This document shows, in pieces, positions 1 to 64,000 of a stretch of 64,000 bases of DNA. The translations under genes were made by a program, and so were the position numbers. The notes under the pieces were generated by a model. It searched no databases. It had not been told where the DNA came from and worked only from the letters and a program-made list of their open reading frames with translations. Positions within the stretch are counted from its first letter, which is position 1, and each line of letters begins with the position of its first letter. This DNA is from Neobacillus sp. DY30 (GTDB lineage: Bacteria; Bacillota; Bacilli; Bacillales; Cytobacillaceae): the NCBI RefSeq assembly GCF_030123065.1, contig NZ_CP126093.1:4470001-4534000 (forward strand). Direction: 5' to 3'.

Positions 1-311
1 TCATGAAACAAAAATTTAATTATTCCGTGTGTCCATTCCTTGAAGGAGAATTGCTTGTCCCCTTTTACAAAATCGTACAGACTCCCCTTTTGGCTCTCAG
101 GGAGGAAGCCGCCATATTTAGTCTGTATATCCTCCCAGTATTGCTTAAGTTCTGTTAAATCCATGGTTTTAAGCTGTGTGTCTACTAATTCCTGCGGCGA
201 TAGAGGTGGACTGTCAACACTCACTTCTTCGTTAGCATGTACACTCGTTGAAGTAAAAAAGAGAAATAATAGAATCATAATGGGAATAATCTGCAGCCTT
301 TGCTTCATCAT
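1..311 (-). CDS. spoIIIAE: Stage III sporulation protein AE, N-terminal part
   Basis: This is the 5' part of a gene that continues beyond the left edge; about 103 codons are visible. The product starts MMKQRLQIIP and has a hydrophobic signal segment ending near VHA, followed by a soluble stretch rich in acidic residues. SpoIIIAE is a polytopic membrane component of the SpoIIIA-SpoIIQ channel that links mother cell and forespore. The start is the first of two adjacent ATGs, placed 5 nt after GAGGTG. It directly follows spoIIIAD in the operon. The identity rests largely on position and signal peptide, because the membrane domain is outside the window. Confidence 0.85.
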   Translation of the reverse strand, partial: MMKQRLQIIPIMILLFLFFTSTSVHANEEVSVDSPPLSPQELVDTQLKTMDLTELKQYWEDIQTKYGGFLPESQKGSLYDFVKGDKQFSFKEWTHGIIKFLFH

Positions 312-345
312 TTTTCACCTCATGTTATAAAAAGAAAATGCCTTT

Positions 346-735
346 CTAGCTTGGAATCAGCTTGATTATAGTCTCAATCATGACCGTTAATATTGGAATT
401 GCCATTGCGAGTATCAGCACCTTTCCAGCAAGTTCAATCTTCGAAGCCACTGCCCCTTGACCTGCGTCCTTGGTAATTTGTGAGGCAAACTCAGCAATAT
501 AGGCAATTCCAATGATTTTTAGGATAGTCTCTACGTAAATCAGATTTACATTTGCGTTCACAGCAAGCTTTTCAAGCATATGAATAATTTCATAGATTTT
601 ATCGACTAGAAACAGAAAAATGCTGCAGCCAACAAATACAATTAAAAGAAAGGCGAAATTAGGTTTTTGCTCTTTTATTATTAACGCCAGGAAGGTTGCA
701 ACAAGAGCCACGCCAACTATTTTAATAATTTCAAT
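346..735 (-). CDS. spoIIIAD: Stage III sporulation protein AD, probable ATT start
   Basis: The product is a small integral membrane protein of the SpoIIIA channel complex, made in the mother cell. The conserved core is visible (KEQKPNFAF, NANVNLIYVETILKI, ITKDAGQGAVASKIELAGK). The usual N-terminus of the family (M-E-I-x-x-I-V-G) is present here as I-E-I-I-K-I-V-G. Its first codon is ATT, 7 nt after a GGAGGG ribosome site. No ATG, GTG or TTG lies at that place. The first conventional in-frame start, GTG at 711, has no ribosome site and would delete eight conserved residues, so ATT initiation giving 129 residues is preferred. Confidence 0.85.
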   Translation of the reverse strand: MEIIKIVGVALVATFLALIIKEQKPNFAFLLIVFVGCSIFLFLVDKIYEIIHMLEKLAVNANVNLIYVETILKIIGIAYIAEFASQITKDAGQGAVASKIELAGKVLILAMAIPILTVMIETIIKLIPS

Positions 736-751
736 GGCAAAGCCCTCCTTT

Positions 752-955
752 CTATTGAAACAAAAAGACAGATTTTATTTTCTGGAAGAGATCATCCACA
801 ATTGACGCGACTTGAAACAAAATGTAAATAAAGCCAAAGAGTGTTACCCACTGTGCATATTCCTTTTTCCCAACCTGATCAAGAACAGTATGCAAAAACG
901 CAACTACTATGCCTACACCGGCTATTTTAAAAATAATGTCCACTTCTAAGCCCAT
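752..955 (-). CDS. spoIIIAC: Stage III sporulation protein AC
   Basis: A 67-residue protein with two predicted membrane helices (about residues 6-25 and 35-55) and the typical AHSA-free SpoIIIAC core VDIIFKIAGVGIVVAFLHTVL. It belongs to the SpoIIIA secretion-like complex at the mother-cell/forespore interface. Length equals that of the family. It lies 11 nt downstream of spoIIIAB and just upstream of spoIIIAD in one minus-strand operon, which in Bacillus is under sigma-E control. Confidence 0.93.
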   Translation of the reverse strand: MGLEVDIIFKIAGVGIVVAFLHTVLDQVGKKEYAQWVTLFGFIYILFQVASIVDDLFQKIKSVFLFQ

Positions 956-966
956 TGCTTTTCCCC

Positions 967-1482
967 CTAAATTAATAAGATGATCAGTAATAATCCTGAA
1001 AAGAATCCTAAACTCTTTACCATTTTTTCATATTTTGCTTGGCTTTGAATTGCGTCCGCTTCTTCTCTTTCGAGGTGGGAAAGAGTGAGCATAATATGTT
1101 TTTGCTGGGAAAAGCGATCATGCCGACCGAGGGTTTCCCCGAATTGTTTCATGATTTCAAATTCACCTTGTTTAAATGCCGTTTGCTTCCAAATCTCCTT
1201 TAAGCTGTCCTCCCAGGCGTCTTTAACAGTTGTTTCAGTATCAGTCAATCTTTTGGCAAAGCCTTCAAAAAAAGATGACAATGGCTTCGATAGTTGTGCT
1301 GCTAATCTTCGAGCTGCTTCATGCAAGGGTGTGTGCCCATACATTATTTCTGCTTCAAGTGATTGCAGAGCAGATCTTAACTGTCTCAGTTGTTTCGGCC
1401 GCTCACTTAAATGTTTGGCAGCTTCAAACCCTGTCCAAGTGGTAGCGAGAATAATAAAAATGGCTCCAATTAATTTAACCAT
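967..1482 (-). CDS. spoIIIAB: Stage III sporulation protein AB
   Basis: The 171-residue product has an N-terminal hydrophobic segment (about residues 2-17), a soluble helical middle with a conserved GEILG-like stretch (EFEIMKQFGETLGRHD) and a C-terminal membrane helix (LGFFSGLLLIILLI). This pattern is that of SpoIIIAB, a protein related to type II secretion GspF halves and thought to help assemble the SpoIIIA channel. Its ATG directly abuts the stop codon of spoIIIAA, which suggests translational coupling. Confidence 0.92.
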   Translation of the reverse strand: MVKLIGAIFIILATTWTGFEAAKHLSERPKQLRQLRSALQSLEAEIMYGHTPLHEAARRLAAQLSKPLSSFFEGFAKRLTDTETTVKDAWEDSLKEIWKQTAFKQGEFEIMKQFGETLGRHDRFSQQKHIMLTLSHLEREEADAIQSQAKYEKMVKSLGFFSGLLLIILLI

Positions 1483-2406
1483 TTACATCACACTCACTTT
1501 TTGACTCAATTCTTTACCGCTTCCATCCAATATATGTGTAATAGTTCCAGGACCTTGGGATCTGCTTAATACAATAAAACGTTGAAATATGTTTTGGTCA
1601 ATAATGGATCTTAATGAAGGTCTATTTTTTACCTCCTCTAAACTTGATCCATGTGTAGTCATAATTAGCTTTATTCCTGCGTGGACCGCTTCCTGAATAG
1701 CCTCTGCATCTTCTTTACGCCCAATTTCATCTACAACTAACACATCCGGACTCATGGAACGAATCATCATCATCATCCCCTCTGCTTTCGGACAGGCATC
1801 TAGCACATCTAGACGATGACCGAATGACATTTGTGGGATTCCATTTACACATCCAGCAATTTCAGACCGTTCATCCACAATACCAACCTTATTAGCCTGT
1901 ACCCCCTTTATATGGTCACCGGTTGAGATAATTCTGGCAATATCACGTAAAAGCGTCGTTTTTCCTGTTTGGGGAGGACCAACAATCATTGTATGCATCC
2001 AGGACCCTTTGAATATAAAGGGTGTAATCTTTTCTGCTATCCCTACTTTCTCCTTGGCAATCCGGATGTTAAATGAAGCAATATCCCTTATCGCCTTTAC
2101 CTTTCCTCCTTCAAGGATCACTTTTCCTGCGAGCCCAATTCGATGACCTCCTGAAACGGTTATATACCCTCGCTTCAACTCTTCCTCAAGTGTATAGATA
2201 GAGAATTGGCTGATTTTATTCATTAAATGAAAAGCATCTTCTTGCTGAATAATGTACGAAAGAAATCTTGGAGCTCCTTTTAAGGTAATTTCTATTGGCC
2301 GTCCGATGCGAATTCTGATTTCTTCCAATTCTGCTTTTTGATTAGGAGGGATTTTACTGATTAGATCGGCAATGTTTTTTGGTAAGAATTTTAGGATCGT
2401 TTCCAC
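1483..2406 (-). CDS. spoIIIAA: Stage III sporulation protein AA, ATPase
   Basis: SpoIIIAA is the cytoplasmic ATPase of the SpoIIIA complex, related to type II/IV secretion ATPases. The Walker A motif GPPQTGKT lies near residue 150 and the Walker B region VLVVDEIGRKED near residue 220. The start chosen is a GTG 6 nt after AAGGAGGA; an upstream ATG at 2436 would place the ribosome site inside the coding region. The resulting 307 residues fit the family length. It is the first gene of the spoIIIA operon here, and the next upstream gene reads the other way. Confidence 0.94.
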   Translation of the reverse strand: METILKFLPKNIADLISKIPPNQKAELEEIRIRIGRPIEITLKGAPRFLSYIIQQEDAFHLMNKISQFSIYTLEEELKRGYITVSGGHRIGLAGKVILEGGKVKAIRDIASFNIRIAKEKVGIAEKITPFIFKGSWMHTMIVGPPQTGKTTLLRDIARIISTGDHIKGVQANKVGIVDERSEIAGCVNGIPQMSFGHRLDVLDACPKAEGMMMMIRSMSPDVLVVDEIGRKEDAEAIQEAVHAGIKLIMTTHGSSLEEVKNRPSLRSIIDQNIFQRFIVLSRSQGPGTITHILDGSGKELSQKVSVM

Positions 2407-2601
2407 ATTTCTTCCTCCTTGTGTTGCTTGTCTCATTATTTAAAATGTATGCCCTTTGATAAGCAATATGACCTTGAAAATTGTAATTCTTTTAAAATAC
2501 TCTTATATTCTATTTTTTTGAGAGAGTTACTAGAACTAGGAATACTTGATTTATAAAAACGTATTTTATATATTAAGGAATATTATTAAGGGGGAAAGAC
2601 C

Positions 2602-3276
2602 ATGTATATTCAGAACCCTGGAAGCCTTACTGCCATGAGCCAACAGAACAATTTAATAAAAGTAAGAGGAGAAGGAGAGGTCACCGTTCAGCCTGATACA
2701 GCCTCTGTTAATCTCGGTGTAGTGACTGACAGTAAAGAATTAATTGAGGCACAGCAGCAAAATTCAATGAATGCAAACAAGGTTATTGATTCGCTTATTA
2801 GGTCAGGGGTTAATAGAAATCAGATTCAAACCTTTGATTATCGAATTGAACCGGTATATGACTATGATCAAGGATCGCAAATTTTTCGGGGATATAAAAT
2901 CACACATATTTTACAGGTGAAAATAGAAGATTTAACGATTATTGGAAAAGTCGTTGATACTGCAGTCCAAAACGGAGCCAACTATGCTGCTAACGTTCAA
3001 TTTACAACGAGATATAAAGAATCTTATTACCAACAAGCACTCTCCATCGCATTAAATAATGCCAGCAGCAAGGCAAAAACCATTTCCAATACCTTAAGAG
3101 TGTCCCTCAATCCCACGCCAATACGCGTGATAGAAGGCGTTGACATAGTTCAGCCCTATGAGATTCAGCAATTTGCACTTGCCAAAGGCATCAGCAATAC
3201 ACCCATTCAACCTGGGGAACTGATCATCAAAGCAAATGTATCAGCAGACTATAACTATCATCCAATGGGTGGATAA
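2602..3276 (+). CDS. SIMPL-domain (DUF541) protein
   Basis: The 224-residue product has the SIMPL/DUF541 pattern: KVRGEGEVTVQPDTASVNLGV near the start, a repeated alpha/beta arrangement, and a C-terminal IKANVSADYNY strand. Family members include the outer-membrane or periplasmic proteins BP26 and YggE, whose exact function is unsettled. No signal peptide is evident here, so the protein is probably cytoplasmic or spore-associated. The start ATG follows GGGGGAAAG by 4 nt. It is divergent from spoIIIAA and convergent with the ccm operon, separated from the latter by a two-way terminator. Confidence 0.85.
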   Translation: MYIQNPGSLTAMSQQNNLIKVRGEGEVTVQPDTASVNLGVVTDSKELIEAQQQNSMNANKVIDSLIRSGVNRNQIQTFDYRIEPVYDYDQGSQIFRGYKITHILQVKIEDLTIIGKVVDTAVQNGANYAANVQFTTRYKESYYQQALSIALNNASSKAKTISNTLRVSLNPTPIRVIEGVDIVQPYEIQQFALAKGISNTPIQPGELIIKANVSADYNYHPMGG

Positions 3277-3280
3277 AAAA

Positions 3281-3311
3281 AGGACTGATCACTCAAAAGT
3301 GATTCAGTCCT
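3281..3311. terminator. Two-way terminator between SIMPL gene and ccm operon
   Basis: A stem of AGGACTGA-TCACT with AGTGA-TTCAGTCCT around a CAAA loop is preceded by A-rich and followed by T-rich DNA, so it can stop transcripts from both strands. Confidence 0.88.
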
Positions 3312-3320
3312 CTTTTATTA

Positions 3321-3830
3321 TTATTGATCATACTTCTTTACCATTGTATATAATTGAGCTGCTGTAACTGGACCATTGTAATGCTCCCTTATAACACCTT
3401 TTCTATCAATGACAAAGGTTTCCGGCTGTCCTGTAACATTATATTTTTTAGCAATTTTAGAATTGTAGTCAAAGACATAAACAGCAGGTGTATTGTATTT
3501 TTCTAGGAATTTTTTAACTCGGTCCTTTGTTTCACCCTTGTTAATCATGATTAATCGGTATTGATCACCGTAATCTTTTGCAAATGCCTCAAGCTCTGGA
3601 GCCTCATCCACACAAGGTTTACACCATGAAGCAAAATAATTCAGGATGATGATTTCACCTTTGTAATCGGAAAGCTTCGTATTTGTTCCATCTAAGTTTG
3701 GCAGTTCAAAATTATAGGCTTGGTCCCCGACATCAGTGTTATCACCTTTGCTCGCCAAACTATATCCAAAAAAGCCAAACATTCCAATTAAAAGAAACAA
3801 CACGAGTAGGTTAATGACTCGTCTGCTCAT
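3321..3830 (-). CDS. CcmG/ResA-like membrane-anchored thioredoxin
   Basis: A signal anchor (about residues 6-24) precedes a TlpA-type thioredoxin domain with the redox motif WCKPC (NYFASWCKPCVDE) and the cis-Pro region GQPETFVID. Such proteins reduce the CxxCH cysteines of apocytochrome c outside the membrane before heme attachment. As the last gene of the ccm operon it is probably the CcmG/DsbE equivalent, though by sequence ResA is equally close. The start is the ATG 6 nt after AGGAGG; a GTG 18 nt upstream would put that site inside the gene. Confidence 0.88.
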   Translation of the reverse strand: MSRRVINLLVLFLLIGMFGFFGYSLASKGDNTDVGDQAYNFELPNLDGTNTKLSDYKGEIIILNYFASWCKPCVDEAPELEAFAKDYGDQYRLIMINKGETKDRVKKFLEKYNTPAVYVFDYNSKIAKKYNVTGQPETFVIDRKGVIREHYNGPVTAAQLYTMVKKYDQ

Positions 3831-3906
3831 TCTGGTTCCTCCTGACACCGATAAGTAGTTTTGTAGAAATGGCCTGTTCTGTATAAACAGGCCCTTTTTA
3901 CTTTTT

Positions 3907-4032
3907 CTACCTATCTAATTGTTTTAAAAACTCGATGTCTTTTTTAAGGCTATTATGACGTTTTCCAATCAAAAGCATATAACCAAAAATAATTACCCAA
4001 ACAACTGAATAAGCTGCATACATAAATCCCAT
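3907..4032 (-). CDS. ccmD: Small heme-export subunit CcmD
   Basis: A 41-codon gene, MGFMYAAYSVVWVIIFGYML followed by a basic tail (KRHNSLKKDIEFLKQLDR). One membrane helix near the N-terminus with a charged cytoplasmic tail, and the position directly after ccmC, are diagnostic of CcmD. This subunit helps release holo-CcmE from the CcmABC transporter. Its ribosome site GGAGG overlaps the region just after the ccmC stop codon, so translation is probably coupled. Confidence 0.88.
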   Translation of the reverse strand: MGFMYAAYSVVWVIIFGYMLLIGKRHNSLKKDIEFLKQLDR

Positions 4033-4044
4033 GATTAATTCCTC

Positions 4045-4806
4045 CTAGTTTTCCATTCTTTCACGTAATTTCTCTTTGTAGTGACCAACTTTTATTTTCA
4101 TATTTTCTAGTGATACTCCCTTATGCAGGAGATACGCATATAGGAAGGTAAATGCGGCAATCGCAACTAATAACGCAACAAGCATACTAGGTGCAATTCC
4201 CCCTCCTTGTTGAGAAGGACCTTCTCCAAAAACGATTGGATGGAATTTTGATTGCCACCAGCGAATCGCAAAAAATACAATTGGAACATCTGCAAACCCG
4301 ATAATCCCGAAAACTGCAGCAAGTCTTGCTTTTTTATCCCAAACCCCATCCATTTGGCGGACCATAAGATAAGCCATATAAAGGAAGAAAAGAATCAAAG
4401 TTGTAGTCAATCGTGGTTCCCATGCCCACCATGTATTCCAAGAAGATTTCGCCCAAATTGGACCAGTTGTTAGTACGATAGCTGTAAAAACTACCCCTAT
4501 TTCGGCAGATACATATGCATAGGTGTCGTATATTCTTTTACGTTTTATTAAAAATAAAATACTAAAAACAAATGTCACGAAGAAGGCTAAGAATGCTACC
4601 CATGCTGATGGAACATGCATATAAAATATCTTTTGTACGGCACCCATTGTTTTTTCAATCTCGGCATACATGAAAATAAAGTAGAATGCTGCTAACATTG
4701 AAACTACCATACTGCCATATAATAATTTGGTAAGCAAAGGGCTTTTTACCGGGGCCAGTTCTGCCATTGGAAGAGGCGCCTTTTCTCTTTCAAGATTCAT
4801 ACTCAT
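4045..4806 (-). CDS. ccmC: Heme exporter protein CcmC
   Basis: CcmC is a six-helix membrane protein that loads heme onto CcmE on the outer face of the membrane. The tryptophan-rich WWD signature is present as SSWNTWWAWEPRLT, flanked by the conserved external histidines (FYMHVPSAW and a later RWWQSKFHPIVF). The product has 253 residues, normal for the family. The start ATG is 8 nt after GGAGG. It lies 3 nt downstream of ccmB. Confidence 0.95.
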   Translation of the reverse strand: MSMNLEREKAPLPMAELAPVKSPLLTKLLYGSMVVSMLAAFYFIFMYAEIEKTMGAVQKIFYMHVPSAWVAFLAFFVTFVFSILFLIKRKRIYDTYAYVSAEIGVVFTAIVLTTGPIWAKSSWNTWWAWEPRLTTTLILFFLYMAYLMVRQMDGVWDKKARLAAVFGIIGFADVPIVFFAIRWWQSKFHPIVFGEGPSQQGGGIAPSMLVALLVAIAAFTFLYAYLLHKGVSLENMKIKVGHYKEKLRERMEN

Positions 4807-4809
4807 ATC

Positions 4810-5484
4810 TTAAACCTCCAGAACATACTCAATTAGTAAAAAACAAAGAACAAAGAAAATTACATCATAGGCTGCGACCAATTGCATCCAAGAGATAGCA
4901 GTCGGTAATTTTTCCATATTGGTTAGAATAATTTTTGTTGCTTGTGTAACACCAATCAACACAGGACTTGTCATAGGGAAAAGCAAAAGCGGTAATAACA
5001 TTTCACTGCTCTTTGAATTGGATGCAAGTGCTGCTAGGAAAGTTCCAATTGCAATAAATCCAAAACTACCGACGAATAAAACAAATATAAAATAGAGAAT
5101 GCTGCCAGTGATTTTAAAATCAAATAATAGAAAGAGAAAGGGTATGGATACAATTTCTACTATTAATATCATTGAGAAATTTGCCAAGAATTTACCTAAA
5201 TAAATGCTAGAAGCATCCATTGGCGCCACGAGTAAGCCATGCATCGTATCATTCCGCTGCTCTGATACTAACGAGCGATTTAGCCCCAATATCCCTGAAA
5301 AGACTATGATAATCCAGACAGCACCGGGAATAACTGCTTTTGTTGTATTGTTTGCTGGGTCAAAAGCAAAGCTTAATACTAAGATTACTAAACCAGCAAA
5401 AATAATCATTGTCCCCAAAACTTGTTTTGTTCTTAATTCTGAATAAATATCTTTTTTTGCTATCGTGAAGGCTGTTCTTAACAT
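4810..5484 (-). CDS. ccmB: Heme exporter membrane subunit CcmB
   Basis: The 224-residue product has six predicted membrane helices and the CcmB feature KKDIYSELRTKQ at the start, then SEQRNDTMHGLL before the third helix. CcmB is the permease of the CcmA2BCD complex, whose ATP hydrolysis frees heme-loaded CcmE. Its ATG shares a base with the ccmA stop codon and lies 7 nt after GAGGGGG; a TTG one codon upstream is less likely. Confidence 0.93.
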   Translation of the reverse strand: MLRTAFTIAKKDIYSELRTKQVLGTMIIFAGLVILVLSFAFDPANNTTKAVIPGAVWIIIVFSGILGLNRSLVSEQRNDTMHGLLVAPMDASSIYLGKFLANFSMILIVEIVSIPFLFLLFDFKITGSILYFIFVLFVGSFGFIAIGTFLAALASNSKSSEMLLPLLLFPMTSPVLIGVTQATKIILTNMEKLPTAISWMQLVAAYDVIFFVLCFLLIEYVLEV

Positions 5485-6188
5485 CAAGAAACCCCCTCTA
5501 CCAAAATCTGATATTTTTCAGAAACTAAACTTAGTGATTTATTATTTATTCTAAAGTCATCAGCAATCTTGCCATTTTTTACTATGATAATACGATCACA
5601 TATTGCCGCGGCCTGTTTGAAGTCATGAGTTACCATTAAGGTGGTGCACCCTTTCTCTTTCATAGAAAGGACTACATTATTTAAAATAGTAATGGCACCT
5701 TGATCCAAACCAGTATGTGGTTCATCTAGCAGCATAATTTTCGGTTCATGAATGATGGCTCGAGCAATCGCAATTCTTTGGATCATCCCGCGTGAAAAAT
5801 TCTTTACAGGCTCATGGATAAAGAATGACAAGCCTACCTCATTTACAAGTTTTCTGGCTCTGCTTTCAACATCCTTTACACCATATAAGCTGCCAAAAAA
5901 AACCAAGTTTTCTAACGGCGTGTAATGATCATATAACAAGCTGGAATGCGGCAAGTAACCAAACATTTTTTTTACTTCAATATGATCCTTTTTTAAATCC
6001 AAACCGTTAATCTTTACAAGGCCGGATGTAGGCTTAATTAATGTTGCCAGCACTTTTAGAAGTGTGCTTTTTCCAGCACCATTTGGGCCAAGTATAGCCA
6101 CAGTTTCGCCTTGAGTAATTGATAGGTCAATACCTCTTAGTATTAACTTATTGTCGGCTTGCTTTGTAAGCTTTTTAATTTCAATCAT
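5484..6188 (-). CDS. ccmA: Heme exporter ATP-binding subunit CcmA
   Basis: An ABC ATPase of 234 residues. Walker A is GPNGAGKS, the signature is the degenerate FSRGMIQR in place of LSGGQ, Walker B is IMLLDEP and the switch histidine is VTHD. CcmA powers release of holo-CcmE from CcmC. The assignment as CcmA rests on the adjoining ccmB, ccmC and ccmD, since the domain alone is generic. Confidence 0.92.
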   Translation of the reverse strand: MIEIKKLTKQADNKLILRGIDLSITQGETVAILGPNGAGKSTLLKVLATLIKPTSGLVKINGLDLKKDHIEVKKMFGYLPHSSLLYDHYTPLENLVFFGSLYGVKDVESRARKLVNEVGLSFFIHEPVKNFSRGMIQRIAIARAIIHEPKIMLLDEPHTGLDQGAITILNNVVLSMKEKGCTTLMVTHDFKQAAAICDRIIIVKNGKIADDFRINNKSLSLVSEKYQILVEGVS

Positions 6189-6212
6189 TAGGTATCCCTC
6201 ACATTCCGACCG

Positions 6213-7208
6213 CTACTCTACAAATTGGCGTAAATTCATTTTTACTTGTACTAAATGCTGTTTATACGCAGCCAATTTTGCTTGATAATCCTCTTCTGTC
6301 ATATTTCCCTCACCGTAGATTTCTTCTAATTCGAGGATTTTATCCAAAATAGCTTTTTGCTTTGCCATAAGGTTTTTAAATGCTGATTCTTCCTTATCCG
6401 CTCCAAGCCTCTTTTCTTCTGCCATTGCCTTCATTCTAAAATAGGCAAAATAGGACAATGCTGCGATAATAATTGCACTCATTACAATCAAGAAAACATG
6501 CGGATCCCAGCTGCGCAATGGTGATTGTGACCACATTCGCAGGTGACCGGGATTATGGAAAGCTGGTGCTGTTTTGGTTACATTCCCGTCTGTTGCACTT
6601 ACTCCTTGCATGTTAGAAGTTTGTGTTTCACTTGGAGACGGTTGTTTCCCTTTATCGTAGACCATCGTAAAAGATTGTTGTGCTTGAATCCCTTCAACAC
6701 TGTAACCTTGATAATTTTGATCATCCATTTTGAACAAACCTTGATTCGTTGCTGTAACATTCTTAAATTCAATGCTTCCCATTCCCTCAGGAACAAGAAT
6801 TTGTATCATTTGAACAGGGTAGTCAAAGGTTAAACTAATTTCTTTGTCTTTGGCCACTCTATAGCTATATGGTAAAACGACAGTCTGATTGGCCGGAATA
6901 GGATCTGTAGTAATAAACCCGCTATCAACTTGTTTTTGAGCAATTTTGTTATCTAAGAAGGTAAATCCTATTGCTCCTTTCGGGATAGTGACATTCAAAA
7001 TTGCTTCACCCGTGCCGTCACCTTTAAATTCTTCAGCGGTTGTATTGGTATAGTTCACCATGTTCATCAGATTGGTGGAACCATCTTCTGCAGGGCTGAC
7101 GACGAGATAATGCATATCAACTGATATCGCTGAATCTGCGGCTGCCAATCCATGGATAGGGATGAGCAGCAGCAGCCCGAGAAGGAAAACGGTGATTCTC
7201 TTAATCAC
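6213..7208 (-). CDS. Unfamiliar membrane protein of the ccm operon
   Basis: I do not recognise this family. The 331-residue product has a signal peptide (cleavage near AAAD), an exported region of about 190 residues predicted to be beta-rich (VNYTNTTAEEF, DNKIAQKQVDSG), a low-complexity linker, one membrane helix near residues 240-260 and a cytoplasmic coiled coil ending ILELEEIYGEGNMTEEDYQAKL. That tail resembles the short helical hairpin of CcmI-type proteins. It starts with GTG inside the overlap GTGA with the previous gene, so it is translated as part of the operon. A role in holding apocytochrome or heme at the membrane is only inferred from position. Confidence 0.75.
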   Translation of the reverse strand: MIKRITVFLLGLLLLIPIHGLAAADSAISVDMHYLVVSPAEDGSTNLMNMVNYTNTTAEEFKGDGTGEAILNVTIPKGAIGFTFLDNKIAQKQVDSGFITTDPIPANQTVVLPYSYRVAKDKEISLTFDYPVQMIQILVPEGMGSIEFKNVTATNQGLFKMDDQNYQGYSVEGIQAQQSFTMVYDKGKQPSPSETQTSNMQGVSATDGNVTKTAPAFHNPGHLRMWSQSPLRSWDPHVFLIVMSAIIIAALSYFAYFRMKAMAEEKRLGADKEESAFKNLMAKQKAILDKILELEEIYGEGNMTEEDYQAKLAAYKQHLVQVKMNLRQFVE

Positions 7209-7582
7209 TTTCCTTCCCCCTTTTTATTCTGATAATTCTTCATTGAAGCTTCAATTTCACTTTCTATTTCAGCCATTAAATCTTTGTCGACTGTCTGAGA
7301 TAGCATTTGTTCTTCTTCATCCTTCATAATGCTGACAACTTGTGCTTCATATTGTTTCTTGAGATTTTTATAATCTGCGTGGGAGATTTTATCCATTTTG
7401 TATTCAAACTCTAACTCATTGAGAGTGGATAAAAGCATTTCTTTGTTTGATGCAGAATCTTGCCCCTTGTTCGCGAAACTTAAATATGAATCCCAAGAAA
7501 AGAAAGGAGCTAGAACGAGAAATAAACAAATGAGCACTAGAGCAGCGGTGAATATCATTGAAATGATCGAAATTTCTTGCAT
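7205..7582 (-). CDS. CcmI-like membrane protein
   Basis: A 125-residue protein with one N-terminal membrane helix (about residues 5-26) and a cytoplasmic helical region containing LNELEFEYKMDKISHADYKN. This matches the N-terminal pattern of CcmI/CycH, where a helical hairpin follows the first membrane segment; the tetratricopeptide half of proteobacterial CcmI is absent. CcmI presents apocytochrome c to the CcmF-CcmH ligase. The ATG at 7582 follows AGGAT at proper distance; a GTG at 7591 would overlap that site. Confidence 0.7.
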   Translation of the reverse strand: MQEISIISMIFTAALVLICLFLVLAPFFSWDSYLSFANKGQDSASNKEMLLSTLNELEFEYKMDKISHADYKNLKKQYEAQVVSIMKDEEEQMLSQTVDKDLMAEIESEIEASMKNYQNKKGEGK

Positions 7583-7594
7583 TATGTTCACATC

Positions 7595-8098
7595 CTAAAG
7601 ATACTTTTTGCGTTCTTCTTCAATCATAGATGAGAGGATTTCCTCTTCCACTTCATCCTTATCGCTTTCGTTGTCTGGGGTTTGTTCTCCTGTTCCCTTT
7701 TTCTTCACCCATTTACGAATGATGAAGAATATCGCTATCCCTGCAAGTGCTAATACTACAAATGGAAGTACCCAGGCTACTAAACTGAATCCACTTTTTT
7801 CTGGGGCGGTCAAAATTTCTTCTCCGTAAATATTAACGTAGTATTCACGAATTTTGTCCTTATCCCAGCCCTTGTTCATCATTTCAACAATGTCTTCCTT
7901 AAAGCCAACTGTTAGATTACAAGTTTTAGGGTCACATTCAAAATGATCCTGTCCACAGCCGCATGTACACATAAATTGAGATGCGGCTGCTTCAAATTCC
8001 TTAGATTTATAGTCAAACTCTTTCGCTTGTACTTGGAAGATAGAAGCATGGAAAATAAATGCAATCAAAAGGAGTCCTATATAAATTTTACTTTTCAT
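7595..8098 (-). CDS. ccmH: CcmH-like thiol protein with CxCGC motif
   Basis: A signal peptide (about residues 1-25), a short exported helical domain and a C-terminal membrane helix (VAWVLPFVVLALAGIAIFFII) with an acidic tail give the layout of CcmH. CcmH keeps the apocytochrome thiols reduced and hands them to the CcmF ligase. The usual LRCxxC motif is replaced by FMCTCGCGQDHFECDPKTC, with five cysteines. The start is the ATG 7 nt after GAGGTG, which overlaps the end of ccmF by almost nothing. Whether the extra cysteines change the chemistry is unknown. Confidence 0.85.
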   Translation of the reverse strand: MKSKIYIGLLLIAFIFHASIFQVQAKEFDYKSKEFEAAASQFMCTCGCGQDHFECDPKTCNLTVGFKEDIVEMMNKGWDKDKIREYYVNIYGEEILTAPEKSGFSLVAWVLPFVVLALAGIAIFFIIRKWVKKKGTGEQTPDNESDKDEVEEEILSSMIEEERKKYL

Positions 8099-8099
8099 A

Positions 8100-10082
8100 T
8101 TAAGACACCTCTTTGCGTACTCCTGTGTATCGTGGAGTAATATTTTGATATTTTCCGTTCCATACTGCAAATAGCGATCCGATAACAATCATGAAAGATC
8201 CAATCCAAAGCCATGCAATCATTGGGTTAACTTTTACGATAAAGGTTGCTTTCCCATCATTTTCCCAATCACTTAAGACAACATATAAATCTTCTTTTAA
8301 AGATGAGATGAGGCCAACTTCTGATGATGGCTGATCCCAGTTACCGTAAAATACTTTTTCAGGCATAATATTTCCAATTCGTTTGCCATCTTTAAAAACT
8401 ATCATTTCTGCATAAACGATATCATTAATCCCTTCTCGTTTTTGATCAAGGCGCTCGTAGTTAATTCGATAATCCTTCACTTCGATGGAATCTCCTAGAT
8501 TCACAGTCTTCATTGTTTGCACATCATAGTTATGTGAACCAATAATACCCATTGCGATAAAAGCGATCCCAATATGAACAATATACCCCCCATAACGTCG
8601 ACGGTTTTTGGTCATTAAACGATAAAGAGACAGATAAATTTTTTCGTTTGTCATTTTTCTTCTAGCTTTTACTCCGCGGTAAAACTCTAGGAAGTGTGTA
8701 ATAAATAGCAGTACAATAACACCGAATCCAATTACTGCCCACGCTTTTTGTATTCCTAGTACAATCATCAAAGCCATTGCAACAACCGCAAGGATTGCTG
8801 GTATTAAGAAATTTTTCTTTAAATTCTTTAATGATGACCTTTGCCATGCAAGTAATGGACATACAGCCATTACAAACATCATCGATAATAAAATAGGTGC
8901 TTGAACGGTATTAAAGAACGGCATACCTACTGTTACTTTTGTACCTCGTACTGCTTCAGATACTAACGGAAAAACTGTGCCCCAGAATACACCAAAGGCT
9001 GCTCCCACTAACAATAGGTTATTTATTAAGAAACTGCTTTCTTTTGAAATGTATGAATTGAATTCTCCAGCACTGCGTTTTAGGAGGTTATATCGACTCA
9101 TTAACACATATAAGGCACCAATTACTGCTACACCCATGAAAATTAAGAAATATAAACCTAGATTTGAATTGGCAAATGCGTGTACGGATGTAAGGACACC
9201 GCTTCGAACAAGGAACGTTCCGAATAATGTTAAGGCATAAGAAGTGATGATTAGACTTATATTCCAAATCTTCAACATGTTTTTCCGTTCTTGGATCATA
9301 ACCGAGTGCAAGAACGCAGTTGCTGTTAGCCAAGGCATAAAGGAAGCATTTTCTACCGGATCCCAAGCCCAGTAACCGCCCCAGCCCAGCTCTACATATG
9401 CCCATTGCCCGCCGAAAATGTTTCCAAGACTTAGAAATAACCAAGCGATGATTGTCCAGCGTCTGGTCATCTTGATCCAAAAATCGTCCACGTTTTTCAA
9501 TAGAAGTGCCGCCATTGCAAATGCAAATGGGATAGCAAGACCCACATACCCAAGGTAAAGTGTAACTGGATGAATAATCATTCCTGGATTTTGCAGCATT
9601 GGGTTTAAACCATGACCTTCAATAGGTACCTCATCCAATAGGACGAACGGTTTCGCAACAAACCCAAGGATTAAGAAGAAAAATACGATATTTCCTAAAA
9701 GAATAGCGGAAATATACGGAACCATTGGATTCCCTCTCATTTTTCTAGAGAAGGCAACCATTACGGTGTAAAGGACTAAGAAGAATGTCCATAATAACAA
9801 GGAACCGGAATTCCCAGCCCATAAAGCTGTTAGCTTGTAAATAATCGGCAGCTCACTGCTCGTATAATCAGTTACGTATTCATATTGAAATTGAGATGTA
9901 GCAAGCAAGTAGAATAAGGAAAGCATGGCCATTGAGGCACAGACTAAGATTCCAATGATCCCGCCCTTACCACTGTTAATTAATCTTTGGTTTTTCGTGC
10001 TAATCCCCAATGTGATAATGAGGAGTGAATAGATAGCAAGCGCTAAGCCTACATAGATTGTTGCATTAGCAAATAAGTACAT
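8100..10082 (-). CDS. ccmF: Cytochrome c heme lyase subunit CcmF
   Basis: CcmF is the multi-helix membrane ligase that transfers heme from CcmE to the CxxCH motif. The 660-residue product shows the WWD domain ELGWGGYWAWDPVENASFMPW preceded and followed by conserved histidines (GHGLNPMLQNPGMIIHPVTL, HSVMIQE), then a large external loop (KTVNLGDSIEVKDYRINYE) and a last membrane helix. Length is normal. The ATG follows AGAAGGTGA. It lies between ccmE and ccmH as in many System I clusters. Confidence 0.96.
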   Translation of the reverse strand: MYLFANATIYVGLALAIYSLLIITLGISTKNQRLINSGKGGIIGILVCASMAMLSLFYLLATSQFQYEYVTDYTSSELPIIYKLTALWAGNSGSLLLWTFFLVLYTVMVAFSRKMRGNPMVPYISAILLGNIVFFFLILGFVAKPFVLLDEVPIEGHGLNPMLQNPGMIIHPVTLYLGYVGLAIPFAFAMAALLLKNVDDFWIKMTRRWTIIAWLFLSLGNIFGGQWAYVELGWGGYWAWDPVENASFMPWLTATAFLHSVMIQERKNMLKIWNISLIITSYALTLFGTFLVRSGVLTSVHAFANSNLGLYFLIFMGVAVIGALYVLMSRYNLLKRSAGEFNSYISKESSFLINNLLLVGAAFGVFWGTVFPLVSEAVRGTKVTVGMPFFNTVQAPILLSMMFVMAVCPLLAWQRSSLKNLKKNFLIPAILAVVAMALMIVLGIQKAWAVIGFGVIVLLFITHFLEFYRGVKARRKMTNEKIYLSLYRLMTKNRRRYGGYIVHIGIAFIAMGIIGSHNYDVQTMKTVNLGDSIEVKDYRINYERLDQKREGINDIVYAEMIVFKDGKRIGNIMPEKVFYGNWDQPSSEVGLISSLKEDLYVVLSDWENDGKATFIVKVNPMIAWLWIGSFMIVIGSLFAVWNGKYQNITPRYTGVRKEVS

Positions 10083-10094
10083 ATCGTCACCTTC

Positions 10095-10562
10095 TTATTG
10101 TTTTGCCTCATCGGTTTCTGTTGGTGGCTGATCTAATAATTTTTTATGTGCTTCAGGATCATAGTTTTCAATATCTTCACCCTCGTATTTAGAAGGACAT
10201 CTTGTTTTTACCGTTTCTGCAACAAATGTATCTTTCTTGGTTGGTGAACCCTGTAAAATAACAATTACACCTTCTGAGAAGTTATCAGGTCTTGTGCCAT
10301 TATGAATGACATGCATTAAATTACCTTCGTTATCCTTTAAATCAAACTTTAATTCAATTTTATCTGGGTTCCATTTAATAGATTCCTCGATTAGCAGGCC
10401 TTCAACAGTTACAAAATCATCTTTATGCTTTTCCTGGTTTGCCAAAAGTTCTTTCATGGTTAATTCAATTCCGCTGGATCCAGGTGTAGCTGCCATAAGC
10501 AAGAAAACAATTGCCCCCGCAATTATGAAACCACCTAACATAACAATCGTGTTCTTTTTCAT
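10095..10562 (-). CDS. ccmE: Heme chaperone CcmE with Cys heme-binding motif
   Basis: An N-terminal membrane anchor (about residues 8-27) precedes an OB-fold domain (VTVEGLLIEESIKWNPDKIELKFDL, VIHNGTRPDNF, VIVILQGS). CcmE carries heme covalently to the CcmF ligase. The heme attachment motif of proteobacteria is HxxxY; here it is CPSKY, that is CxxxY, the mark of the System I* type known from Desulfovibrio and archaea. The ATG at 10562 is 6 nt after GGGGTG. The tail after the motif is acidic and flexible, as usual. Confidence 0.93.
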   Translation of the reverse strand: MKKNTIVMLGGFIIAGAIVFLLMAATPGSSGIELTMKELLANQEKHKDDFVTVEGLLIEESIKWNPDKIELKFDLKDNEGNLMHVIHNGTRPDNFSEGVIVILQGSPTKKDTFVAETVKTRCPSKYEGEDIENYDPEAHKKLLDQPPTETDEAKQ

Positions 10563-10575
10563 CCCATTCACCCCA

Positions 10576-11649
10576 TTAAATTAATTTTTTCATTTCCTCA
10601 TCGTACGTTTCTTGGTCAATCTTTCCAGTTAAAAGCTTTTTACGTAATTCCTTCTTCTCATCAACGCTTATTGATTTATTTTCTTTTTTGACATGTTGCT
10701 TTTTAGGGTGACTGTTTACAGTTTTAGAACTTGAAGCTTTAGGTGCAGACTGTGATCTTCCCTTTAGTCCTAAGTAAACAAACACACCAGCAATGATGAT
10801 TGCGATACCAATTACGCTGGCACCGCCAATACCAATTAGTGGTCGATTGCCTTCTGATCCGCCTGATCCGCCTGAGCTATTTGATCCCCCGGTAATTTGG
10901 TCTGTTGCAGTTCCATTAACACCTGCATGGTTTTCGTCATTAGGAGGTTGTTTCTCATTAATTGCTTCTAAAGTTGATTTGAAACCATCTTTTTGATAGG
11001 CAAAAGAATATGTATAGCTTTCTCCTGCTTTCACATCTTTGTATTGATAGTAGAACAACTCTTCACCATACTCACTCTTTGTATTGTTTGGAGCCTTTGG
11101 CTCTAGTGTGATTTTTTTGGCTTCCATTGGGGCATAGAAAATGACGTCCAATGTACCAATTTCAGCAGGGTTACGATATTCAAAAGTAAAGCTTCTATTA
11201 TCCTTTACTTCTACTGAGCTGGTATAGTACTCGACTACGAATCTATATGAATCACCATTCTTGATTGGCTTGGAAGGTTTCCATGACATCGTTCCCTTAT
11301 CCTTATCCACATCAAATGGACGTTGAACTTCTGGCTTATTGTCCTCAGGGAATTCTGCAACTAAATAAGCTTGGAATCCTTTTTCATTTGCAGGCACTGC
11401 AATTTCAATTTTTCCATCAAAATCCTGCCCGCTTTTGTTTGTAAATGTGCCGTATTGTCCTATAAGTAAAGATGGTGTGTCTTTCGGCCAGTTCTCAGGG
11501 TAGTCAAACTCAGGCATAACCTGGATTTGCATTTCCGTATACGGGAATTTTTCTGGTTGAAAGGTAGTCTCGGCATATGCATTTGGAACGATAAAACTTA
11601 CTAAAAATGACGTGATAATAAATAAAGCCATCAATTTTTCTTTAAACAT
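10576..11649 (-). CDS. Unfamiliar exported membrane protein, first ccm operon gene
   Basis: I do not recognise this family. The 357-residue product has a signal peptide ending near AYAE, an exported domain of roughly 200 residues with aromatic and proline-rich strands (PEFDYPENWPKDTPSLL), a Ser/Gly linker, a membrane helix (IGGASVIGIAIIIAGVFVYLGL) and a basic cytoplasmic tail. The tail ends in ELRKKLLTGKIDQETYDEEM, a short-helix (SHOCT-like) motif. The architecture parallels the protein encoded downstream in the same operon at 6213-7208. The ATG follows AAGGAGGA by 6 nt. Confidence 0.72.
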   Translation of the reverse strand: MFKEKLMALFIITSFLVSFIVPNAYAETTFQPEKFPYTEMQIQVMPEFDYPENWPKDTPSLLIGQYGTFTNKSGQDFDGKIEIAVPANEKGFQAYLVAEFPEDNKPEVQRPFDVDKDKGTMSWKPSKPIKNGDSYRFVVEYYTSSVEVKDNRSFTFEYRNPAEIGTLDVIFYAPMEAKKITLEPKAPNNTKSEYGEELFYYQYKDVKAGESYTYSFAYQKDGFKSTLEAINEKQPPNDENHAGVNGTATDQITGGSNSSGGSGGSEGNRPLIGIGGASVIGIAIIIAGVFVYLGLKGRSQSAPKASSSKTVNSHPKKQHVKKENKSISVDEKKELRKKLLTGKIDQETYDEEMKKLI

Positions 11650-11960
11650 ATTGATCCTCCTTGGACTGCTATAAAAAAACTATTTTCACTATAGCCCTCT
11701 TTGAAATAAATATAATATTAATCATCTATGTAGAGTTGATTCACTTTTGAACATTTTGTAAAAGGAGAGTAAACGTTGCCTTTTCGTCAATAAATCACCA
11801 CACAATGTTCACATTTACCTATCTACCATTGATGCCTCCCTGTTTTTTTATATCCCAACTAGCACTATATACCCTTACCTATTTACCCGGATGGCATGAA
11901 CATGAACATTTTGTTAATTTAGATCCATTAGGGTATTTTTGAGCTGGATTTCAAAAAAAA
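11650..11960. other. Leader and promoter region of the ccm operon
   Basis: About 310 AT-rich bases without a gene separate the ccm operon from the diheme cytochrome gene. AT-rich sequence on the minus strand near 11700-11720 (TATTATATTTA) is a possible -10 region, but no convincing -35 partner or FNR-type palindrome was found. The repeated GAACATTTTGT words (near 11748 and 11904) may be regulatory; nothing more can be supported. Confidence 0.35.
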
Positions 11961-11993
11961 GAACCTTGAGACCATTCGCTGGTTTCAAGGTTC
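11961..11993 (-). terminator. Terminator of the diheme cytochrome operon
   Basis: GAACCTTGAGACCA pairs with TGGTTTCAAGGTTC across a 5-nt loop, and eight T follow on the minus strand. The stem overlaps the last codons of the cytochrome gene. It separates that transcript from the ccm operon. Confidence 0.9.
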
Positions 11994-12668
11994 AAGATAA
12001 TTATTTTGAATTTTTTCAGGTTGTTTAATGGTTCGGATATAACTAACAATATCAGTTATTTCATCTTCAGTAAGCTGTCTTACTCCGTCAAGACCTTTTA
12101 GTGATGGAGCCATCCTTGTACCCTCACGTCCATAAGCAGTAGCAATCCAAATCTGCTTGTCTGCGGTGTATTTCAAGTACTGTGGATTTGATAGGGCTGT
12201 CCCCATTTTTAATTTCCCTGCACCAGCTTCACCATGACAGTTAATACAATATACATTATATAGTTTCTCGCCGTTAACAACATCACCGGCAATTGTCTGT
12301 GGAACATCAAACTCAATCTCCTCAGACTGCCAATTCCTTATAAAGGCAACAACATTATTTAAATCCTCATTAGACATTCTCTTTTCGTAGCTAGGCATGC
12401 CAGTTCCTTCTCTGCCATATTTAACACTATTGAATATATCTTTATTACTTACAGAATTTAAATAGTTTTGATTATTTATTGCTGTACCGGCATTTTTTCC
12501 TTCCCCTTTGCCAGTTTCACCATGACAAATCAGGCACTGCTTGTTATAGATCTTTTCACCGGCAGCAATTGATTCCTTATTTTCATCGTTAAAAATATCA
12601 CTATTTACAATACAGATAAGAATCCCAATAATGATTATCGTGTAAAGGCCATATAATAGTTTTTTCAT
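11985..12668 (-). CDS. Membrane-anchored diheme cytochrome c
   Basis: An N-terminal uncleaved helix (about residues 6-23) is followed by two class I cytochrome c domains with heme motifs CLICH and CINCH, and distal methionine candidates in the related stretches GREGTGMPSYE and GREGTRMAPSL. Each domain ends with the usual C-terminal helix (NNVVAFIRN, TDIVSYIRT). It would carry electrons on the outer face of the membrane, and it needs the neighbouring Ccm system for heme attachment. Its ribosome site AAGGG overlaps the stop codon of the preceding PCYCGC gene, so the two are probably translationally coupled. Confidence 0.92.
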   Translation of the reverse strand: MKKLLYGLYTIIIIGILICIVNSDIFNDENKESIAAGEKIYNKQCLICHGETGKGEGKNAGTAINNQNYLNSVSNKDIFNSVKYGREGTGMPSYEKRMSNEDLNNVVAFIRNWQSEEIEFDVPQTIAGDVVNGEKLYNVYCINCHGEAGAGKLKMGTALSNPQYLKYTADKQIWIATAYGREGTRMAPSLKGLDGVRQLTEDEITDIVSYIRTIKQPEKIQNNYLEP

Positions 12669-12678
12669 TGGTTATCCC

Positions 12679-13128
12679 TTACTTAGGTTCTGGTGTCGGA
12701 GTTGGCTCCCCAAAATCTTGATATTTGGTAGTAATTAAGTCATATATTTTCTTAGGGCTTTTACCGTCAAGATGCATCTCTACCGCCTCCCGGGCGATAT
12801 CTATACAGACGTCTCAGGATATACTCATTGAATCCCAGCCGGTAACGGCCTTATCATCTCCAAATGAATCAATATAACAATCCAAATTACTTTCATGTCC
12901 ATCTTGTGCATAACAGCCGCAATAGCAAGGTACACCTGCTACAACCTCTGGATAGTTTGATACCATTGCATATGTTTCTTGAATTAAATCAGAAGAATTT
13001 AAAACATAATCTGGCAGTGGCAGATGTTTTTTATCTAAAGTTACATTTATCTCTTTAGAACTGCCGCAGGCTGCAACTAATAGACCGATAGCAGTACAGA
13101 GAAACAAGAGAGATAGAATTTTTTTCAT
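12679..13128 (-). CDS. PCYCGC-motif lipoprotein, candidate selenoprotein with in-frame UGA
   Basis: The N-terminus has a lipobox (LVAACGSS), so the protein is anchored outside the membrane. The family motif is present as VPCYCGCYAQDGHESNLDCY. After WDSMSIS the frame meets TGA at 12814-12816 and then stays open for 44 codons that still look like the family: DVCIDIAREAVEMHLDGKSP and a PTPTPEPK tail. In relatives I recall, this place reads CGVCLDIA, so the UGA replaces a conserved Cys and makes U-x-x-C. With UGA read as selenocysteine the product has 149 residues; otherwise it stops after 104. The next gene's ribosome site overlaps the distal TAA. Function of the family is unknown; a thiol or metal role is inferred. 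A plain nonsense mutation is the alternative. Confidence 0.72.
12781..12799 (-). promoter_or_regulatory. Candidate bacterial SECIS hairpin
   Basis: Starting 14 nt after the in-frame UGA, UAUCGCC pairs with GGCGGUA (7 bp with one G-U) around the loop CGGGA. The loop begins 22 nt after the UGA and has G at its second position, which agrees with the published bSECIS pattern as I know it. The codons here (GCC CGG GAG GCG) are strikingly GC-rich for this genome. Confidence 0.55.
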
Positions 13129-13271
13129 TTCTGTGTCACCCCTTTTGTTTATATGTTGTAATTCTACTTTATATTAACAAAAACTAATCATATGAATTGA
13201 AAGTAAATATTACTATTTAGTGAAGTTTTCGCAATAGGGAAAGAAAAAACTTTTTTTCATGTTTATAAAAA

Positions 13272-13304
13272 AAACTAAGACCGTAAAAAAACCGGTCTTA
13301 GTTT
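13272..13304 (-). terminator. Terminator of efp
   Basis: AAACTAAGACCG pairs with CGGTCTTAGTTT, followed on the minus strand by a run of T. It closes the papA-efp operon just upstream of the PCYCGC gene. Confidence 0.88.
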
Positions 13305-13314
13305 AATGAGTTAA

Positions 13315-13872
13315 TTATGCACGAGAAACATAGGAAGCTTCTGTAGTATTAATAATTAATTTATCTCCTTGGTTAACGAAGAATGGCACTTGAACATTAA
13401 GCCCAGTTTCAAGAGTAGCTGACTTAGTGCCGCCTGATGAAGTATCACCTTTAATTCCTGGCTCTGTTTCAGCAACTTCTAGGACAACAGTGTTTGGCAG
13501 TTCCACACCAAGTGTTTCATGTCCGAACATCATGATATGAACTTCCATGTTTTCTTTTAAGAACTTTAATTCATATTCAATATTGCTTGCAGGAAGCTCT
13601 ACTTGTTCATAAGATTCCATATCCATGAACACATGCTGATCACCGCTGGCATATAGATATTGCATTTTACGGTTATCTATTTGCGCTTTTTCAACTTTTT
13701 CACCTGCACGGAATGTTTTCTCCTGGATTGCTCCATTACGAAGGTTACGAAGCTTTGAACGAACAAATGCTGCGCCTTTCCCTGGTTTTACGTGCTGGAA
13801 ATCAAGAACGCGCCAAAGCCCGCCGTCCACTTCAATTGTTAGACCTGTTTTAAAATCATTAACAGAAATCAT
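13315..13872 (-). CDS. efp: Elongation factor P
   Basis: EF-P enters stalled ribosomes and helps form peptide bonds at consecutive prolines. The 185-residue product shows the N-terminal KOW-like domain ([21 protein letters not shown]) with the loop Lys at position 32 in [13 protein letters not shown], which is the modified residue in B. subtilis, then two OB domains ending [21 protein letters not shown]. It lies 20 nt after papA, the arrangement normal for Bacillus. Confidence 0.98.
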
Positions 13873-13892
13873 GTTTTATCCTCCTATGTCGA

Positions 13893-14954
13893 TTACAAAA
13901 TAATAAGTTCTTTTGTAGAATGAGTAAAAGCTTCGTTGTGGTCCTTCGTAATGAGAGTATCATCTTCAATTCGAACCCCGCCAAGTCCTGGCAGGTAGAT
14001 ACCTGGTTCAACCGTTACAATCATGCCCGGTTCAAGAACAAGATCGGAACGGAAAGAAAGAGCCGGACCTTCATGGACCTCAAGTCCTATACCGTGACCG
14101 GTGGAATGCCCAAAATAATCTCCATAACCTTTTTCTGTTATGTAATCTCTTGTTAGTGCATCTGCTTCTTTTCCTGTGATCCCAGGCTTAATACCAGCCA
14201 TTCCCCTCAATTGGGCTTCTAGAACGATGTCATATATTTCCTTAAGCTTTGCCTCAGGTTCACCTACTGCCACTGTTCTAGTGATATCTGATACATAGCC
14301 GTCATAATAAGCACCAAAGTCTAAGGTTACAAAATCTCCTTTTTCAATCACCTTATCACTTGCAACTCCATGTGGGAGCGCAGAGCGATACCCAGAGGCA
14401 ACAATAATATCAAAGGAAGAAGAAGTTGCGCCTGCCTTTCTCATAAAGAACTCTAATTCATTGGATACTTCAAGCTCCGTTTTTCCTGGTTGAATAAAAT
14501 CCAATATATGCTTAAACGCAGCATCGGCAATATCTGCAGCTACCTTTAATATCTTAATCTCTGCTTCTGTCTTAATCAAGCGTAATTTTTCTATAACGCC
14601 TGAAACAGGAACAAGTTCTGCTTCGAGTTCTTTTTCATAAGCTTTATAAGTGGAAAATGTTAAATGATCTTCTTCAAAACCAAGTTTCTTTATACCCAGG
14701 TTTTTTGCTTGTTTCGCTACTTCTTCCACAAGAGTTCCTGCCATCTTGACAACTTCATACCCTTGACATTGGTTTGATGCTTGTTCAACATAGCGGAAGT
14801 CAGTAATAAATTGTGCTTTAGAATCACTAATGAGCACAACTCCCGCCGAACCAGTAAAGTTCGTCATATAGCGGCGGTTAAATTGACTTGTTATTAAAAA
14901 ACCATCAATGCCAAGTGTAGAAAAACTTGCCCTTAATTTATCTATCCTTTCCAT
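13893..14954 (-). CDS. papA: Xaa-Pro aminopeptidase, M24 family
   Basis: The product cleaves N-terminal residues preceding proline. An N-terminal creatinase-like domain (about residues 1-130) precedes the pita-bread catalytic domain with metal ligands in DFGAYYDGYVSDITRT, GHSTGHGIGLEVHE, VTVEPGIY and VRIEDD. The start is the ATG at 14954, matching the short N-terminus of B. subtilis YqhT; an in-frame ATG six codons upstream has no ribosome site. It is cotranscribed with efp. Confidence 0.95.
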   Translation of the reverse strand: MERIDKLRASFSTLGIDGFLITSQFNRRYMTNFTGSAGVVLISDSKAQFITDFRYVEQASNQCQGYEVVKMAGTLVEEVAKQAKNLGIKKLGFEEDHLTFSTYKAYEKELEAELVPVSGVIEKLRLIKTEAEIKILKVAADIADAAFKHILDFIQPGKTELEVSNELEFFMRKAGATSSSFDIIVASGYRSALPHGVASDKVIEKGDFVTLDFGAYYDGYVSDITRTVAVGEPEAKLKEIYDIVLEAQLRGMAGIKPGITGKEADALTRDYITEKGYGDYFGHSTGHGIGLEVHEGPALSFRSDLVLEPGMIVTVEPGIYLPGLGGVRIEDDTLITKDHNEAFTHSTKELIIL

Positions 14955-15060
14955 CTTCTCCCACTCTCCCATATGTAATTATCTAACAAAAAATAAATTA
15001 TCTTTTGAAATTATCAAAAATTATTTTATCACAACTCTGACTATAAAGACTAATATGGGA

Positions 15061-15558
15061 TTATGAAGCGGTCTCATTTTCTTCGGTATGATTGATTTCA
15101 TACTCATAGTTGATGGAATAGCCTATAAATAATCCATAAACCAAATATAAACAAATTGTTGTAATAACCGTATCACGACTTAAGTCTAGAAATGGCTTTA
15201 TCCCTGGGAAAATCGGATTTAACACCAAGTACACTAGTAAAAAGAGTACAATCCCAAATCCTAAACCCAACCAAATTCCATTAAACCTTTTTAGTGTCAG
15301 GGAATAAAGAAAAGCAGCAGCAACAGAAAGAATCCCAAGTAAAATGATCGAAATAACCGTCCCAAGCCATTCATTTTTCCAGTTTCCCAATGCCCAAGGT
15401 CCTAAGATCACATTTGGTCTAATTTCTGTGAAATTAAAGTAGTATGCTAAAAAACCCATTGTCCCCCAAAATAGGCCTCCAAATAATCCCGTCCAGAAAA
15501 CTACGGCTGTAAAAGACATTGGTTTTGGATAATTTGATTTCTTTGACCCATTAGCCAT
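15061..15558 (-). CDS. yqhR: Conserved membrane protein YqhR
   Basis: The 165-residue product has four predicted membrane helices and the YqhR feature VVFWTGLFGGLFWGTMGFLAYYFNFTEI with an aromatic-rich loop (ILGPWALGNWKNEWLG). Its function is unknown. It sits upstream of papA as in B. subtilis, except that aroQ, which lies between them in B. subtilis, is missing here. Confidence 0.88.
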   Translation of the reverse strand: MANGSKKSNYPKPMSFTAVVFWTGLFGGLFWGTMGFLAYYFNFTEIRPNVILGPWALGNWKNEWLGTVISIILLGILSVAAAFLYSLTLKRFNGIWLGLGFGIVLFLLVYLVLNPIFPGIKPFLDLSRDTVITTICLYLVYGLFIGYSINYEYEINHTEENETAS

Positions 15559-15906
15559 AATAATCTACCCCCTTAAAAACTTTATTTTACTTCAAAATTT
15601 AATCCATAAGAATTCCACCATATTATGCCCATTCATTGCCATTCACTTGCATAGAATTAACTTTTTAATTGGAAATATTATGTCATCCTAGAGGTTTTTT
15701 CATGGTTGAAGTAGAATAAAATTAAGTACATATTAATTTTCCAAAGTAAGCTAAAAAGTTTCTCCATATCTCCTGTCTTAATCATAAAGAACAAACGGAG
15801 AGTGATGATATAATTGCTTAAAATAGAAGAAATGTCTAAAACCTTATTAATTATGTGTTTAAAAAATTAAAAAAATGCTTATGATGCTCTTAGGGAGGTG
15901 GCTTTC
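15559..15906. other. Divergent intergenic region between yqhR and yqhP
   Basis: About 350 bases that are very AT-rich and hold no gene. The promoters of both flanking genes must lie here. TATAATTGCTTA near 15808 may be a -10 element for the plus strand, but no strong -35 partner was seen. Confidence 0.3.
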
Positions 15907-16287
15907 TTGAAAAATCGGATTTCCGTTCCTTTGGTTGGCAGTGTAATTGTTTTGGGAATAATTGGCATTATAGGGGCTTTTGCAAACGATCCTATCGGTT
16001 TTCTTAAGAATATCGTGGTGTTCGCATTGGTCGGTTTAGCCATTTATTTTGTTTTTAGATTAATTCGTAGATCAAATCCTAGGAATAAAGAACAGCAGGC
16101 CTTTATTAAAGCGGCTAAGAAGTCCAAAAAACGATTACAAGCTAAAGGTGGAGAACAATCAATAAAAAGTACATCCTTTGGTCCACTTACTTCATTGAAG
16201 AAAAGCAAAACAAAAAAGAAATCCCCTGTTCACTTAACAGTCATCGATGGCAAAAAAGGCAAAAAGAAAAATCGAGCGTCATTATAA
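15907..16287 (+). CDS. yqhP: SA1362-family membrane protein YqhP
   Basis: A 126-residue protein with two predicted membrane helices (about residues 7-25 and 35-53) and a long basic tail rich in Lys and Ser. This matches the SA1362/YqhP family of unknown function. The TTG start is placed 6 nt after AGGGAGGTGG; the GTG at 15898 lies within that ribosome site. It ends in a terminator and is convergent with yqhO. Confidence 0.8.
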   Translation: MKNRISVPLVGSVIVLGIIGIIGAFANDPIGFLKNIVVFALVGLAIYFVFRLIRRSNPRNKEQQAFIKAAKKSKKRLQAKGGEQSIKSTSFGPLTSLKKSKTKKKSPVHLTVIDGKKGKKKNRASL

Positions 16288-16295
16288 ACGCTCGA
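16272..16295. terminator. Terminator between yqhP and yqhO
   Basis: TCGAGCGT pairs with ACGCTCGA, with T-runs on the plus side and A-rich DNA before it. It overlaps the last yqhP codons and can serve both converging genes. Confidence 0.85.
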
Positions 16296-16314
16296 CTTTT
16301 TTATTTGCTTCCAT

Positions 16315-17199
16315 CTAGTAACACCAAGACTTAAAGAACTTCTTAGCAGCCTCTCTGCCTAATTCAAACAATTCCTGTTTCTTTTCATCTGTCAGATGAA
16401 ACTCTATTGATAAGGCCCCCTCAGAAGGTACAAAAATGATGTTTTGGGCATGTTTTCTAGATACATACCGCGAATCATGCGCATCCTTCATCGTTTCAAA
16501 CAGTGCTCCAAATAACTGAATGGCATTTTTGATTTTATGTTTTTCATGCTCGTATTCATCTGCGCTTAATTTAATTCCGATTACCGGCCTTACCTTTTGT
16601 ATATTTTCCCTGTCAAATAACCACATTGGGAAATTGCTTAATACTCCTCCATCAACAATCACATTTACTCCATCCATCGATTTTAATTTAACAGGCTCAA
16701 AAAAATAGGGAATACTGCAGCTCATTCTTACAGCTTTTGCGATTGAAAAGGATTCAGGAGGAATACCATATCTAACTAAATCATCCGGCAGGACCATCAG
16801 CCTGCCATTTGAGAGGTCGGACGCGATTATTCTTAAGTTCTGCGGCGGCAAATCCGAGAATGTTCTTACACCTTTTGCTGCTAATTTCTCTTCAAGCCAC
16901 TTTTCCAGCTCGTTCCCTTTATATAAACCCAACTTCCAATAAACAAAAAGCCATTTAGCCAGTGGAAAAGGAATAATCATTTTTCGAGCATCGAGAAACT
17001 TAGTTAAATCCAGGTCATCAAGAACTTGTTCAATCTCATGACTTCCATATCCTGCTGCAATTAAAGCGGCAACAATCGACCCAGCACTCGTTCCAGCAAC
17101 TCGCTCGAATTGAAAACCTCTTTTTTCAATTTCTTGAATTGCACCAATTAGGGCAAATCCTTTAATGCCTCCTCCAGAAAAAACACCGTCTATTTTCAT
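16315..17199 (-). CDS. yqhO: Patatin-like phospholipase YqhO
   Basis: The product has the patatin fold: oxyanion motif FSGGGIKG, nucleophile elbow GTSAGS with the catalytic Ser near residue 38, and catalytic Asp in VDGGVLSNFP. It is expected to be a cytoplasmic lipid acyl hydrolase. The ATG start is 8 nt after AGGAG; an upstream ATG at 17226 would add nine residues before the conserved domain. The product has 294 residues, typical for YqhO. Confidence 0.92.
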   Translation of the reverse strand: MKIDGVFSGGGIKGFALIGAIQEIEKRGFQFERVAGTSAGSIVAALIAAGYGSHEIEQVLDDLDLTKFLDARKMIIPFPLAKWLFVYWKLGLYKGNELEKWLEEKLAAKGVRTFSDLPPQNLRIIASDLSNGRLMVLPDDLVRYGIPPESFSIAKAVRMSCSIPYFFEPVKLKSMDGVNVIVDGGVLSNFPMWLFDRENIQKVRPVIGIKLSADEYEHEKHKIKNAIQLFGALFETMKDAHDSRYVSRKHAQNIIFVPSEGALSIEFHLTDEKKQELFELGREAAKKFFKSWCY

Positions 17200-17285
17200 G
17201 GCAGTCACTCCTAAAGGTGTACTCATTGTTACATCTTTAAGCGATTACTCATCAAAATAGTACGGTGTACGAGCAAAAAAATTTT

Positions 17286-18311
17286 TTATGTGAAATATTC
17301 GATGATTGCATTTGGAAAATATTCGTCAATGTACCTGCGAATCGTCGTTTCTAATTCATTCGCCTCTTCTGTTGGATAAACATATTTCCCAATTCCATAA
17401 CGGCCCCATTTATATTTACGTTTTTCCTCATCCATTTCAAGCTTGGTTTTTGGATATCTTTTTGCAATCACGTTTTTTGCAGGCTTTGTAAAGCGGTGTT
17501 GGATAAGTTCAAACGTCAAATCCGGTATTTCTAAGCCTGCCAGTTCCTCACTTAATCGTTCAAAAAGCTCACGATATCCTTCCTTCCAATCTTCATGTAA
17601 ATATATGGGTGCGACAATAAATCCTAAAGGATAGTTTGCCTTTGCGACCTTTCTAGCTGCTGATAATCGATCTTCGAAGGAAGATGTTCCTGGTTCAAAG
17701 TTTTTTATTACGTATCGTGAATTAACACTAAAACGGAACCTTGTTTTTCCATTGTGATTAGCATCTAAAAGATGATCTACATGATGGAACTTTGTTACAA
17801 ATCGTAGTCTCCCAAATTCGGACTGTCCAATGAACTCAATTGTCTTCTTTAGAGAGTGTGTTAAATGATCTAAACCAACAATGTCAGAGGTACATGCCGC
17901 TTCAAATCTTGTTATTTCTGGCTTTCGCTCATCCATGTACTTTTGAGCCTGCGCAAAAATATCCTCTAAGTTTACATAAGTGCGTATATAGGGTTTACTG
18001 CCAAGCGTGGTTTGTAAGTAACAATAGTGGCAATGCCCCATGCAGCCTGTAGCCAACGGAATAGCATATTCTGCTGAAGGTTTAGATGTATCAAATTTAA
18101 GTGTCTTTCTTAGTCCTACTACGAGGGTTGATTTTGCATTTCGGTATTTCTGATTTTCATTCTCTCCTGGTAAATCACGAATCTGGTTATGTGAGGTAGT
18201 TTCTCTGATTTCAAGGTTTAATTTTTCAAATTTGTCTTTCAGTTCTCTTCCAAGCGGGTATTCTAAGGCTCTCGGTTCAAAATACACTAATTGAGGCATA
18301 AAAGGTTCCAA
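17286..18311 (-). CDS. splB: Spore photoproduct lyase
   Basis: This radical SAM enzyme repairs the UV-induced spore photoproduct (5-thyminyl-5,6-dihydrothymine) during germination. The cluster motif CMGHCHYC (CxxxCxxC) is at about residues 89-96, and the H-donor Cys is in FEAACTSDIVG. The C-terminus PNAIIEYFT matches the family. The TTG start 8 nt after GAGG gives 341 residues, against 342 in B. subtilis, and aligns with its N-terminus. In B. subtilis splB lies elsewhere, so its position here is different. Confidence 0.97.
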   Translation of the reverse strand: MEPFMPQLVYFEPRALEYPLGRELKDKFEKLNLEIRETTSHNQIRDLPGENENQKYRNAKSTLVVGLRKTLKFDTSKPSAEYAIPLATGCMGHCHYCYLQTTLGSKPYIRTYVNLEDIFAQAQKYMDERKPEITRFEAACTSDIVGLDHLTHSLKKTIEFIGQSEFGRLRFVTKFHHVDHLLDANHNGKTRFRFSVNSRYVIKNFEPGTSSFEDRLSAARKVAKANYPLGFIVAPIYLHEDWKEGYRELFERLSEELAGLEIPDLTFELIQHRFTKPAKNVIAKRYPKTKLEMDEEKRKYKWGRYGIGKYVYPTEEANELETTIRRYIDEYFPNAIIEYFT

Positions 18312-18505
18312 ATTGATTCCTCTTTTCAATCTTTTTTTATAGTATGAGCAATTATATTATTAACATGGTTCATAATTTGTTTATATTTTGTCTACAAATT
18401 GTTCACCTTACTACTCTTTTTCTTCATATCATCAACACAATAATTTCCTATACTTAATCTATTAATTAGTTAATGTTGATTAACGGGTAAAGGCAGGGAA
18501 CTTTT

Positions 18506-20296
18506 ATGAGCATAAAAAGCGAAAGCATAAAGGTGTATGAGATGACTTGTACAACCTGTGAGAAGCGGGTTGAACGGACAGTAAAGAAATTAGAGGGTGT
18601 AGTAAATGTTAAAGCAAGCTTTAGTGGTCAATTTGCGGAGATTGAATATGATGATGAACTATGCAGTTTAAATATAGTAAAAGCAGCCATTCAAAGTGTT
18701 GGCTATAGCACAGAAAAGTCTAATGACTATAAGTTTATCGGCATTTTCATCGCGGCGGCAGCCGTCGTCCTGCTTGGAGTTAATTCTGGAACTTATGATA
18801 TGGAATCACAGCTTATTAATGCCTCATATGCGGTATTATTTGTTGCAGGTGTAATCACTTCTATTCATTGCGTTGGAATGTGCGGCGGGATTATGCTCTC
18901 ACAAAGTATTGGAAAAGAGAGCAAGAATAAATTTGAAGCGATAAAACCAGCACTTTTGTATAACGCTGGCAGAGTGGCTGCATATACCATTCTAGGCGGC
19001 GTGATTGGTGCAATTGGTTCTGTTTTTGCTCTATCCATTAACGCCAAAGCAGGACTACAGTTATTTGCCGGTATATTCATGATAATGATGGGGTTTAATA
19101 TGGCAGGGTTTAAGGCTTTTAGGAAATTCCACATTAAGCTGCCTAATGTTGCCTGTAGAGCAATGAGTAAACCGAGAGCCCCGTTTTTTGTCGGGCTTCT
19201 AAATGGGTTAATGCCATGTGGTCCATTACAAACGATGCAAATATTTGCTCTTGGAACTGGGAGTGCCGCAGCTGGTGCGTTATCAATGTTTATGTTTTCA
19301 ATCGGTACTGTCCCATTAATGCTGACATTTGGAGCTTTGTCAGGATTATTAAGTAAAGGGTATACAAAGAAAATCCTAAAATTCAGCGGTGTTTTAATTA
19401 TTATGCTTGGTCTTATTATGAGTAATAGAGGGCTTGCTCTCGCCGGTATGAATTTAAGCCCGATGGCTATTATGGCTAATATTGGTGCCTTTGGTGAGAC
19501 AAGCGCCTCATCAGACCCATCTAATGCGATTAAAGCAACCATTCAAGATGGTGTTCAGGTTTTGAATATGACTGCGAATGTATATGGCTATACTCCCAAA
19601 ACTCTTTATGTCCAAAAAGGGATGCCGCTTAAATGGGTTGTAGAAGGCGAAGAAATTACTGGCTGTAATAATACCATTGTAGTTCCTGATATGAATATTC
19701 AACAGAAGCTGCAAAGCGGCAATAATCTAATTGAATTCACACCTGGGGAAGAAGATTTAAACTTTAGCTGTTGGATGGGAATGAAACGTGGAGTAATTAA
19801 GGTGGTAGATGATCTTGAAGCAATTACAGCTTCAAGCAGTGACGGAGAGGGACTTGATTCAGCTGTAACTGCTCCAGCGGCGGTTCCTGTAAAGCCTAGT
19901 ATCTACGGAAATGATTTTAGTAAGGTAGCAACGGATCGTTTAGTTAAAAAGGCTGAAGTGACTGCAAACGGGCAGACAATTGCCATTAAAGGAACTGGAT
20001 ACGAGTTTGAGCCGCTTATAATAATAGTGAATAAAGAAATAAATACAAAAATGGCATTAGATTTAACTGCCTTTGATAATGCTGAAGGCTACTTTATGAT
20101 TTTGAATTCATCAACGAAGCAAATAGTAACAGATTTTACGGGAATTAAAGGAATAAATAATATTGAATTCTCAATTAGTGACAGCGGATCATTCGGTATT
20201 TTCTTAAATGAACAAGAATTACTTGGAATCATTGAAGTTGTTGAAGATATTAATACTGTGGATGTTGAAAAGGTTAGAGAGAAATTTATTCAGTAA
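18506..20296 (+). CDS. HMA / SafE-like membrane / cupredoxin fusion protein
   Basis: Four parts are visible in 596 residues. First comes a heavy-metal-associated domain with EMTCTTCEKR (about residues 5-70). Then a six-helix SafE/DsbD-type membrane domain with Cys pairs in SIHCVGMCGG and NGLMPCGPLQ (about 75-315). Then a cupredoxin-like domain (TANVYGYTPKTLYVQKG, with Cys in ITGCNN and FSCWMGM), and finally a second beta domain without such cysteines. This layout suggests copper handling at the membrane, such as delivery to or protection of exported copper sites. The exact transport direction cannot be read from the sequence. The ATG follows AAAGGCAGGG. Confidence 0.82.
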   Translation: MSIKSESIKVYEMTCTTCEKRVERTVKKLEGVVNVKASFSGQFAEIEYDDELCSLNIVKAAIQSVGYSTEKSNDYKFIGIFIAAAAVVLLGVNSGTYDMESQLINASYAVLFVAGVITSIHCVGMCGGIMLSQSIGKESKNKFEAIKPALLYNAGRVAAYTILGGVIGAIGSVFALSINAKAGLQLFAGIFMIMMGFNMAGFKAFRKFHIKLPNVACRAMSKPRAPFFVGLLNGLMPCGPLQTMQIFALGTGSAAAGALSMFMFSIGTVPLMLTFGALSGLLSKGYTKKILKFSGVLIIMLGLIMSNRGLALAGMNLSPMAIMANIGAFGETSASSDPSNAIKATIQDGVQVLNMTANVYGYTPKTLYVQKGMPLKWVVEGEEITGCNNTIVVPDMNIQQKLQSGNNLIEFTPGEEDLNFSCWMGMKRGVIKVVDDLEAITASSSDGEGLDSAVTAPAAVPVKPSIYGNDFSKVATDRLVKKAEVTANGQTIAIKGTGYEFEPLIIIVNKEINTKMALDLTAFDNAEGYFMILNSSTKQIVTDFTGIKGINNIEFSISDSGSFGIFLNEQELLGIIEVVEDINTVDVEKVREKFIQ

Positions 20297-20300
20297 AAAA

Positions 20301-20338
20301 AGAGCTTTGGAAATCAATTGATTCCCAAAGCTTTTTTT
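20301..20338. terminator. Two-way terminator
   Basis: AGCTTTGG and CCAAAGCT pair, with an inner AATC/GATT extension, flanked by A7 and T7. It separates the fusion gene from the converging sensor kinase gene. Confidence 0.9.
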
Positions 20339-20346
20339 ATCATCTT

Positions 20347-21717
20347 TTAATTTGTTGTATTAAAATAGACTTTTACTTTCGTTCCTATACCTTCCATACT
20401 TTCAACCTCAATCATTGCATTATGGAGCTCTAGTATATTTTTAACGATTGTTAAACCGATGCCATTCCCTTCTATTTGATTCCTGCTTTTATCACCTCTA
20501 TAAAGCCTTTCAAAAATAAACGGTAAATCCTCTTCCTTAATCCCGATGCCGGTATCTATCACTTCAACAACGATGTGATGCTTATCCTTGTATAGTTTAA
20601 TACCAACCTTTCCATTAGTATCAGTAAATTTAATAGCATTTGATAATAAATTTATCAATACTTGCTTTATCTTATCTTTATCACCAATAATTTTATATTG
20701 TTCATCAGCAGCGATTTCATATTCAAAAGTAATATTCTTATAGTCAGCAGCCTTAAAATAATCATTACTTAAATCAGTAAGTAATCTATCAAGGTGAATC
20801 GTTTCATAAATTAGTTTGACGCTTTCTAATTCAAACTCTTTTAAAAGGTTTAAGTCATTTATTAATTTACCAAAGCGGATAACTTCCTCGTTTAAATAAT
20901 GTAAACCCTCCTTTGAAACTGGTACTACTTCATCCATCATAGCCTCAAGATTATTCTGCAGTACATTTAAAGGCGTTCTAATTTCATGTGTAATATCGGA
21001 AACCAGCGTTTTTCTGAGTGTGTCCTGATACTTTAACTTACCTGCAAGGATGTTCACACTCTTTCTTAAATCCTCTAACTCTTTAATATTACTTTTAACA
21101 TTAGATACTGTATCGAAGTTGCCTTGAGATAAGCTTACAGACATTTTTGCTACTTCCCGAATCGGTGTTGAGAATTGTCTTGAAAAATAAAGACTCAAGC
21201 TTACAATGACCATCAGAGTGAGAAATCCGCTAATAATAATACTTTTGTTAATTGATGACTTAAAAGTTAAGTCTTCTTCGGATAAAAGCACAGACGAATA
21301 TTGTCCAATATCAACAAACCCAACTATCGTACCATCCACTCGAATTTCAAATGTTTTGGTAGTATAAACACCACTATCGTGTCCTGACATTTCTCCAATA
21401 TGAATTTGGGTTATTAAGTCAGCAGGATCCATTCCCCAGACCGCTTGATTGCTGCTATCTAAAAGGGTCAGACAATAATTCCCCATATTAGCCTCGTGCA
21501 TTAATTCTACTCCTGTATCTGCGGACCATTTCCCTTCCCTTTTATAGGCTTCCTCAAAATAAGAAACAATTCTTTCATATCTTTTGTTTTGAATATCAAT
21601 CATGTATTCGTTAAATTTATTAGAAACTGTCAAGTTGACAAAAACGGTAACTAACAGGATAGCTGCCACTGCTGATAGCACCAATAACAAACTCAATCTT
21701 CTATTGATGGTTTGCAC
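20347..21717 (-). CDS. Sensor histidine kinase
   Basis: The 456-residue product has two membrane helices (about residues 9-29 and 163-183) around an external sensing domain, a HAMP linker, the phosphoacceptor motif DITHEIRTPLNVL, an N-box with LLSNAIKF and G-boxes DTGIGIKEED and GNGIGLTIVKN. It would phosphorylate the regulator encoded just upstream. The GTG start directly follows the regulator's stop codon. The signal is unknown; the copper genes alongside suggest a metal or envelope stress input, which is inference. Confidence 0.92.
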   Translation of the reverse strand: MQTINRRLSLLLVLSAVAAILLVTVFVNLTVSNKFNEYMIDIQNKRYERIVSYFEEAYKREGKWSADTGVELMHEANMGNYCLTLLDSSNQAVWGMDPADLITQIHIGEMSGHDSGVYTTKTFEIRVDGTIVGFVDIGQYSSVLLSEEDLTFKSSINKSIIISGFLTLMVIVSLSLYFSRQFSTPIREVAKMSVSLSQGNFDTVSNVKSNIKELEDLRKSVNILAGKLKYQDTLRKTLVSDITHEIRTPLNVLQNNLEAMMDEVVPVSKEGLHYLNEEVIRFGKLINDLNLLKEFELESVKLIYETIHLDRLLTDLSNDYFKAADYKNITFEYEIAADEQYKIIGDKDKIKQVLINLLSNAIKFTDTNGKVGIKLYKDKHHIVVEVIDTGIGIKEEDLPFIFERLYRGDKSRNQIEGNGIGLTIVKNILELHNAMIEVESMEGIGTKVKVYFNTTN

Positions 21718-22404
21718 TTACCTCTCACCGCCAAATTTATAGCCAGCTTTCATTACCGTAACAATATATTTAGGGTTCCTTGTGTCTTTTTCTATCTTTT
21801 TACGAATATTTTTTATATGAACATCAATCGTCCGATCATAGCCGCAAAAATCAACACCAAAAACTTTGTCAATCAATTGCTCTCTAGATAATACATTTCC
21901 TTTAGCGGTAACGAGGGCACAAATAAGATCAAACTCATTAGGTGTAAACGGAATCTCTTGTGACAATATTCTAACAGACCTTTTATCACAATCTATCACC
22001 AAATAGCCATCATCAAAAATCACGTTTGAAGATGGAAACTTTGAGCCAATTCTCCTGAATAAAGCATTGACTCTAGCGGTAAGCTCTCTAGGGCTGAAAG
22101 GCTTTACCAAGTATTCATCTGCACCAATATTTAATCCATCAATTTTGTCATTTAAGGAGCCTTTGGCTGTAAGCATAAAGATATGGACATCGGATGTTTG
22201 ACGAATTATTTTACAAACCTCTTCACCGCTAATATCAGGAAGCATTAAATCTAGTATAATTAAGTTAATATCTTCGGTTTTAAATACATCTAGCCCTTTT
22301 AATCCGCTTGTAACACTAGCGACTCTATATCCTTCATTTTCTAAATAGCCTTTAACAACAGTTGATACACTTTGCTCGTCTTCAATTAGTAATATTTGAT
22401 TCAT
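21718..22404 (-). CDS. OmpR-family response regulator
   Basis: The receiver domain (about residues 1-118) has the acidic pocket IEDE, the phospho-Asp in LIILDLMLPD and the Lys in VKPF. A winged-helix DNA-binding domain follows (about 130-228), with the recognition region GYDRTIDVHIKNIRKKIE. It is the first gene of a two-gene unit with the sensor kinase. Targets are unknown; the adjacent copA unit is a plausible one. Confidence 0.93.
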   Translation of the reverse strand: MNQILLIEDEQSVSTVVKGYLENEGYRVASVTSGLKGLDVFKTEDINLIILDLMLPDISGEEVCKIIRQTSDVHIFMLTAKGSLNDKIDGLNIGADEYLVKPFSPRELTARVNALFRRIGSKFPSSNVIFDDGYLVIDCDKRSVRILSQEIPFTPNEFDLICALVTAKGNVLSREQLIDKVFGVDFCGYDRTIDVHIKNIRKKIEKDTRNPKYIVTVMKAGYKFGGER

Positions 22405-22478
22405 GCTATTTCACCCAACTTATCAAAATGGATTCCTTATAAAATAAGTATAAGAGTTAAAGATAGTGAAAAATGTGA

Positions 22479-22508
22479 AAAAGGCTGACAATTATGTGTC
22501 AGCCTTTT
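22479..22508 (-). terminator. Terminator of copA
   Basis: AAAAGGCTGACA pairs with TGTCAGCCTTTT around a 6-nt loop, and A/T-rich flanks lie on both sides. Confidence 0.88.
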
Positions 22509-22530
22509 AGTATTATTATGAATTTCCCAT

Positions 22531-24945
22531 CTATAGTTTTACTTTTTGCAAACGTAAAGCATTAAGAACAACGGATACAGAACTAAATGCCATTGCTGCA
22601 CCTGCCAGCCATGGGGCTAAGAAGCCTAACGCAGCAAATGGTATGCCAAGTGAATTATAGGCAAGTGCCCAGAATAGATTTTGCTTAATATTCGTGATAG
22701 TCTTCTTACTCATAAAGATTGCGTCTGCAATGCTATTTAAATCCCCGCGAATAAGTGTGATATCAGCAGCCTCCATCGCTACATCTGTCCCAGTTCCAAT
22801 AGCCATCCCAATATCAGCAACTGCCAGGGCCGGGGCATCGTTTATCCCATCCCCAACCATCGCGACTTTCTTTCCTTGTGCCTGTAATTTTTTAATTTCA
22901 TCTGCCTTGCCCTCTGGAAGAACCTCTGCAATCACATGATCAATTCCAGCTTGTTTTGCGATTGCAAGTGCAGTCTGCTGGTTATCACCAGTTATCATAA
23001 TGACATCAAGTCCCTTAGTTTTAAGGCGGTTAATCGCACTCTTCGAGGTTTCTTTAATGGTATCAGCCACAGCAACAGTACCTGCGTATTGACCGTTGAT
23101 AGCGGCAAGCATAGCTGTCTTTCCTGCCTTTTCTAATTCATCCATTTTTTCAAAAGCGGCGGAGGCATCCACATTAAACTTATTCATTAGTTTTCTTGTA
23201 CCAACTAATAATTCTTTATCATCAACCATTGCTTTAATGCCAAAGCCAGGAATTGCTTCAAATTCAGAAATATCTTTAAAGGTAATTCCTTTATCTTTTA
23301 TCCCTTGGACAATTGCTTGTGCTAACGGATGCTCCGATTGCTTTTCAGCGGATCCAATCAATGCTAAGAATTCTTCCTCGTTAAACATTTTGTCTGTAAT
23401 TACATCCGTTAACACAGGTGTACCATTTGTTACTGTCCCGGTTTTATCCAATACAACGGTTGTGATTCGGTGGGTCATTTCCAAATGTTCTCCACCTTTA
23501 AAGAGAATTCCAAATTCTGCAGCTCTTCCCGATCCTGCCATTATGGATGTTGGTGTTGCTAATCCTAATGCACATGGGCAGGCAATAACAAGTACAGCGA
23601 TCATTTTTTCTAATGCCTCTCCAAAGTCACCAGGAGTAATCCACACAAACCAGATAATAAACGTTAAAACGGCGATTCCAACTACGATTGGTACAAATAA
23701 TCCAGATATTTGATCTGCAAGTCTTTGGATTGGTGCCTTTGAACCTTGTGCATCTTCAACCACTTTAATAATTTGCGCTAGTGCTGTGTCTCTGCCGACC
23801 TTTTTTGCCTCAACTTTTAAAAATCCATTTTTGTTAAGAGTGGCTCCAATGACACCGTCGCCAATCGACTTATCAACAGGAACACTTTCTCCGGTAAGCA
23901 TGGATTCATCAATGGCTGAATTCCCCTCAATGATGATTCCGTCTACAGGTATTTTTTCACCTGGCTTGATGAGGAGAATATCTCCAACAGCAACTTCTTC
24001 TAGTGGGATTTCTAGTTCTTGCCCGCCTCTTTCAACAGTGGCAGTTTTGGCTTGAAGACCCATTAATTTTTTGATGGCTTCTGATGAACGACCTTTTGCT
24101 TTCGCTTCGAAGAGCTTACCTAAGATAATTAAGGTAATTAATACGGAACTTGTTTCATAATAAAGCTCCATACCATGTGCGTCTTCCGTAAGAGACATGA
24201 TTGATAAATACAAACTGTAAAAATAGGCTGCGGACGTACCCAAAGCAACTAGTACATCCATATTTGCACTCTTGTTTCTGAGCGCCTTATAGGCTCCGAT
24301 GTAAAACTGGGCACCAATAATAAACTGAACAGGAGTAGCTAATGCAAGCTGTACCCATGGATTCATAAACGCTTCAGGAACCCAAAAAAAGGATGTAAAT
24401 GAAAAATGTCCTACCATGGCCCATAACAAGGGAAGGGACAGTATGGCAGCAAAAATAAATTTGCCACTTTGCTTTTTAATTTCTTGTTGGCGATGATCGG
24501 TTGATTCCTTTACATCTTCTTTTATATGAGCTCCATAACCAAGCTTTTCAACTTTTTTGATTATGTCACTCGGTGTTAACACAGAACCATTGTATTCAAC
24601 GGTCGCTTTCTCAAGTGCAAGATTTACATTTGCCTTTACGACACCATCCAACTTATTTAATCCTTTTTCTATTCTTGTTGAACATGCTGCACAGGTCATT
24701 CCAGTAATATCGAATTCTGCTTTTTCGGTAACCACATCATAACCCAGGTCTCTTATCTTTTTTTCAATATCTTCTACGTTAAGTTTTTGTGGATCGTATT
24801 TAATAGCGGATTTTTCCAACGCTAGATTTACGGTTGCGTTTTCTATACCTTCTAATTTATTTAATCCCTTTTCAATCCTTAAGGCACAAGCTGCACAGGT
24901 CATGCCAGAAATTTGTAAATTGGTTTCTTTTAAAGCTTGAGACAT
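22531..24945 (-). CDS. copA: Copper-exporting P-type ATPase
   Basis: This P1B-type ATPase pumps Cu(I) out of the cell. Two N-terminal metal-binding domains carry [11 protein letters not shown] and [11 protein letters not shown]. The membrane motif is [10 protein letters not shown], the phosphorylation site DKTGTVTNG, and the hinge [10 protein letters not shown]; the last helices carry YNSLG and MAFSSVSVV, typical of copper pumps. The ATG at 24945 is 7 nt after GGGGTGG. A CsoR-type operator lies directly upstream. Length (804 residues) is normal for a Bacillus CopA. Confidence 0.97.
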
Positions 24946-24960
24946 AAAAGCCACCCCTTT

Positions 24961-24977
24961 ATACCCTGTATGGGTAT
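24961..24977. promoter_or_regulatory. CsoR-type copper operator before copA
   Basis: ATACCCTGTATGGGTAT is an almost perfect palindrome of the type bound by CsoR. It lies 15 nt upstream of the copA start, overlapping its promoter region. Confidence 0.75.
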
Positions 24978-24994
24978 AATTAATTTGAAAAAGA

Positions 24995-25016
24995 ACGTGC
25001 TATTCAGTTAGCACGT
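24995..25016 (-). terminator. Terminator between copZ and copA
   Basis: ACGTGCTA pairs with TAGCACGT across a 6-nt loop and is followed on the minus strand by TCTTTTTC. copZ and copA therefore probably have separate promoters or partial readthrough. Confidence 0.7.
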
Positions 25017-25029
25017 GTTTTCTTCTTTA

Positions 25030-25236
25030 TTACTCTACGTCGTAACCTTGATCATCAATGGTTTCTTTGATTTTATCAAGTGTTACCTCTTGATTGTTAT
25101 ATTCTACATCCACAGTTTTAGCTTTTAAATTAACTTTCACAGAGCTGACTCCGTTAAGTTCACCGACACTGCCTTCAACTGCTTTGACACAATGATCGCA
25201 AGACATTCCTTGTACGTTTAAAGTTACTTTTTCCAT
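25030..25236 (-). CDS. copZ: Copper chaperone CopZ
   Basis: A 68-residue ferredoxin-fold protein with the Cu(I) site MSCDHC near residues 12-17 and the family end IDDQGYDVE. It delivers copper to CopA and to the CsoR repressor. The ATG lies after GAAAGGATG. It is followed by a terminator and then copA on the same strand. Confidence 0.96.
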   Translation of the reverse strand: MEKVTLNVQGMSCDHCVKAVEGSVGELNGVSSVKVNLKAKTVDVEYNNQEVTLDKIKETIDDQGYDVE

Positions 25237-25311
25237 TATATATACATCCTTTCGTTATAAGTAATTTTGTTTACCTAGATATTCAGGTAAGGTTCTTAAT
25301 TATATTTAACC

Positions 25312-25328
25312 ATACCCCCCTACCCTAT
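25312..25328. promoter_or_regulatory. Possible CsoR operator before copZ
   Basis: On the minus strand this reads ATAGGGTAGGGGGGTAT. The right half (GGGGGTAT) matches the B. subtilis copZA operator as I recall it; the left half is ATAGGG instead of ATACCC, so the palindrome is incomplete. Confidence 0.45.
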
Positions 25329-25413
25329 GTAAAGTGATTTTTATATTTTTATCTTATTATTTTTCAACTTTCACATTTTGTTCATATAGCCATATTTTTA
25401 TCCAAGAAAGCTG

Positions 25414-26148
25414 CTACAAAGACCAATAGGTAAAGGTGTCAAATATCCCTAATAAAATAATAAATATCCCTGAAACCCTTTGTATGGCGGCACCGAAATT
25501 TCTTCCCTTTTTCATTAATAGCCCGCCTCCACCGAGGTACCAAATAATGAAAATAAATAAAATTAACGGGAGCGCAGTACCAAAAGCAAATATGGATGGA
25601 AGGATAAAACCATAAGAGCTGGACAATACAACCGGCATTAAGGTAACAAAAAACAGAATAAACATCGTTGGGCAAAAAGCAAGTGAAAAACTGAAACCAA
25701 GCATAAAGGAACCAAAGGGGGTTTCGCTGTTGTAATCTTTAGCTCCTTTAAATAAATTGATTGTTCCTTGTAGTTTTATGAATCCTAACATGTACAAACC
25801 TACAATAATTAGCAGCGGTCCCATAATTTTACGGTTCCATGGGAAATACGATATTAGACTATCTTGAATTTCTCTTCCTACTAGCCATACCAGCCCGCCT
25901 AATAATGTGAAGGCAGCTATCTTCCCTAAAGTGAAGAAGATAATATCCTTCCAAACAATTTTTTGTTGAAAAGATCGGTTACCATATAGTGTCAAGGCAC
26001 TGATGTTTCCAGTAAGCTGACATGGTGCCAAAGCTCCCACTATTCCTAGAAGTAAGGCAAATAAGATTGGCCAAGATTCCAGATTATTGGCGATGATAAA
26101 AAACGGTTTGCTTACAAATGAACTGAATTGACTCATAAGATTGTACAT
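25414..26148 (-). CDS. CcdA/SafE-type membrane protein
   Basis: The 244-residue product has six predicted membrane helices and paired cysteines in GALAPCQLTGN (first half) and LAFCPTMFILFF (second half), the layout of CcdA/DsbD and SafE transporters. Such proteins pass reducing equivalents or metals across the membrane. Position between copZ and a His-rich secreted protein points to copper or thiol handling on the outer face. The ATG follows AGGTGAATCC. Confidence 0.78.
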   Translation of the reverse strand: MYNLMSQFSSFVSKPFFIIANNLESWPILFALLLGIVGALAPCQLTGNISALTLYGNRSFQQKIVWKDIIFFTLGKIAAFTLLGGLVWLVGREIQDSLISYFPWNRKIMGPLLIIVGLYMLGFIKLQGTINLFKGAKDYNSETPFGSFMLGFSFSLAFCPTMFILFFVTLMPVVLSSSYGFILPSIFAFGTALPLILFIFIIWYLGGGGLLMKKGRNFGAAIQRVSGIFIILLGIFDTFTYWSL

Positions 26149-26301
26149 GGATTCACCTAATTTTTCCTTTAATGATAAAAAGGACTTTTCCTAAGTTAAT
26201 ACTATAACAATAGTAGTCAGATATTATGAAGAACATATGAAGAGTTTTTGACAATTCTGAGGCGGTTTTTACCATATGAAAGTACCGGTGCTTTCAATGG
26301 T

Positions 26302-27120
26302 CTATTTAATCTCTACTACATATGGAAATACAAATACTTTGCCGTTAAATTTAAACTCTGCCCATATCTTATATATCCCCGGTTCTGAAAATTTTGTAGA
26401 GAATACAGGTTTATTTCCTTCTAGAGGATGAACGTGAACGTAATTTTGACCTTTTTGATCAAGGATTACGACATGTCCTAATGCTCCGAGATACTGCTCT
26501 GGGGTATCTCCTCCTAAATCAAATGTAAGTTGGATGTCCTCATTTACTTTTAATGCACTTGGAAACAGTTTAACTGTATGGCCACCAGCTTCCTTTGTTA
26601 ATTCCGAATCAACCGTTAGAGAATCTTCCTTATGTTCTGTATGATGTTCCCCTACCATGAATGATATAGGTGTTACCTTATACTTCTTGCCTTTTGGTTT
26701 AATATCAACAAATGCTTTATACTCGCCTGCTGGTAATAAATGAGGTACTTTGAACACTCCAGGCTCGTAGGTTTGAGGATGTAAATGGTGATACTCCTTC
26801 AAATCGGAGCTGACAACAATTAAATGCAGCAGTTTTTCGTGATTTACTTCTAAATCTGATACAGGGTTTCCTTTTAAATCATTTATATTAATAATTAAAT
26901 CATTATTTAAAACTTGTAAATCTGTAATGACTTCACTTTCACTATCGTGGTTATCTCTGTTTTCTTCATGTTCATGACCTTGAGAAGTCTCTGCCTCTTG
27001 TTCGTGTGGTACCGTTGTATCATTATGAGAATCTGTTTCGTCTGTAAAAGAAGCATAAACATAATAACCTCCCACGACAACCAACAGATATACTAATGCA
27101 GAAAAAGCCCATTTTTTCAT
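26302..27120 (-). CDS. His-rich exported protein with YtkA/FixH-like domains
   Basis: A single N-terminal membrane anchor is followed by a His/Glu/Asp-rich linker (HEQEAETSQGHEHEENRDNH), likely able to bind metal. Two beta-sandwich domains follow: the first contains LLHLIVVSSDLKEYHHLHPQ, the second ALGHVVILDQKGQNYVHVHPLEG. Both show the HxxHLHP-type pattern of YtkA-like and similar exported copper or metal-associated proteins. The function is not established. A CsoR-type palindrome lies 16 nt upstream of its start, which ties it to copper. Confidence 0.75.
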   Translation of the reverse strand: MKKWAFSALVYLLVVVGGYYVYASFTDETDSHNDTTVPHEQEAETSQGHEHEENRDNHDSESEVITDLQVLNNDLIININDLKGNPVSDLEVNHEKLLHLIVVSSDLKEYHHLHPQTYEPGVFKVPHLLPAGEYKAFVDIKPKGKKYKVTPISFMVGEHHTEHKEDSLTVDSELTKEAGGHTVKLFPSALKVNEDIQLTFDLGGDTPEQYLGALGHVVILDQKGQNYVHVHPLEGNKPVFSTKFSEPGIYKIWAEFKFNGKVFVFPYVVEIK

Positions 27121-27136
27121 TTGATTTCACTCCTTA

Positions 27137-27153
27137 ATACCTATATAGGGTAT
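27137..27153. promoter_or_regulatory. CsoR-type operator before the His-rich protein gene
   Basis: ATACCTATATAGGGTAT is a near-perfect palindrome matching the copA operator type, placed directly upstream of the minus-strand gene at 26302-27120. Confidence 0.68.
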
Positions 27154-27270
27154 ATTTTTTCTAAAAATATAGCGTGCTAATTTAAAGCACACGTTTTTTA
27201 AAGATTGTCTTTGGTTTAAAACTAATCCAACATGAAAACATTGTAAATCAGCTGATATAGAAATTATATT

Positions 27271-27287
27271 ATACCCTGGTACGGTAT
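27271..27287. promoter_or_regulatory. CsoR-type operator in the chrA upstream region
   Basis: ATACCCTGGTACGGTAT has the half-site spacing of the other operators. It lies about 113 nt before the chrA start and could control chrA or the divergent gene. Confidence 0.55.
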
Positions 27288-27399
27288 GTAAAGAGATTGA
27301 TTTACATTTTCTTAATAATTTAGGAGGTTGTTTTAGGTGAATAATTGGAAAAATACAGATAAACTTATCTTATAAAACTTGAAATTCAAAGGGGGATTT

Positions 27400-28584
27400 A
27401 TGAAACAAACTAAACTTACTTTACTAATAGAAATCTTAATTGTTTCTACCAAACTTGGGCTAACCTCATTTGGCGGTCCAATTGCTCATTTAGGATATTT
27501 TCATGAGGAATATGTTCGGAAGAGAAAGTGGCTTGATGACCAGCGATATGCTAATTTAGTGGCTCTTTGTCAATTCTTACCCGGTCCAGCTAGTAGTCAG
27601 GTTGGAATAGGGATAGGAGTGATGCGCGGCGGTTTGTTAGGAGGTATTTTAGCTTTTGCTGGTTTTACAATCCCATCAGTCGTCATTCTGATCCTTTTTG
27701 CCCTTTTCCTAAATGAATTGGATATTGGAAATGCCGGCTGGATTCACGGGTTAAAAATTGTAGCAGTTGCCGTCGTAGCTCACGCTATTTTAGGGATGGC
27801 ACAAAAGTTAACTCCTGACCTTTCTCGAAAAGCAATTGCTTTACTCGCTTTAATATGTACCCTGTTATGGCAAACAGCATATACACAGGTAAGTGTAATC
27901 CTAATCGCGGCAGTCGCAGGTTTTATTATTTTTAAGGGGCAGAATGAGGATTCTACAGCTGCTATACAGGTCCCGCTTTCTCGGAGATTTGCATTCATTT
28001 GTTTAGGTTTATTTTTCGGTTTATTGATTGTCCTTCCTATTGTAAGAGAGCTTACTGCTTCTAGTTGGGTGGCGATGTTTGATAGTTTTTATCGTTCAGG
28101 CTCTTTGGTCTTTGGAGGAGGGCATGTTGTTTTACCGTTGCTGGAACGTGAATTTGTTCCAGGTGGGTGGCTCAGTAAAGAAGCGTTTTTAGCAGGATAT
28201 GGCGCAGCACAGGCTGTACCTGGACCTTTGTTTACTTTTGCTGCCTATATTGGTGCTGTAATGGATGGGTGGGCTGGAGGTTTGCTGGCCACCTTTGCAA
28301 TCTTTCTCCCAGCGTTTTTACTTGTTTTAGGAACGTTGCCTTTTTGGGAAAGTTTAAGCCGTAATCCAAAAATTAAAGGTGCATTAATGGGTGTAAATGC
28401 AGCTGTTGTCGGTATTTTAATTTCTGCTTTTTATACTCCAATTTGGACTAGTTCTATTCTAGATCCAATGGATTTCGCTTTTGCTGCCCTATTGTTTAGT
28501 ATGCTTGCTTATTGGAAACTGCCGCCTTGGGTGATTGTGGTTACAGGAATTATTGGGGGTTACCTGCTTAGTTTGATTGGATAA
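27400..28584 (+). CDS. chrA: Chromate transporter ChrA, two-domain
   Basis: The 394-residue product contains both homologous CHR domains: TSFGGPIAHLGYFHEEYV with CQFLPGPASSQVGIGIG in the first, and VFGGGHVVLPLLEREFV with AAQAVPGPLFTFAAYIGA in the second. ChrA proteins export chromate with the proton-motive force. The ATG at 27400 is 4 nt after AAAGGGGG. A CsoR-type site upstream hints that it may respond to metal stress together with the copper genes. Confidence 0.92.
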   Translation: MKQTKLTLLIEILIVSTKLGLTSFGGPIAHLGYFHEEYVRKRKWLDDQRYANLVALCQFLPGPASSQVGIGIGVMRGGLLGGILAFAGFTIPSVVILILFALFLNELDIGNAGWIHGLKIVAVAVVAHAILGMAQKLTPDLSRKAIALLALICTLLWQTAYTQVSVILIAAVAGFIIFKGQNEDSTAAIQVPLSRRFAFICLGLFFGLLIVLPIVRELTASSWVAMFDSFYRSGSLVFGGGHVVLPLLEREFVPGGWLSKEAFLAGYGAAQAVPGPLFTFAAYIGAVMDGWAGGLLATFAIFLPAFLLVLGTLPFWESLSRNPKIKGALMGVNAAVVGILISAFYTPIWTSSILDPMDFAFAALLFSMLAYWKLPPWVIVVTGIIGGYLLSLIG

Positions 28585-28594
28585 TTATTGTAGA

Positions 28595-28625
28595 AAAAGA
28601 GGATGCCCATGGGACATCCTCTTTT
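28595..28625. terminator. Two-way terminator between chrA and nrdJ
   Basis: AAAAGAGGATG pairs with CATCCTCTTTT, with an inner CCC/GGG extension. T-rich DNA follows on both strands. Confidence 0.88.
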
Positions 28626-28633
28626 ATTATTTT

Positions 28634-31183
28634 TTATAAACCACATTTAAGCTGTGTACCACAGTTAGAACATGTATTACAGCCGCCGATTTCTTTAACT
28701 TTTCCTTTGCGGCAGACAGGACATGTGTTTCCAACTTCAGAGCCAATCGTTACATCTGTTGAACGAAGGTCACTAATGGTATCAACAAGAACCACGTGCT
28801 GCTTCGTTTTTTCTGTGAATGTTGGAATCTCGTTTTCTTCTGCTTTTAGGGTAAGAACTTGTGAATCACGTGAACCATCCACATAGACTGTGCCACCCTT
28901 AGCTCCGCCTTTGTAAAGACGTTCGTAAACTTTTTCCACTTGTTCCACACTATATCCTTGAGGGGCATTAACAGTTTTACTGATTGAGCTGTCAATCCAT
29001 CGCTGAATAACACATTGAACATCTGCATGTGCTTCAGGTGCAAGTTCCATCGCTGAAACAAACCAACTTGGAAGATTATCTGGATCTGCTTCCGGGTGTT
29101 TATCAAGGTATTCTTGAACGATATCAGCCTTCACTTCGATAAATTTCCCTAAACGTCCGCTTCGGAAATACGAGAATGAGAAATAAGGTTCAAGGCCTGT
29201 GGAAACCCCAACCATTGTACCAGTTGATCCTGTAGGAGCAACAGTTAGCAAATGTGAATTTCTTATTCCATTTTCTAATATAGATTGACGGACATCTTCA
29301 GGCATTTTTTTCATATACCCTGTTTCGATAAATGCTTGGCGTAAACGGTGCGTTTCTTCGCGTGTTTCACCGTTTAAGAATGGGAAGCTTCCCTTTTCTT
29401 TTGCAAGTTCTACTGATGTCTTATATGCAGTAGTTGCAATTACTTCAAAAACTTGATCAACAAGTTTATTACCTTCTTCTGAGCCATAAACCGTTTCACA
29501 ATAGATTAGCATATCATGCAAGCCCATTACACCAAGACCTACACGGCGCTCGCCAAGAGCCTGTTTTTTATTTTCTTCAAGGAAGTATGGCGTAGCATTA
29601 ATAACGTTATCCTGCATTCTAACGCCTACTGCTACAGTCTTCTTTAACTTCTCAAAATCAACTGACTTTGTTTCTTTATCAGCCATTTCTGCAAGATTAA
29701 CCGCTGCAAGGTTACAAACAGAAAATGGTGCGAGAGGCTGCTCTCCACAAGGATTTGTTGCCACGACTTGCTGTCCATATGCTTTTGCATTTGTCATGTC
29801 GTTGGCATTATCGATGAAGAATATTCCTGGTTCAGCAGAATAAGTTGCGCAAATGTTAATAAGGTTCCAAAGCTCTTTCGCTTTGATTTTCTTATAAATT
29901 CGTACTTTGTAACCAAGTTTTTCCCACTCGCGTACGTCTCCAACTTTATGCCATTCTTCATTGTAAATCTTCATTTCCTCTTTATTGTAGATTTCCACAT
30001 GTGGGAAACGAAGCTCATACTCACTATCATTTTCAACAGCTTCCATAAATTCTTTTGTCAAACAGATAGAAATATTTGCACCGGTAAGGAATTCTGGATT
30101 GTGAACTGTATAGTTACCGCCAGTTTGAAGCTTTTCTTCAGCCTCAGCAATGATATCTTCACCGAAACCACCTAATCCAGGAATTTGTTTGTAGTTAACA
30201 ATTCCCTGATACATGGCTTTCTCTTGGGCAGTTAACGGAGTTAATTTTAGTTTGTCCTTAGCATGTTTCTTGATTGTTTCATCGTTTGTATTTTCTATTA
30301 AGAACCTTAGAATTCTAGGGTTTTGCATTTTTGAAATAATAAATTCAATTACATCTGGGTGCCAGTCCGCAAGCATGATCATCTGAGCACCCCTGCGGGA
30401 CCCGCCTTGCTCAACTAAGTGTGTTAATTTAGCAATATCATCCAACCACGAAACCGAACCAGATGATTTACCATTTACGCCTCTTGCCAAGGTGTTTCTA
30501 GGACGTAGTGTTGACCCATTTGTTCCAACACCGCCGCCGCGGCTCATGATTTCCATTACTTGTTTACGGTGATCTGAGATACCTTCACGTGAGTCTGGAA
30601 CAAAAGGCATTACATAACAGTTAAAGAACGTTACATCTGTTTCTGCTCCTGCCCCGTAAAGAACACGGCCCGCTGGAATGAAATTCATTGAAACTAGTTC
30701 ATTGTAGAACTTTTCAAACCACTCAATTCGCTTATCTTCTGTTTCTTCAACAGAAGCAAGACCGGTTGCGTTTCTTTTAGCAATTTGCTCATAAAACAAT
30801 TCTAGAGGCTTTTCAATCACATCTAATGAGCGCCAAATCAATCCTGTTGATGATTCCTCTGGGTCATCTAGGACACCTCTAAATTCCTCTTCTACTAAAA
30901 CCTTTGCTTTTTTACTCTCCCAATCAATCTCCATGATGTATCCAAGACCGCGTGCTGGGAATTTTGGATCTTCTTTTATAGTGAGAACAACAAAGTCGCC
31001 ATTTGTTAGGGTGATTTTTGCAGTATCTTTGAAGGTATAGCGGTCCAACATGACCAGTCGTGAAACACCCTTATGAGTTATTTTCATATCTGGGGTTACC
31101 GGGTGCACTTGGGGGAATAAGTGGATATCCTCATTCAACCTTTCAAAATCAATATTCATTTTTTGTCTAAAAACTACAGACAT
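28634..31183 (-). CDS. nrdJ: Adenosylcobalamin-dependent ribonucleotide reductase (class II)
   Basis: The enzyme reduces ribonucleotides to deoxyribonucleotides using vitamin B12 and works with or without oxygen. Landmarks in the 849 residues are FFNCYVMPF (first active-site Cys), RGGGVGTNGSTLR, the NPCGEQPLAPFSVCN active-site loop, the TVAPTGSTGTMVGVSTGLEP phosphate loop, and a C-terminal zinc ribbon CPVCRKGK...CNTCSNCG that carries the reducing cysteines. The upstream region has NrdR-like boxes. It is not part of the B. subtilis yqh region, so it was added here. Confidence 0.96.
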   Translation of the reverse strand: MSVVFRQKMNIDFERLNEDIHLFPQVHPVTPDMKITHKGVSRLVMLDRYTFKDTAKITLTNGDFVVLTIKEDPKFPARGLGYIMEIDWESKKAKVLVEEEFRGVLDDPEESSTGLIWRSLDVIEKPLELFYEQIAKRNATGLASVEETEDKRIEWFEKFYNELVSMNFIPAGRVLYGAGAETDVTFFNCYVMPFVPDSREGISDHRKQVMEIMSRGGGVGTNGSTLRPRNTLARGVNGKSSGSVSWLDDIAKLTHLVEQGGSRRGAQMIMLADWHPDVIEFIISKMQNPRILRFLIENTNDETIKKHAKDKLKLTPLTAQEKAMYQGIVNYKQIPGLGGFGEDIIAEAEEKLQTGGNYTVHNPEFLTGANISICLTKEFMEAVENDSEYELRFPHVEIYNKEEMKIYNEEWHKVGDVREWEKLGYKVRIYKKIKAKELWNLINICATYSAEPGIFFIDNANDMTNAKAYGQQVVATNPCGEQPLAPFSVCNLAAVNLAEMADKETKSVDFEKLKKTVAVGVRMQDNVINATPYFLEENKKQALGERRVGLGVMGLHDMLIYCETVYGSEEGNKLVDQVFEVIATTAYKTSVELAKEKGSFPFLNGETREETHRLRQAFIETGYMKKMPEDVRQSILENGIRNSHLLTVAPTGSTGTMVGVSTGLEPYFSFSYFRSGRLGKFIEVKADIVQEYLDKHPEADPDNLPSWFVSAMELAPEAHADVQCVIQRWIDSSISKTVNAPQGYSVEQVEKVYERLYKGGAKGGTVYVDGSRDSQVLTLKAEENEIPTFTEKTKQHVVLVDTISDLRSTDVTIGSEVGNTCPVCRKGKVKEIGGCNTCSNCGTQLKCGL

Positions 31184-31288
31184 GAGAACAACTCCTTCAA
31201 AAATTCTATATCTTGTATGTGATTCTAGTAAGTTTTGCTATATCTAGCTGACTTGATATAAATAAGTTACCATAGGTAGTTATAACAA

Positions 31289-31336
31289 ATCAACATATAG
31301 TACCGAAAATATTTTCGACACCACTACATATTGTGT
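31289..31336. promoter_or_regulatory. Pair of NrdR-like boxes upstream of nrdJ
   Basis: CACTACATATTGTGT (31322-31336) closely fits the NrdR palindrome, and AACATATAGTA (31292-31302) is a weaker copy. The two are 33 bp apart, close to the three helical turns usual for NrdR pairs. No cobalamin riboswitch was recognised in the same 380-bp region. Confidence 0.5.
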
Positions 31337-31563
31337 TTAAGGCAAAAATTATAGACTTTGTCAAACTCAAAATAAACTAAAAATAAGAGAATAGCTAAGA
31401 TATCTATTAATTTTCGGCATAAAACAGGAAAATTTAACAAATTTCGCAGGTTGCGATTTTTTAATGCACAAAAATTCAACGTTAATTAAGGACATTAGTG
31501 TTATCGAGAATATAAAAAAAGGTATACTTATTAAAAAAGTTTATTAAGAGGAGGAAAAAATAG

Positions 31564-32043
31564 ATGATAGCACAGATTGACAAAGTTGAAAAGGGCTATG
31601 CTGCCACATATGAACGCCATCTTAACTATTCGGTTGAAGAGGTTTGGTCTTATTTAACCGATAACGACAAACTGCCAAAATGGTTTTCAGAGTTACGCGT
31701 AGAGGAATTGCGTAAAGGCGGAGTCATTAAATTTGATATGGGGGATGGATCATATGATGAGCTTGCTATCTTAGACTTAAAGGTAAATTCTTTTTTGGAA
31801 TTCTCCTGGTGGGAAGATACCGTTCGGTTCGAATTGATTGAAGAATCAAATGGGTGTTTATTGCGCCTAATAGAAAAAATACATACAATTACTGACCATA
31901 CTCCAAGAGACCTTGCCGGCTGGCATGTATGTTTAGATGTCATTGAAGCGTTACTAGATGGCAGAACCATTGAACGTAAAGAAGAATGGAAAGTCTGGTA
32001 TGAAAGGTATGTTAAGGAAATAGAAAAAGTAACCACTCAATAA
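31564..32043 (+). CDS. SRPBCC (AHSA1-like) protein
   Basis: The 159-residue product has the START/AHSA1 fold pattern: YERHLNYSVEEVWSYLTDNDKLPKWFSEL, then KGGVIKFDMGDGSYDELAILD, FLEFSWWEDTVRFELI and a long C-terminal helix after DLAGWHVCLDVIEALLDGR. Such proteins bind hydrophobic ligands, but the ligand is unknown here. The ATG follows AGGAGG. It is divergent from nrdJ and convergent with lipM. Confidence 0.85.
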   Translation: MIAQIDKVEKGYAATYERHLNYSVEEVWSYLTDNDKLPKWFSELRVEELRKGGVIKFDMGDGSYDELAILDLKVNSFLEFSWWEDTVRFELIEESNGCLLRLIEKIHTITDHTPRDLAGWHVCLDVIEALLDGRTIERKEEWKVWYERYVKEIEKVTTQ

Positions 32044-32049
32044 AAAAAC

Positions 32050-32073
32050 AGGCGGACCCAAATGGGTGCGCCT
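32050..32073 (-). terminator. Terminator of lipM
   Basis: AGGCGGACCC pairs with GGGTGCGCCT (one mismatch), and T7 follows on the minus strand. It may also end the converging SRPBCC transcript. Confidence 0.85.
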
Positions 32074-32079
32074 GATCAT

Positions 32080-32916
32080 TTATCTTTTGAAGTTCCACTC
32101 ATCACTTTCATATCGCTCTTTAGCGATTCTATTGACGTATGCAAGTTCTTCTTCGGATAATTGATAGGATTCTAGCTTGATATTCAGTCCCTCTGCAAAG
32201 CCTTTATAGAAAGCTTCTTTTGCTTCCTCTAATGTGATTCTTCTTGGACTAATTTCATTAATCGCAACTGCCTTATTTTTAAAAGCAGATCTCATCCTGT
32301 CCTTTACTCTTTCACTAGGATATTTAAATAAACTAAATAGCTTATCCTCATCTAAATCTAATAAAATGGAACCATGCTGAAGGATTACTCCCTTTTGCCT
32401 TGTTTGTGCACTTCCGGCCACCTTACGGCCTTCTACCACAAGTTCATACCAGCTTGGCGCATCAAAACATACTGCTGAACGAGGGTTCTTAAGTGCACTT
32501 CGTTCTTCATCAGTTCTTGGGACGGCAAAGTAAGCTTCTAATCCCAGCTGATGAAAACCTTTTAAGATCCCTTCCGAAATAACACGATAAGCCTCTGTTA
32601 CGGTTTTAGGCATTTCTGGGTGTTCTTCTGAAACAATAACACTGTATGTAAGCTCATGTTCATGAAGGACGCCGCGGCCGCCTGTGGGTCTTCTAACGAA
32701 TCCTAATCCATGGGCTTTTACTGCCTCTAGGTCGATTTCCTTCTCAACTTTTTGGAAATATCCAATTGAGAGAGTGGCTGGTTCCCAGCCATAGAAACGG
32801 ATAACAGGGGGAATTTTCCCTTCACTATGCCAATCAAGTAATGCCTCATCCAACGCCATGTTAAACGATGGAGAACAATTGCCGGAATCTATAAAACGCC
32901 AAACCTCTTTTTGCAT
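32080..32916 (-). CDS. lipM: Octanoyl-[acyl carrier protein]:protein N-octanoyltransferase LipM
   Basis: LipM moves octanoyl from ACP to the GcvH protein, the first step of lipoate assembly in Bacillus. The biotin/lipoate ligase fold is visible ([54 protein letters not shown]), and the acyl-accepting Cys is in [13 protein letters not shown]. The product has 278 residues, as in B. subtilis. The neighbouring gcv genes depend on lipoylated GcvH. The ATG follows GATGAGG. Confidence 0.96.
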
Positions 32917-33096
32917 ATAAAAACCTCATCTTTATGTAATTTACTCGCATTTTAGTCTACCAAAATCTGAATTAAATTCAAAACATCAAGTTTCTGGTAC
33001 AATCAAATGAAATATTTTGTCGTTTATTCTTTATCTTTACTAAATTCACTTATATAATAAAACATAGTGTAACACCCTTGAAAGGAGCAATAGAAA

Positions 33097-33480
33097 TTGA
33101 ATTCACTTTATGTCCTATTAATCATCATCGTAGCAATTGCAGCGTATTCCGTTTTTACCTACTTTTATCAAAAAAAGATTGTTAAAACGGTAACGGAAGA
33201 GGAATTTCGTGCCGGTTATCGGAAAGCACAATTAATCGATGTTCGTGAACCGAACGAATTCGAAGCAGGTCATATTTTAGGAGCCAGAAATATTCCAATT
33301 TCACAAATGAGAATGCGAATGAAGGAACTTCGTCCGGATTTACCTGTTTATTTATATGATCAAAACGGATTGCGCAGCGCCAGGGCGGCACAATTTTTGT
33401 ACCGTAAGGGTTACAAAGATCTCACCCAGCTTCAAGGCGGATTCAAAAAATGGTCTGGTAAAGTTAAATCAAAGAAATAA
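33097..33480 (+). CDS. yqhL: Membrane-anchored rhodanese-like protein YqhL
   Basis: An N-terminal membrane helix (about residues 4-23) is followed by a rhodanese domain with LIDVREPNEFEAGHILGARNIPI and GGFKKW. The catalytic loop, usually Cys-x4-Arg, reads YDQNGLRSARAA, so the sulfur-accepting Cys is replaced by Asp and the protein is probably not a sulfurtransferase. The start is TTG at 33097, 8 nt after AAAGGAG. Position beside lipM and gcv is as in B. subtilis. Confidence 0.92.
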   Translation: MNSLYVLLIIIVAIAAYSVFTYFYQKKIVKTVTEEEFRAGYRKAQLIDVREPNEFEAGHILGARNIPISQMRMRMKELRPDLPVYLYDQNGLRSARAAQFLYRKGYKDLTQLQGGFKKWSGKVKSKK

Positions 33481-33486
33481 TTCATG

Positions 33487-33511
33487 AGGGCTTCCTATAA
33501 TGGGAAGTCTT
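33487..33511 (+). terminator. Terminator of yqhL
   Basis: AGGGCTTCC pairs with GGAAGTCT (including G-U pairs), followed by TTTTTAT. Confidence 0.72.
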
Positions 33512-33530
33512 TTTATATTACCATTATTGG

Positions 33531-33730
33531 ATTGTTCCCTTATTTTCGTCCTGCATGAATTACCGGCACAATAACCTCTTGATTGTTCCCCTATTTCCGT
33601 CCCACGTGATTTATCGGCACAATATCCTCTTAATTGTTCCCCTATTTCCACCCCACTTGATTTATCGGCACAATCCCCTCTTAATTGTTCCCCTATTTCC
33701 ATCCCACCTAATATACCGGCACAATACCCT
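33531..33730. repeat. 51-bp tandem repeat, about four copies
   Basis: Four units begin at 33531, 33582, 33633 and 33684, each 51 bp apart; the last is slightly shorter. The common pattern is ATTGTTCCCCTATTTCC, then a variable middle, then ATCGGCACAAT and a CCTCTT spacer. Each unit ends with an imperfect inverted copy of its beginning (ATTGTTCC against GGCACAAT), so it may fold. Because 51 is a multiple of three, open frames run through it on both strands (17-residue repeats), but no ribosome site supports a gene. Confidence 0.85.
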
Positions 33731-33745
33731 TCACCACAAACCAAA

Positions 33746-33773
33746 GGTCAGATTCATCCACCTGAATCTGACC
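33746..33773 (-). terminator. Terminator of the gcv operon
   Basis: GGTCAGATTC pairs perfectly with GAATCTGACC 8 nt apart, just after the gcvPB stop on the minus strand. The following T-run is short. Confidence 0.65.
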
Positions 33774-33781
33774 CAGAATTT

Positions 33782-35242
33782 TTAAGCCTTCTGATATTTT
33801 AAAATAGGTTTACGGGCAGCGGTTGCTTCGTCCATACGTCCTACTACAGTTGTATGCGGCGCTTCTTGAACGATTTCTGGATTCTCCTCTGCCTCTTTGG
33901 CAATTTGAATCATGATGTCAATGAATGAATCCAATGTCTCTTTAGATTCTGTTTCAGTTGGCTCAATCATGATACATTCTTCCACATTTAATGGGAAGTA
34001 GATGGTTGGCGGGTGATAGCCAAAATCAAGCAGGCGTTTTGCAATATCCAACGTACGAACACCTAATTTTTTCTGTCTTCTTCCGCTTAAAACAAATTCA
34101 TGTTTGCAATGCCTATCAAATGGAAGATCATAATACTCAGCAAGTCTTCTCATCATATAATTTGCATTTAATACAGCATATTCAGTTACCGCTTTTAAGC
34201 CATCAGGACCCATTGAACGGATGTAAGTGTAGGCACGAACATTGATTCCAAAGTTTCCATAGTATGGCTTCACGCGGCCGATTGATTGCGGACGGTCATA
34301 ATCAAATACATACTCTTCTCCGCGTTTCGTAATCACAGGCTTTGGTAAAAACGGAATAAGGTCTGCTTTTACGCCAACAGGGCCTGAACCAGGTCCTCCG
34401 CCGCCATGCGGGCCTGTAAAAGTTTTGTGCAGATTCAAGTGAACCACATCAAATCCCATATCTCCAGGTCTAGCTTTTGATAACACTGCATTTAAGTTTG
34501 CACCATCATAATAAAGCTTACCGCCGGCTGCGTGGACAATTTCAGCCATTTCCACAATGTTTTCCTCAAAAAGTCCAAGCGTATTTGGGTTGGTTAACAT
34601 TAAGGCAGCTGTATCTTCCCCAACGACCCTTCTTAAGTCCTCAAGGTCAACTAGACCATTTTCATTTGATTTAACCGTAATTGTTTCAAGACCTGCAACG
34701 GTAGCTGAGGCTGGGTTTGTTCCATGTGCTGAATCTGGAACGATAACCTTTGTACGCTTCAGATCCCCATTTGCTTCATGGTAAGCACGAATCATCATTA
34801 ACCCCGTCCATTCCCCATGAGCACCAGCAGCTGGCTGTAAAGTTACTTCATCCATTCCGGTAATTTCAATTAAGTGCTCCTGCAAATCATACAAAAGTTC
34901 AAGAGCACCTTGGACAGAGCTTTCGTCCTGTAATGGATGAACATGCGCAAATCCATTAAAACGAGCTACGTTTTCATTGATTTTTGGATTGTATTTCATG
35001 GTACAAGATCCTAATGGATAAAAACCAGAATCAACACCATGATTTCTTCTTGATAAAGCAGTGTAATGACGCATAATATCAAGCTCTGAAACCTCCGGAA
35101 GCTCTGGCTCCTCGCTGCGCAGGTATCCTTCAGGCAGAAGGCTGCTAAGGTCTAATTCAGGAACATCCATTTCAGGGAGGCTGTATCCAATTCTTCCTGG
35201 TGTACTAGATTCAAAAATGAGTGCCTGGTCTTGGTTATGCAT
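33782..35242 (-). CDS. gcvPB: Glycine decarboxylase P protein subunit 2
   Basis: This is the PLP-binding subunit of the two-part P protein that decarboxylates glycine. The PLP lysine is in [19 protein letters not shown]; other marks are [14 protein letters not shown] and [15 protein letters not shown]. The product has 486 residues, normal for the family. Its start overlaps the end of gcvPA by 8 nt, so translation is coupled. Confidence 0.97.
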
Positions 35243-36581
35243 GCAAATCCCCCAATTCTTTCACTAGAGTATCAATTTCTTCCTTCGTTCTTTGCTCTGT
35301 TACAGCAACAAGCATATGGTTGGAAAGCTCCGGATAGTCACGTCCTAAATCATAACCGCCGATAATTCCATTTTGTAACAAGGCTTGATTGATTTCTTTT
35401 ACTGGTTTGTTTAATTTCACAACAAATTCATTGAAGGAGTGTCCATCATAGACAATATCAAAGCCAGCTTCTTTAAATACAGTTTTTGCGTAGTGTGCCT
35501 TTTGCAGGTTAGCTGCAGCCATTTCACGTACGCCTTTTTTACCAAGGGCTGTCATGGCAACCGATGCTGCTAAAGCATTTAACGCTTGGTTGGAACAAAT
35601 ATTTGATGTCGCTTTATCACGACGTATGTGTTGTTCACGAGCTTGTAGTGTTAATACAAATCCACGGCGTCCTTGATCATCTTGAGTCTGACCGACAAGA
35701 CGTCCTGGTACCTTACGCATTAACTTATTGGTTACCGCAAAATAACCGCAGTGTGGTCCGCCAAATGCTGTTGGGATTCCAAACGGCTGTGCATCCCCAA
35801 TAACTATATCTGCACCGAACTTCCCTGGAGGTGTTAAAACTCCCAGAGATAGCGGATTGCTTGAAACAACGAATAATGACTTATTAGCATGGATAATTTC
35901 TTCAAGTTCTTTTAAAGGTTCAATTCTTCCGAAGAAATTTGGGTACTGAACAATTACAGCTGCAATTTCTTCATTTGCCAATTCCTTTAATGCTTCAATA
36001 TCTGTAATGCCATTATTAACTGGCACTTCAATCACATCAAGATACTGACCTTTTGCATAAGTTTTTAGGACTTCCTTTGACTCTGGGTGAACAGCTCCGG
36101 ATACAATAATTTTTTTACGTTTCGTATGACCCGCACTCAACATCGCAGCCTCTGCTAATGCGGTGCCTCCGTCATACATGGAGGAGTTTGCTACATCCAT
36201 TCCAGTTAACTCACAAATCATCGTCTGGAATTCAAAAATGGCTTGCAGTTCACCTTGAGAGATTTCTGGCTGATAAGGTGTATACGCTGTATAAAATTCA
36301 GAACGGGAAATCACATGGTCTACGATTACTGGCATGTAGTGGTCATATATACCTGCTCCCAGAAAGGATACATTTGTTTTTAAATCTGCATTACGAGATG
36401 CCATTTGAAAGAGTTCTTTCATCAAAGAAGTCTCAGATTTTGCCGCTTTGATTTTGTATTCACCTTTGAATCTAACTTTTTCAGGAATATCGCTGAATAA
36501 CTCATCAACGGAGTTAACGCCAATTGTTTCGAGCATTGCCTTTTTATCTTCTTCAGTCATAGGTAAATATCGATGTTTCAT
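35235..36581 (-). CDS. gcvPA: Glycine decarboxylase P protein subunit 1
   Basis: Subunit 1 of the two-part glycine decarboxylase, 448 residues. Typical segments are [20 protein letters not shown] at the N-terminus, [38 protein letters not shown] and [12 protein letters not shown]. It works with GcvPB, the lipoyl protein GcvH (not in this window) and GcvT. It follows gcvT by 21 nt behind the glycine riboswitch. Confidence 0.97.
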
Positions 36582-36602
36582 AAACCTAATCTCCCCTCGT
36601 GT

Positions 36603-37706
36603 TTACTTTTCTCGTTTATAAAAAGGTGTTGGTACGACTTTTGCCTTTAAACGTTTACCGCGAATCTCAACCTCAACTTCTGAATCAAGACCTGCATATT
36701 CATTCTTAATTAGGACAAGTCCAATATTCTTCTTTAATGATGGTGACTGCGTTCCGGTTGTCACTTCACCAATAAGTTCGTCACCTTTAAAGACAGGGTA
36801 ACCATGACGTGGAATACCACGGTCAATCATTTCAATCCCTGCTAATTTTCTCGCTGCACCCTTTTCCTTTTGCTGCTTAAGAGCTTCTTTACCAATAAAA
36901 TCTGCTTCTTTATTTAACTTTACAGCAAAGCCAATACCCGCTTCTAATGGGGAGATTTCAGGAGACAATTCTTGACCATAAAGAGCTAAAGTTGCCTCAA
37001 AGCGAAGTGTATCCCGAGAACCCAGCCCACATGGAGCAACTCCATCCTCTTCTCCAGCAGATAAAATCGCCTTCCACAGTTCAACCGCGTCGGATGCATT
37101 GCAATATATTTCAAAGCCATCCTCACCTGTATAGCCCGTTCGTGAGACTAGAGCATTTTTTCCATTAATTTTTACTTCTTGTTGGAACTTGAAGAATCCA
37201 ATTGTACTTAAATCGGTATCATCTGCAAGCTTTTGAAGTACTTTTTCAGCAAGCGGACCCTGAAGTGCTAATTGCGCCATTTTTTCAGATAAATTATCGA
37301 TCGATACATTACCATCTAAATGATCTTCTAACCACTTAAAATCCTTCTCAATATTTGAAGCATTCACAACAAGTAAATAATGATTGTCTTCTATTTTATA
37401 AACGAGCAGGTCATCAACGGTACCGCCATTTTCATAGCACATTGCATTGTACTGTGCACCGCCGTTTTTAATTTTTGAAATATCATTGGTTAACATCTTT
37501 TGCAAGTAGTTTAAGCTGTCAGGTCCCTTTACCTCGACCTCTCCCATATGAGAAACATCAAAAAGTCCCGCCTTTGTACGGACTGCTTCATGTTCCTCCT
37601 TGATGCTTGAGAATTGAACAGGAAGCTCCCAGCCTCCAAAATCAATCGTTTTTCCACCATATTCCTTATATACTTCATATAGCGGTGTGCGTTTTAATTC
37701 AGTCAT
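36603..37706 (-). CDS. gcvT: Aminomethyltransferase (T protein)
   Basis: GcvT moves the aminomethyl carbon from lipoyl-GcvH to tetrahydrofolate and releases ammonia. The 367-residue product shows [44 protein letters not shown] and [12 protein letters not shown]. The ATG at 37706 is 8 nt after GGGGG; a TTG one codon before it is less likely. It is the first gene of the operon, directly downstream of the riboswitch. Confidence 0.97.
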
Positions 37707-37782
37707 CAATAATCCCCCTTCGACATAAGATGTTGTTCATTCGCTGTTTCCAATTTTTGGACTAAGTGCTGTAAAACAAAAA

Positions 37783-37827
37783 AAGGACAGAGACCTCCCT
37801 TTAACAAAAAAGAAGGTCTCTGTCCTT
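37783..37827 (-). terminator. Riboswitch-controlled terminator before gcvT
   Basis: AAGGACAGAGACCT pairs with AGGTCTCTGTCCTT and is followed by T7 on the minus strand. It lies between the aptamers and gcvT, so it is the likely expression platform: glycine binding would prevent it from forming. Confidence 0.9.
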
Positions 37828-37828
37828 G

Positions 37829-37980
37829 CACCTGAAAGTTTACCTAATCTCGGCTTTCCCCTTTGGTGGCTGCTCTTTTTAGTCAGCACTCTCCAGAGCT
37901 GCGTCAAACAAGAGTTCTTTTGCCTGAGAGATTCACACATTGTGCTTGCTCCTTCGGCGCTACATTTGTAGTCTCTCCCC
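37829..37980 (-). promoter_or_regulatory. Tandem glycine riboswitch
   Basis: On the minus strand, two glycine aptamers follow each other. The first has GCGCCGAAGGAGCAA and TCTCTCAGGCAAAAGA; the second has TCTGGAGAGTGC, CACCAAAGGGG and AAACTTTCAGGT. These are the conserved gcvT-motif elements. Glycine switches on the gcvT-gcvPA-gcvPB operon through the terminator that follows. Confidence 0.93.
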
Positions 37981-38146
37981 TTGTCATCATCCGCATTATA
38001 ATATTTTCACATTCGGGTCATACTAAAATATACATCTGAAAAAAATTTATTTTATTGAAATAGTTAAAACATTCAAATCTATTACCATCCTACCATTAAA
38101 GCATAAGGTGAGCAATAAATTTTTGTGCATTAAGGAGCTGAAAAAC

Positions 38147-39835
38147 ATGACTGTTGAAATAGAATTTGATTCCTCCTGGCAGGATGAATTTTTACATAGA
38201 ATTGAGAACGACGGACCATGGGGAAATTGGGATCTTTTCAAACTGGCAGTTGGCGTTGAAAAACACCTGATTATTCCGGAATTTGAAGGCTTACAAGCAC
38301 CTAACCATTTACCTAATTTAACACCGCTTCCACACCAGCTCGAAACGGCAAAACAAGTAATAGAGAATATGAATGGAAAGGCCATTCTTGCAGATGAAGT
38401 GGGGCTTGGAAAAACAATAGAGGCAGGTCTTATTTTAAAAGAATACATGATTCGTGGACTCGTTAAAAAAGTTCTCATTCTTGTCCCAGCTTCTTTAGTA
38501 ACTCAATGGGCTTATGAATTGAACAGTAAGTTTTTTATACCTGCTGTTTCTCAAAAGAAAAGCTATGTTTGGGAACAATGTGATGTTGTGGTTTCTTCAA
38601 TCGATACAGCAAAACGGGATCCGCACCGAGATATTATCTATAAACAGGACTACGATTTAATCATTATTGATGAAGCACATAAACTAAAGAATAATAAGAC
38701 AAAAAACTATGAATTTGTTCAAAATCTAAAGAAGAAGTTCTGTCTGCTTCTAACTGCTACACCGATACAAAATCGAATCGGGGAAATTTTCAACCTCGTA
38801 TCCTTATTAAAACCTGGACATTTAGGCAGTGAAACAGCATTCTTTGAAAAGTACAAACGAGACTCGCGCTCCTTAAATGATAATGAGCATTTAAAAGAGC
38901 TGGTCAATAAGGTAATGATTCGTAACCGGCGTGCAGATACGGGTATTGAATGGACTAAAAGACATGTGGAAACCATTCCAATTGAATTTACACCACAAGA
39001 AAAAGAATTGTACCAAGCTATCACTGATTTAAAAAGCGAAGGTGATTGGGTTCAAACCAGTGCATTTTCCGTTATGACCTTACAGAGGGAAGCTTGCAGC
39101 AGCAGAGAGGCAGTTTTCTATACCCTTAAAAACATGCTGCAGAAAAAAGAAAACCCAACGAAAGAATTTGAGGAACAGATTCAAAATTTAATCTCAAAAG
39201 TGGAAGCCGTTTCAACCAACTCAAAGGCAGAAAAGGCTTTGGAGTTGATTCAGAAAATAAATGATAAGGTGATTATTTTTACTGAATACAGAGCAACACA
39301 AATGTATCTGCAGTGGTATTTAAAGCAAAACGGGATATCATCCGTGCCATTCCGCGGGGGCTTTAAACGAGGTAAAAAAGACTGGATGCGTGAGCTCTTT
39401 CAAAAGCATGCACAGGTGCTCATCGCGACTGAAGCTGGCGGCGAGGGAATTAACCTTCAATTCTGTAATCATATTATTAATTTCGATTTACCGTGGAATC
39501 CTATGAGATTGGAGCAAAGAATTGGGAGGATCCATCGTCTTGGTCAGGAAAAGGACGTTATGATCTATAATTTTGCAATCCAGAACACAGTGGAAGAACA
39601 TATATTAAAACTTCTATATGAAAAAATTGAACTATTTGAAAAGGTAATAGGTGACTTAGACGATATTTTAACGAAGTTGGACTTTGGAAATATTGAAGAT
39701 CATTTAATTGATATATTCGGACAATCTTGCTCCGAGGGTGAAATGAGAATTAAGATGGAAAATCTTACATCAATGATTGATTTGGCTAAAGATATGCAGA
39801 AGGAGGATTCACATGCAGCAGCTGGAAATTCATAA
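38147..39835 (+). CDS. yqhH: SNF2-family DEAD/DEAH helicase YqhH
   Basis: A 562-residue Swi2/Snf2-type ATPase. Motif I is LADEVGLGKT, motif II is IIIDEAHKLKN, motif III is LLTATPIQN, and the C-terminal half has ATEAGGEGINLQFCNHIINFDLPWNP and RIGRIHRLGQ. Its substrate is not known. The ATG at 38147 lies 6 nt after AAGGAGCTG; 13 upstream codons are unlikely to be translated. It overlaps yqhG by 23 nt, as a coupled pair. Confidence 0.95.
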   Translation: MTVEIEFDSSWQDEFLHRIENDGPWGNWDLFKLAVGVEKHLIIPEFEGLQAPNHLPNLTPLPHQLETAKQVIENMNGKAILADEVGLGKTIEAGLILKEYMIRGLVKKVLILVPASLVTQWAYELNSKFFIPAVSQKKSYVWEQCDVVVSSIDTAKRDPHRDIIYKQDYDLIIIDEAHKLKNNKTKNYEFVQNLKKKFCLLLTATPIQNRIGEIFNLVSLLKPGHLGSETAFFEKYKRDSRSLNDNEHLKELVNKVMIRNRRADTGIEWTKRHVETIPIEFTPQEKELYQAITDLKSEGDWVQTSAFSVMTLQREACSSREAVFYTLKNMLQKKENPTKEFEEQIQNLISKVEAVSTNSKAEKALELIQKINDKVIIFTEYRATQMYLQWYLKQNGISSVPFRGGFKRGKKDWMRELFQKHAQVLIATEAGGEGINLQFCNHIINFDLPWNPMRLEQRIGRIHRLGQEKDVMIYNFAIQNTVEEHILKLLYEKIELFEKVIGDLDDILTKLDFGNIEDHLIDIFGQSCSEGEMRIKMENLTSMIDLAKDMQKEDSHAAAGNS

Positions 39836-40604
39836 CTTTCTTATACGCTATTTTCAGGCAAATGAATGTGAAATAACAGAAAATGGCCCAGGCTACTTAA
39901 CTGTTCAATTAACAATTGAGCTTGATAAGGAATTAATGAATCGTCCTTTTTATTGGCATTATTTAGAAAAAACCGGCGGGATAGCTAATCCAATGAAACT
40001 TACTTTTATTACCAACCCACAGATCGCACCGGAACATATTAAGGGAGAAACAGTTCATTTTGGTTCTCCTCGTTTGCACCAAATTTTTCAATCAACCAAA
40101 AAGCTGGCCAGCTACATCAGGCTTTATGAGAATCACCGTAATGGCCAACAACAAACTCCATTAATGCCTTGGCTTTGTATGAATGTTAAAATTTCGTATC
40201 AATGCGACCGTAAGCGGGACATTTATAAATCAATCGGTCTGCAGCTCATTAATGGACAAATGATTGAGGATTTTCATGAAAGACTACAGAATGTTCAATT
40301 GACACCGAAAATACCGGATTATTCGTTTACACTTTCACCACTTGTTAAGCCAAAAAGCGGAATGTCCCGTATCGAAAACTATTTGAAAGCTGTGATTAAT
40401 GAAGATGATCATGCTTGGGCAGAGGATGCCCGGAAACGCTGGGAGCAAGATTTACGTCTTTTGGATCATTTTTATGAGGATGCAGAAGAAGAAAATGAAA
40501 GTTATGAAACGGAGAAAAAGGCATTACAAGACCAATATGAACCTAAAATAAACATTTCATTTATTAATGGAGGATTATTTTATTTAACTGATAATGCTGT
40601 ATAA
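39813..40604 (+). CDS. yqhG: Conserved protein YqhG
   Basis: The 263-residue product matches the YqhG family: IHNFLIRYFQANECEITENGPGYLTVQLTIE at the start and the conserved ARKRWEQDLRLLDHFYED toward the end. Its function is unknown; it is always paired with the YqhH helicase. The ATG follows AGGAGG by 7 nt and lies within the end of yqhH. Confidence 0.92.
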   Translation: MQQLEIHNFLIRYFQANECEITENGPGYLTVQLTIELDKELMNRPFYWHYLEKTGGIANPMKLTFITNPQIAPEHIKGETVHFGSPRLHQIFQSTKKLASYIRLYENHRNGQQQTPLMPWLCMNVKISYQCDRKRDIYKSIGLQLINGQMIEDFHERLQNVQLTPKIPDYSFTLSPLVKPKSGMSRIENYLKAVINEDDHAWAEDARKRWEQDLRLLDHFYEDAEEENESYETEKKALQDQYEPKINISFINGGLFYLTDNAV

Positions 40605-40646
40605 AAGAGTAAAGAAGCAGGCTTATGCCTGCTCCTTTACTCTTTT
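40603..40646. terminator. Two-way terminator between yqhG and yqzE
   Basis: A long stem, AAAAGAGTAAAG with CTTTACTCTTTT and an inner AGCAGGC/GCCTGCT around TTAT, overlaps both gene ends. Confidence 0.92.
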
Positions 40647-40825
40647 CTTCTTCTGTTCTTAATTTCAATATAAAATATATAGGGAAGAATCCCGAACCAA
40701 CGATACCAAAAGGACGCTCTTGTTTGTTTACGTTCCTCGCGGAGCCGTTTTCGTTCATCTTTCGGCTGGTCCGCATATTTAACAAGAGTTTGAGTCATAT
40801 ATTTTACATAATCATTCGTTTTCAT
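40637..40825 (-). CDS. yqzE: YqzE-family protein
   Basis: The 62-residue product contains the YqzE features NDYVKYMTQTLVKYADQPK and RKQTRASFWYRWFGILPY. Function is unknown. It follows comGG at the end of the comG region as in B. subtilis. Confidence 0.9.
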   Translation of the reverse strand: MKTNDYVKYMTQTLVKYADQPKDERKRLREERKQTRASFWYRWFGILPYIFYIEIKNRRRKE

Positions 40826-40893
40826 GGACTCACCTGCCTTTATTCTTCACTAAAAGTATGTCCATGTTTTAATTTTTCAAACAACTTTCCTAC

Positions 40894-41292
40894 TTAATAA
40901 ATTTCAGTCCACTTTATCATTTTATTTGAAGAGATATCGAAAAAGCCGCGTCCTACTATCGTTACACCTGTATGCATTCTCAGAGTGAAGTTGATTTTTT
41001 GAATAGTTCCAACTGGAAGTTCCGCTTGAAATTCCATGCTGCCGTTTAAATAAGAAAAAGTACCTTTGGGTGGAATGACACCACCTGATTTCATGATTTC
41101 TTCTACTTTTTTAACCGATGAATGAAAATAATACTCCTCTTGCAAAATTAGGTTTGTTTCATAAGCAAGCTTCCTTTCGGTTAACAGTTGTTCTACACGA
41201 AAAGAGAAAAGTAAAAGAAATAGGATTAGCACAGCTAATGTTAATGGGTATGTAAATCCCAGTTCATTATTCTTCATCCGTTTGGAAACCAT
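40894..41292 (-). CDS. comGG: Competence minor pseudopilin ComGG
   Basis: A 132-residue protein with an N-terminal hydrophobic segment (FTYPLTLAVLILFLLLFSF) preceded by a basic leader, and a soluble tail. It occupies the seventh place of the comG operon. ComGG is a minor pseudopilin of the DNA-uptake pilus. The gene overlaps the end of comGF by 19 nt. Confidence 0.85.
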   Translation of the reverse strand: MVSKRMKNNELGFTYPLTLAVLILFLLLFSFRVEQLLTERKLAYETNLILQEEYYFHSSVKKVEEIMKSGGVIPPKGTFSYLNGSMEFQAELPVGTIQKINFTLRMHTGVTIVGRGFFDISSNKMIKWTEIY

Positions 41293-41750
41293 TGAATATA
41301 AGGAAACACCATTACAATATATTCTTTTCCCCAGACATCTTTTACCTTAATCTTCACGGAATTATTTATCCTGGTAAAAGTAACGGATAATACATTTTGC
41401 AGCAACGTCTCATGCCCCAAGGAATTCACACGCCTTCTTATGTTACTCCCATATTTCTCGTAGGTAATCGTCTCATTATTATTCGTTAACACCAATCTCC
41501 CTGATACCACCTCGGCTTTTGAGCTTATTCGAATTTCTTTTTTAATTTGGCTGCAAAATACATCCCACTCCATCTCCTGAAGCCTTACACTCGAATCTTT
41601 GTTGTATAAAACGATTTGAAGAATAGGAATCATGAAAAATACAATGGTTATAAAAATTGAAAAGGCAAAAAGCACTTCAATTAGTGTAAAGGCGTTTTCA
41701 TTCTGGCACTTTACAAATCTCTGTTTTGGGAAGGAAGGACGTTTCAACAA
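41274..41750 (-). CDS. comGF: Competence minor pseudopilin ComGF
   Basis: The product has the type IV pilin-like N-terminal helix ENAFTLIEVLFAFSIFITIVF and the ComGF feature MEWDVFCSQIKKEI. The TTG start at 41750 overlaps comGE by 53 nt and has no clear ribosome site, so the true start may be slightly internal. It belongs to the competence pilus assembly. Confidence 0.88.
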   Translation of the reverse strand: MLKRPSFPKQRFVKCQNENAFTLIEVLFAFSIFITIVFFMIPILQIVLYNKDSSVRLQEMEWDVFCSQIKKEIRISSKAEVVSGRLVLTNNNETITYEKYGSNIRRRVNSLGHETLLQNVLSVTFTRINNSVKIKVKDVWGKEYIVMVFPYIQWFPNG

Positions 41751-42036
41751 CGGTTACACACACCACCTTCCCTCTATAGCCTGACGAATAATTCCAATTA
41801 ACCTTATATTCAGTTCCATTATGAAATATAGAATAATTCGAATTTGTTCTATCCTCTGTTAAATTTGCTTGGAGTTCTTCAAATAAAAACTGTTCAGCCA
41901 TTTTATCCCTAATATGCTGTTGAGGTTGTTTGAATAAATCCATTAATAATGGCATAAAAAACATGCCCATCATAAACCATGCAGAAAGTGATAATAAGAG
42001 TTCTAGTAAAAAAAATCCATCACTCTTCCGTAACAT
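41698..42036 (-). CDS. comGE: Competence minor pseudopilin ComGE
   Basis: A 112-residue protein with the pilin-like segment SDGFFLLELLLSLSAWFMMG. It lies between comGD and comGF with short overlaps on both sides. The ATG at 42036 follows AAAGGGACGG; an upstream ATG at 42054 is possible. Confidence 0.85.
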   Translation of the reverse strand: MLRKSDGFFLLELLLSLSAWFMMGMFFMPLLMDLFKQPQQHIRDKMAEQFLFEELQANLTEDRTNSNYSIFHNGTEYKVNWNYSSGYRGKVVCVTVVETSFLPKTEICKVPE

Positions 42037-42454
42037 AAAACCGTCCCTTTCCAATCAAAAGAGTTAATCGGTAATCCTTTTGTTGTGTCCGAATAAATAA
42101 TGTGCCGAATCTGTCTACATTCCCATTTGGATTGAATTTGAAGATTAATTGAATCGACCCTTGGGTAACACGAATGGTTGAAGAATGATTTCTCTCCACC
42201 AACGAAATACTGCTTGTACCAATTTTGTACTTGTGCTCATGTTCATAGAAGACAACTTTCACTTCCATCTGATTGGCAATAGCGTATTGTTGACCATAAT
42301 ATAAATCTGCTTTTAATTGGGATATAAAGGCCTTATCAGAAGTTGAATAGTATTGAGGCTTTATGCTAAAGACTGTTATCGAGGAGATGATTAGAAAGAT
42401 GGAGAGAACTATCAACGATTCAATTAGTGTAAATCCCCTTTGATTGTAAAGCAT
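42020..42454 (-). CDS. comGD: Competence minor pseudopilin ComGD
   Basis: The prepilin leader and helix are clear: YNQRGFTLIESLIVLSIFLI. The 144-residue product is processed by the peptidase ComC in B. subtilis. Its ATG directly follows the comGC stop codon. Confidence 0.92.
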   Translation of the reverse strand: MLYNQRGFTLIESLIVLSIFLIISSITVFSIKPQYYSTSDKAFISQLKADLYYGQQYAIANQMEVKVVFYEHEHKYKIGTSSISLVERNHSSTIRVTQGSIQLIFKFNPNGNVDRFGTLFIRTQQKDYRLTLLIGKGRFYVTEE

Positions 42455-42766
42455 TTACGTTGTTGGTACTGCGGTTACTTTTCCTTCTGAGTCAATTTTC
42501 ACATTCTTCGTTCCATTTGGACAACCCGTATCTTCGGCAAGATATCCATCTGATAGTAGATTTTCCATTGTTGGCACCTTATTTTTTTCCATAATATATG
42601 ACTGCACTTGTGCTTGTACCATTTTCACAAAAGCCTCACAGCCTTTGTTGTTTATATTGGTATTATGTCTGGCCACGTTTGGAATTGTAACAATTAATAA
42701 AACAGAGATCACCAGCATAACAATCATCATTTCTACGAGTGTAAAACCTTTTTCATTTTTCATCAT
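42455..42766 (-). CDS. comGC: Major competence pseudopilin ComGC
   Basis: ComGC is the main subunit of the competence pilus. The prepilin motif is NEKGFTLVEMMIVMLVISVL, and two Cys (KGCEAF and TGCPNG) can form the known disulfide. The 103-residue form starts at the first of two adjacent ATGs, 8 nt after GGAGG. Confidence 0.95.
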   Translation of the reverse strand: MMKNEKGFTLVEMMIVMLVISVLLIVTIPNVARHNTNINNKGCEAFVKMVQAQVQSYIMEKNKVPTMENLLSDGYLAEDTGCPNGTKNVKIDSEGKVTAVPTT

Positions 42767-42812
42767 TATTCTTTCCTCCATTTTAGTATATTTTTTTTCG
42801 TGTTTTGGCTGT

Positions 42813-43844
42813 CTATATTCCATCTAATAATTGGAACATAGGAAGTAGTATTGCCAGGTACATAGATACAACGAGAAACCCAATAAAAAGATAGAGAACA
42901 GGCTGTATCATCTTTAAACTCTTTTCGATTCTTTCTTCCATGTTCACCACACAATGCTGGCTAAAAAGTAGTAATTCTTGTTCCAATTTTCCATTTTCTT
43001 GTCCATGTTTTATGATCATTGGGAATTCTCGTTCAAAGAACGGAAAGGAAGATAAAATAGACTCCAGTTTCTCACCAGTTAACAGCTTCTGCTTAATGTC
43101 CGAGCCCAGCCTGCTATAAAATGGCTGACTATTATTCTTTTCAAATAAAAGTAAGGCTTCTAACACGGAGATTCCACCTGCTAGAAGGAAGCTGAGTTGG
43201 ACTGCAAAATAATGGGTAAACAATAATCGAAGAATTCTTCCTGCTATTGGTATTTTTACGAGCTGTGAGCGCTGCTGCAGGACGGAGGTTTTTCGAAATA
43301 CAAAAACATAATAAATTGCTCCTAATGCCAGCAATGTAAGAAATACAAGCATTACGAATGGAAAGTATTCATCAAAGGAATAAAGTACTTTCATAAAGAA
43401 ATTTGCTTCAAGACCCATAGAGGAAAAGATACCTGTAAATTTAGGCAGCAATGATTGTTGCACAAACAAAAACAAAATGCCTGTAATAGAGAAAAGCAAT
43501 GCCGGGTACTGCAGTAGTTTTAATAACTTATTCCTATCTTTCTCCTTTACTAATGCCAGATTACTTCCTTCCAAGAGAGCTTCTGCAAAGCTGCCATGCT
43601 GTTCCGCAAAATATACGTAACCAATTAAGTCTTTGTGAAACCTTAATTTATCTAGAACATCGTGAAAAGACACCCCATTTCTCAAATCAATTAAACATTG
43701 ATAAAGCTCCTCCTTTCGATTCTTAGGTAAATGCAAAGATAAGCTTTCAATTGCTTCTGCAATTGGATATCCCCGGGCCAATAATTCTCCAATCCGTTTT
43801 AATAAGAGAGCCTGCTCATTAATAGACCATTTAGTGCGCTTCAT
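42813..43844 (-). CDS. comGB: Competence pilus platform protein ComGB
   Basis: The 343-residue inner-membrane protein of the GspF family has two repeated domains, each with a large cytoplasmic part and membrane helices (LLQYPALLFSITGILFLFV, and the C-terminal VLYLFIGFLVVSMYLAIL). It is the platform for the pilus motor ComGA. The ATG lies within the last codons of comGA. Confidence 0.93.
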   Translation of the reverse strand: MKRTKWSINEQALLLKRIGELLARGYPIAEAIESLSLHLPKNRKEELYQCLIDLRNGVSFHDVLDKLRFHKDLIGYVYFAEQHGSFAEALLEGSNLALVKEKDRNKLLKLLQYPALLFSITGILFLFVQQSLLPKFTGIFSSMGLEANFFMKVLYSFDEYFPFVMLVFLTLLALGAIYYVFVFRKTSVLQQRSQLVKIPIAGRILRLLFTHYFAVQLSFLLAGGISVLEALLLFEKNNSQPFYSRLGSDIKQKLLTGEKLESILSSFPFFEREFPMIIKHGQENGKLEQELLLFSQHCVVNMEERIEKSLKMIQPVLYLFIGFLVVSMYLAILLPMFQLLDGI

Positions 43845-44472
43845 GCTCGTACACCAAGCGTTCATATTCGGACTCTTTAATATACCCAAGTGCAATCCCT
43901 TTTTTGATTACTTCCCTTACGGTCGTGTACCGTGAAATAATATTTTCTCCTCTGGCTTCTTTCATTGCAGCATTAAGGTTTCTCCCTGATAGCAGTTCAA
44001 AAACACTCGCTCTTTTCCATCTTCCATAGGAATAACAAAAGGGTGAACATTCTCCTTTACAATAGGGACATGTTAACTCTACTAATCGCTGTGCAGTTAC
44101 GGCAATTAAAGTCTGTTCTACCTCTAACCAATTTACACCAAACTCACGGAGACGATATACAGCCCCCTTTGCGTCCCTGGTATGCATTGTGGAGAGTACT
44201 AAATGCCCCGTCAACGCTGCTCGCACTGCAATTTTCGCTGTTTCCGCGTCACGGATCTCCCCCACCATAATAATGTCGGGATCATGACGAAGAATCGCCT
44301 TTAAACCTGCCGCGTATGTCACACCCGCTTTTTCATTCACTTGTATTTGTAAAACAGAATCGTAGTTTTTTTCGATGGGGTCTTCAAGTGTAATCACATT
44401 TCGATGGAAAAGATGTGCGGTTTCATTTAAAAGGGAGTATAAAGTGGTTGTTTTGCCTGAGCCAGTTGGACC
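43831..44472 (-). pseudogene. comGA: comGA, 3' part separated by the inserted element
   Basis: This segment encodes the C-terminal 213 residues of the traffic ATPase ComGA, from the Walker A motif GPTGSGKTTTLYS on: ITLEDPIEKNYD, the His box STMHTRDAKGA, Walker B IIMVGEIRDAETA and the zinc motif CPYCKGECSPFC. The upstream half lies 5.9 kb away. In the present arrangement the fragment has no start signal of its own, except a few element-derived codons. All motifs are intact, so the gene could work again if the element leaves. Confidence 0.95.
44464..44472. repeat. Left attachment core
   Basis: AGTTGGACC, identical to the right copy. Together with the inverted 11-bp arms the symmetry centre of the reconstructed attP falls on GT within the core, which is the likely crossover dinucleotide. 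Confidence 0.8.
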
Positions 44473-44543
44473 TGAGTTTAGGGATAACTTCGTCTTATAA
44501 TCAAAACACATTAAATTTCTAATAAGTTTTTTCGTCCACCCGC

Positions 44544-44571
44544 TTAACATTTGAATTCTTCACAATATAAT
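44544..44571 (+). promoter_or_regulatory. Promoter of the recombinase gene
   Basis: TTAACA, 16-bp spacer, TATAAT: five and six matches to the sigma-A hexamers, 41 bp before the recombinase ATG. Confidence 0.65.
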
Positions 44572-44612
44572 ACGTGGCGTAGGCGGAAATACAAAAGAGG
44601 TGTGTTTTTATT

Positions 44613-46079
44613 ATGAGAGAAATCAAGCACGTTGCAATTTACTTACGATTATCACGAGATGAAGAAAACAGAGGCATTGATGAAATGTTGGCAAGTCACA
44701 GGCACACATTAACCGAACTTTGCAAACAAAATAAATGGTCGTTTGAAACCTTTGAAGAAATCGCCTCGAGCAAAACGATTGAAAAACGTCAGAAAATGGT
44801 CGAATTGCTTGAACGAATTAAAGATTATCATTATGACGCTGTAGTTGTGATGGACATAGACCGTCTATCAAGAAATGAATATGATTCTTCCGATATTAAA
44901 AAAGAATTGTTTATGTCTGGCACCTTTATTGTTACGCCTACAAAAACATATGACCCTTCAAAAGATGAAGATTCATTACTGCTGGGGATACAATCACTCG
45001 TGGCATCCCAAGAATACAAACAAATTCTTAAACGTATGCAACGAGGCAAACGATATGCCAGTACACTCGGTCATTGGGTGAACGGTATTCCTCCATTGGG
45101 ATATGATAAAAATCCAAAAACCAAAAAATTAGAACCGAATGATAAGGCGGAGCATGTACGATTCATATTTAATGCAATCGTCAATGGCAAGACCGTTTCA
45201 GACGTGTATCACGAACTTAATGGTATGGGTATTAAAACAAGGAGCGGTCGTAAGTTTCATTTCAATGCTATTGAGAGAATTGTAAACAATTACGCCTACA
45301 AAGGTACAATCGTTAATAATCGAATAATTGGACACCATGACGGTGAGCGCCCAAAGAATGAATGGATAATTGTTGAAAATGTTCACCCAGCCATCATTGA
45401 CGAAGAAATTTGGGAAAAAGCAAATACGATTGTAAACACATATCGGTTTTCTGCACCGAGGAGCAAAAACAAAATATACCCTACGACAAAATTGATATTT
45501 TGTGGCAACTGCGGAAAAGTTCAAGGGGCACAATATCACCCACATATTGATAAATATTATTTGAAAATCTGTGGCAATTGTAAAAATCGTGCTTTTCTAT
45601 ATGAACCGATACTAAAGCAAATCAAGGAATGGATAGGAGATAAACGACAGGAAATTCTAGATTCGATTGTAGACGTAGGCGAAAACGATAATAGCAAAGA
45701 AATAGAATACAAGAAAAAGCAATTGGAAAAAGAAATCCGCAAAGTTACACAGGCGCTCGATAATATCGAAATCTTATTTGAGGAATCGGAAATCTCCCTT
45801 CAGCAATATCGTGAACGTAAAGCAAAACGAATGGAACAACTGGAACAATTAAACCTCGAATTAGCAAAGGTTGAATCGGAATCGCCACAAGACAAATTAT
45901 CCGATTTATCGGAAATACTAAAGCGTGTTGATTATCTGCTCGGGAAATGGGTATGCCTCGATGGCGAAGGATTGACCGATGAGGAGGTAAACCGAAGTTT
46001 GCATTATATTATTGACCGAATTACATGGACATACGGAAAACAGGATTCTGAACCGAAATTAGAAATCAAATGGAAATAA
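44613..46079 (+). CDS. Large serine recombinase
   Basis: The 488-residue product has the resolvase catalytic domain with the nucleophile Ser in IYLRLSRDEENRG and VVVMDIDRLSRNEYD, a recombinase domain (GIPPLGYDKNPKTKKL), a zinc ribbon (FCGNCGKVQ...ICGNCKNRAF) and a coiled coil (about residues 370-430). Such enzymes join attP and attB and need a directionality factor for excision. It reads inward from the left attachment site, as usual for integrases of this type. The ATG follows AAGAGGTG. Confidence 0.95.
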   Translation: MREIKHVAIYLRLSRDEENRGIDEMLASHRHTLTELCKQNKWSFETFEEIASSKTIEKRQKMVELLERIKDYHYDAVVVMDIDRLSRNEYDSSDIKKELFMSGTFIVTPTKTYDPSKDEDSLLLGIQSLVASQEYKQILKRMQRGKRYASTLGHWVNGIPPLGYDKNPKTKKLEPNDKAEHVRFIFNAIVNGKTVSDVYHELNGMGIKTRSGRKFHFNAIERIVNNYAYKGTIVNNRIIGHHDGERPKNEWIIVENVHPAIIDEEIWEKANTIVNTYRFSAPRSKNKIYPTTKLIFCGNCGKVQGAQYHPHIDKYYLKICGNCKNRAFLYEPILKQIKEWIGDKRQEILDSIVDVGENDNSKEIEYKKKQLEKEIRKVTQALDNIEILFEESEISLQQYRERKAKRMEQLEQLNLELAKVESESPQDKLSDLSEILKRVDYLLGKWVCLDGEGLTDEEVNRSLHYIIDRITWTYGKQDSEPKLEIKWK

Positions 46080-46085
46080 TCAGCC

Positions 46086-46116
46086 AAAAGGGTCTTGCGT
46101 TTCGTGAGACCCTTTT
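46086..46116 (+). terminator. Terminator of the recombinase gene
   Basis: AAAAGGGTCT pairs with AGACCCTTTT, followed by ATTTTTAT. Confidence 0.88.
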
Positions 46117-46566
46117 ATTTTTATATTTTCATAGCAACTCTTGACAATCCCATTTATGCAAAAAGTGAATATGGTATTAGAACATAACTGCGTAAAATAT
46201 AATCTATATGCAGTTATGTAATATTGAGATGTGAAAGGACCAACGTTTCTAAATTACGAAAAATTATCAATCATACATTCTTTTATACATTGTTGATTCT
46301 AATGGGTTTTTGATAATTTCCGCATAATATTTCCTGATATTGATTGCATAAAAAATTTACCGTTATTTTTATTAACGGTAAACAGCATACGAACATTCAT
46401 TCGTTGAATATTAATATTCAAAAATGAAAGTGTAGTGTAACACTGTTATACTGTTCTAATACACTAATCCCCGCCCGTACCGAAGAAAAAACACATGAAG
46501 AAAGAGAGGACCATGTAGGCATCTGTTGGCACACATGTCACCTATTGGGATTTTTTGGACAAAATA
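46117..46566. other. Palindrome-rich non-coding segment in the element
   Basis: No gene is seen in about 450 bases. Three symmetric structures are present: CATAACTGC (46183) with GCAGTTATG (46210); TTTACCGTTA (46356) with TAACGGTAAA (46373), a perfect 10-bp stem followed by TTTTTT on the minus strand; and GAATATTAATATTC near 46407. They could be operators, a replication origin of the excised circle or a small RNA. Confidence 0.5.
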
Positions 46567-46590
46567 AAAGCATTCCCAAAAGAATGCCTT
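46567..46590 (-). terminator. Terminator of the cargo operon
   Basis: GCATTC pairs with GAATGC with partial extension, followed on the minus strand by TTTTATTTTG, just after the last cargo gene. Confidence 0.65.
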
Positions 46591-46597
46591 TAAATCA

Positions 46598-46786
46598 TTA
46601 CAATGCGTCTTTAACTATTTTAACTAAATCTTCCAGTTTTAATGTTGACCGATAATCTTTAAGCATTTCATCTGATTTTTTAATATGTACATACACTCCA
46701 TTTTTTGTATCGGCACCAACATAAACATCTGGTTTAGCAATAATCGCACTGACAATTTGCGCTACAGCCACATCTTTGTTTTCCAT
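46598..46786 (-). CDS. Small unknown protein of the element
   Basis: A 62-residue protein, not recognised. It looks soluble, with a helix (VAVAQIVSAIIAK), a strand pair (DVYVGADTKNGVYVHIK) and a C-terminal helix (KLEDLVKIVKDAL). The ATG follows GAGGTG. It ends the cargo operon, 19 nt after the zinc-ribbon gene. Confidence 0.7.
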   Translation of the reverse strand: MENKDVAVAQIVSAIIAKPDVYVGADTKNGVYVHIKKSDEMLKDYRSTLKLEDLVKIVKDAL

Positions 46787-46805
46787 GATATTCACCTCTC
46801 AATTC

Positions 46806-47306
46806 TTATTGACCCCATATTGCTTTTTTAACGGATTCGCTTACAACATCAACCAATATATCTTTAAAACCTGTAGCAATCTCAGGACCTGTCTTACTTA
46901 ATATTCGTTTAAATCGTGATTGTGCTACAACTGTTCTAGGTCCGTCTTTGACTAAATCATCAAGCGACATTTTTAGTTGTTCCTGCTCCTCAGGGGTTAA
47001 TTCGTCAAGTAATTCTGTCAATTCCTTTGCTGCATTCAATTTTTCCGCAATCCATGGGTGTGGTTTACCACAGTGATGGCAATAACTTGGGGGATTCCAT
47101 CTGCCAACCACCGTAACACCAGGTGTGTGCAACTTTCCTTGAATATTTCCGCCACAATCCGTACATTTGGAAATAATGTCTAATCCACACACACTACAAA
47201 ATTTTTGATTCGGTTTTGGATGTCTAATGGAAGTAGAATTGAATACATGACCGTTTAAACAAACCTGAGCAGTATCATACCAACTTTCTCCACTGCTATA
47301 ACGCAT
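46806..47306 (-). CDS. DUF2321-like zinc-ribbon protein
   Basis: The 166-residue product has a run of zinc-ribbon cysteines: VCLNGHVFNS, FCSVCGLDI, KCTDCGGNI and YCHHCGKPHPW, followed by a helical tail (LDELTPEEQEQLKMSLDDL). This resembles DUF2321 proteins of unknown function, common in bacteria and on mobile DNA. The ATG at 47306 follows GGAGGTG; longer forms would include that site. Confidence 0.72.
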   Translation of the reverse strand: MRYSSGESWYDTAQVCLNGHVFNSTSIRHPKPNQKFCSVCGLDIISKCTDCGGNIQGKLHTPGVTVVGRWNPPSYCHHCGKPHPWIAEKLNAAKELTELLDELTPEEQEQLKMSLDDLVKDGPRTVVAQSRFKRILSKTGPEIATGFKDILVDVVSESVKKAIWGQ

Positions 47307-47399
47307 ATTTTCACCTCCCACTACCAATATTCGACATATGGGACTAATTTCCTGCCAATAAAAAAAGGATATAAACAAATGTTCATATCCATTAGTCTG

Positions 47400-47594
47400 C
47401 TATTCTTTTTTCTGCCATTCATGAATTGCTTCCGCACGTTTTTCTGCTTTTTCTTTGATATATGGAATCCATTTTTCAATTTCAGGGTCTTTTGGCAAGG
47501 CATGATAGAACACCATAACTGGCATTGAAAACAATAGGATTATCGCACATATCCCAAGCAGTATCGTTTTTACACATTCATATAATCGTTTCAT
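47400..47594 (-). CDS. Small membrane protein of the element
   Basis: A 64-residue protein with one membrane helix (ILLGICAIILLFSMPVMVFY) and a charged C-terminal tail (KEKAEKRAEAIHEWQKKE). Not recognised. Its start overlaps the previous gene by 17 nt, which supports cotranslation. Confidence 0.62.
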   Translation of the reverse strand: MKRLYECVKTILLGICAIILLFSMPVMVFYHALPKDPEIEKWIPYIKEKAEKRAEAIHEWQKKE

Positions 47595-47763
47595 GCTTTT
47601 TCTTCTCTAGCATTTTCAAATCTTCAAGCAGCTCGGGAGTTTCTTCAAAAATATAAATTTGATACCCTTCCTTTTGCTTGTTCCGTTTAGTGTGCAAGAA
47701 ATTATGATGTAGTCGTACCAGTTCAACGAAAATACGTTTCTTGTAAATGACTTTTTCTTTCAT
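47578..47763 (-). CDS. Small basic unknown protein of the element
   Basis: A 61-residue soluble protein, Lys-rich, with a YKKRIFVELVRLHHNFLH segment. Not recognised. The ATG at 47763 lies after GGGGAGGG, a strong ribosome site that would be internal if the frame were extended. Confidence 0.6.
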   Translation of the reverse strand: MKEKVIYKKRIFVELVRLHHNFLHTKRNKQKEGYQIYIFEETPELLEDLKMLEKKKHETII

Positions 47764-47831
47764 TCGATTCCCTCCCCGTGTGGCATGATCGGTTGCTCCG
47801 CAACCGAACATGCCCTATTTATATTCAAAAT

Positions 47832-48092
47832 TCAATCGAAATCAGTTGTTCCCCATTTTAAATCAGCAATTTCCTCGGCCATTTCTGTCTTCATTAATTC
47901 AAAAATTTTCGGTAAAAGTGCATATGCTTCTTCTTCCTCGATGACTTTTAAAACATGGTCTACGTCATTATACAATCCCACATCAAATTGCAGCCGCATT
48001 GACTCCATCGCTAACCATTCGTCTTGTTTTTCTGGATTAAAAAACAATTCATTCAAAATCCTAATACCAGTTCTCGTCATATCAGCACTCAT
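47832..48092 (-). CDS. Small acidic protein, second copy of a pair
   Basis: An 86-residue acidic, helical protein. The segment QFDVGLYNDVDHVLKVIEEEEAYALLPKIFELMKTE resembles the partner gene just upstream (IDFGLLEDIPLLAKEIKRQ). The two may be diverged duplicates. The ATG at 48092 is 7 nt after AGGAGTGG. Function unknown. Confidence 0.65.
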   Translation of the reverse strand: MSADMTRTGIRILNELFFNPEKQDEWLAMESMRLQFDVGLYNDVDHVLKVIEEEEAYALLPKIFELMKTEMAEEIADLKWGTTDFD

Positions 48093-48106
48093 GTAATCCA
48101 CTCCTG

Positions 48107-48352
48107 TTAAACAAACTCTAACCACAGTTCTAATTGTTTCACTGCTTCTTCATTAATTGTCTTCATCGGTTCAAGCAGTATTTCACCTCGCTGCCGCTTT
48201 ATCTCCTTTGCTAAAAGCGGAATATCTTCAAGCAAACCAAAATCAATAAGGTTCTTTAATGTGTTCATACGAAAGTATTCATTTTCAATGGTGTTAATCT
48301 CGAAGTGCTCAACTAACATTTCAACCATAATATCCAACGGATATTCTTTCAT
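48107..48352 (-). CDS. Small acidic protein, first copy of a pair
   Basis: An 81-residue, helical, acidic protein (VEMLVEHFEINTIENEYF, LKNLIDFGLLEDIPLLAKEI). First gene of the minus-strand cargo operon. Not recognised. The ATG at 48352 lies 8 nt after GGGAG. Confidence 0.63.
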   Translation of the reverse strand: MKEYPLDIMVEMLVEHFEINTIENEYFRMNTLKNLIDFGLLEDIPLLAKEIKRQRGEILLEPMKTINEEAVKQLELWLEFV

Positions 48353-48857
48353 GTAATCATCTCCCATAATTAACTGTTACATCAACATTATCGTTGACTA
48401 CAAAATTGCTGACAATATATTTCCAACTTCGGAAAATTGCGAGATTAAACGTGTTTAGTATCAATTCTACATAGGGTCTATGTAATCCTATTAAAAATTA
48501 AATATCGTTAAATGCTGATATGATTCCTTGGGTTTGGTGATTGAAATTTTTAAAGGTTATATCAATAAAAAACACACAAACAACCGCAACTGAGCGTAGC
48601 GAAGTTAAGGGAGCAAGCAAGTTGCTTGCGACCCATGCCTGAGCGAGTGCCGAGCGAAGTGCCTGCCAGGGGCTTGTCCGTTGTTCATATAATCAAAATA
48701 TATTAATTTCCTTTTTATGCCATTACCTACGTTTCGGATTTTTCACAATACAATAGATATTATCAAACCGATTAGTGCTGAGTGTGATTACCACTTTATT
48801 ACTATAATCATATAAGTTGAGCAGTTCAGTCAGCACTAAAAACATATGGAGGATAAT
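48353..48857. other. Intergenic segment with a GC-rich structured stretch
   Basis: About 500 bases between divergent genes. Most is AT-rich, but 48586-48690 is markedly GC-richer, with repeated GAGCG words (CTGAGCGTAGCGAAG, CTGAGCGAGTGCCGAGCGAAG), a perfect hairpin GCAAGCAAGTTGCTTGC and outer AACAAC/GTTGTT arms. It may be a structured RNA or a relic from a different genome. Confidence 0.5.
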
Positions 48858-49730
48858 ATGATACAAGAATACATTGCTGTTGAACTATGTGAACAATTGT
48901 TTGGTGGCATTAAAGAAGCAACCTTTAGGCGGAACAAGGAATATTATTTAGGCGAACTTGAAAAAGAACATAATGTACGCTTTGGGAAACGTGGCAGACA
49001 TATCACATACATCCTTGACCCTAAGGAACAAACGGAACAACAAAAAGCAGATACGGAGTTTTTTGAAATCCTTGGGTGTGACATTGGTGGGAAAAATATC
49101 GAACTAATGAAATTCATACTTAAATCCATCATTGAGCAGAAAATTGTACCTGTACAGGACGAAATTGCTTTACAAGCAAACCGCCTCGGATTATGGGGAA
49201 CGGATTCTCGGGGGACTGTGAAAAACTACATGGCATTCTTGAAGGATAACGGAATCATAGTTGAACCAATGGAAATTCCAATATGGATTGAGAATCCGAT
49301 AATAAATCGTGATGGCAAGGAAATATGGATTAAACGGAAGTGTGACCCTGATACTGGGGAAATCTTGCCAACGTTTCACAAACGGATTGTTAAACATTAT
49401 TATTTTGATTGTGTGAAAAACGAAGCAGGTAAAGTAATCCGCAGGGAACGTGTATCAGATACAACCGCAAGAGCAATCGAAATGGCATTCAACAACCTGT
49501 GGACTGAAGCGGAACAACGGGAATTATTATCACTGTACGCATTAGGATACACTGCCATGGAAATGAAGAAAGAACGTAGCAAAGTACAAGCAAGAATCAT
49601 TCGTGAGATTGGCAGAGAGTTTGGAATGTGTGATTGCATACGGAAGGAAGAACCGATAATCAATCCAACAATCAAACGACAACTGAATGATTACTTTAAT
49701 CAACAGGATAACGGTGCTTGGGTTCAGTAG
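48858..49730 (+). CDS. Unknown element protein, possible DNA-binding regulator
   Basis: The 290-residue product is not recognised. The N-terminal part (CEQLFGGIKEATFRRNKEYYLGELEK, RFGKRGRHITYIL) looks like a winged-helix region, and the tail (ELLSLYALGYTAMEMKKERSKVQARIIREIG) has a helix-turn-helix-like pattern. The ATG at 48858 follows GGAGG by 5 nt; an ATG four codons upstream is inside the ribosome-site area. It could control excision, cargo expression or replication; nothing proves this. Confidence 0.65.
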   Translation: MIQEYIAVELCEQLFGGIKEATFRRNKEYYLGELEKEHNVRFGKRGRHITYILDPKEQTEQQKADTEFFEILGCDIGGKNIELMKFILKSIIEQKIVPVQDEIALQANRLGLWGTDSRGTVKNYMAFLKDNGIIVEPMEIPIWIENPIINRDGKEIWIKRKCDPDTGEILPTFHKRIVKHYYFDCVKNEAGKVIRRERVSDTTARAIEMAFNNLWTEAEQRELLSLYALGYTAMEMKKERSKVQARIIREIGREFGMCDCIRKEEPIINPTIKRQLNDYFNQQDNGAWVQ

Positions 49731-50207
49731 GTGTGCCTTAATTTGGGTACACCTTTTCTATTTTGAATCAACAGTGATACGAGCAAATGGGTTCAGTGAT
49801 GTGCTATTTTTACCCCCCTAGGTCTATTTTTAAAAAGACCTCTAGTTCGCAGGACCAAGTCAAGGTAGCCTCTCGAAAATCAAAAATCCCCATTATTCAG
49901 ATTTTTCGGATTGAATAAACGCTTCAAAATATCATCAAAAATATTCGTGTTTTCACACATAGAAATCATAGGCAAACCTCACTGTTAATGGTTTCCTATT
50001 CCCGTAATTCCCTAAAAGTCATTTTTCAGCAATATGTAATTGAAGATGGTTTTCAACTGTAAAATGGTGATTTTATTATGTATTACTACGGAATCAATGG
50101 TCTGCCATACAGACCCTAAGTGATGGAAATTATTTCATATGATTTATTTTCTCGGTCTGCTTAACAATCGAAATAACCTTAATATAATAACTTTGAGGTG
50201 AGGCGAG
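49731..50207. other. Non-coding segment near the right end
   Basis: No convincing gene. A hairpin AGGTCT/AGACCT with an AT-rich loop lies at 49820-49841 and may end the preceding transcript. A ribosome site and start codon for a short gene follow at the right end. Confidence 0.4.
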
Positions 50208-50312
50208 ATGGAGAAAATAGCACAAATAAAGGTCGTTGAAATCAACAAACCAACGATTGAAGCAATAAAAAAATATGCGGAATATATCGTTAAAATTGCG
50301 GTTCAGAAATGA
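50208..50312 (+). CDS. Small 34-residue protein next to the right attachment site
   Basis: A short gene, MEKIAQIKVVEINKPTIEAI plus KKYAEYIVKIAVQK, with a good ribosome site (GAGGTGAGG) 5 nt before its ATG. It ends 43 nt before the right core repeat. Not recognised. Size and place would fit a recombination directionality factor or a leader peptide, but this is speculation. Confidence 0.5.
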   Translation: MEKIAQIKVVEINKPTIEAIKKYAEYIVKIAVQK

Positions 50313-50354
50313 ATCGCTATTATTTTTTTATTGGTTATCCCTAATTTCCCTACT

Positions 50355-50363
50355 AGTTGGACC
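50355..50363. repeat. Right attachment core
   Basis: AGTTGGACC, the second copy of the 9-bp core. On the minus strand it encodes GGT CCA ACT, the Gly-Pro-Thr of the ComGA Walker A motif. Confidence 0.8.
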
Positions 50364-50795
50364 AGTAAAAATAATTAAGCCATGCGCATGTTTTAGGAGA
50401 GCAAGTAATTTTCTGGTCATACCAGGAAAAAGTGAGAGTTGATGAAAGGGAATCTGTTCTTGCTGGGGCAAAAGTCTAATCACGAGACTTTCTCGGTTGT
50501 TAGAAGGAAGAGTTGAAAGTCTAAGACCCATTAGTTTTCCGTCCACCTCACAAAAAATAGCACCACTTTGAGGTCGTCTCCGCTCTCCGATATCCATATT
50601 TGCTGTAAATTTAAAATGTGAAATTAATCTGTCGCATTCATCTTTTGGAAGTGACAACCGGGGAATAAGTTTGTTTGTTAAGCGGATTTGAATGAGTGTG
50701 TCTTTTTTCCTGGGAACAATGTGTATATCTGTTGCTTGGTTTCTAGCTGCATCTGTTATAATCCTATTTGCTAGTATTTCGATAGCACTTACAAT
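50364..50795 (-). pseudogene. comGA: comGA, 5' part separated by the inserted element
   Basis: This encodes the first 144 residues of ComGA (IHIVPRKKDT, LISHFKFTANMDIGERRRPQSG, LRLSTLPSNNRESLVIRLLP, HAHGLIIFT), ending just before the Walker A motif. As it stands, translation runs into the element and stops at 50328, giving a useless 155-residue product. Joined to the 3' part, 357 codons result, against about 356 in B. subtilis. The most likely start is ATT at 50795, 6 nt after AAGGTGGTG; conventional starts lie 35 or more codons upstream with no ribosome site. Confidence 0.93.
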
Positions 50796-51096
50796 AAATA
50801 ACACCACCTTTTCTTTTGTCTCTGTTCTTATTCGACACCTTTCAAGCTTTTCCTCTATAAACCTTCTTTTTTGAAAAATATTTTTGTTATTTTGATACAT
50901 AAAACTACCGAAAAACAACTCTTGACAAACAACCTGTATAGGTATTGTTTAATCTTTGTATAACACAAGTTATCTAACCATTTGGTAATTGTGAACATTT
51001 TCTAAACATATAGTGTTAACATTGTTAACCTCATTCCCATGTTTAAATAGCTGTATTATAATTGGGTTAAATTATGGGGGTTCGAGGTGAACAGAG
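50796..51096. other. Divergent promoter region of comG and the HTH gene
   Basis: About 300 AT-rich bases. On the plus strand TTCCCA (51034), 17-bp spacer, TATAAT (51057) is a plausible promoter for the regulator gene. On the minus strand the comG promoter must lie here; paired AAAA/TTTT words near 50878-50890 hint at a ComK site, but no clear K-box pair was established. Confidence 0.4.
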
Positions 51097-51792
51097 ATGG
51101 AACAAACATTAAAGATAACAAATGTTTTATCAGATCCAACCAGGTACTACATCTATCAATACATTACGAAACGTCATCAAGAAGTAACAGTACAAGAGGT
51201 TGCAGAGAATTTTAATATCCATCCGAACGTTGCAAGATTACACTTATCTAAGCTTGAGGATGTTAACATGTTAGCATCAGAAACTAAAAAGACCGGTAAA
51301 GGCGGCAGACCAAGCAGGTTATACCGTTTATCAGAAGATGTCATTCAATTGCACTTTCCATTTCGAGATTATATGCTGCTTTCCAAAGTAGCTATCTCTA
51401 CTATGCTGACACTGGGTGAAGCTGGTAAACAAGCTCTATATTTAACTGGGAAACGGTTTGGTACGGAAGTCATTGAACAAGAAATAGCCAAAAGATCTTT
51501 TGGGGAAGAAATAGATTTTGATGAAAAGTTAACAATATTAAAAAGTGCGGCAACATTAGCTGGGTTTTATCCGGAATTTGAAGCTAATGGTGATCATACT
51601 AAAATCTACTTCCAAATCTACAATTGTCCTTTTAAAGAGGTAGCAGAGGAACATGAAAGTGTTTGTGCTATGCACCATGAATTTCTAAAAGGAATGTTTG
51701 AAGCTTTATTTGAATCAGTGCAGTTAATTGAGAAGGAAAATATTATCTCAGGTTGTGAAACTTGCTCTTACCAAGCACTCGTTACAAACTAA
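51097..51792 (+). CDS. Winged-helix regulator with C-terminal cysteines
   Basis: An N-terminal ArsR/SufR-like winged helix (about residues 1-80; SDPTRYYIYQYITKRHQEVTV, FNIHPNVARLHLSKLEDVNM, GKGGRPSRLYRL) is joined to an effector domain with conserved cysteines CPFKEVAEEHESVCAMHHEF and ISGCETCSYQ. Such cysteines in SufR-type proteins hold an iron-sulfur cluster. A redox or iron signal is therefore possible. The same gene type lies upstream of comG in other Bacillus species, as I recall. ATG follows GAGGTG. Confidence 0.82.
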   Translation: MEQTLKITNVLSDPTRYYIYQYITKRHQEVTVQEVAENFNIHPNVARLHLSKLEDVNMLASETKKTGKGGRPSRLYRLSEDVIQLHFPFRDYMLLSKVAISTMLTLGEAGKQALYLTGKRFGTEVIEQEIAKRSFGEEIDFDEKLTILKSAATLAGFYPEFEANGDHTKIYFQIYNCPFKEVAEEHESVCAMHHEFLKGMFEALFESVQLIEKENIISGCETCSYQALVTN

Positions 51793-51872
51793 TTTGAAAC
51801 TTTATTTACTTTTGAACTCCTTTTCTTTATAATATTGCATGATGGTACCGTAGGGGAAAAGGAGGGATACAT

Positions 51873-52121
51873 ATGGATCGCATGTTCAGAGTTTTGGGTT
51901 TCTGGACGGGTATTTTTACTGTGATGTTCTATCTAGGAGATATGGATAAAACCGCAATGCTATTCCTAGCCCAAACTGGATTTTTTGTTTTGTTAAGCTA
52001 TCTTAAACTTTCGGAACGTATGTATATGTATGTTTTCGGAGCGTATTTGACCGTATTCTTCGCAGGCTTCACTTATTGGACGACATTTATGATGCCGCTT
52101 GGTGGACTTGGAGGACATTAA
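51873..52121 (+). CDS. yqgY: DUF2626 membrane protein YqgY
   Basis: The 82-residue product with three membrane segments (MFRVLGFWTGIFTVMFYLGD, KTAMLFLAQTGFFVLLSYLKLSE, VFGAYLTVFFAGFTYWTTFMM) is the YqgY/DUF2626 protein. Function unknown. ATG follows AAAAGGAGGG. Confidence 0.92.
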   Translation: MDRMFRVLGFWTGIFTVMFYLGDMDKTAMLFLAQTGFFVLLSYLKLSERMYMYVFGAYLTVFFAGFTYWTTFMMPLGGLGGH

Positions 52122-52144
52122 GAAGTTAATCAACAAATAAAAAG

Positions 52145-52163
52145 CACCGGAGTTCTTCCGGTG
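52145..52163. terminator. Terminator between yqgY and the methyltransferase gene
   Basis: CACCGGA pairs with TCCGGTG, followed by T6 on the plus strand and A-rich DNA on the other side; it serves both converging genes. Confidence 0.85.
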
Positions 52164-52167
52164 TTTT

Positions 52168-53259
52168 TTATTTTTCTTCTGCAAAAAGATTCGTATCCTG
52201 CATGCCTTTTTGTTGAATGATCAGATGAAAAAAAGAACTTATTCCAGATGGCATAATTAAACTCCTGATCGCACGGTTTCGTTTGCTGACCTCTGAAAAA
52301 GGATTGGGGTCGTAATGATCCTTTAATTCCTTTAAAATTTCTGCTTTTAATAAAAACTCATCCTGCCGCAGCTTTGAATGAAATTCCAACTCAACTTCTT
52401 TCCCCTTTTTAATTAGCCAATCAAAATGGATGTGTGTCGTAATATCCATTTCCCCAGGATGCTCCAAGACATCATCAATCATTTGATGCTGATAATAACC
52501 TCTTAAACTTCCCTTTGTTCTTGAAGGATGTTTCCATTCTTCATTGGTATACCCATAATCCGCGGTCAGTACAATTCCCTTCTTTAACACCTTGGAGATA
52601 TCTTGTATCATCTTTTCCATTGACAAAGGCACTTCTATACGCTGTTTCTCTTTAAGATCCAGCATACTTTCTTCTAAGAAGGAGATGATAGATGGATTGG
52701 ATAATAAAACTTTCTCTTCGTGTAAGGTTTCATTTTTTATGCCTACCATAACCTCGTATAATTTACCGTTCTCTTTCTCAATGACATGGACCGGCAAAGC
52801 GTCAAATAATTCATTGGAAAAAACCATCCCATTAAAACTCCCTAGTTCACACAGGTTGTTTACCTGGATTACATTATGGTGAGAAGGAATGACTTCGTTT
52901 TGTAATTTCAAATGATAGGGACTGCTTTCTACAATCATGTACTGGATTGGGGTCCCGATTGAACTCTCCCATTCCTTTAAAAAAGCGTAAGCGAAACGTC
53001 CATTCCCAGCACCAATCTCACAAAAATTTGGTTCAAGATTATGCTCCTTACAAACACTTGCAAACCATTTAGCGGTAATTCGACCATAAATATCGGAAAT
53101 ATTACTTGTAGTGATAAAATCCCCTTGTCTGCCAATTTTCTGTTTTGCTTTCATATAGTAACCATATTCAGGATGGTAGAGGACTGCTTCTATGTATTCT
53201 GCATAAGAAATTAAATTCGCTGGCGAGTTTGAAATTAAACTCTTTAAGTAAGTAATCAT
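52168..53259 (-). CDS. MidA/NDUFAF7-like SAM-dependent methyltransferase
   Basis: The 363-residue product has the MidA family marks: YHPEYGYYMKAKQKIGRQGDFITTSNISDIYG at the start, the SAM loop CEIGAGNGRFAYAFL, SNELFDALPVHVIE and LTADYGYTNEEW. Eukaryotic relatives methylate an arginine of respiratory complex I; the bacterial substrate is unknown. The ATG follows AAGGAG. Confidence 0.88.
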   Translation of the reverse strand: MITYLKSLISNSPANLISYAEYIEAVLYHPEYGYYMKAKQKIGRQGDFITTSNISDIYGRITAKWFASVCKEHNLEPNFCEIGAGNGRFAYAFLKEWESSIGTPIQYMIVESSPYHLKLQNEVIPSHHNVIQVNNLCELGSFNGMVFSNELFDALPVHVIEKENGKLYEVMVGIKNETLHEEKVLLSNPSIISFLEESMLDLKEKQRIEVPLSMEKMIQDISKVLKKGIVLTADYGYTNEEWKHPSRTKGSLRGYYQHQMIDDVLEHPGEMDITTHIHFDWLIKKGKEVELEFHSKLRQDEFLLKAEILKELKDHYDPNPFSEVSKRNRAIRSLIMPSGISSFFHLIIQQKGMQDTNLFAEEK

Positions 53260-53380
53260 AAAAACTCCTTTAACTGTAACTGAATTTACACCATTGACAT
53301 AGTGAAAACTTTATTATATTGTAAGCTTAGTAGCTTAACGATATCCCCTCCCAGTTTTTTTATAATGAAAAGAACATCCC

Positions 53381-53415
53381 AGAAAAACCCTCCTCCATAC
53401 GAGAAGGGTTTTTCT
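53381..53415 (-). terminator. Hairpin downstream of yqgX
   Basis: AGAAAAACCCT pairs with AGGGTTTTTCT. It lies 3' of yqgX on the minus strand. Confidence 0.75.
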
Positions 53416-53467
53416 TATGTATACTATAATTTCTAATTCCAGTGCTTAGGGACTCCCGCTTTTGATA

Positions 53468-54103
53468 TTAGAACCCATTTAAGAATGGATTGCTATCCAT
53501 TTCTTCCCCTATTGTTGTTATTGGTCCATGACCTGATAAAACGGTAGTTTCTTCTGGTAAAAACAAAAGCTTTTCATGAATACTCTTCATTAGGAGTTTA
53601 TGGTTACCACCTGGCAGGTCTGTTCTGCCAATGCTATTTTTAAATAACGCGTCCCCTGAAACGACAAATCCTTCTTTCTCAAAGTAATACGACACACTGC
53701 CAGGAGAATGGCCAGGAGTCTCATAGATAGAAAACGTGAAATTACCAATGGTTACCGATTCCTCTTTTTTGAGGATGTAGTCAGCTTTCTTCATTTTCAT
53801 TAACTCTTGCATTTGAAAAAACTTTGAACCATTTAAAGCTGGATCTATCAGCCAATCTTCTTCCTCTTCATGAATATAAACCGGAATTTTATAATAGTCT
53901 CTTATTTCATCAACAGCGCCGATATGGTCGAAATGTGCATGTGTTAAAAATATTGCTATTGGATTTAATTCTCTCTTTGATAGCCATTTGATCAGCTTTT
54001 TCCCTTCACTCCCTGGATCAAAAATTAAACAGGTTTTGTCAGGACTTTCCACGACGTAACAATTTGTTTGTAATACTCCTAACGGGATTTGGGACCATTT
54101 CAT
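53468..54103 (-). CDS. yqgX: Metallo-beta-lactamase-fold hydrolase YqgX
   Basis: The 211-residue product has the zinc-binding motif THAHFDHIG, later ligands ETPGHSPGSVSYYF, VSGDALFKNSIGRTDLPGG and LSGHGP. It belongs to the glyoxalase II-like group; a bacillithiol-linked substrate is a reasonable guess but unproven. It follows the YqgX pattern and neighbourhood of B. subtilis. Confidence 0.93.
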   Translation of the reverse strand: MKWSQIPLGVLQTNCYVVESPDKTCLIFDPGSEGKKLIKWLSKRELNPIAIFLTHAHFDHIGAVDEIRDYYKIPVYIHEEEEDWLIDPALNGSKFFQMQELMKMKKADYILKKEESVTIGNFTFSIYETPGHSPGSVSYYFEKEGFVVSGDALFKNSIGRTDLPGGNHKLLMKSIHEKLLFLPEETTVLSGHGPITTIGEEMDSNPFLNGF

Positions 54104-54298
54104 TTCTTACATACCTCCAACTATTTTTACATTACTATTATTTTACACTATATAAGCTGTATTGCTAACTTTTTAGCCCTCGACAAATGATTAAAAAGAA
54201 TATAAAATAAGAAACGAATGTATATAATATTCTTACATAACTCTTAGCATTGTGTTGGGCTGGGAACCAAGTATTATCTAATAAAGGGGGCTTTATTA

Positions 54299-54475
54299 AT
54301 GGGATTAGTTATAATTTTTGTTTTAGTAGCATTACTTGCCGCTTATGGTGCATTCACTGCCCTAAAAAATAAAAATTTATTAGGAGCATTTTTTGCAATA
54401 GGCACATTGGCTGTTTTTGGCTGGTTTGCAATTATGACCGTTATTGAAAGTGGTTTTCCTACTGGTACACACTAA
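54299..54475 (+). CDS. yqgW: DUF2759 small membrane protein YqgW
   Basis: A 58-residue protein, MGLVIIFVLVALLAAYGAF then NKNLLGAFFAIGTLAVFGWFAI and a short tail. Two membrane helices. The ATG follows AAGGGGG. Matches YqgW in size and position; function unknown. Confidence 0.87.
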   Translation: MGLVIIFVLVALLAAYGAFTALKNKNLLGAFFAIGTLAVFGWFAIMTVIESGFPTGTH

Positions 54476-54488
54476 ATTGAAAAATTGA

Positions 54489-54510
54489 AAGACTGCCAAC
54501 CGGCAGTCTT
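54489..54510. terminator. Two-way terminator between yqgW and yqgU
   Basis: AAGACTGCC pairs with GGCAGTCTT around AACC, flanked by A- and T-runs. Confidence 0.9.
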
Positions 54511-54513
54511 TTT

Positions 54514-55656
54514 TTATTTTACTACAAGCTTTCTTAATTCTTTTGTTTTTAAATCAATGATTACTTCGAATCGATTACCATACAGTACAGCGTTACCCGA
54601 AGGGGACAACAGTATTGGTTCATTTTTTAGGTTATCCAATATGACTTTACTGTTGCCGTTATTCATATCAAAGCTTACAAGCTCAAACCCTTCCCTGTAA
54701 GCATCCGCCTCTGCGCTTTTAAGCGGCTTAAGGGTAATAAATTCTCTCTTCCCTGCATTTAAGTCATTGTATGGAACCAACCATCCAGAAAACATGGATA
54801 AATGAGGTATCGAAAACGAATTTAGTTCCTTTTTATTCTTATCATAAAAACTATAAGAAGCTTGCAACTGTTCTTCATCCTTAATGGAAACAGTCATTAA
54901 AATGTCATTATAAGTTGCGAATTGAAGGACATTATTAGCTATTTCCTCCTCCGTGTCAGTACTTAAATTTTTTGAAATAAGTGGTGCAACAAGAGAAGGG
55001 CTGTCTTCATTCCAGTTTAAATAGGCAACCTCTTCATTTCCTATCCATTTAATAAATGGCTGCGGAAGTGTGAGTTCCGTTGTTCTTCTTTGTTCTATGT
55101 CTAAGAGCAGCATTTGAAATGTCCAATCTTCATTAAAGGATGAGATTAGAATTTGAGACTCGTTAAATGGGTTCCATTCGAAGGCTAATTCATAGGATGG
55201 AATCGATTGTGTATAGATGACTGAGCCCTCAGAAGATAGGATGGTAACTTGTCCTTCATACGTAGAAGGAGATGATTGAATAAGTATATTCTTTTTTGAT
55301 GGACTTGCCTGTATACCGACAATAGGAACTTCACTCTTATAAAGTAATTCACTATTGCCTGTTAGAAGATTATAAAGATACACAGACGAAGATTGTTCTA
55401 GATTTGTAATATAAAGTAAATGATGGTCAGAATACCAGCCGCCTACTTTGTAAAATTCACCTTCTGGTATTTCAATTGGCAGTTTCCATGTAACTTCAGG
55501 TTGAGATGGAGGGTCATTTTGCTTGTCATGATCTTCAGAAGGACCGGGCTTCGCATCTTCTTGATGGGCACAAGCACTAAAAATGGAGGCAACAACGAGC
55601 AAACATAAGATTTGAAACATATTTTTTATGATTATATTACATTTATTAAGGCTCAT
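54514..55656 (-). CDS. yqgU: Lipoprotein YqgU
   Basis: A lipobox (VVASIFSACAHQ) near residue 26 follows the signal segment. The exported part is mostly beta-strands in repeated blocks (VGIQASPSKKNILIQSS, FEWNPFNESQILISSF), like a beta-propeller. Function is unknown. The ATG at 55656 lies after GGAGGGGGAAG; upstream starts would include this site. Confidence 0.88.
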   Translation of the reverse strand: MSLNKCNIIIKNMFQILCLLVVASIFSACAHQEDAKPGPSEDHDKQNDPPSQPEVTWKLPIEIPEGEFYKVGGWYSDHHLLYITNLEQSSSVYLYNLLTGNSELLYKSEVPIVGIQASPSKKNILIQSSPSTYEGQVTILSSEGSVIYTQSIPSYELAFEWNPFNESQILISSFNEDWTFQMLLLDIEQRRTTELTLPQPFIKWIGNEEVAYLNWNEDSPSLVAPLISKNLSTDTEEEIANNVLQFATYNDILMTVSIKDEEQLQASYSFYDKNKKELNSFSIPHLSMFSGWLVPYNDLNAGKREFITLKPLKSAEADAYREGFELVSFDMNNGNSKVILDNLKNEPILLSPSGNAVLYGNRFEVIIDLKTKELRKLVVK

Positions 55657-55740
55657 CTTCCCCCTCCCTCCAATTTTCATCCTATTAATTAGTACGTTAA
55701 TTTTACAGAAATGTTTCAATAATTACAGAACATTCTAGAA

Positions 55741-55778
55741 ATAAGAAAAAAGTCGTGTATCTACGACTTTTTTCTTAT
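55741..55778. terminator. Two-way terminator near yqgT and yqgU
   Basis: A perfect 16-bp stem, ATAAGAAAAAAGTCGT with its complement, surrounds a 6-nt loop. It lies just 3' of yqgT. Confidence 0.85.
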
Positions 55779-55849
55779 TAACAAATACCAGCACAACAAT
55801 TTATTTTAATGTCATTGTAATCATTTTACAAGATGTGCAGCTTAACTAT

Positions 55850-57037
55850 TTACAAATAAAGTGAGGCAAGAAATATTCCCTCAACCTTTTTGAGAATGTC
55901 ATGAAATTGTGAAAGAGGCAATGGGTTTATACCTCTCCCCAATTCAATTGTGAAGCCCGGTCGTTTATATTCCTGGATGTACCAATCCTTAAATCCCGCA
56001 TGACTATCCACATTTTGAATCGCCTTGTATCCACTCACTCTTTCGAATTCTCTTGCTAAGATTTCAGATTCGGGTGGTTCGAAACCTTCATACCCCCAGT
56101 AAAACTCCTCTCCTTGAGTATGAAAGGCCAGAATTCGATCAAATTGATTGTTTTTTATCAACTCAACCATTGCTATTGCTTCTGCTTCTGATAAAGAAGA
56201 CTTGCCCGGATAATCTCTAGGTGCAGGAAACTTTGGTATCTTCCTTTCCTGCTCAATCTCCCAATTTGCTGGAAACTGATTATTTAAGTCTACTCCTCTT
56301 ATATTTGCTTTCCAATGAACAAATTCCTCGCATCCTTCATTGATCTTCATTACCTCTTGGCGACTGCTTGTTGGCGGTCCATTCAATACGAGATCTACCC
56401 CGTCCGGATTTACCATTGGAACAATGGATAATTCAGTTTCATTATATAGATTATTGGTATACATCCCTCTAAGCGGGCTTCGATTTGTTAAAGAAACTAG
56501 GTATTGATTAACAAGATTCATTAAAACCATGGTTGTAATCCATTCATTCGCATGAAAAGAAGCGTTCATATGAACTTTCTTCTTTCCCTTTCCTACTCTT
56601 ATTTCTTGAATTTGATTACCTAGAACACTAGTCCCGATTGTATTTACACTGATAAACGGATAAAACTTTTTTAATATTTTAATTTGCTTCGTTAATATTC
56701 CAGAACCATATGGCAGTTTCGAACTAACATGAAGCTGGGTTATACGTTCAGGTAAATATAGGGTGTCCCCGGGTACTAATTGATTGGGATTTTGCATTTG
56801 GTTTAGAATCATCATAGCGTCGATGGATAGATTTTTCGCCTTTCCAATTTTCCATAATGTATCTTCCTCTTTTATGGTGTATGGAACGGAAACATAGCCT
56901 GGTATCATTATTTTTGTACCAGCTTTCAGATTAGACGGGTTGATGTGCTCGTTAGAATCGATAATAAGTTCAAGTGGAACCATAAATAATCGTTCATAAT
57001 ACGCAAATGAGTCACCCTCTCGGACTCTAACCTCCAT
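55850..57037 (-). CDS. yqgT: Gamma-D-glutamyl-L-diamino acid endopeptidase YqgT
   Basis: Two N-terminal LysM domains (about residues 1-45 and 50-97) bind cell wall. The M14-type zinc peptidase domain follows, with ligands in NASFHANEW and a later His (LAFHTQGEE), and the catalytic Glu in FTIELGRG. It cuts the stem peptide of peptidoglycan fragments. The ATG at 57037 follows GGAGGAAGAA. Confidence 0.93.
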   Translation of the reverse strand: MEVRVREGDSFAYYERLFMVPLELIIDSNEHINPSNLKAGTKIMIPGYVSVPYTIKEEDTLWKIGKAKNLSIDAMMILNQMQNPNQLVPGDTLYLPERITQLHVSSKLPYGSGILTKQIKILKKFYPFISVNTIGTSVLGNQIQEIRVGKGKKKVHMNASFHANEWITTMVLMNLVNQYLVSLTNRSPLRGMYTNNLYNETELSIVPMVNPDGVDLVLNGPPTSSRQEVMKINEGCEEFVHWKANIRGVDLNNQFPANWEIEQERKIPKFPAPRDYPGKSSLSEAEAIAMVELIKNNQFDRILAFHTQGEEFYWGYEGFEPPESEILAREFERVSGYKAIQNVDSHAGFKDWYIQEYKRPGFTIELGRGINPLPLSQFHDILKKVEGIFLASLYL

Positions 57038-57100
57038 ATTTCTTCCTCCTTCCATCATATAAATCATATGACGAAAGACTTTGTAAAATGAGTACAACAA

Positions 57101-57124
57101 AAACCTGCAATTGTCTGCAGGTTT
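57101..57124 (-). terminator. Terminator of glcK
   Basis: AAACCTGCA pairs with TGCAGGTTT, T-rich on the minus side. Confidence 0.85.
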
Positions 57125-57135
57125 TAGGATACTTC

Positions 57136-58110
57136 TTATAAGTTTAATTTATGTTTTATCAGCCATGCTGCACCTATGGCTCCAGCATCATTTCCCAGCG
57201 TAGCAAGTGAAAGATTTGTAGAATCTTTAGCCGCTGAAAAAGTAAACTTAGCGAAATTTTCTTTTACCGAGTCTAATAAAATATCACCAGCACGAGAAAC
57301 TCCTCCGCCGAGAACAATCATTTCAGGGTTCAATGTATTGGCGATATTTGCCAGCGCAAAACCTAAATGAAAAGTGACTTCATCGAGAATTTTTTGAGCC
57401 AGTTCATCACCATTACGGGCACTATCAAAAACATCCTTTGCTGTTACCTTTCCATTTTCAGTAAGAATCACAGCAAGCTCTCCCTTTGCTTCGGGCTTGG
57501 ATAGCTCGTTTTCCGCTAAACGCACAATACCCGTTGCAGAAGCTATGGTTTCGAGACAACCAGTTTTTCCACAGTTACAAAGTGGACCGCCAAAAGGTAT
57601 TGACGTAATATGACCAATTTCCCCAGCAGCACCGTTAATACCTCGTACGATATTACCATTAGCAATGACACCACCGCCTACCCCTGTTCCGAGTGTCACA
57701 CATACTAAATCTTTTGCTCCCTTACCAGCGCCATTCCACATTTCTCCTAATGCAGCACAGTTAGCGTCGTTTTCAATAGCAACTGGTAAGCCCGTTAGAG
57801 AATGCAAACTCTCTTGTAAAGGAAAATTATCCTGCCAACCCAAATTAACTACATTTAAGACAACACCTGACTCATAATTTATCGGTCCAGGTGCCCCCAT
57901 TCCAATTCCAATTAATATTGTTTTCTCTTCTTTTAGCTCTTCTAGCTTTTGATTAATAGCATTAGTAATATTTGTAGTTATGTTTTGACCTTCGTTTGAG
58001 TTATCTGTTGGAATTTCCCATTTATGAAGGATTTCCCCGTTCAAATTAACAAAAGCCAGCTTGGTTGTTGTCCCGCCTAGATCAACTCCAACTATCCATT
58101 GCTTTGACAT
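57136..58110 (-). CDS. glcK: ROK-family glucokinase
   Basis: The enzyme phosphorylates glucose. The 324-residue product has the phosphate loop GVDLGGTTTKLAFV, IGMGAPGPIN, substrate residues IENDANCAALGE, VTLGTGVGGGVIANG and the ROK zinc motif CNCGKTGCLET. The ATG at 58110 follows AGGTG inside the yqgQ end; a GTG at 58119 is possible. Operon with yqgQ. Confidence 0.96.
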   Translation of the reverse strand: MSKQWIVGVDLGGTTTKLAFVNLNGEILHKWEIPTDNSNEGQNITTNITNAINQKLEELKEEKTILIGIGMGAPGPINYESGVVLNVVNLGWQDNFPLQESLHSLTGLPVAIENDANCAALGEMWNGAGKGAKDLVCVTLGTGVGGGVIANGNIVRGINGAAGEIGHITSIPFGGPLCNCGKTGCLETIASATGIVRLAENELSKPEAKGELAVILTENGKVTAKDVFDSARNGDELAQKILDEVTFHLGFALANIANTLNPEMIVLGGGVSRAGDILLDSVKENFAKFTFSAAKDSTNLSLATLGNDAGAIGAAWLIKHKLNL

Positions 58111-58115
58111 TGTAA

Positions 58116-58328
58116 TCACCTATCTTTTTCTTCTTTTTCTGTTAAAAGTCTTATTTCATGTCTTAAAATTAACATTGCAGTCGAGTATTCTCTGGGTTCG
58201 ATTAGCTGAGCTTGATACAACTCTTTTAATTCTGTCTCCATTAATTGAAGGTCAGCTATTCGATCACCAATATAAATAATCGTTCCATATTGCTTTAATA
58301 ATTGTTGAATATCATAGATTGACTTCAT
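58116..58328 (-). CDS. yqgQ: DUF910 protein YqgQ
   Basis: The 70-residue product (SIYDIQQLLKQYGTIIYIGDR, LMETELKELYQAQLI) is the YqgQ/DUF910 family, a three-helix protein of unknown function that precedes glcK in many Bacillales. Coupled to glcK by close spacing. Confidence 0.94.
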   Translation of the reverse strand: MKSIYDIQQLLKQYGTIIYIGDRIADLQLMETELKELYQAQLIEPREYSTAMLILRHEIRLLTEKEEKDR

Positions 58329-58518
58329 TTCATTTAGCCCTCTTACCTAAAAAATAAGAAACATTACATGTAAAGTATACCTTATGCCCCTCCTACCCTC
58401 AAGATGTTCTTCATGTAACTATGTTGATACAAAAAATCTAGCATGTCCAACCAGTTGCACCCATAACATTAATATAACTACTATACTAAATTAATAGTAA
58501 AAAAGAAGGTGGAATCAG

Positions 58519-59352
58519 ATGAAAAAAATCTATTTGTTACTAGGAATATCAGTTCTCCTCATTCTAGCTTTTGTATTATATCAGCATTCCAATCCGAAGG
58601 CACAGGAAAGTATTACGTACTTTCCCATTGACCCAAAAGTGACCTTCAAAACGGCACAAACCACACTTACACTAATGAATCAGCAATCAAGTACAATCCT
58701 TTGGAAAGAACATTCTACTCTCGACCGGAAAGCCTACTTAAGACAGGATGCAGCGCTCTTATATGCCAATGGACGCCTATTAGAAGCATTATGGAGTTGG
58801 AAACAAAATACGGCAGAGCTCGAGCAGGAGAAAAGAATCAAGCTTGATAAAAGTACACTTTTACAGGCGATTACTTTTCACCATGCCGAGCTTCATGAAA
58901 AGGAAGATCAAATTACCAGCTCACAAGCAATGTCATCAGATCAAATTTACTTCATTACAGCTGCCGCAGATGAAGTAAATACCAAGAAACAGCTGGACCA
59001 ACAAACTGAGAGAATGCTACAGCTAAGCTGGAACAAGGGACTGCGGCAATTTGCAATAAATTTGAAAAACTATCAGGCTTTTCCCCTAAGCGAATTCAAT
59101 GAGCTGGCAAAGGGTGTATTACCAGGTTTTACAAAACCAGAGACGGATGCAATTGTTGGTAATCTTTGGGAGGGTTTATATAAAAACTATATTCTAGGTA
59201 TAAAAAAAGCAGACGGTACTAGGGAAAATCCCAAAGGCAGTACCCTTCCGCTTATTTTAATTTCAACGGATAAAAATCATTTACTAGTATTAACAGAAAC
59301 TGCCTCGGGAGAACCTATTCTCCTGCGTCAGATGATGGGAGCAGTCGATTAA
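58519..59352 (+). CDS. Unknown single-pass exported protein
   Basis: A 277-residue product with an N-terminal membrane segment (IYLLLGISVLLILAFVLY) and a soluble exported domain (LDRKAYLRQDAALLYANGRLLEALWSWKQNT). I do not recognise the family. The ATG lies after GAAGGTGG. Its 3' end overlaps the converging gluP by 38 nt with no terminator between them. Confidence 0.82.
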   Translation: MKKIYLLLGISVLLILAFVLYQHSNPKAQESITYFPIDPKVTFKTAQTTLTLMNQQSSTILWKEHSTLDRKAYLRQDAALLYANGRLLEALWSWKQNTAELEQEKRIKLDKSTLLQAITFHHAELHEKEDQITSSQAMSSDQIYFITAAADEVNTKKQLDQQTERMLQLSWNKGLRQFAINLKNYQAFPLSEFNELAKGVLPGFTKPETDAIVGNLWEGLYKNYILGIKKADGTRENPKGSTLPLILISTDKNHLLVLTETASGEPILLRQMMGAVD

Positions 59353-60883
59353 GTTCCTGGACCAATTCAGTGTATTGTTGTTGATTTGGTCTTAATTCTA
59401 CTGCCTTTTCAGCATTTTCCTTTGCATTCAATATGTCATTTTCCTCTAAATAAATTAATGCAAGATTGTAGTATGCTTCTGGCAAATCCGGATCCAGTTC
59501 TATCACTTTAAGGAGATGAGATTTCGCTTCCTTTAGCTCACCAAGTTTAATTTCAATGAAGGATAACGCAAAATATACCTCAGCAGATGGTTTATTGGAT
59601 TCTGCATATTTCGTTAACACGTCGTATGCTTGTTCATAATTCTCCTGTTTAATATATTCTTGAGCTAACATCATAGTTGAGCTTTCATTTCCCCCTGTCT
59701 CGGATTGCCGAAAGCCATAAAATAGCGAGCCATAGATAATTGCTGCAGAAATCAGCAGAAATAACAGCTGTAAGATTGGTCTTTTTTTCTTAGGGAAATG
59801 CACAATTCCTGCAGCAAGAAAACCACCGGCTAGCCCGCCTAGATGTCCAGCATTGTCTACAATCGAGACGGTAAAACCAAATATTAAGTTAAAAACAAGA
59901 ACGGTAATTACACTTGGTCCCATCGTCCGAAAAAAAAGTTTCGGATATATCATGGCAAAATAAAGCAATGCTCCAAAACAGCCAAAGATTGCGCCACTAG
60001 CTCCTGCGGAAATATTTGGACTATAGATAAAACTGGCAATAACTCCTGCTATGCCTGCAAATAGGTAGATAACTAAAAATCGTATATTACCAAAGATTCT
60101 TTCCACAGCCGGCCCTAAAAAATAGAGTGCCAGAGTATTCATGGCTAGATGTAAAAAGCCTATGTGCAGAAAAATAGGGGTAATGAACCTCCACCATTCT
60201 CCTTCATAAATATATGGATTAAATTTTGCACCAAATTTAATAAGAGTAGAAGTATTTGTACTTCCCCCCTGCAGTTCTAACAATAAAAAAACAGCCACTT
60301 GGAAGATCATAAAAACGTATGTAAAAAATGGCTTACCATTCGTAAATATCTCTTTTTCTTTCTTTGCCATTTGTTTCGCAAAATCTATTGTTACTTTCTT
60401 TTGAGCGTTAACATCCTGCTCGGAATACTCATCTTGAATGTCGAAGGAGACCTCCATATCTAGTCTAGTTGATAAAGAATTAAGCCCTGACTCAAATTGG
60501 CCGTCGGATAATAGTACAGAGCTGACACTTGTTTTATTACTTTGCGGAAAGAAAAAAGGATGTTTCAACCGAAATTCGTACTCATCAACAGGTGGAAATT
60601 GACTAACATAGATATTCACAATCGAGAGCTCTCTACGGCCAAGCTGTTTTCGAACCTTTTCACCATTTGCGGCGGTAAATTCTATATCTCTTTGCATGGC
60701 GTTACTCCAGTCGAAATCCTTCCTCAATAACCGAACAATTGGAGCTTTTTTATTTTCGAGTTTTTCCAGCCATAATTCTTTCTGATTTTCAAACAATTGG
60801 ATAATACGATAGCCTTGCTCCGATATGAAGAAAAAGGCTAATCGCCAATAGATGTAATCTTCTTTATGGTTCAATACCTCCAC
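59315..60883 (-). CDS. gluP: Rhomboid intramembrane protease GluP (YqgP)
   Basis: The 522-residue product has a cytosolic N-terminal domain, then a rhomboid core with the catalytic Ser in GASGAIFGCFGA and the His in NAGHLGGLAGG, and C-terminal tetratricopeptide repeats (AEVYFALSFIEIKLGELKEA, PEAYYNLALIYLEENDI). In B. subtilis it cuts membrane proteins such as MgtE. The start is uncertain: GTG at 60883 or TTG at 60874. Confidence 0.95.
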   Translation of the reverse strand: MEVLNHKEDYIYWRLAFFFISEQGYRIIQLFENQKELWLEKLENKKAPIVRLLRKDFDWSNAMQRDIEFTAANGEKVRKQLGRRELSIVNIYVSQFPPVDEYEFRLKHPFFFPQSNKTSVSSVLLSDGQFESGLNSLSTRLDMEVSFDIQDEYSEQDVNAQKKVTIDFAKQMAKKEKEIFTNGKPFFTYVFMIFQVAVFLLLELQGGSTNTSTLIKFGAKFNPYIYEGEWWRFITPIFLHIGFLHLAMNTLALYFLGPAVERIFGNIRFLVIYLFAGIAGVIASFIYSPNISAGASGAIFGCFGALLYFAMIYPKLFFRTMGPSVITVLVFNLIFGFTVSIVDNAGHLGGLAGGFLAAGIVHFPKKKRPILQLLFLLISAAIIYGSLFYGFRQSETGGNESSTMMLAQEYIKQENYEQAYDVLTKYAESNKPSAEVYFALSFIEIKLGELKEAKSHLLKVIELDPDLPEAYYNLALIYLEENDILNAKENAEKAVELRPNQQQYTELVQELNRLLPSSDAGE

Positions 60884-60999
60884 TACTTTCTATTAGGACT
60901 GTATTTTTGATTGTTTTCATTTTTCACTAGTTAAGTTCATTATAAACGAAAAACAAGCCTAATACTGACTAAACAAGTTGGCATTTTTCAAACAAAAAA

Positions 61000-61029
61000 A
61001 CCATCTGTGGTTTTCACCATTCAGATGGT
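61000..61029 (-). terminator. Terminator of the 61014 gene
   Basis: ACCATCTG pairs with CAGATGGT, followed on the minus strand by T7; it overlaps the end of the small gene. Confidence 0.8.
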
Positions 61030-61220
61030 CTTTCAGTTGGTCTTCCAAAAACAGTCTGCATCATTTTGTTTTTTACGCCTGGAAAGCTCATGATTGAGCC
61101 TACCGCAAGTCGGCGCATCCAGCCAGATCGTAACATTAAATTAATGATTCGATACCTAAAGCGGAATGCAAAATAGCCAATTGACCCTATCATAAATATG
61201 GATGTCAACATACGAGACAT
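61014..61220 (-). CDS. Small membrane protein, YqgO-like by position
   Basis: A 68-residue protein with one membrane helix (SIFMIGSIGYFAFRFRY) and a basic tail (RSGWMRRLAVGSIMSFPGVKN). ATG follows AGGAGGGATG. Its place beside gluP corresponds to yqgO in B. subtilis, but I cannot confirm homology. Confidence 0.68.
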   Translation of the reverse strand: MSRMLTSIFMIGSIGYFAFRFRYRIINLMLRSGWMRRLAVGSIMSFPGVKNKMMQTVFGRPTERPSEW

Positions 61221-61277
61221 TATTCATCCCTCCTACTCATATTGTGTGAGCAGAAGACTATTTTTATCCTACTCTTT

Positions 61278-62288
<1,011 letters not shown>

Positions 62289-62339
62289 TTAACATATATT
62301 TATCAGTTAAATAAAACCCCGAAAACGTTGTCATTATAA

Positions 62340-63131
62340 CTATTTTGTTACAAAATAAAGAACAATCATGGCCAACAGAGCCCCGACAGTACCAGACAAA
62401 AAATTCACCATATCATTATCCACTATTTGATACCCTTTTATTCTTTTGGCTGCGATTTGGCAATGGACTTTTTTCTCTGTTGTTATTCCGCATTTATTGC
62501 AAATGTAAACCTGCTGATAAAAGGCACCAAATAAAGTATCAATGACATTGCCTAAAAAGCCGAACAGAAAAACGATGAAGAAATCGAATAGCTTCAAGTC
62601 AAAAAGCCAAGTACCAGCAAAAGCAATTAGCATGGAACCAAATATGGCAGCTATAGTCCCCAATAAACTGACAGCTCCTGAAGTTCCTTTTTCAACCGGT
62701 TTAAATGTACGTATGTATATAGGTTTTCTTTTACTTAAGGTACCAATTTCTGAAGCCCAGGTATCTGAATTCGCACCCGCAAGGCAAACTAGAAATCCAA
62801 TTAACCAAACCGAGTCCTGCTGAAAATAATATATAATGCTTAGCAGCGCTGCAGAACCGCCATTTGCTGCCACTTGGCCCCAATCTCTAGTTGCTCCTTT
62901 AGCTAATTTTTCTTCAATAGCTTTTTTTTCTGAGCTTTTATATTTTGACCATAGGCTGGATGTTATAAAGAAAAGTCCCAGAAGTAGAAGTCCTTTTATT
63001 CCAAATCCCCAGTATACAGCAGCCCCTGTTATAACTGCAGCAATGGCTCCATTAGTGGTTAACGACCGTTCTAAATAACCAGCAATGCCGCCTAAAATAA
63101 GGATGGTTAGAACAATTATAGTTTGAATCAT
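62340..63131 (-). CDS. DUF92 (TMEM19/VTE6-like) membrane protein
   Basis: The 263-residue product with seven or so helices has the DUF92 marks LTTNGAIAAVITGAAVYWGFG, RDWGQVAANGG, GANSDTWASEIG and GTSGAVSLLGT. Plant relatives phosphorylate phytyl phosphate, so a prenyl-phosphate substrate is possible. A Cys motif (CNKCG) is also present. Its start overlaps the fthC stop by 4 nt. Confidence 0.88.
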   Translation of the reverse strand: MIQTIIVLTILILGGIAGYLERSLTTNGAIAAVITGAAVYWGFGIKGLLLLGLFFITSSLWSKYKSSEKKAIEEKLAKGATRDWGQVAANGGSAALLSIIYYFQQDSVWLIGFLVCLAGANSDTWASEIGTLSKRKPIYIRTFKPVEKGTSGAVSLLGTIAAIFGSMLIAFAGTWLFDLKLFDFFIVFLFGFLGNVIDTLFGAFYQQVYICNKCGITTEKKVHCQIAAKRIKGYQIVDNDMVNFLSGTVGALLAMIVLYFVTK

Positions 63132-63694
63132 TTTATTTTAATTACCTCATCATTTGTGATGATTTTCGATACTGGAATATCATGCTTTTCAACAGGAAAT
63201 TGCGGAATAACCTGAATATGAAATGCAAGAGATATTGTTTTCCCTGGATAATTCTCTAAATAGCGATCATAGTACCCTCCGCCAAAACCAAGACGAAATC
63301 CCTCTCTTGTATAAGCTAACCCTGGTACAAATAAAAGATCAATATCCTCTGGCTTTACCTCCGTGGTCTCTTCTATTTTAGGTTCAAGTAACCCATAAAA
63401 AACGGATTCAAGCTGCGAAAATTCCGTAATTCTCCAAAAGGATAGAGTCTTCACCTTTGGATCGCACTTCGGAACGACAACCACTTTTCCTGCTTCCCAT
63501 GCTTTTCGGATAATTTGAAATGTATCGACTTCGGGTTCCTTTGAAATTGTGATCCCGATGATGTTCGCAAGCAGCCAATCTTCATCTTTATAGAGAGTGC
63601 TAGCAATTTTATATGAATAATGTTCATAAAAAGGTTTAGTAAGGAGCGCCAGGCTCTCTTTCATTTCTTTACGTATTCGTTTTTTTTCGGACAT
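63128..63694 (-). CDS. fthC: 5-formyltetrahydrofolate cyclo-ligase
   Basis: The enzyme turns 5-formyl-THF into 5,10-methenyl-THF with ATP. The 188-residue product has EKKRIRKEMKESLALL at the start, VVVPKCDPKVKTL, DLLFVPGLAYTREGFRLGFGGGYYDRYL. This is YqgN in B. subtilis. Followed by the DUF92 gene in one unit. Confidence 0.94.
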   Translation of the reverse strand: MSEKKRIRKEMKESLALLTKPFYEHYSYKIASTLYKDEDWLLANIIGITISKEPEVDTFQIIRKAWEAGKVVVVPKCDPKVKTLSFWRITEFSQLESVFYGLLEPKIEETTEVKPEDIDLLFVPGLAYTREGFRLGFGGGYYDRYLENYPGKTISLAFHIQVIPQFPVEKHDIPVSKIITNDEVIKIK

Positions 63695-63730
63695 GTAAAT
63701 CGTAGTCTCCTTATTTTTTTACAACAAAAA

Positions 63731-63754
63731 AAGCAGCAGGAAGCCCTACTGCTT
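63731..63754 (-). terminator. Terminator of rpmG
   Basis: AAGCAG-c-AGG pairs with CCT-a-CTGCTT, then a T-run on the minus strand. Confidence 0.85.
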
Positions 63755-63902
63755 ATTTTGTTTCACGATGTGCTGTTGTACGCTTTTCTCTTGGGCAATA
63801 TTTCTTAAGCTCAAGACGATCAGGGTTGTTACGTTTATTTTTTGTTGAAATATAGTTACGATCTCCACACTCAGTGCAAGCTAACGTAATATTTACACGC
63901 AT
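63753..63902 (-). CDS. rpmG: 50S ribosomal protein L33
   Basis: A 49-residue protein, [20 protein letters not shown] and so on, ending TTAHRETK. It keeps the first zinc pair CTEC and one later Cys (KKYCPRE), as in B. subtilis RpmGA. ATG at 63902 follows GGGAAATTG. The rpmG-fthC order is typical of the region. Confidence 0.96.
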
Positions 63903-64000
63903 GTCAATTTCCCTCCAAACGATTAAGCTAGTTCGTTCATACGACTTTTCTATAATATCATTTTTCAAAAGGAAATGCTAGTGTGTTTTTTAAAAGGTCA

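Follow-up and report, generated by a model that had tools for sequence, protein, structure and literature searches.

A PCYCGC-family lipoprotein of Neobacillus with a predicted selenocysteine, encoded beside a diheme cytochrome c gene and a System I cytochrome c maturation cluster

We analysed a stretch of 64,000 nucleotides (the window, below) from Neobacillus sp. DY30, a soil relative of Bacillus, and found on its minus strand a gene that, judged from its sequence, almost certainly encodes a selenoprotein of the PF13798 (PCYCGC/OS_HP4) family. That the product is both a selenoprotein and part of a redox system of the cell surface is, when the two are taken jointly, very likely on the same kind of evidence. 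Its most likely job in the window's branch of the family, which we propose tentatively, is to assist the maturation of cytochrome c as a thiol/selenol oxidoreductase of the cell surface. The open reading frame, the conserved UGA, the hairpin that follows it, the selenocysteine machinery, the lipobox and the gene neighbourhood were all computed directly. PF13798 is already known as a selenoprotein family; what is apparently undescribed is a large lipoprotein branch across the Bacilli, part of which stands beside a diheme cytochrome c gene and a System I Ccm cluster, and which is remotely like CcmH.

Results

A reading frame that continues through UGA

Translation of the minus strand gave one open reading frame with a single in-frame TGA, reading ...SMSIS-U-DVCIDIAREAVEM...PTPTPEPK* from just before the predicted selenocysteine to the end; read by the ordinary code, the protein would end at 104 residues. 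An earlier sequence-only reading of this DNA had held that the frame passes the UGA without a frameshift and runs on to a TAA, and the single minus-strand frame of 149 codons (13128..12679) bears this out. That reading gave no strand, and frame 1 of the plus strand over 12679-13128 contains several stops. With Cys substituted for Sec, the window protein matched PF13798 at 99.3 bits over residues 37-148 (cut-off 25). It contains one CxxC-type site only, and a loose lipobox pattern like its own was present in 135 of 137 distinct homologues. The family motif at this site had been given as C-G-V-C; this form does occur among the Cys homologues, but C-G-T-C, C-D-T-C and C-D-V-C occur there also. 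The features of the gene and its surroundings are collected in Table 1.

Table 1. Features of the predicted selenoprotein gene and its neighbourhood in the window
Feature	Position	Strand	Basis or comment
Predicted PCYCGC-family (PF13798) selenoprotein lipoprotein gene	12679..13128	−	149 codons, ATG at 13128, TAA at 12681-12679; translation with TGA = U
In-frame UGA, codon 105 of 149, predicted selenocysteine	12814..12816	−	Minus-strand translation; TGA in 114/137 distinct homologues
U-D-V-C (UxxC) redox-type motif, residues 105-108	12805..12816	−	Both columns invariant as Cys/Sec in 52 aligned sequences
PCYCGC motif, residues 67-72	12913..12930	−	Translation and alignment
Putative lipoprotein signal peptide; lipobox LVAAC, Cys21	13066..13128	−	Read from sequence
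Predicted SECIS hairpin	12782..12798	−	Stem AUCGCC/GGCGGU, 5-nt loop CGGGA; stem starts 15 nt after last UGA base
Ribosome-binding-site-like run AAAGGGGTG	13138-13146	−	9 nt before ATG of the selenoprotein gene
Terminator-like hairpin with U-run, between efp and the selenoprotein gene	13272..13304	−	z −6.18
Elongation factor P (efp)	13315-13872		Flanks the selenoprotein gene on the side opposite the cytochrome
Diheme cytochrome c, probable co-transcribed partner	11985..12668	−	Pfam Cytochrome_CBB3 and Cytochrom_C; starts 10 nt downstream
Terminator-like hairpin with U8, end of cytochrome gene	11961..11993	−	z −5.09
CcmE	10095..10571	−	Pfam
CcmF	8100..10082	−	Pfam
CcmH, remote look-alike of the selenoprotein	7595..8188	−	PF03918; profile comparison
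ABC ATPase taken as CcmA	5484-6188	−	Assigned from domain and position
CcmB	4810-5487	−	Named by Pfam
Cytochrom_C_asm protein taken as CcmC	4045-4806	−	Assigned from domain and position
Thioredoxin-like protein taken as CcmG/ResA	3321-3848	−	Assigned from domain and position

The UGA is conserved and exchanges with cysteine codons

In 193 genomes of the same taxonomic family, PF13798 matches were found in 112, and 138 distinct open reading frames bearing the motif were extracted, one of which (L157, broken before the site) was excluded to leave 137. The site codon of these was TGA in 114, TGT in 16 and TGC in 7. The alignment of homologues with a count of UGA against Cys, which had been named earlier as a check, thus returned many homologues with UGA, in the wider class sample too. 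By sequence type the homologues fell into clade 1 (95 Sec and 10 Cys forms), clade 2, with MG[F/L]GU at the site (19 Sec), and clade 3, with HGT[R/K]C (13 Cys). Counted by genome, the Sec form was present in 92 of the 193, five of which also carried a Cys form, and 18 genomes had Cys forms only; in the remaining two of the 112 genomes the match was degenerate (G029) or fragmentary (G075). Because TGA stands at this codon in 92 genomes, a sequencing error is unlikely, and we ruled it out on the strength of the 114 TGA homologues, the covarying hairpin and the constraint on the tail, the last two of which are described below.

The closest six among the named relatives of the window protein, 93 to 98% identical to it, came from Neobacillus niacini or Bacillus sp. 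Plasmid matches comprised 17 records, every one below 60% identity and 12 of them from Priestia, and phages gave no match. Adjacent pairs of Sec-form PCYCGC genes were seen at nine loci (L041, L047, L048, L049, L070, L071, L078, L097 and L121), in genus g8 and also in a single genome from the same genus as the window.

A class-wide sample of 398 genomes gave PF13798 matches in 162. When 28 genomes with low-scoring matches were re-searched and the site was read, it was Sec in 18, representing 10 families other than the window's, and Cys in 7; in the other three (G332, G464 and G505) the motif pattern did not locate it. Together with G000 and G025 this made 20 Sec-form genomes among the matches listed, a count that omits further matches in G203, G258, G273, G306, G317, G350, G371 and G483. 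The best matches of the rest of the 162 genomes, among those listed, had no in-frame stop. One candidate, L291 in G412, had appeared to be a UGA form in a genome without a listed selA match and was rejected; its site reads Cys, the TGA lies after the site, and the gene is broken. Such a broken Cys-form copy is a decoy for automatic selenoprotein calling. A tree of 202 short rows, poorly resolved, implied at least eight changes of label between Sec and Cys, two of which were forced by well-supported branches.

A covarying hairpin accompanies the Sec forms

A guanosine within a small apical loop is common in bacterial SECIS elements, as given in the available text of PMC1088965, and the five-nucleotide loop of the window's hairpin, CGGGA, is likewise small and contains G. 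Among 102 distinct Sec-form regions the loop was CGGGA in 69 and CGUGA in 33. The five inner pairs of the stem were standard in all 102, and all six pairs were complete in 75 of these against none of 23 Cys forms. When each region was compared with synonymous recodings that keep the protein, the Sec forms folded with a mean z of −1.89, 59 of 102 lying in the best 5%, as against a mean z of +0.17 and 0 of 23 for the Cys forms. Of the cells in 67 dereplicated Sec rows, 95.0% were paired and 15 cells were double-changed, with covariation that none of 500 shuffles equalled; sliding the partner strand by one to three columns lowered pairing to 30-59%. A Bacilli-wide set of 36 rows (19 from other families of the class and 17 of the 67, chosen for diversity) gave 93.1% paired cells, 32 double-changed cells and a covariation of 0.509 against 0.171, again with 0 of 500 shuffles as high, while the count of further pair types, taken alone, was matched by 48 of 500 shuffles.

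By itself the hairpin of the window is unremarkable (extended fold −18.2 kcal/mol, z −1.67); the case draws its strength from comparison and not from the window's own fold. Rfam at gathering level reported nothing at the hairpin, its sole match of that level within the window being a glycine riboswitch aptamer at 37902-37990 on the minus strand (70.4 bits). The SECIS-like hairpin of the formate dehydrogenase gene in the same genome has a GGUCU loop, unlike CGGGA and CGUGA, and the best hairpin of selD differs again.

The genome encodes the machinery for selenocysteine

The presence of sel genes elsewhere in the genome had been named as a further check, and selA, selB, selD and tRNA-Sec were all found in the window's genome (6.14 Mb in a single contig). 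selA scored 566.5 bits, selB 354.2 bits (over the cut-off) and selD 403.5 bits, selD itself having one in-frame TGA (...STKAGUGCK); tRNA-Sec scored 63.3 bits against a gathering score of 47 and was given the anticodon tca by ARAGORN. The gene for a formate dehydrogenase alpha subunit (L342, G000:C1:4092635-4094656) also reads through an in-frame TGA (...NRTUHAPSVAG). Since both SelD and formate dehydrogenase contain an in-frame UGA, this codon very probably specifies selenocysteine elsewhere in the window's genome. There is a second, more distant formate dehydrogenase alpha match (L347, G000:C1:6011325-6012077) with one in-frame TGA, a candidate site.

Within the taxonomic family selA was over the cut-off in 172 of 193 genomes, comprising 91 of the 92 Sec-form genomes and 81 of the 101 others (Fisher 1e-5, relatedness uncorrected). 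In the class sample it was over the cut-off in 86 of 398 genomes: all 20 Sec-form genomes read and 66 of 378 others (Fisher 7e-15, relatedness again uncorrected). All 18 Cys-only genomes of the family keep selA, and because Cys forms occur in genomes that retain it, selenocysteine is not essential. In one of the 92 UGA-form genomes, G171, neither selA nor tRNA-Sec was over the cut-off, and the frame and hairpin of its Sec-form gene (L080) were intact; contamination or a recent loss of the selenocysteine system could possibly account for this exception. The earlier assignment of selenocysteine to this UGA is strongly supported by the machinery and the TGA homologues, all of it evidence at the level of sequence.

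Codons beyond the UGA are constrained as protein

In 94 clade-1 Sec forms (365 pairs), pN/pS was 0.336 over the 38 codons 3' of the UGA, as compared with 0.310 over a stretch of 38 codons that precedes PCYCGC. Restricted to codons 13-38 downstream of the UGA, the ratio was 0.424 (1150 pairs). The proline/threonine tail was kept in 113 of 114 Sec open reading frames. We concluded that protein-level constraint acts about as strongly on codons after the UGA as on those before it. That the UGA is instead an ordinary stop, the product being a lipoprotein of 104 residues and the 44 downstream codons a relic, is extremely improbable: in its favour, G171 has the UGA form with neither selA nor tRNA-Sec over the cut-off, but the downstream codons are constrained like the upstream ones, the frame of the tail is kept almost throughout, the Sec-specific hairpin covaries, and the Cys forms read through the same position, so that with the TGA/Cys codon counts we regard this explanation as ruled out.

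Remote likeness to CcmH

A likeness of the protein to CcmH was noted before any structure was predicted. An AlphaFold2 model built from 52 homologues (pLDDT 89.8) has a broken helix at residues 47-64, a long stretch containing PCYCGC, C84 and a small beta hairpin, the Sec beside a helix at 106-120, and a last helix at 125-139. CcmH is described, in the available text of PMC3884852, as a bundle of three helices in which the loop joining helices 1 and 2 carries the redox site, with the motif LRCPKC; the task ascribed to it is the reduction of apocytochrome c. The top two matches of the model in a Foldseek search of the PDB were both CcmH, with E values of 0.82 and 1.1 that are not significant alone, and VIA-align to two CcmH structures gave Z scores of 4.4 and 3.7, which are too low alone, an unrelated row also reaching 3.7. 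Searching solved structures by sequence gave no credible match (best E 0.34).

Comparison of the PCYCGC profile with a CcmH profile, the latter made of 14 sequences from these bacteria and one from E. coli (15 in all), gave a probability of 91.7 and an E value of 7.9e-7 for this single comparison. As a control, 25 other clusters of neighbouring open reading frames, some of which may not be genes, gave a best E of 0.0015 and a probability of 16.6; the 26th such cluster was the PCYCGC protein itself and stood outside the control set. BLASTP of the window protein against the window's CcmH gave an E value of 0.092. For Pfam CcmH (PF03918) no match to the window protein was listed at E values up to 1, in a program whose filters drop many weak matches.

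The selenoprotein may resemble CcmH (PF03918) in its predicted order of a helix, a long redox loop and two helices; it shares CxCGC with a further Cys, and is weakly similar in profile and fold. It differs in that its sequence lacks LRCxxC, in having no Pfam CcmH match, in a predicted lipid anchor that replaces the transmembrane helix, and in the presence of Sec, which in the profile comparison aligns to a Cys outside the LRCxxC motif. We did not file the selenoprotein as a CcmH, since it has neither the Pfam match nor LRCxxC. The window's own CcmH, of the Bacillus type, has CTCGC and a second Cys pair, CDPKTC, instead of LRCxxC, yet matches PF03918.

Gene neighbourhood

As one terminator-like hairpin precedes the selenoprotein gene and a second closes the cytochrome gene, the two genes probably form one transcript, and since the second hairpin lies between the cytochrome and the Ccm genes, the pair may be an operon of its own. 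A consensus scan for terminators and promoters found no more than shuffles give and reported neither of these hairpins. The bacterium is a Gram-positive relative of Bacillus, and the minus strand of the window at 3321-10571 seems to encode a complete System I set for cytochrome c maturation; two long proteins without Pfam matches (6213-7208 and 10576-11649) are interspersed in it.

A homologue of the diheme cytochrome lies downstream of the PCYCGC gene at 64 of 85 clade-1 sites, at a median distance of 14 nt. Neighbours in wide flanks were counted for 122 of the 137 sites: CcmE was within about 5 kb of 59 of 92 clade-1 Sec sites and 7 of 9 clade-1 Cys sites, and none of cytochrome c, CcmE, CcmF and CcmH was found within about 5 kb of 17 clade-2 Sec sites or 4 clade-3 Cys sites. 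The earlier suggestion that the protein is a surface-anchored partner of the adjoining cytochrome genes is plausible in view of the lipobox, the cytochrome gene immediately downstream and the recurrence of this arrangement in clade 1. The Sec-form gene of G171 has ResA-like and CcdA-like neighbours, along with several rhodanese-like open reading frames. A general link of the family to ResA and CcdA was considered and dropped, such genes being present at 3 and 1 of the 122 sites, respectively.

Discussion

We propose that SelB and Sec-tRNA, guided by the hairpin just past the UGA, would insert selenocysteine at codon 105, and that translation would then continue to the TAA. The product would be exported and anchored by lipid to the membrane's outer face. 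There the U-x-x-C pair and the C-x-C-x-C motif may together form a thiol/selenol-disulfide active site. In the window's branch the protein may act as a CcmH-like oxidoreductase during System I maturation, reducing the cysteines by which c-type cytochromes bind haem or holding on to them, and its foremost substrate would presumably be the neighbouring diheme cytochrome c. We favour an oxidoreductase for cytochrome c maturation because of the structural model, the profile likeness to CcmH and the role ascribed to CcmH; the cytochrome and CcmE genes that recur near clade-1 sites also speak for it.

Two other roles for the same selenoprotein were weighed. It might handle metals or metalloids at the surface, by binding or reducing them, and have nothing to do with cytochrome c. 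The CxCxC motif would suit such a role, as would the surroundings of the clade-2 Sec forms, which lie by genes for heavy-metal P-type ATPases (10 of 17) and ArsR-type regulators (10 of 17), and such an ATPase was also within about 5 kb of 15 of 92 clade-1 Sec sites; but the window's branch mostly sits with cytochrome and Ccm genes, U-x-x-C is a motif of the redox type, and the resemblance to CcmH points away from metals, so that we consider metal handling unlikely. Alternatively, the protein might be a redox enzyme or might donate electrons, with the mature diheme cytochrome c as its partner; a reductase of peroxide or of selenium or sulfur compounds would be one example. The cytochrome gene follows closely (10 nt away in the window; a median of 14 nt over 64 clade-1 sites) and terminator-like hairpins flank the pair, both of which speak for this role. 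In part of the family, however, no cytochrome gene lies within about 5 kb, and there was no significant match to a solved reductase by sequence or by fold, which is weak evidence; we judge this role to be unlikely as well.

OS_HP4 is reportedly a discovery of Zhang and Gladyshev in 2007. The table of a 2026 review, in the text available to us (PMC13188914), lists a 'CYCXC family protein (hypothetical protein OS_HP4), PF13798, UxxC', a table in PMC9312934 likewise gives OS_HP4 with UxxC in its available part, and NCBIfam model NF041379 is named 'CYCXC family (seleno)protein'; the sequence-only reading was therefore wrong in stating that no selenoprotein of this family had been described. A Parageobacillus lipoprotein with PCYCGC is described in PMC13068155, whose available text makes no mention of selenium. 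NF041379 matched all 52 aligned members with E values no higher than 0.001, the lowest being 1.5e-23, and the window protein scored 67.7 bits against it, below the equivalog cut-off of 90.

The window protein and OS_HP4 (NF041379) have the same Pfam family according to the available part of the review table, the UxxC type and a CYCxC motif upstream; they differ in that the model spans 90 positions and the Bacilli lipoproteins about 149 residues, a comparison made through the table entry and the model only. The Cys-form PCYCGC lipoproteins of Bacillales share the family, the cysteine pattern and the lipobox with the window protein and differ in having Cys for Sec and in their want of the complete six-pair hairpin (0/23), and at the four clade-3 sites examined they are, unlike the window, without cytochrome and Ccm neighbours. 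Among the matches listed in a literature search, whose coverage mostly excludes subscription papers, we found neither a description of the Bacilli lipoprotein branch nor a link between selenium and cytochrome c maturation.

The UGA form is present in 92 of 193 genomes of one family and in 18 genomes of 10 other families of the class, and the repeated exchange of Sec and Cys offers a natural experiment on the benefit that selenocysteine brings. More broadly, and as a doubtful extension of our reading, the Bacilli may have a widespread Sec-containing, lipid-anchored, CcmH-like oxidoreductase for the maturation or redox proofreading of cytochrome c, so that haem attachment would be partly dependent on selenium. 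If the link to cytochromes is true, the supply of selenium would feed directly into cytochrome c assembly.
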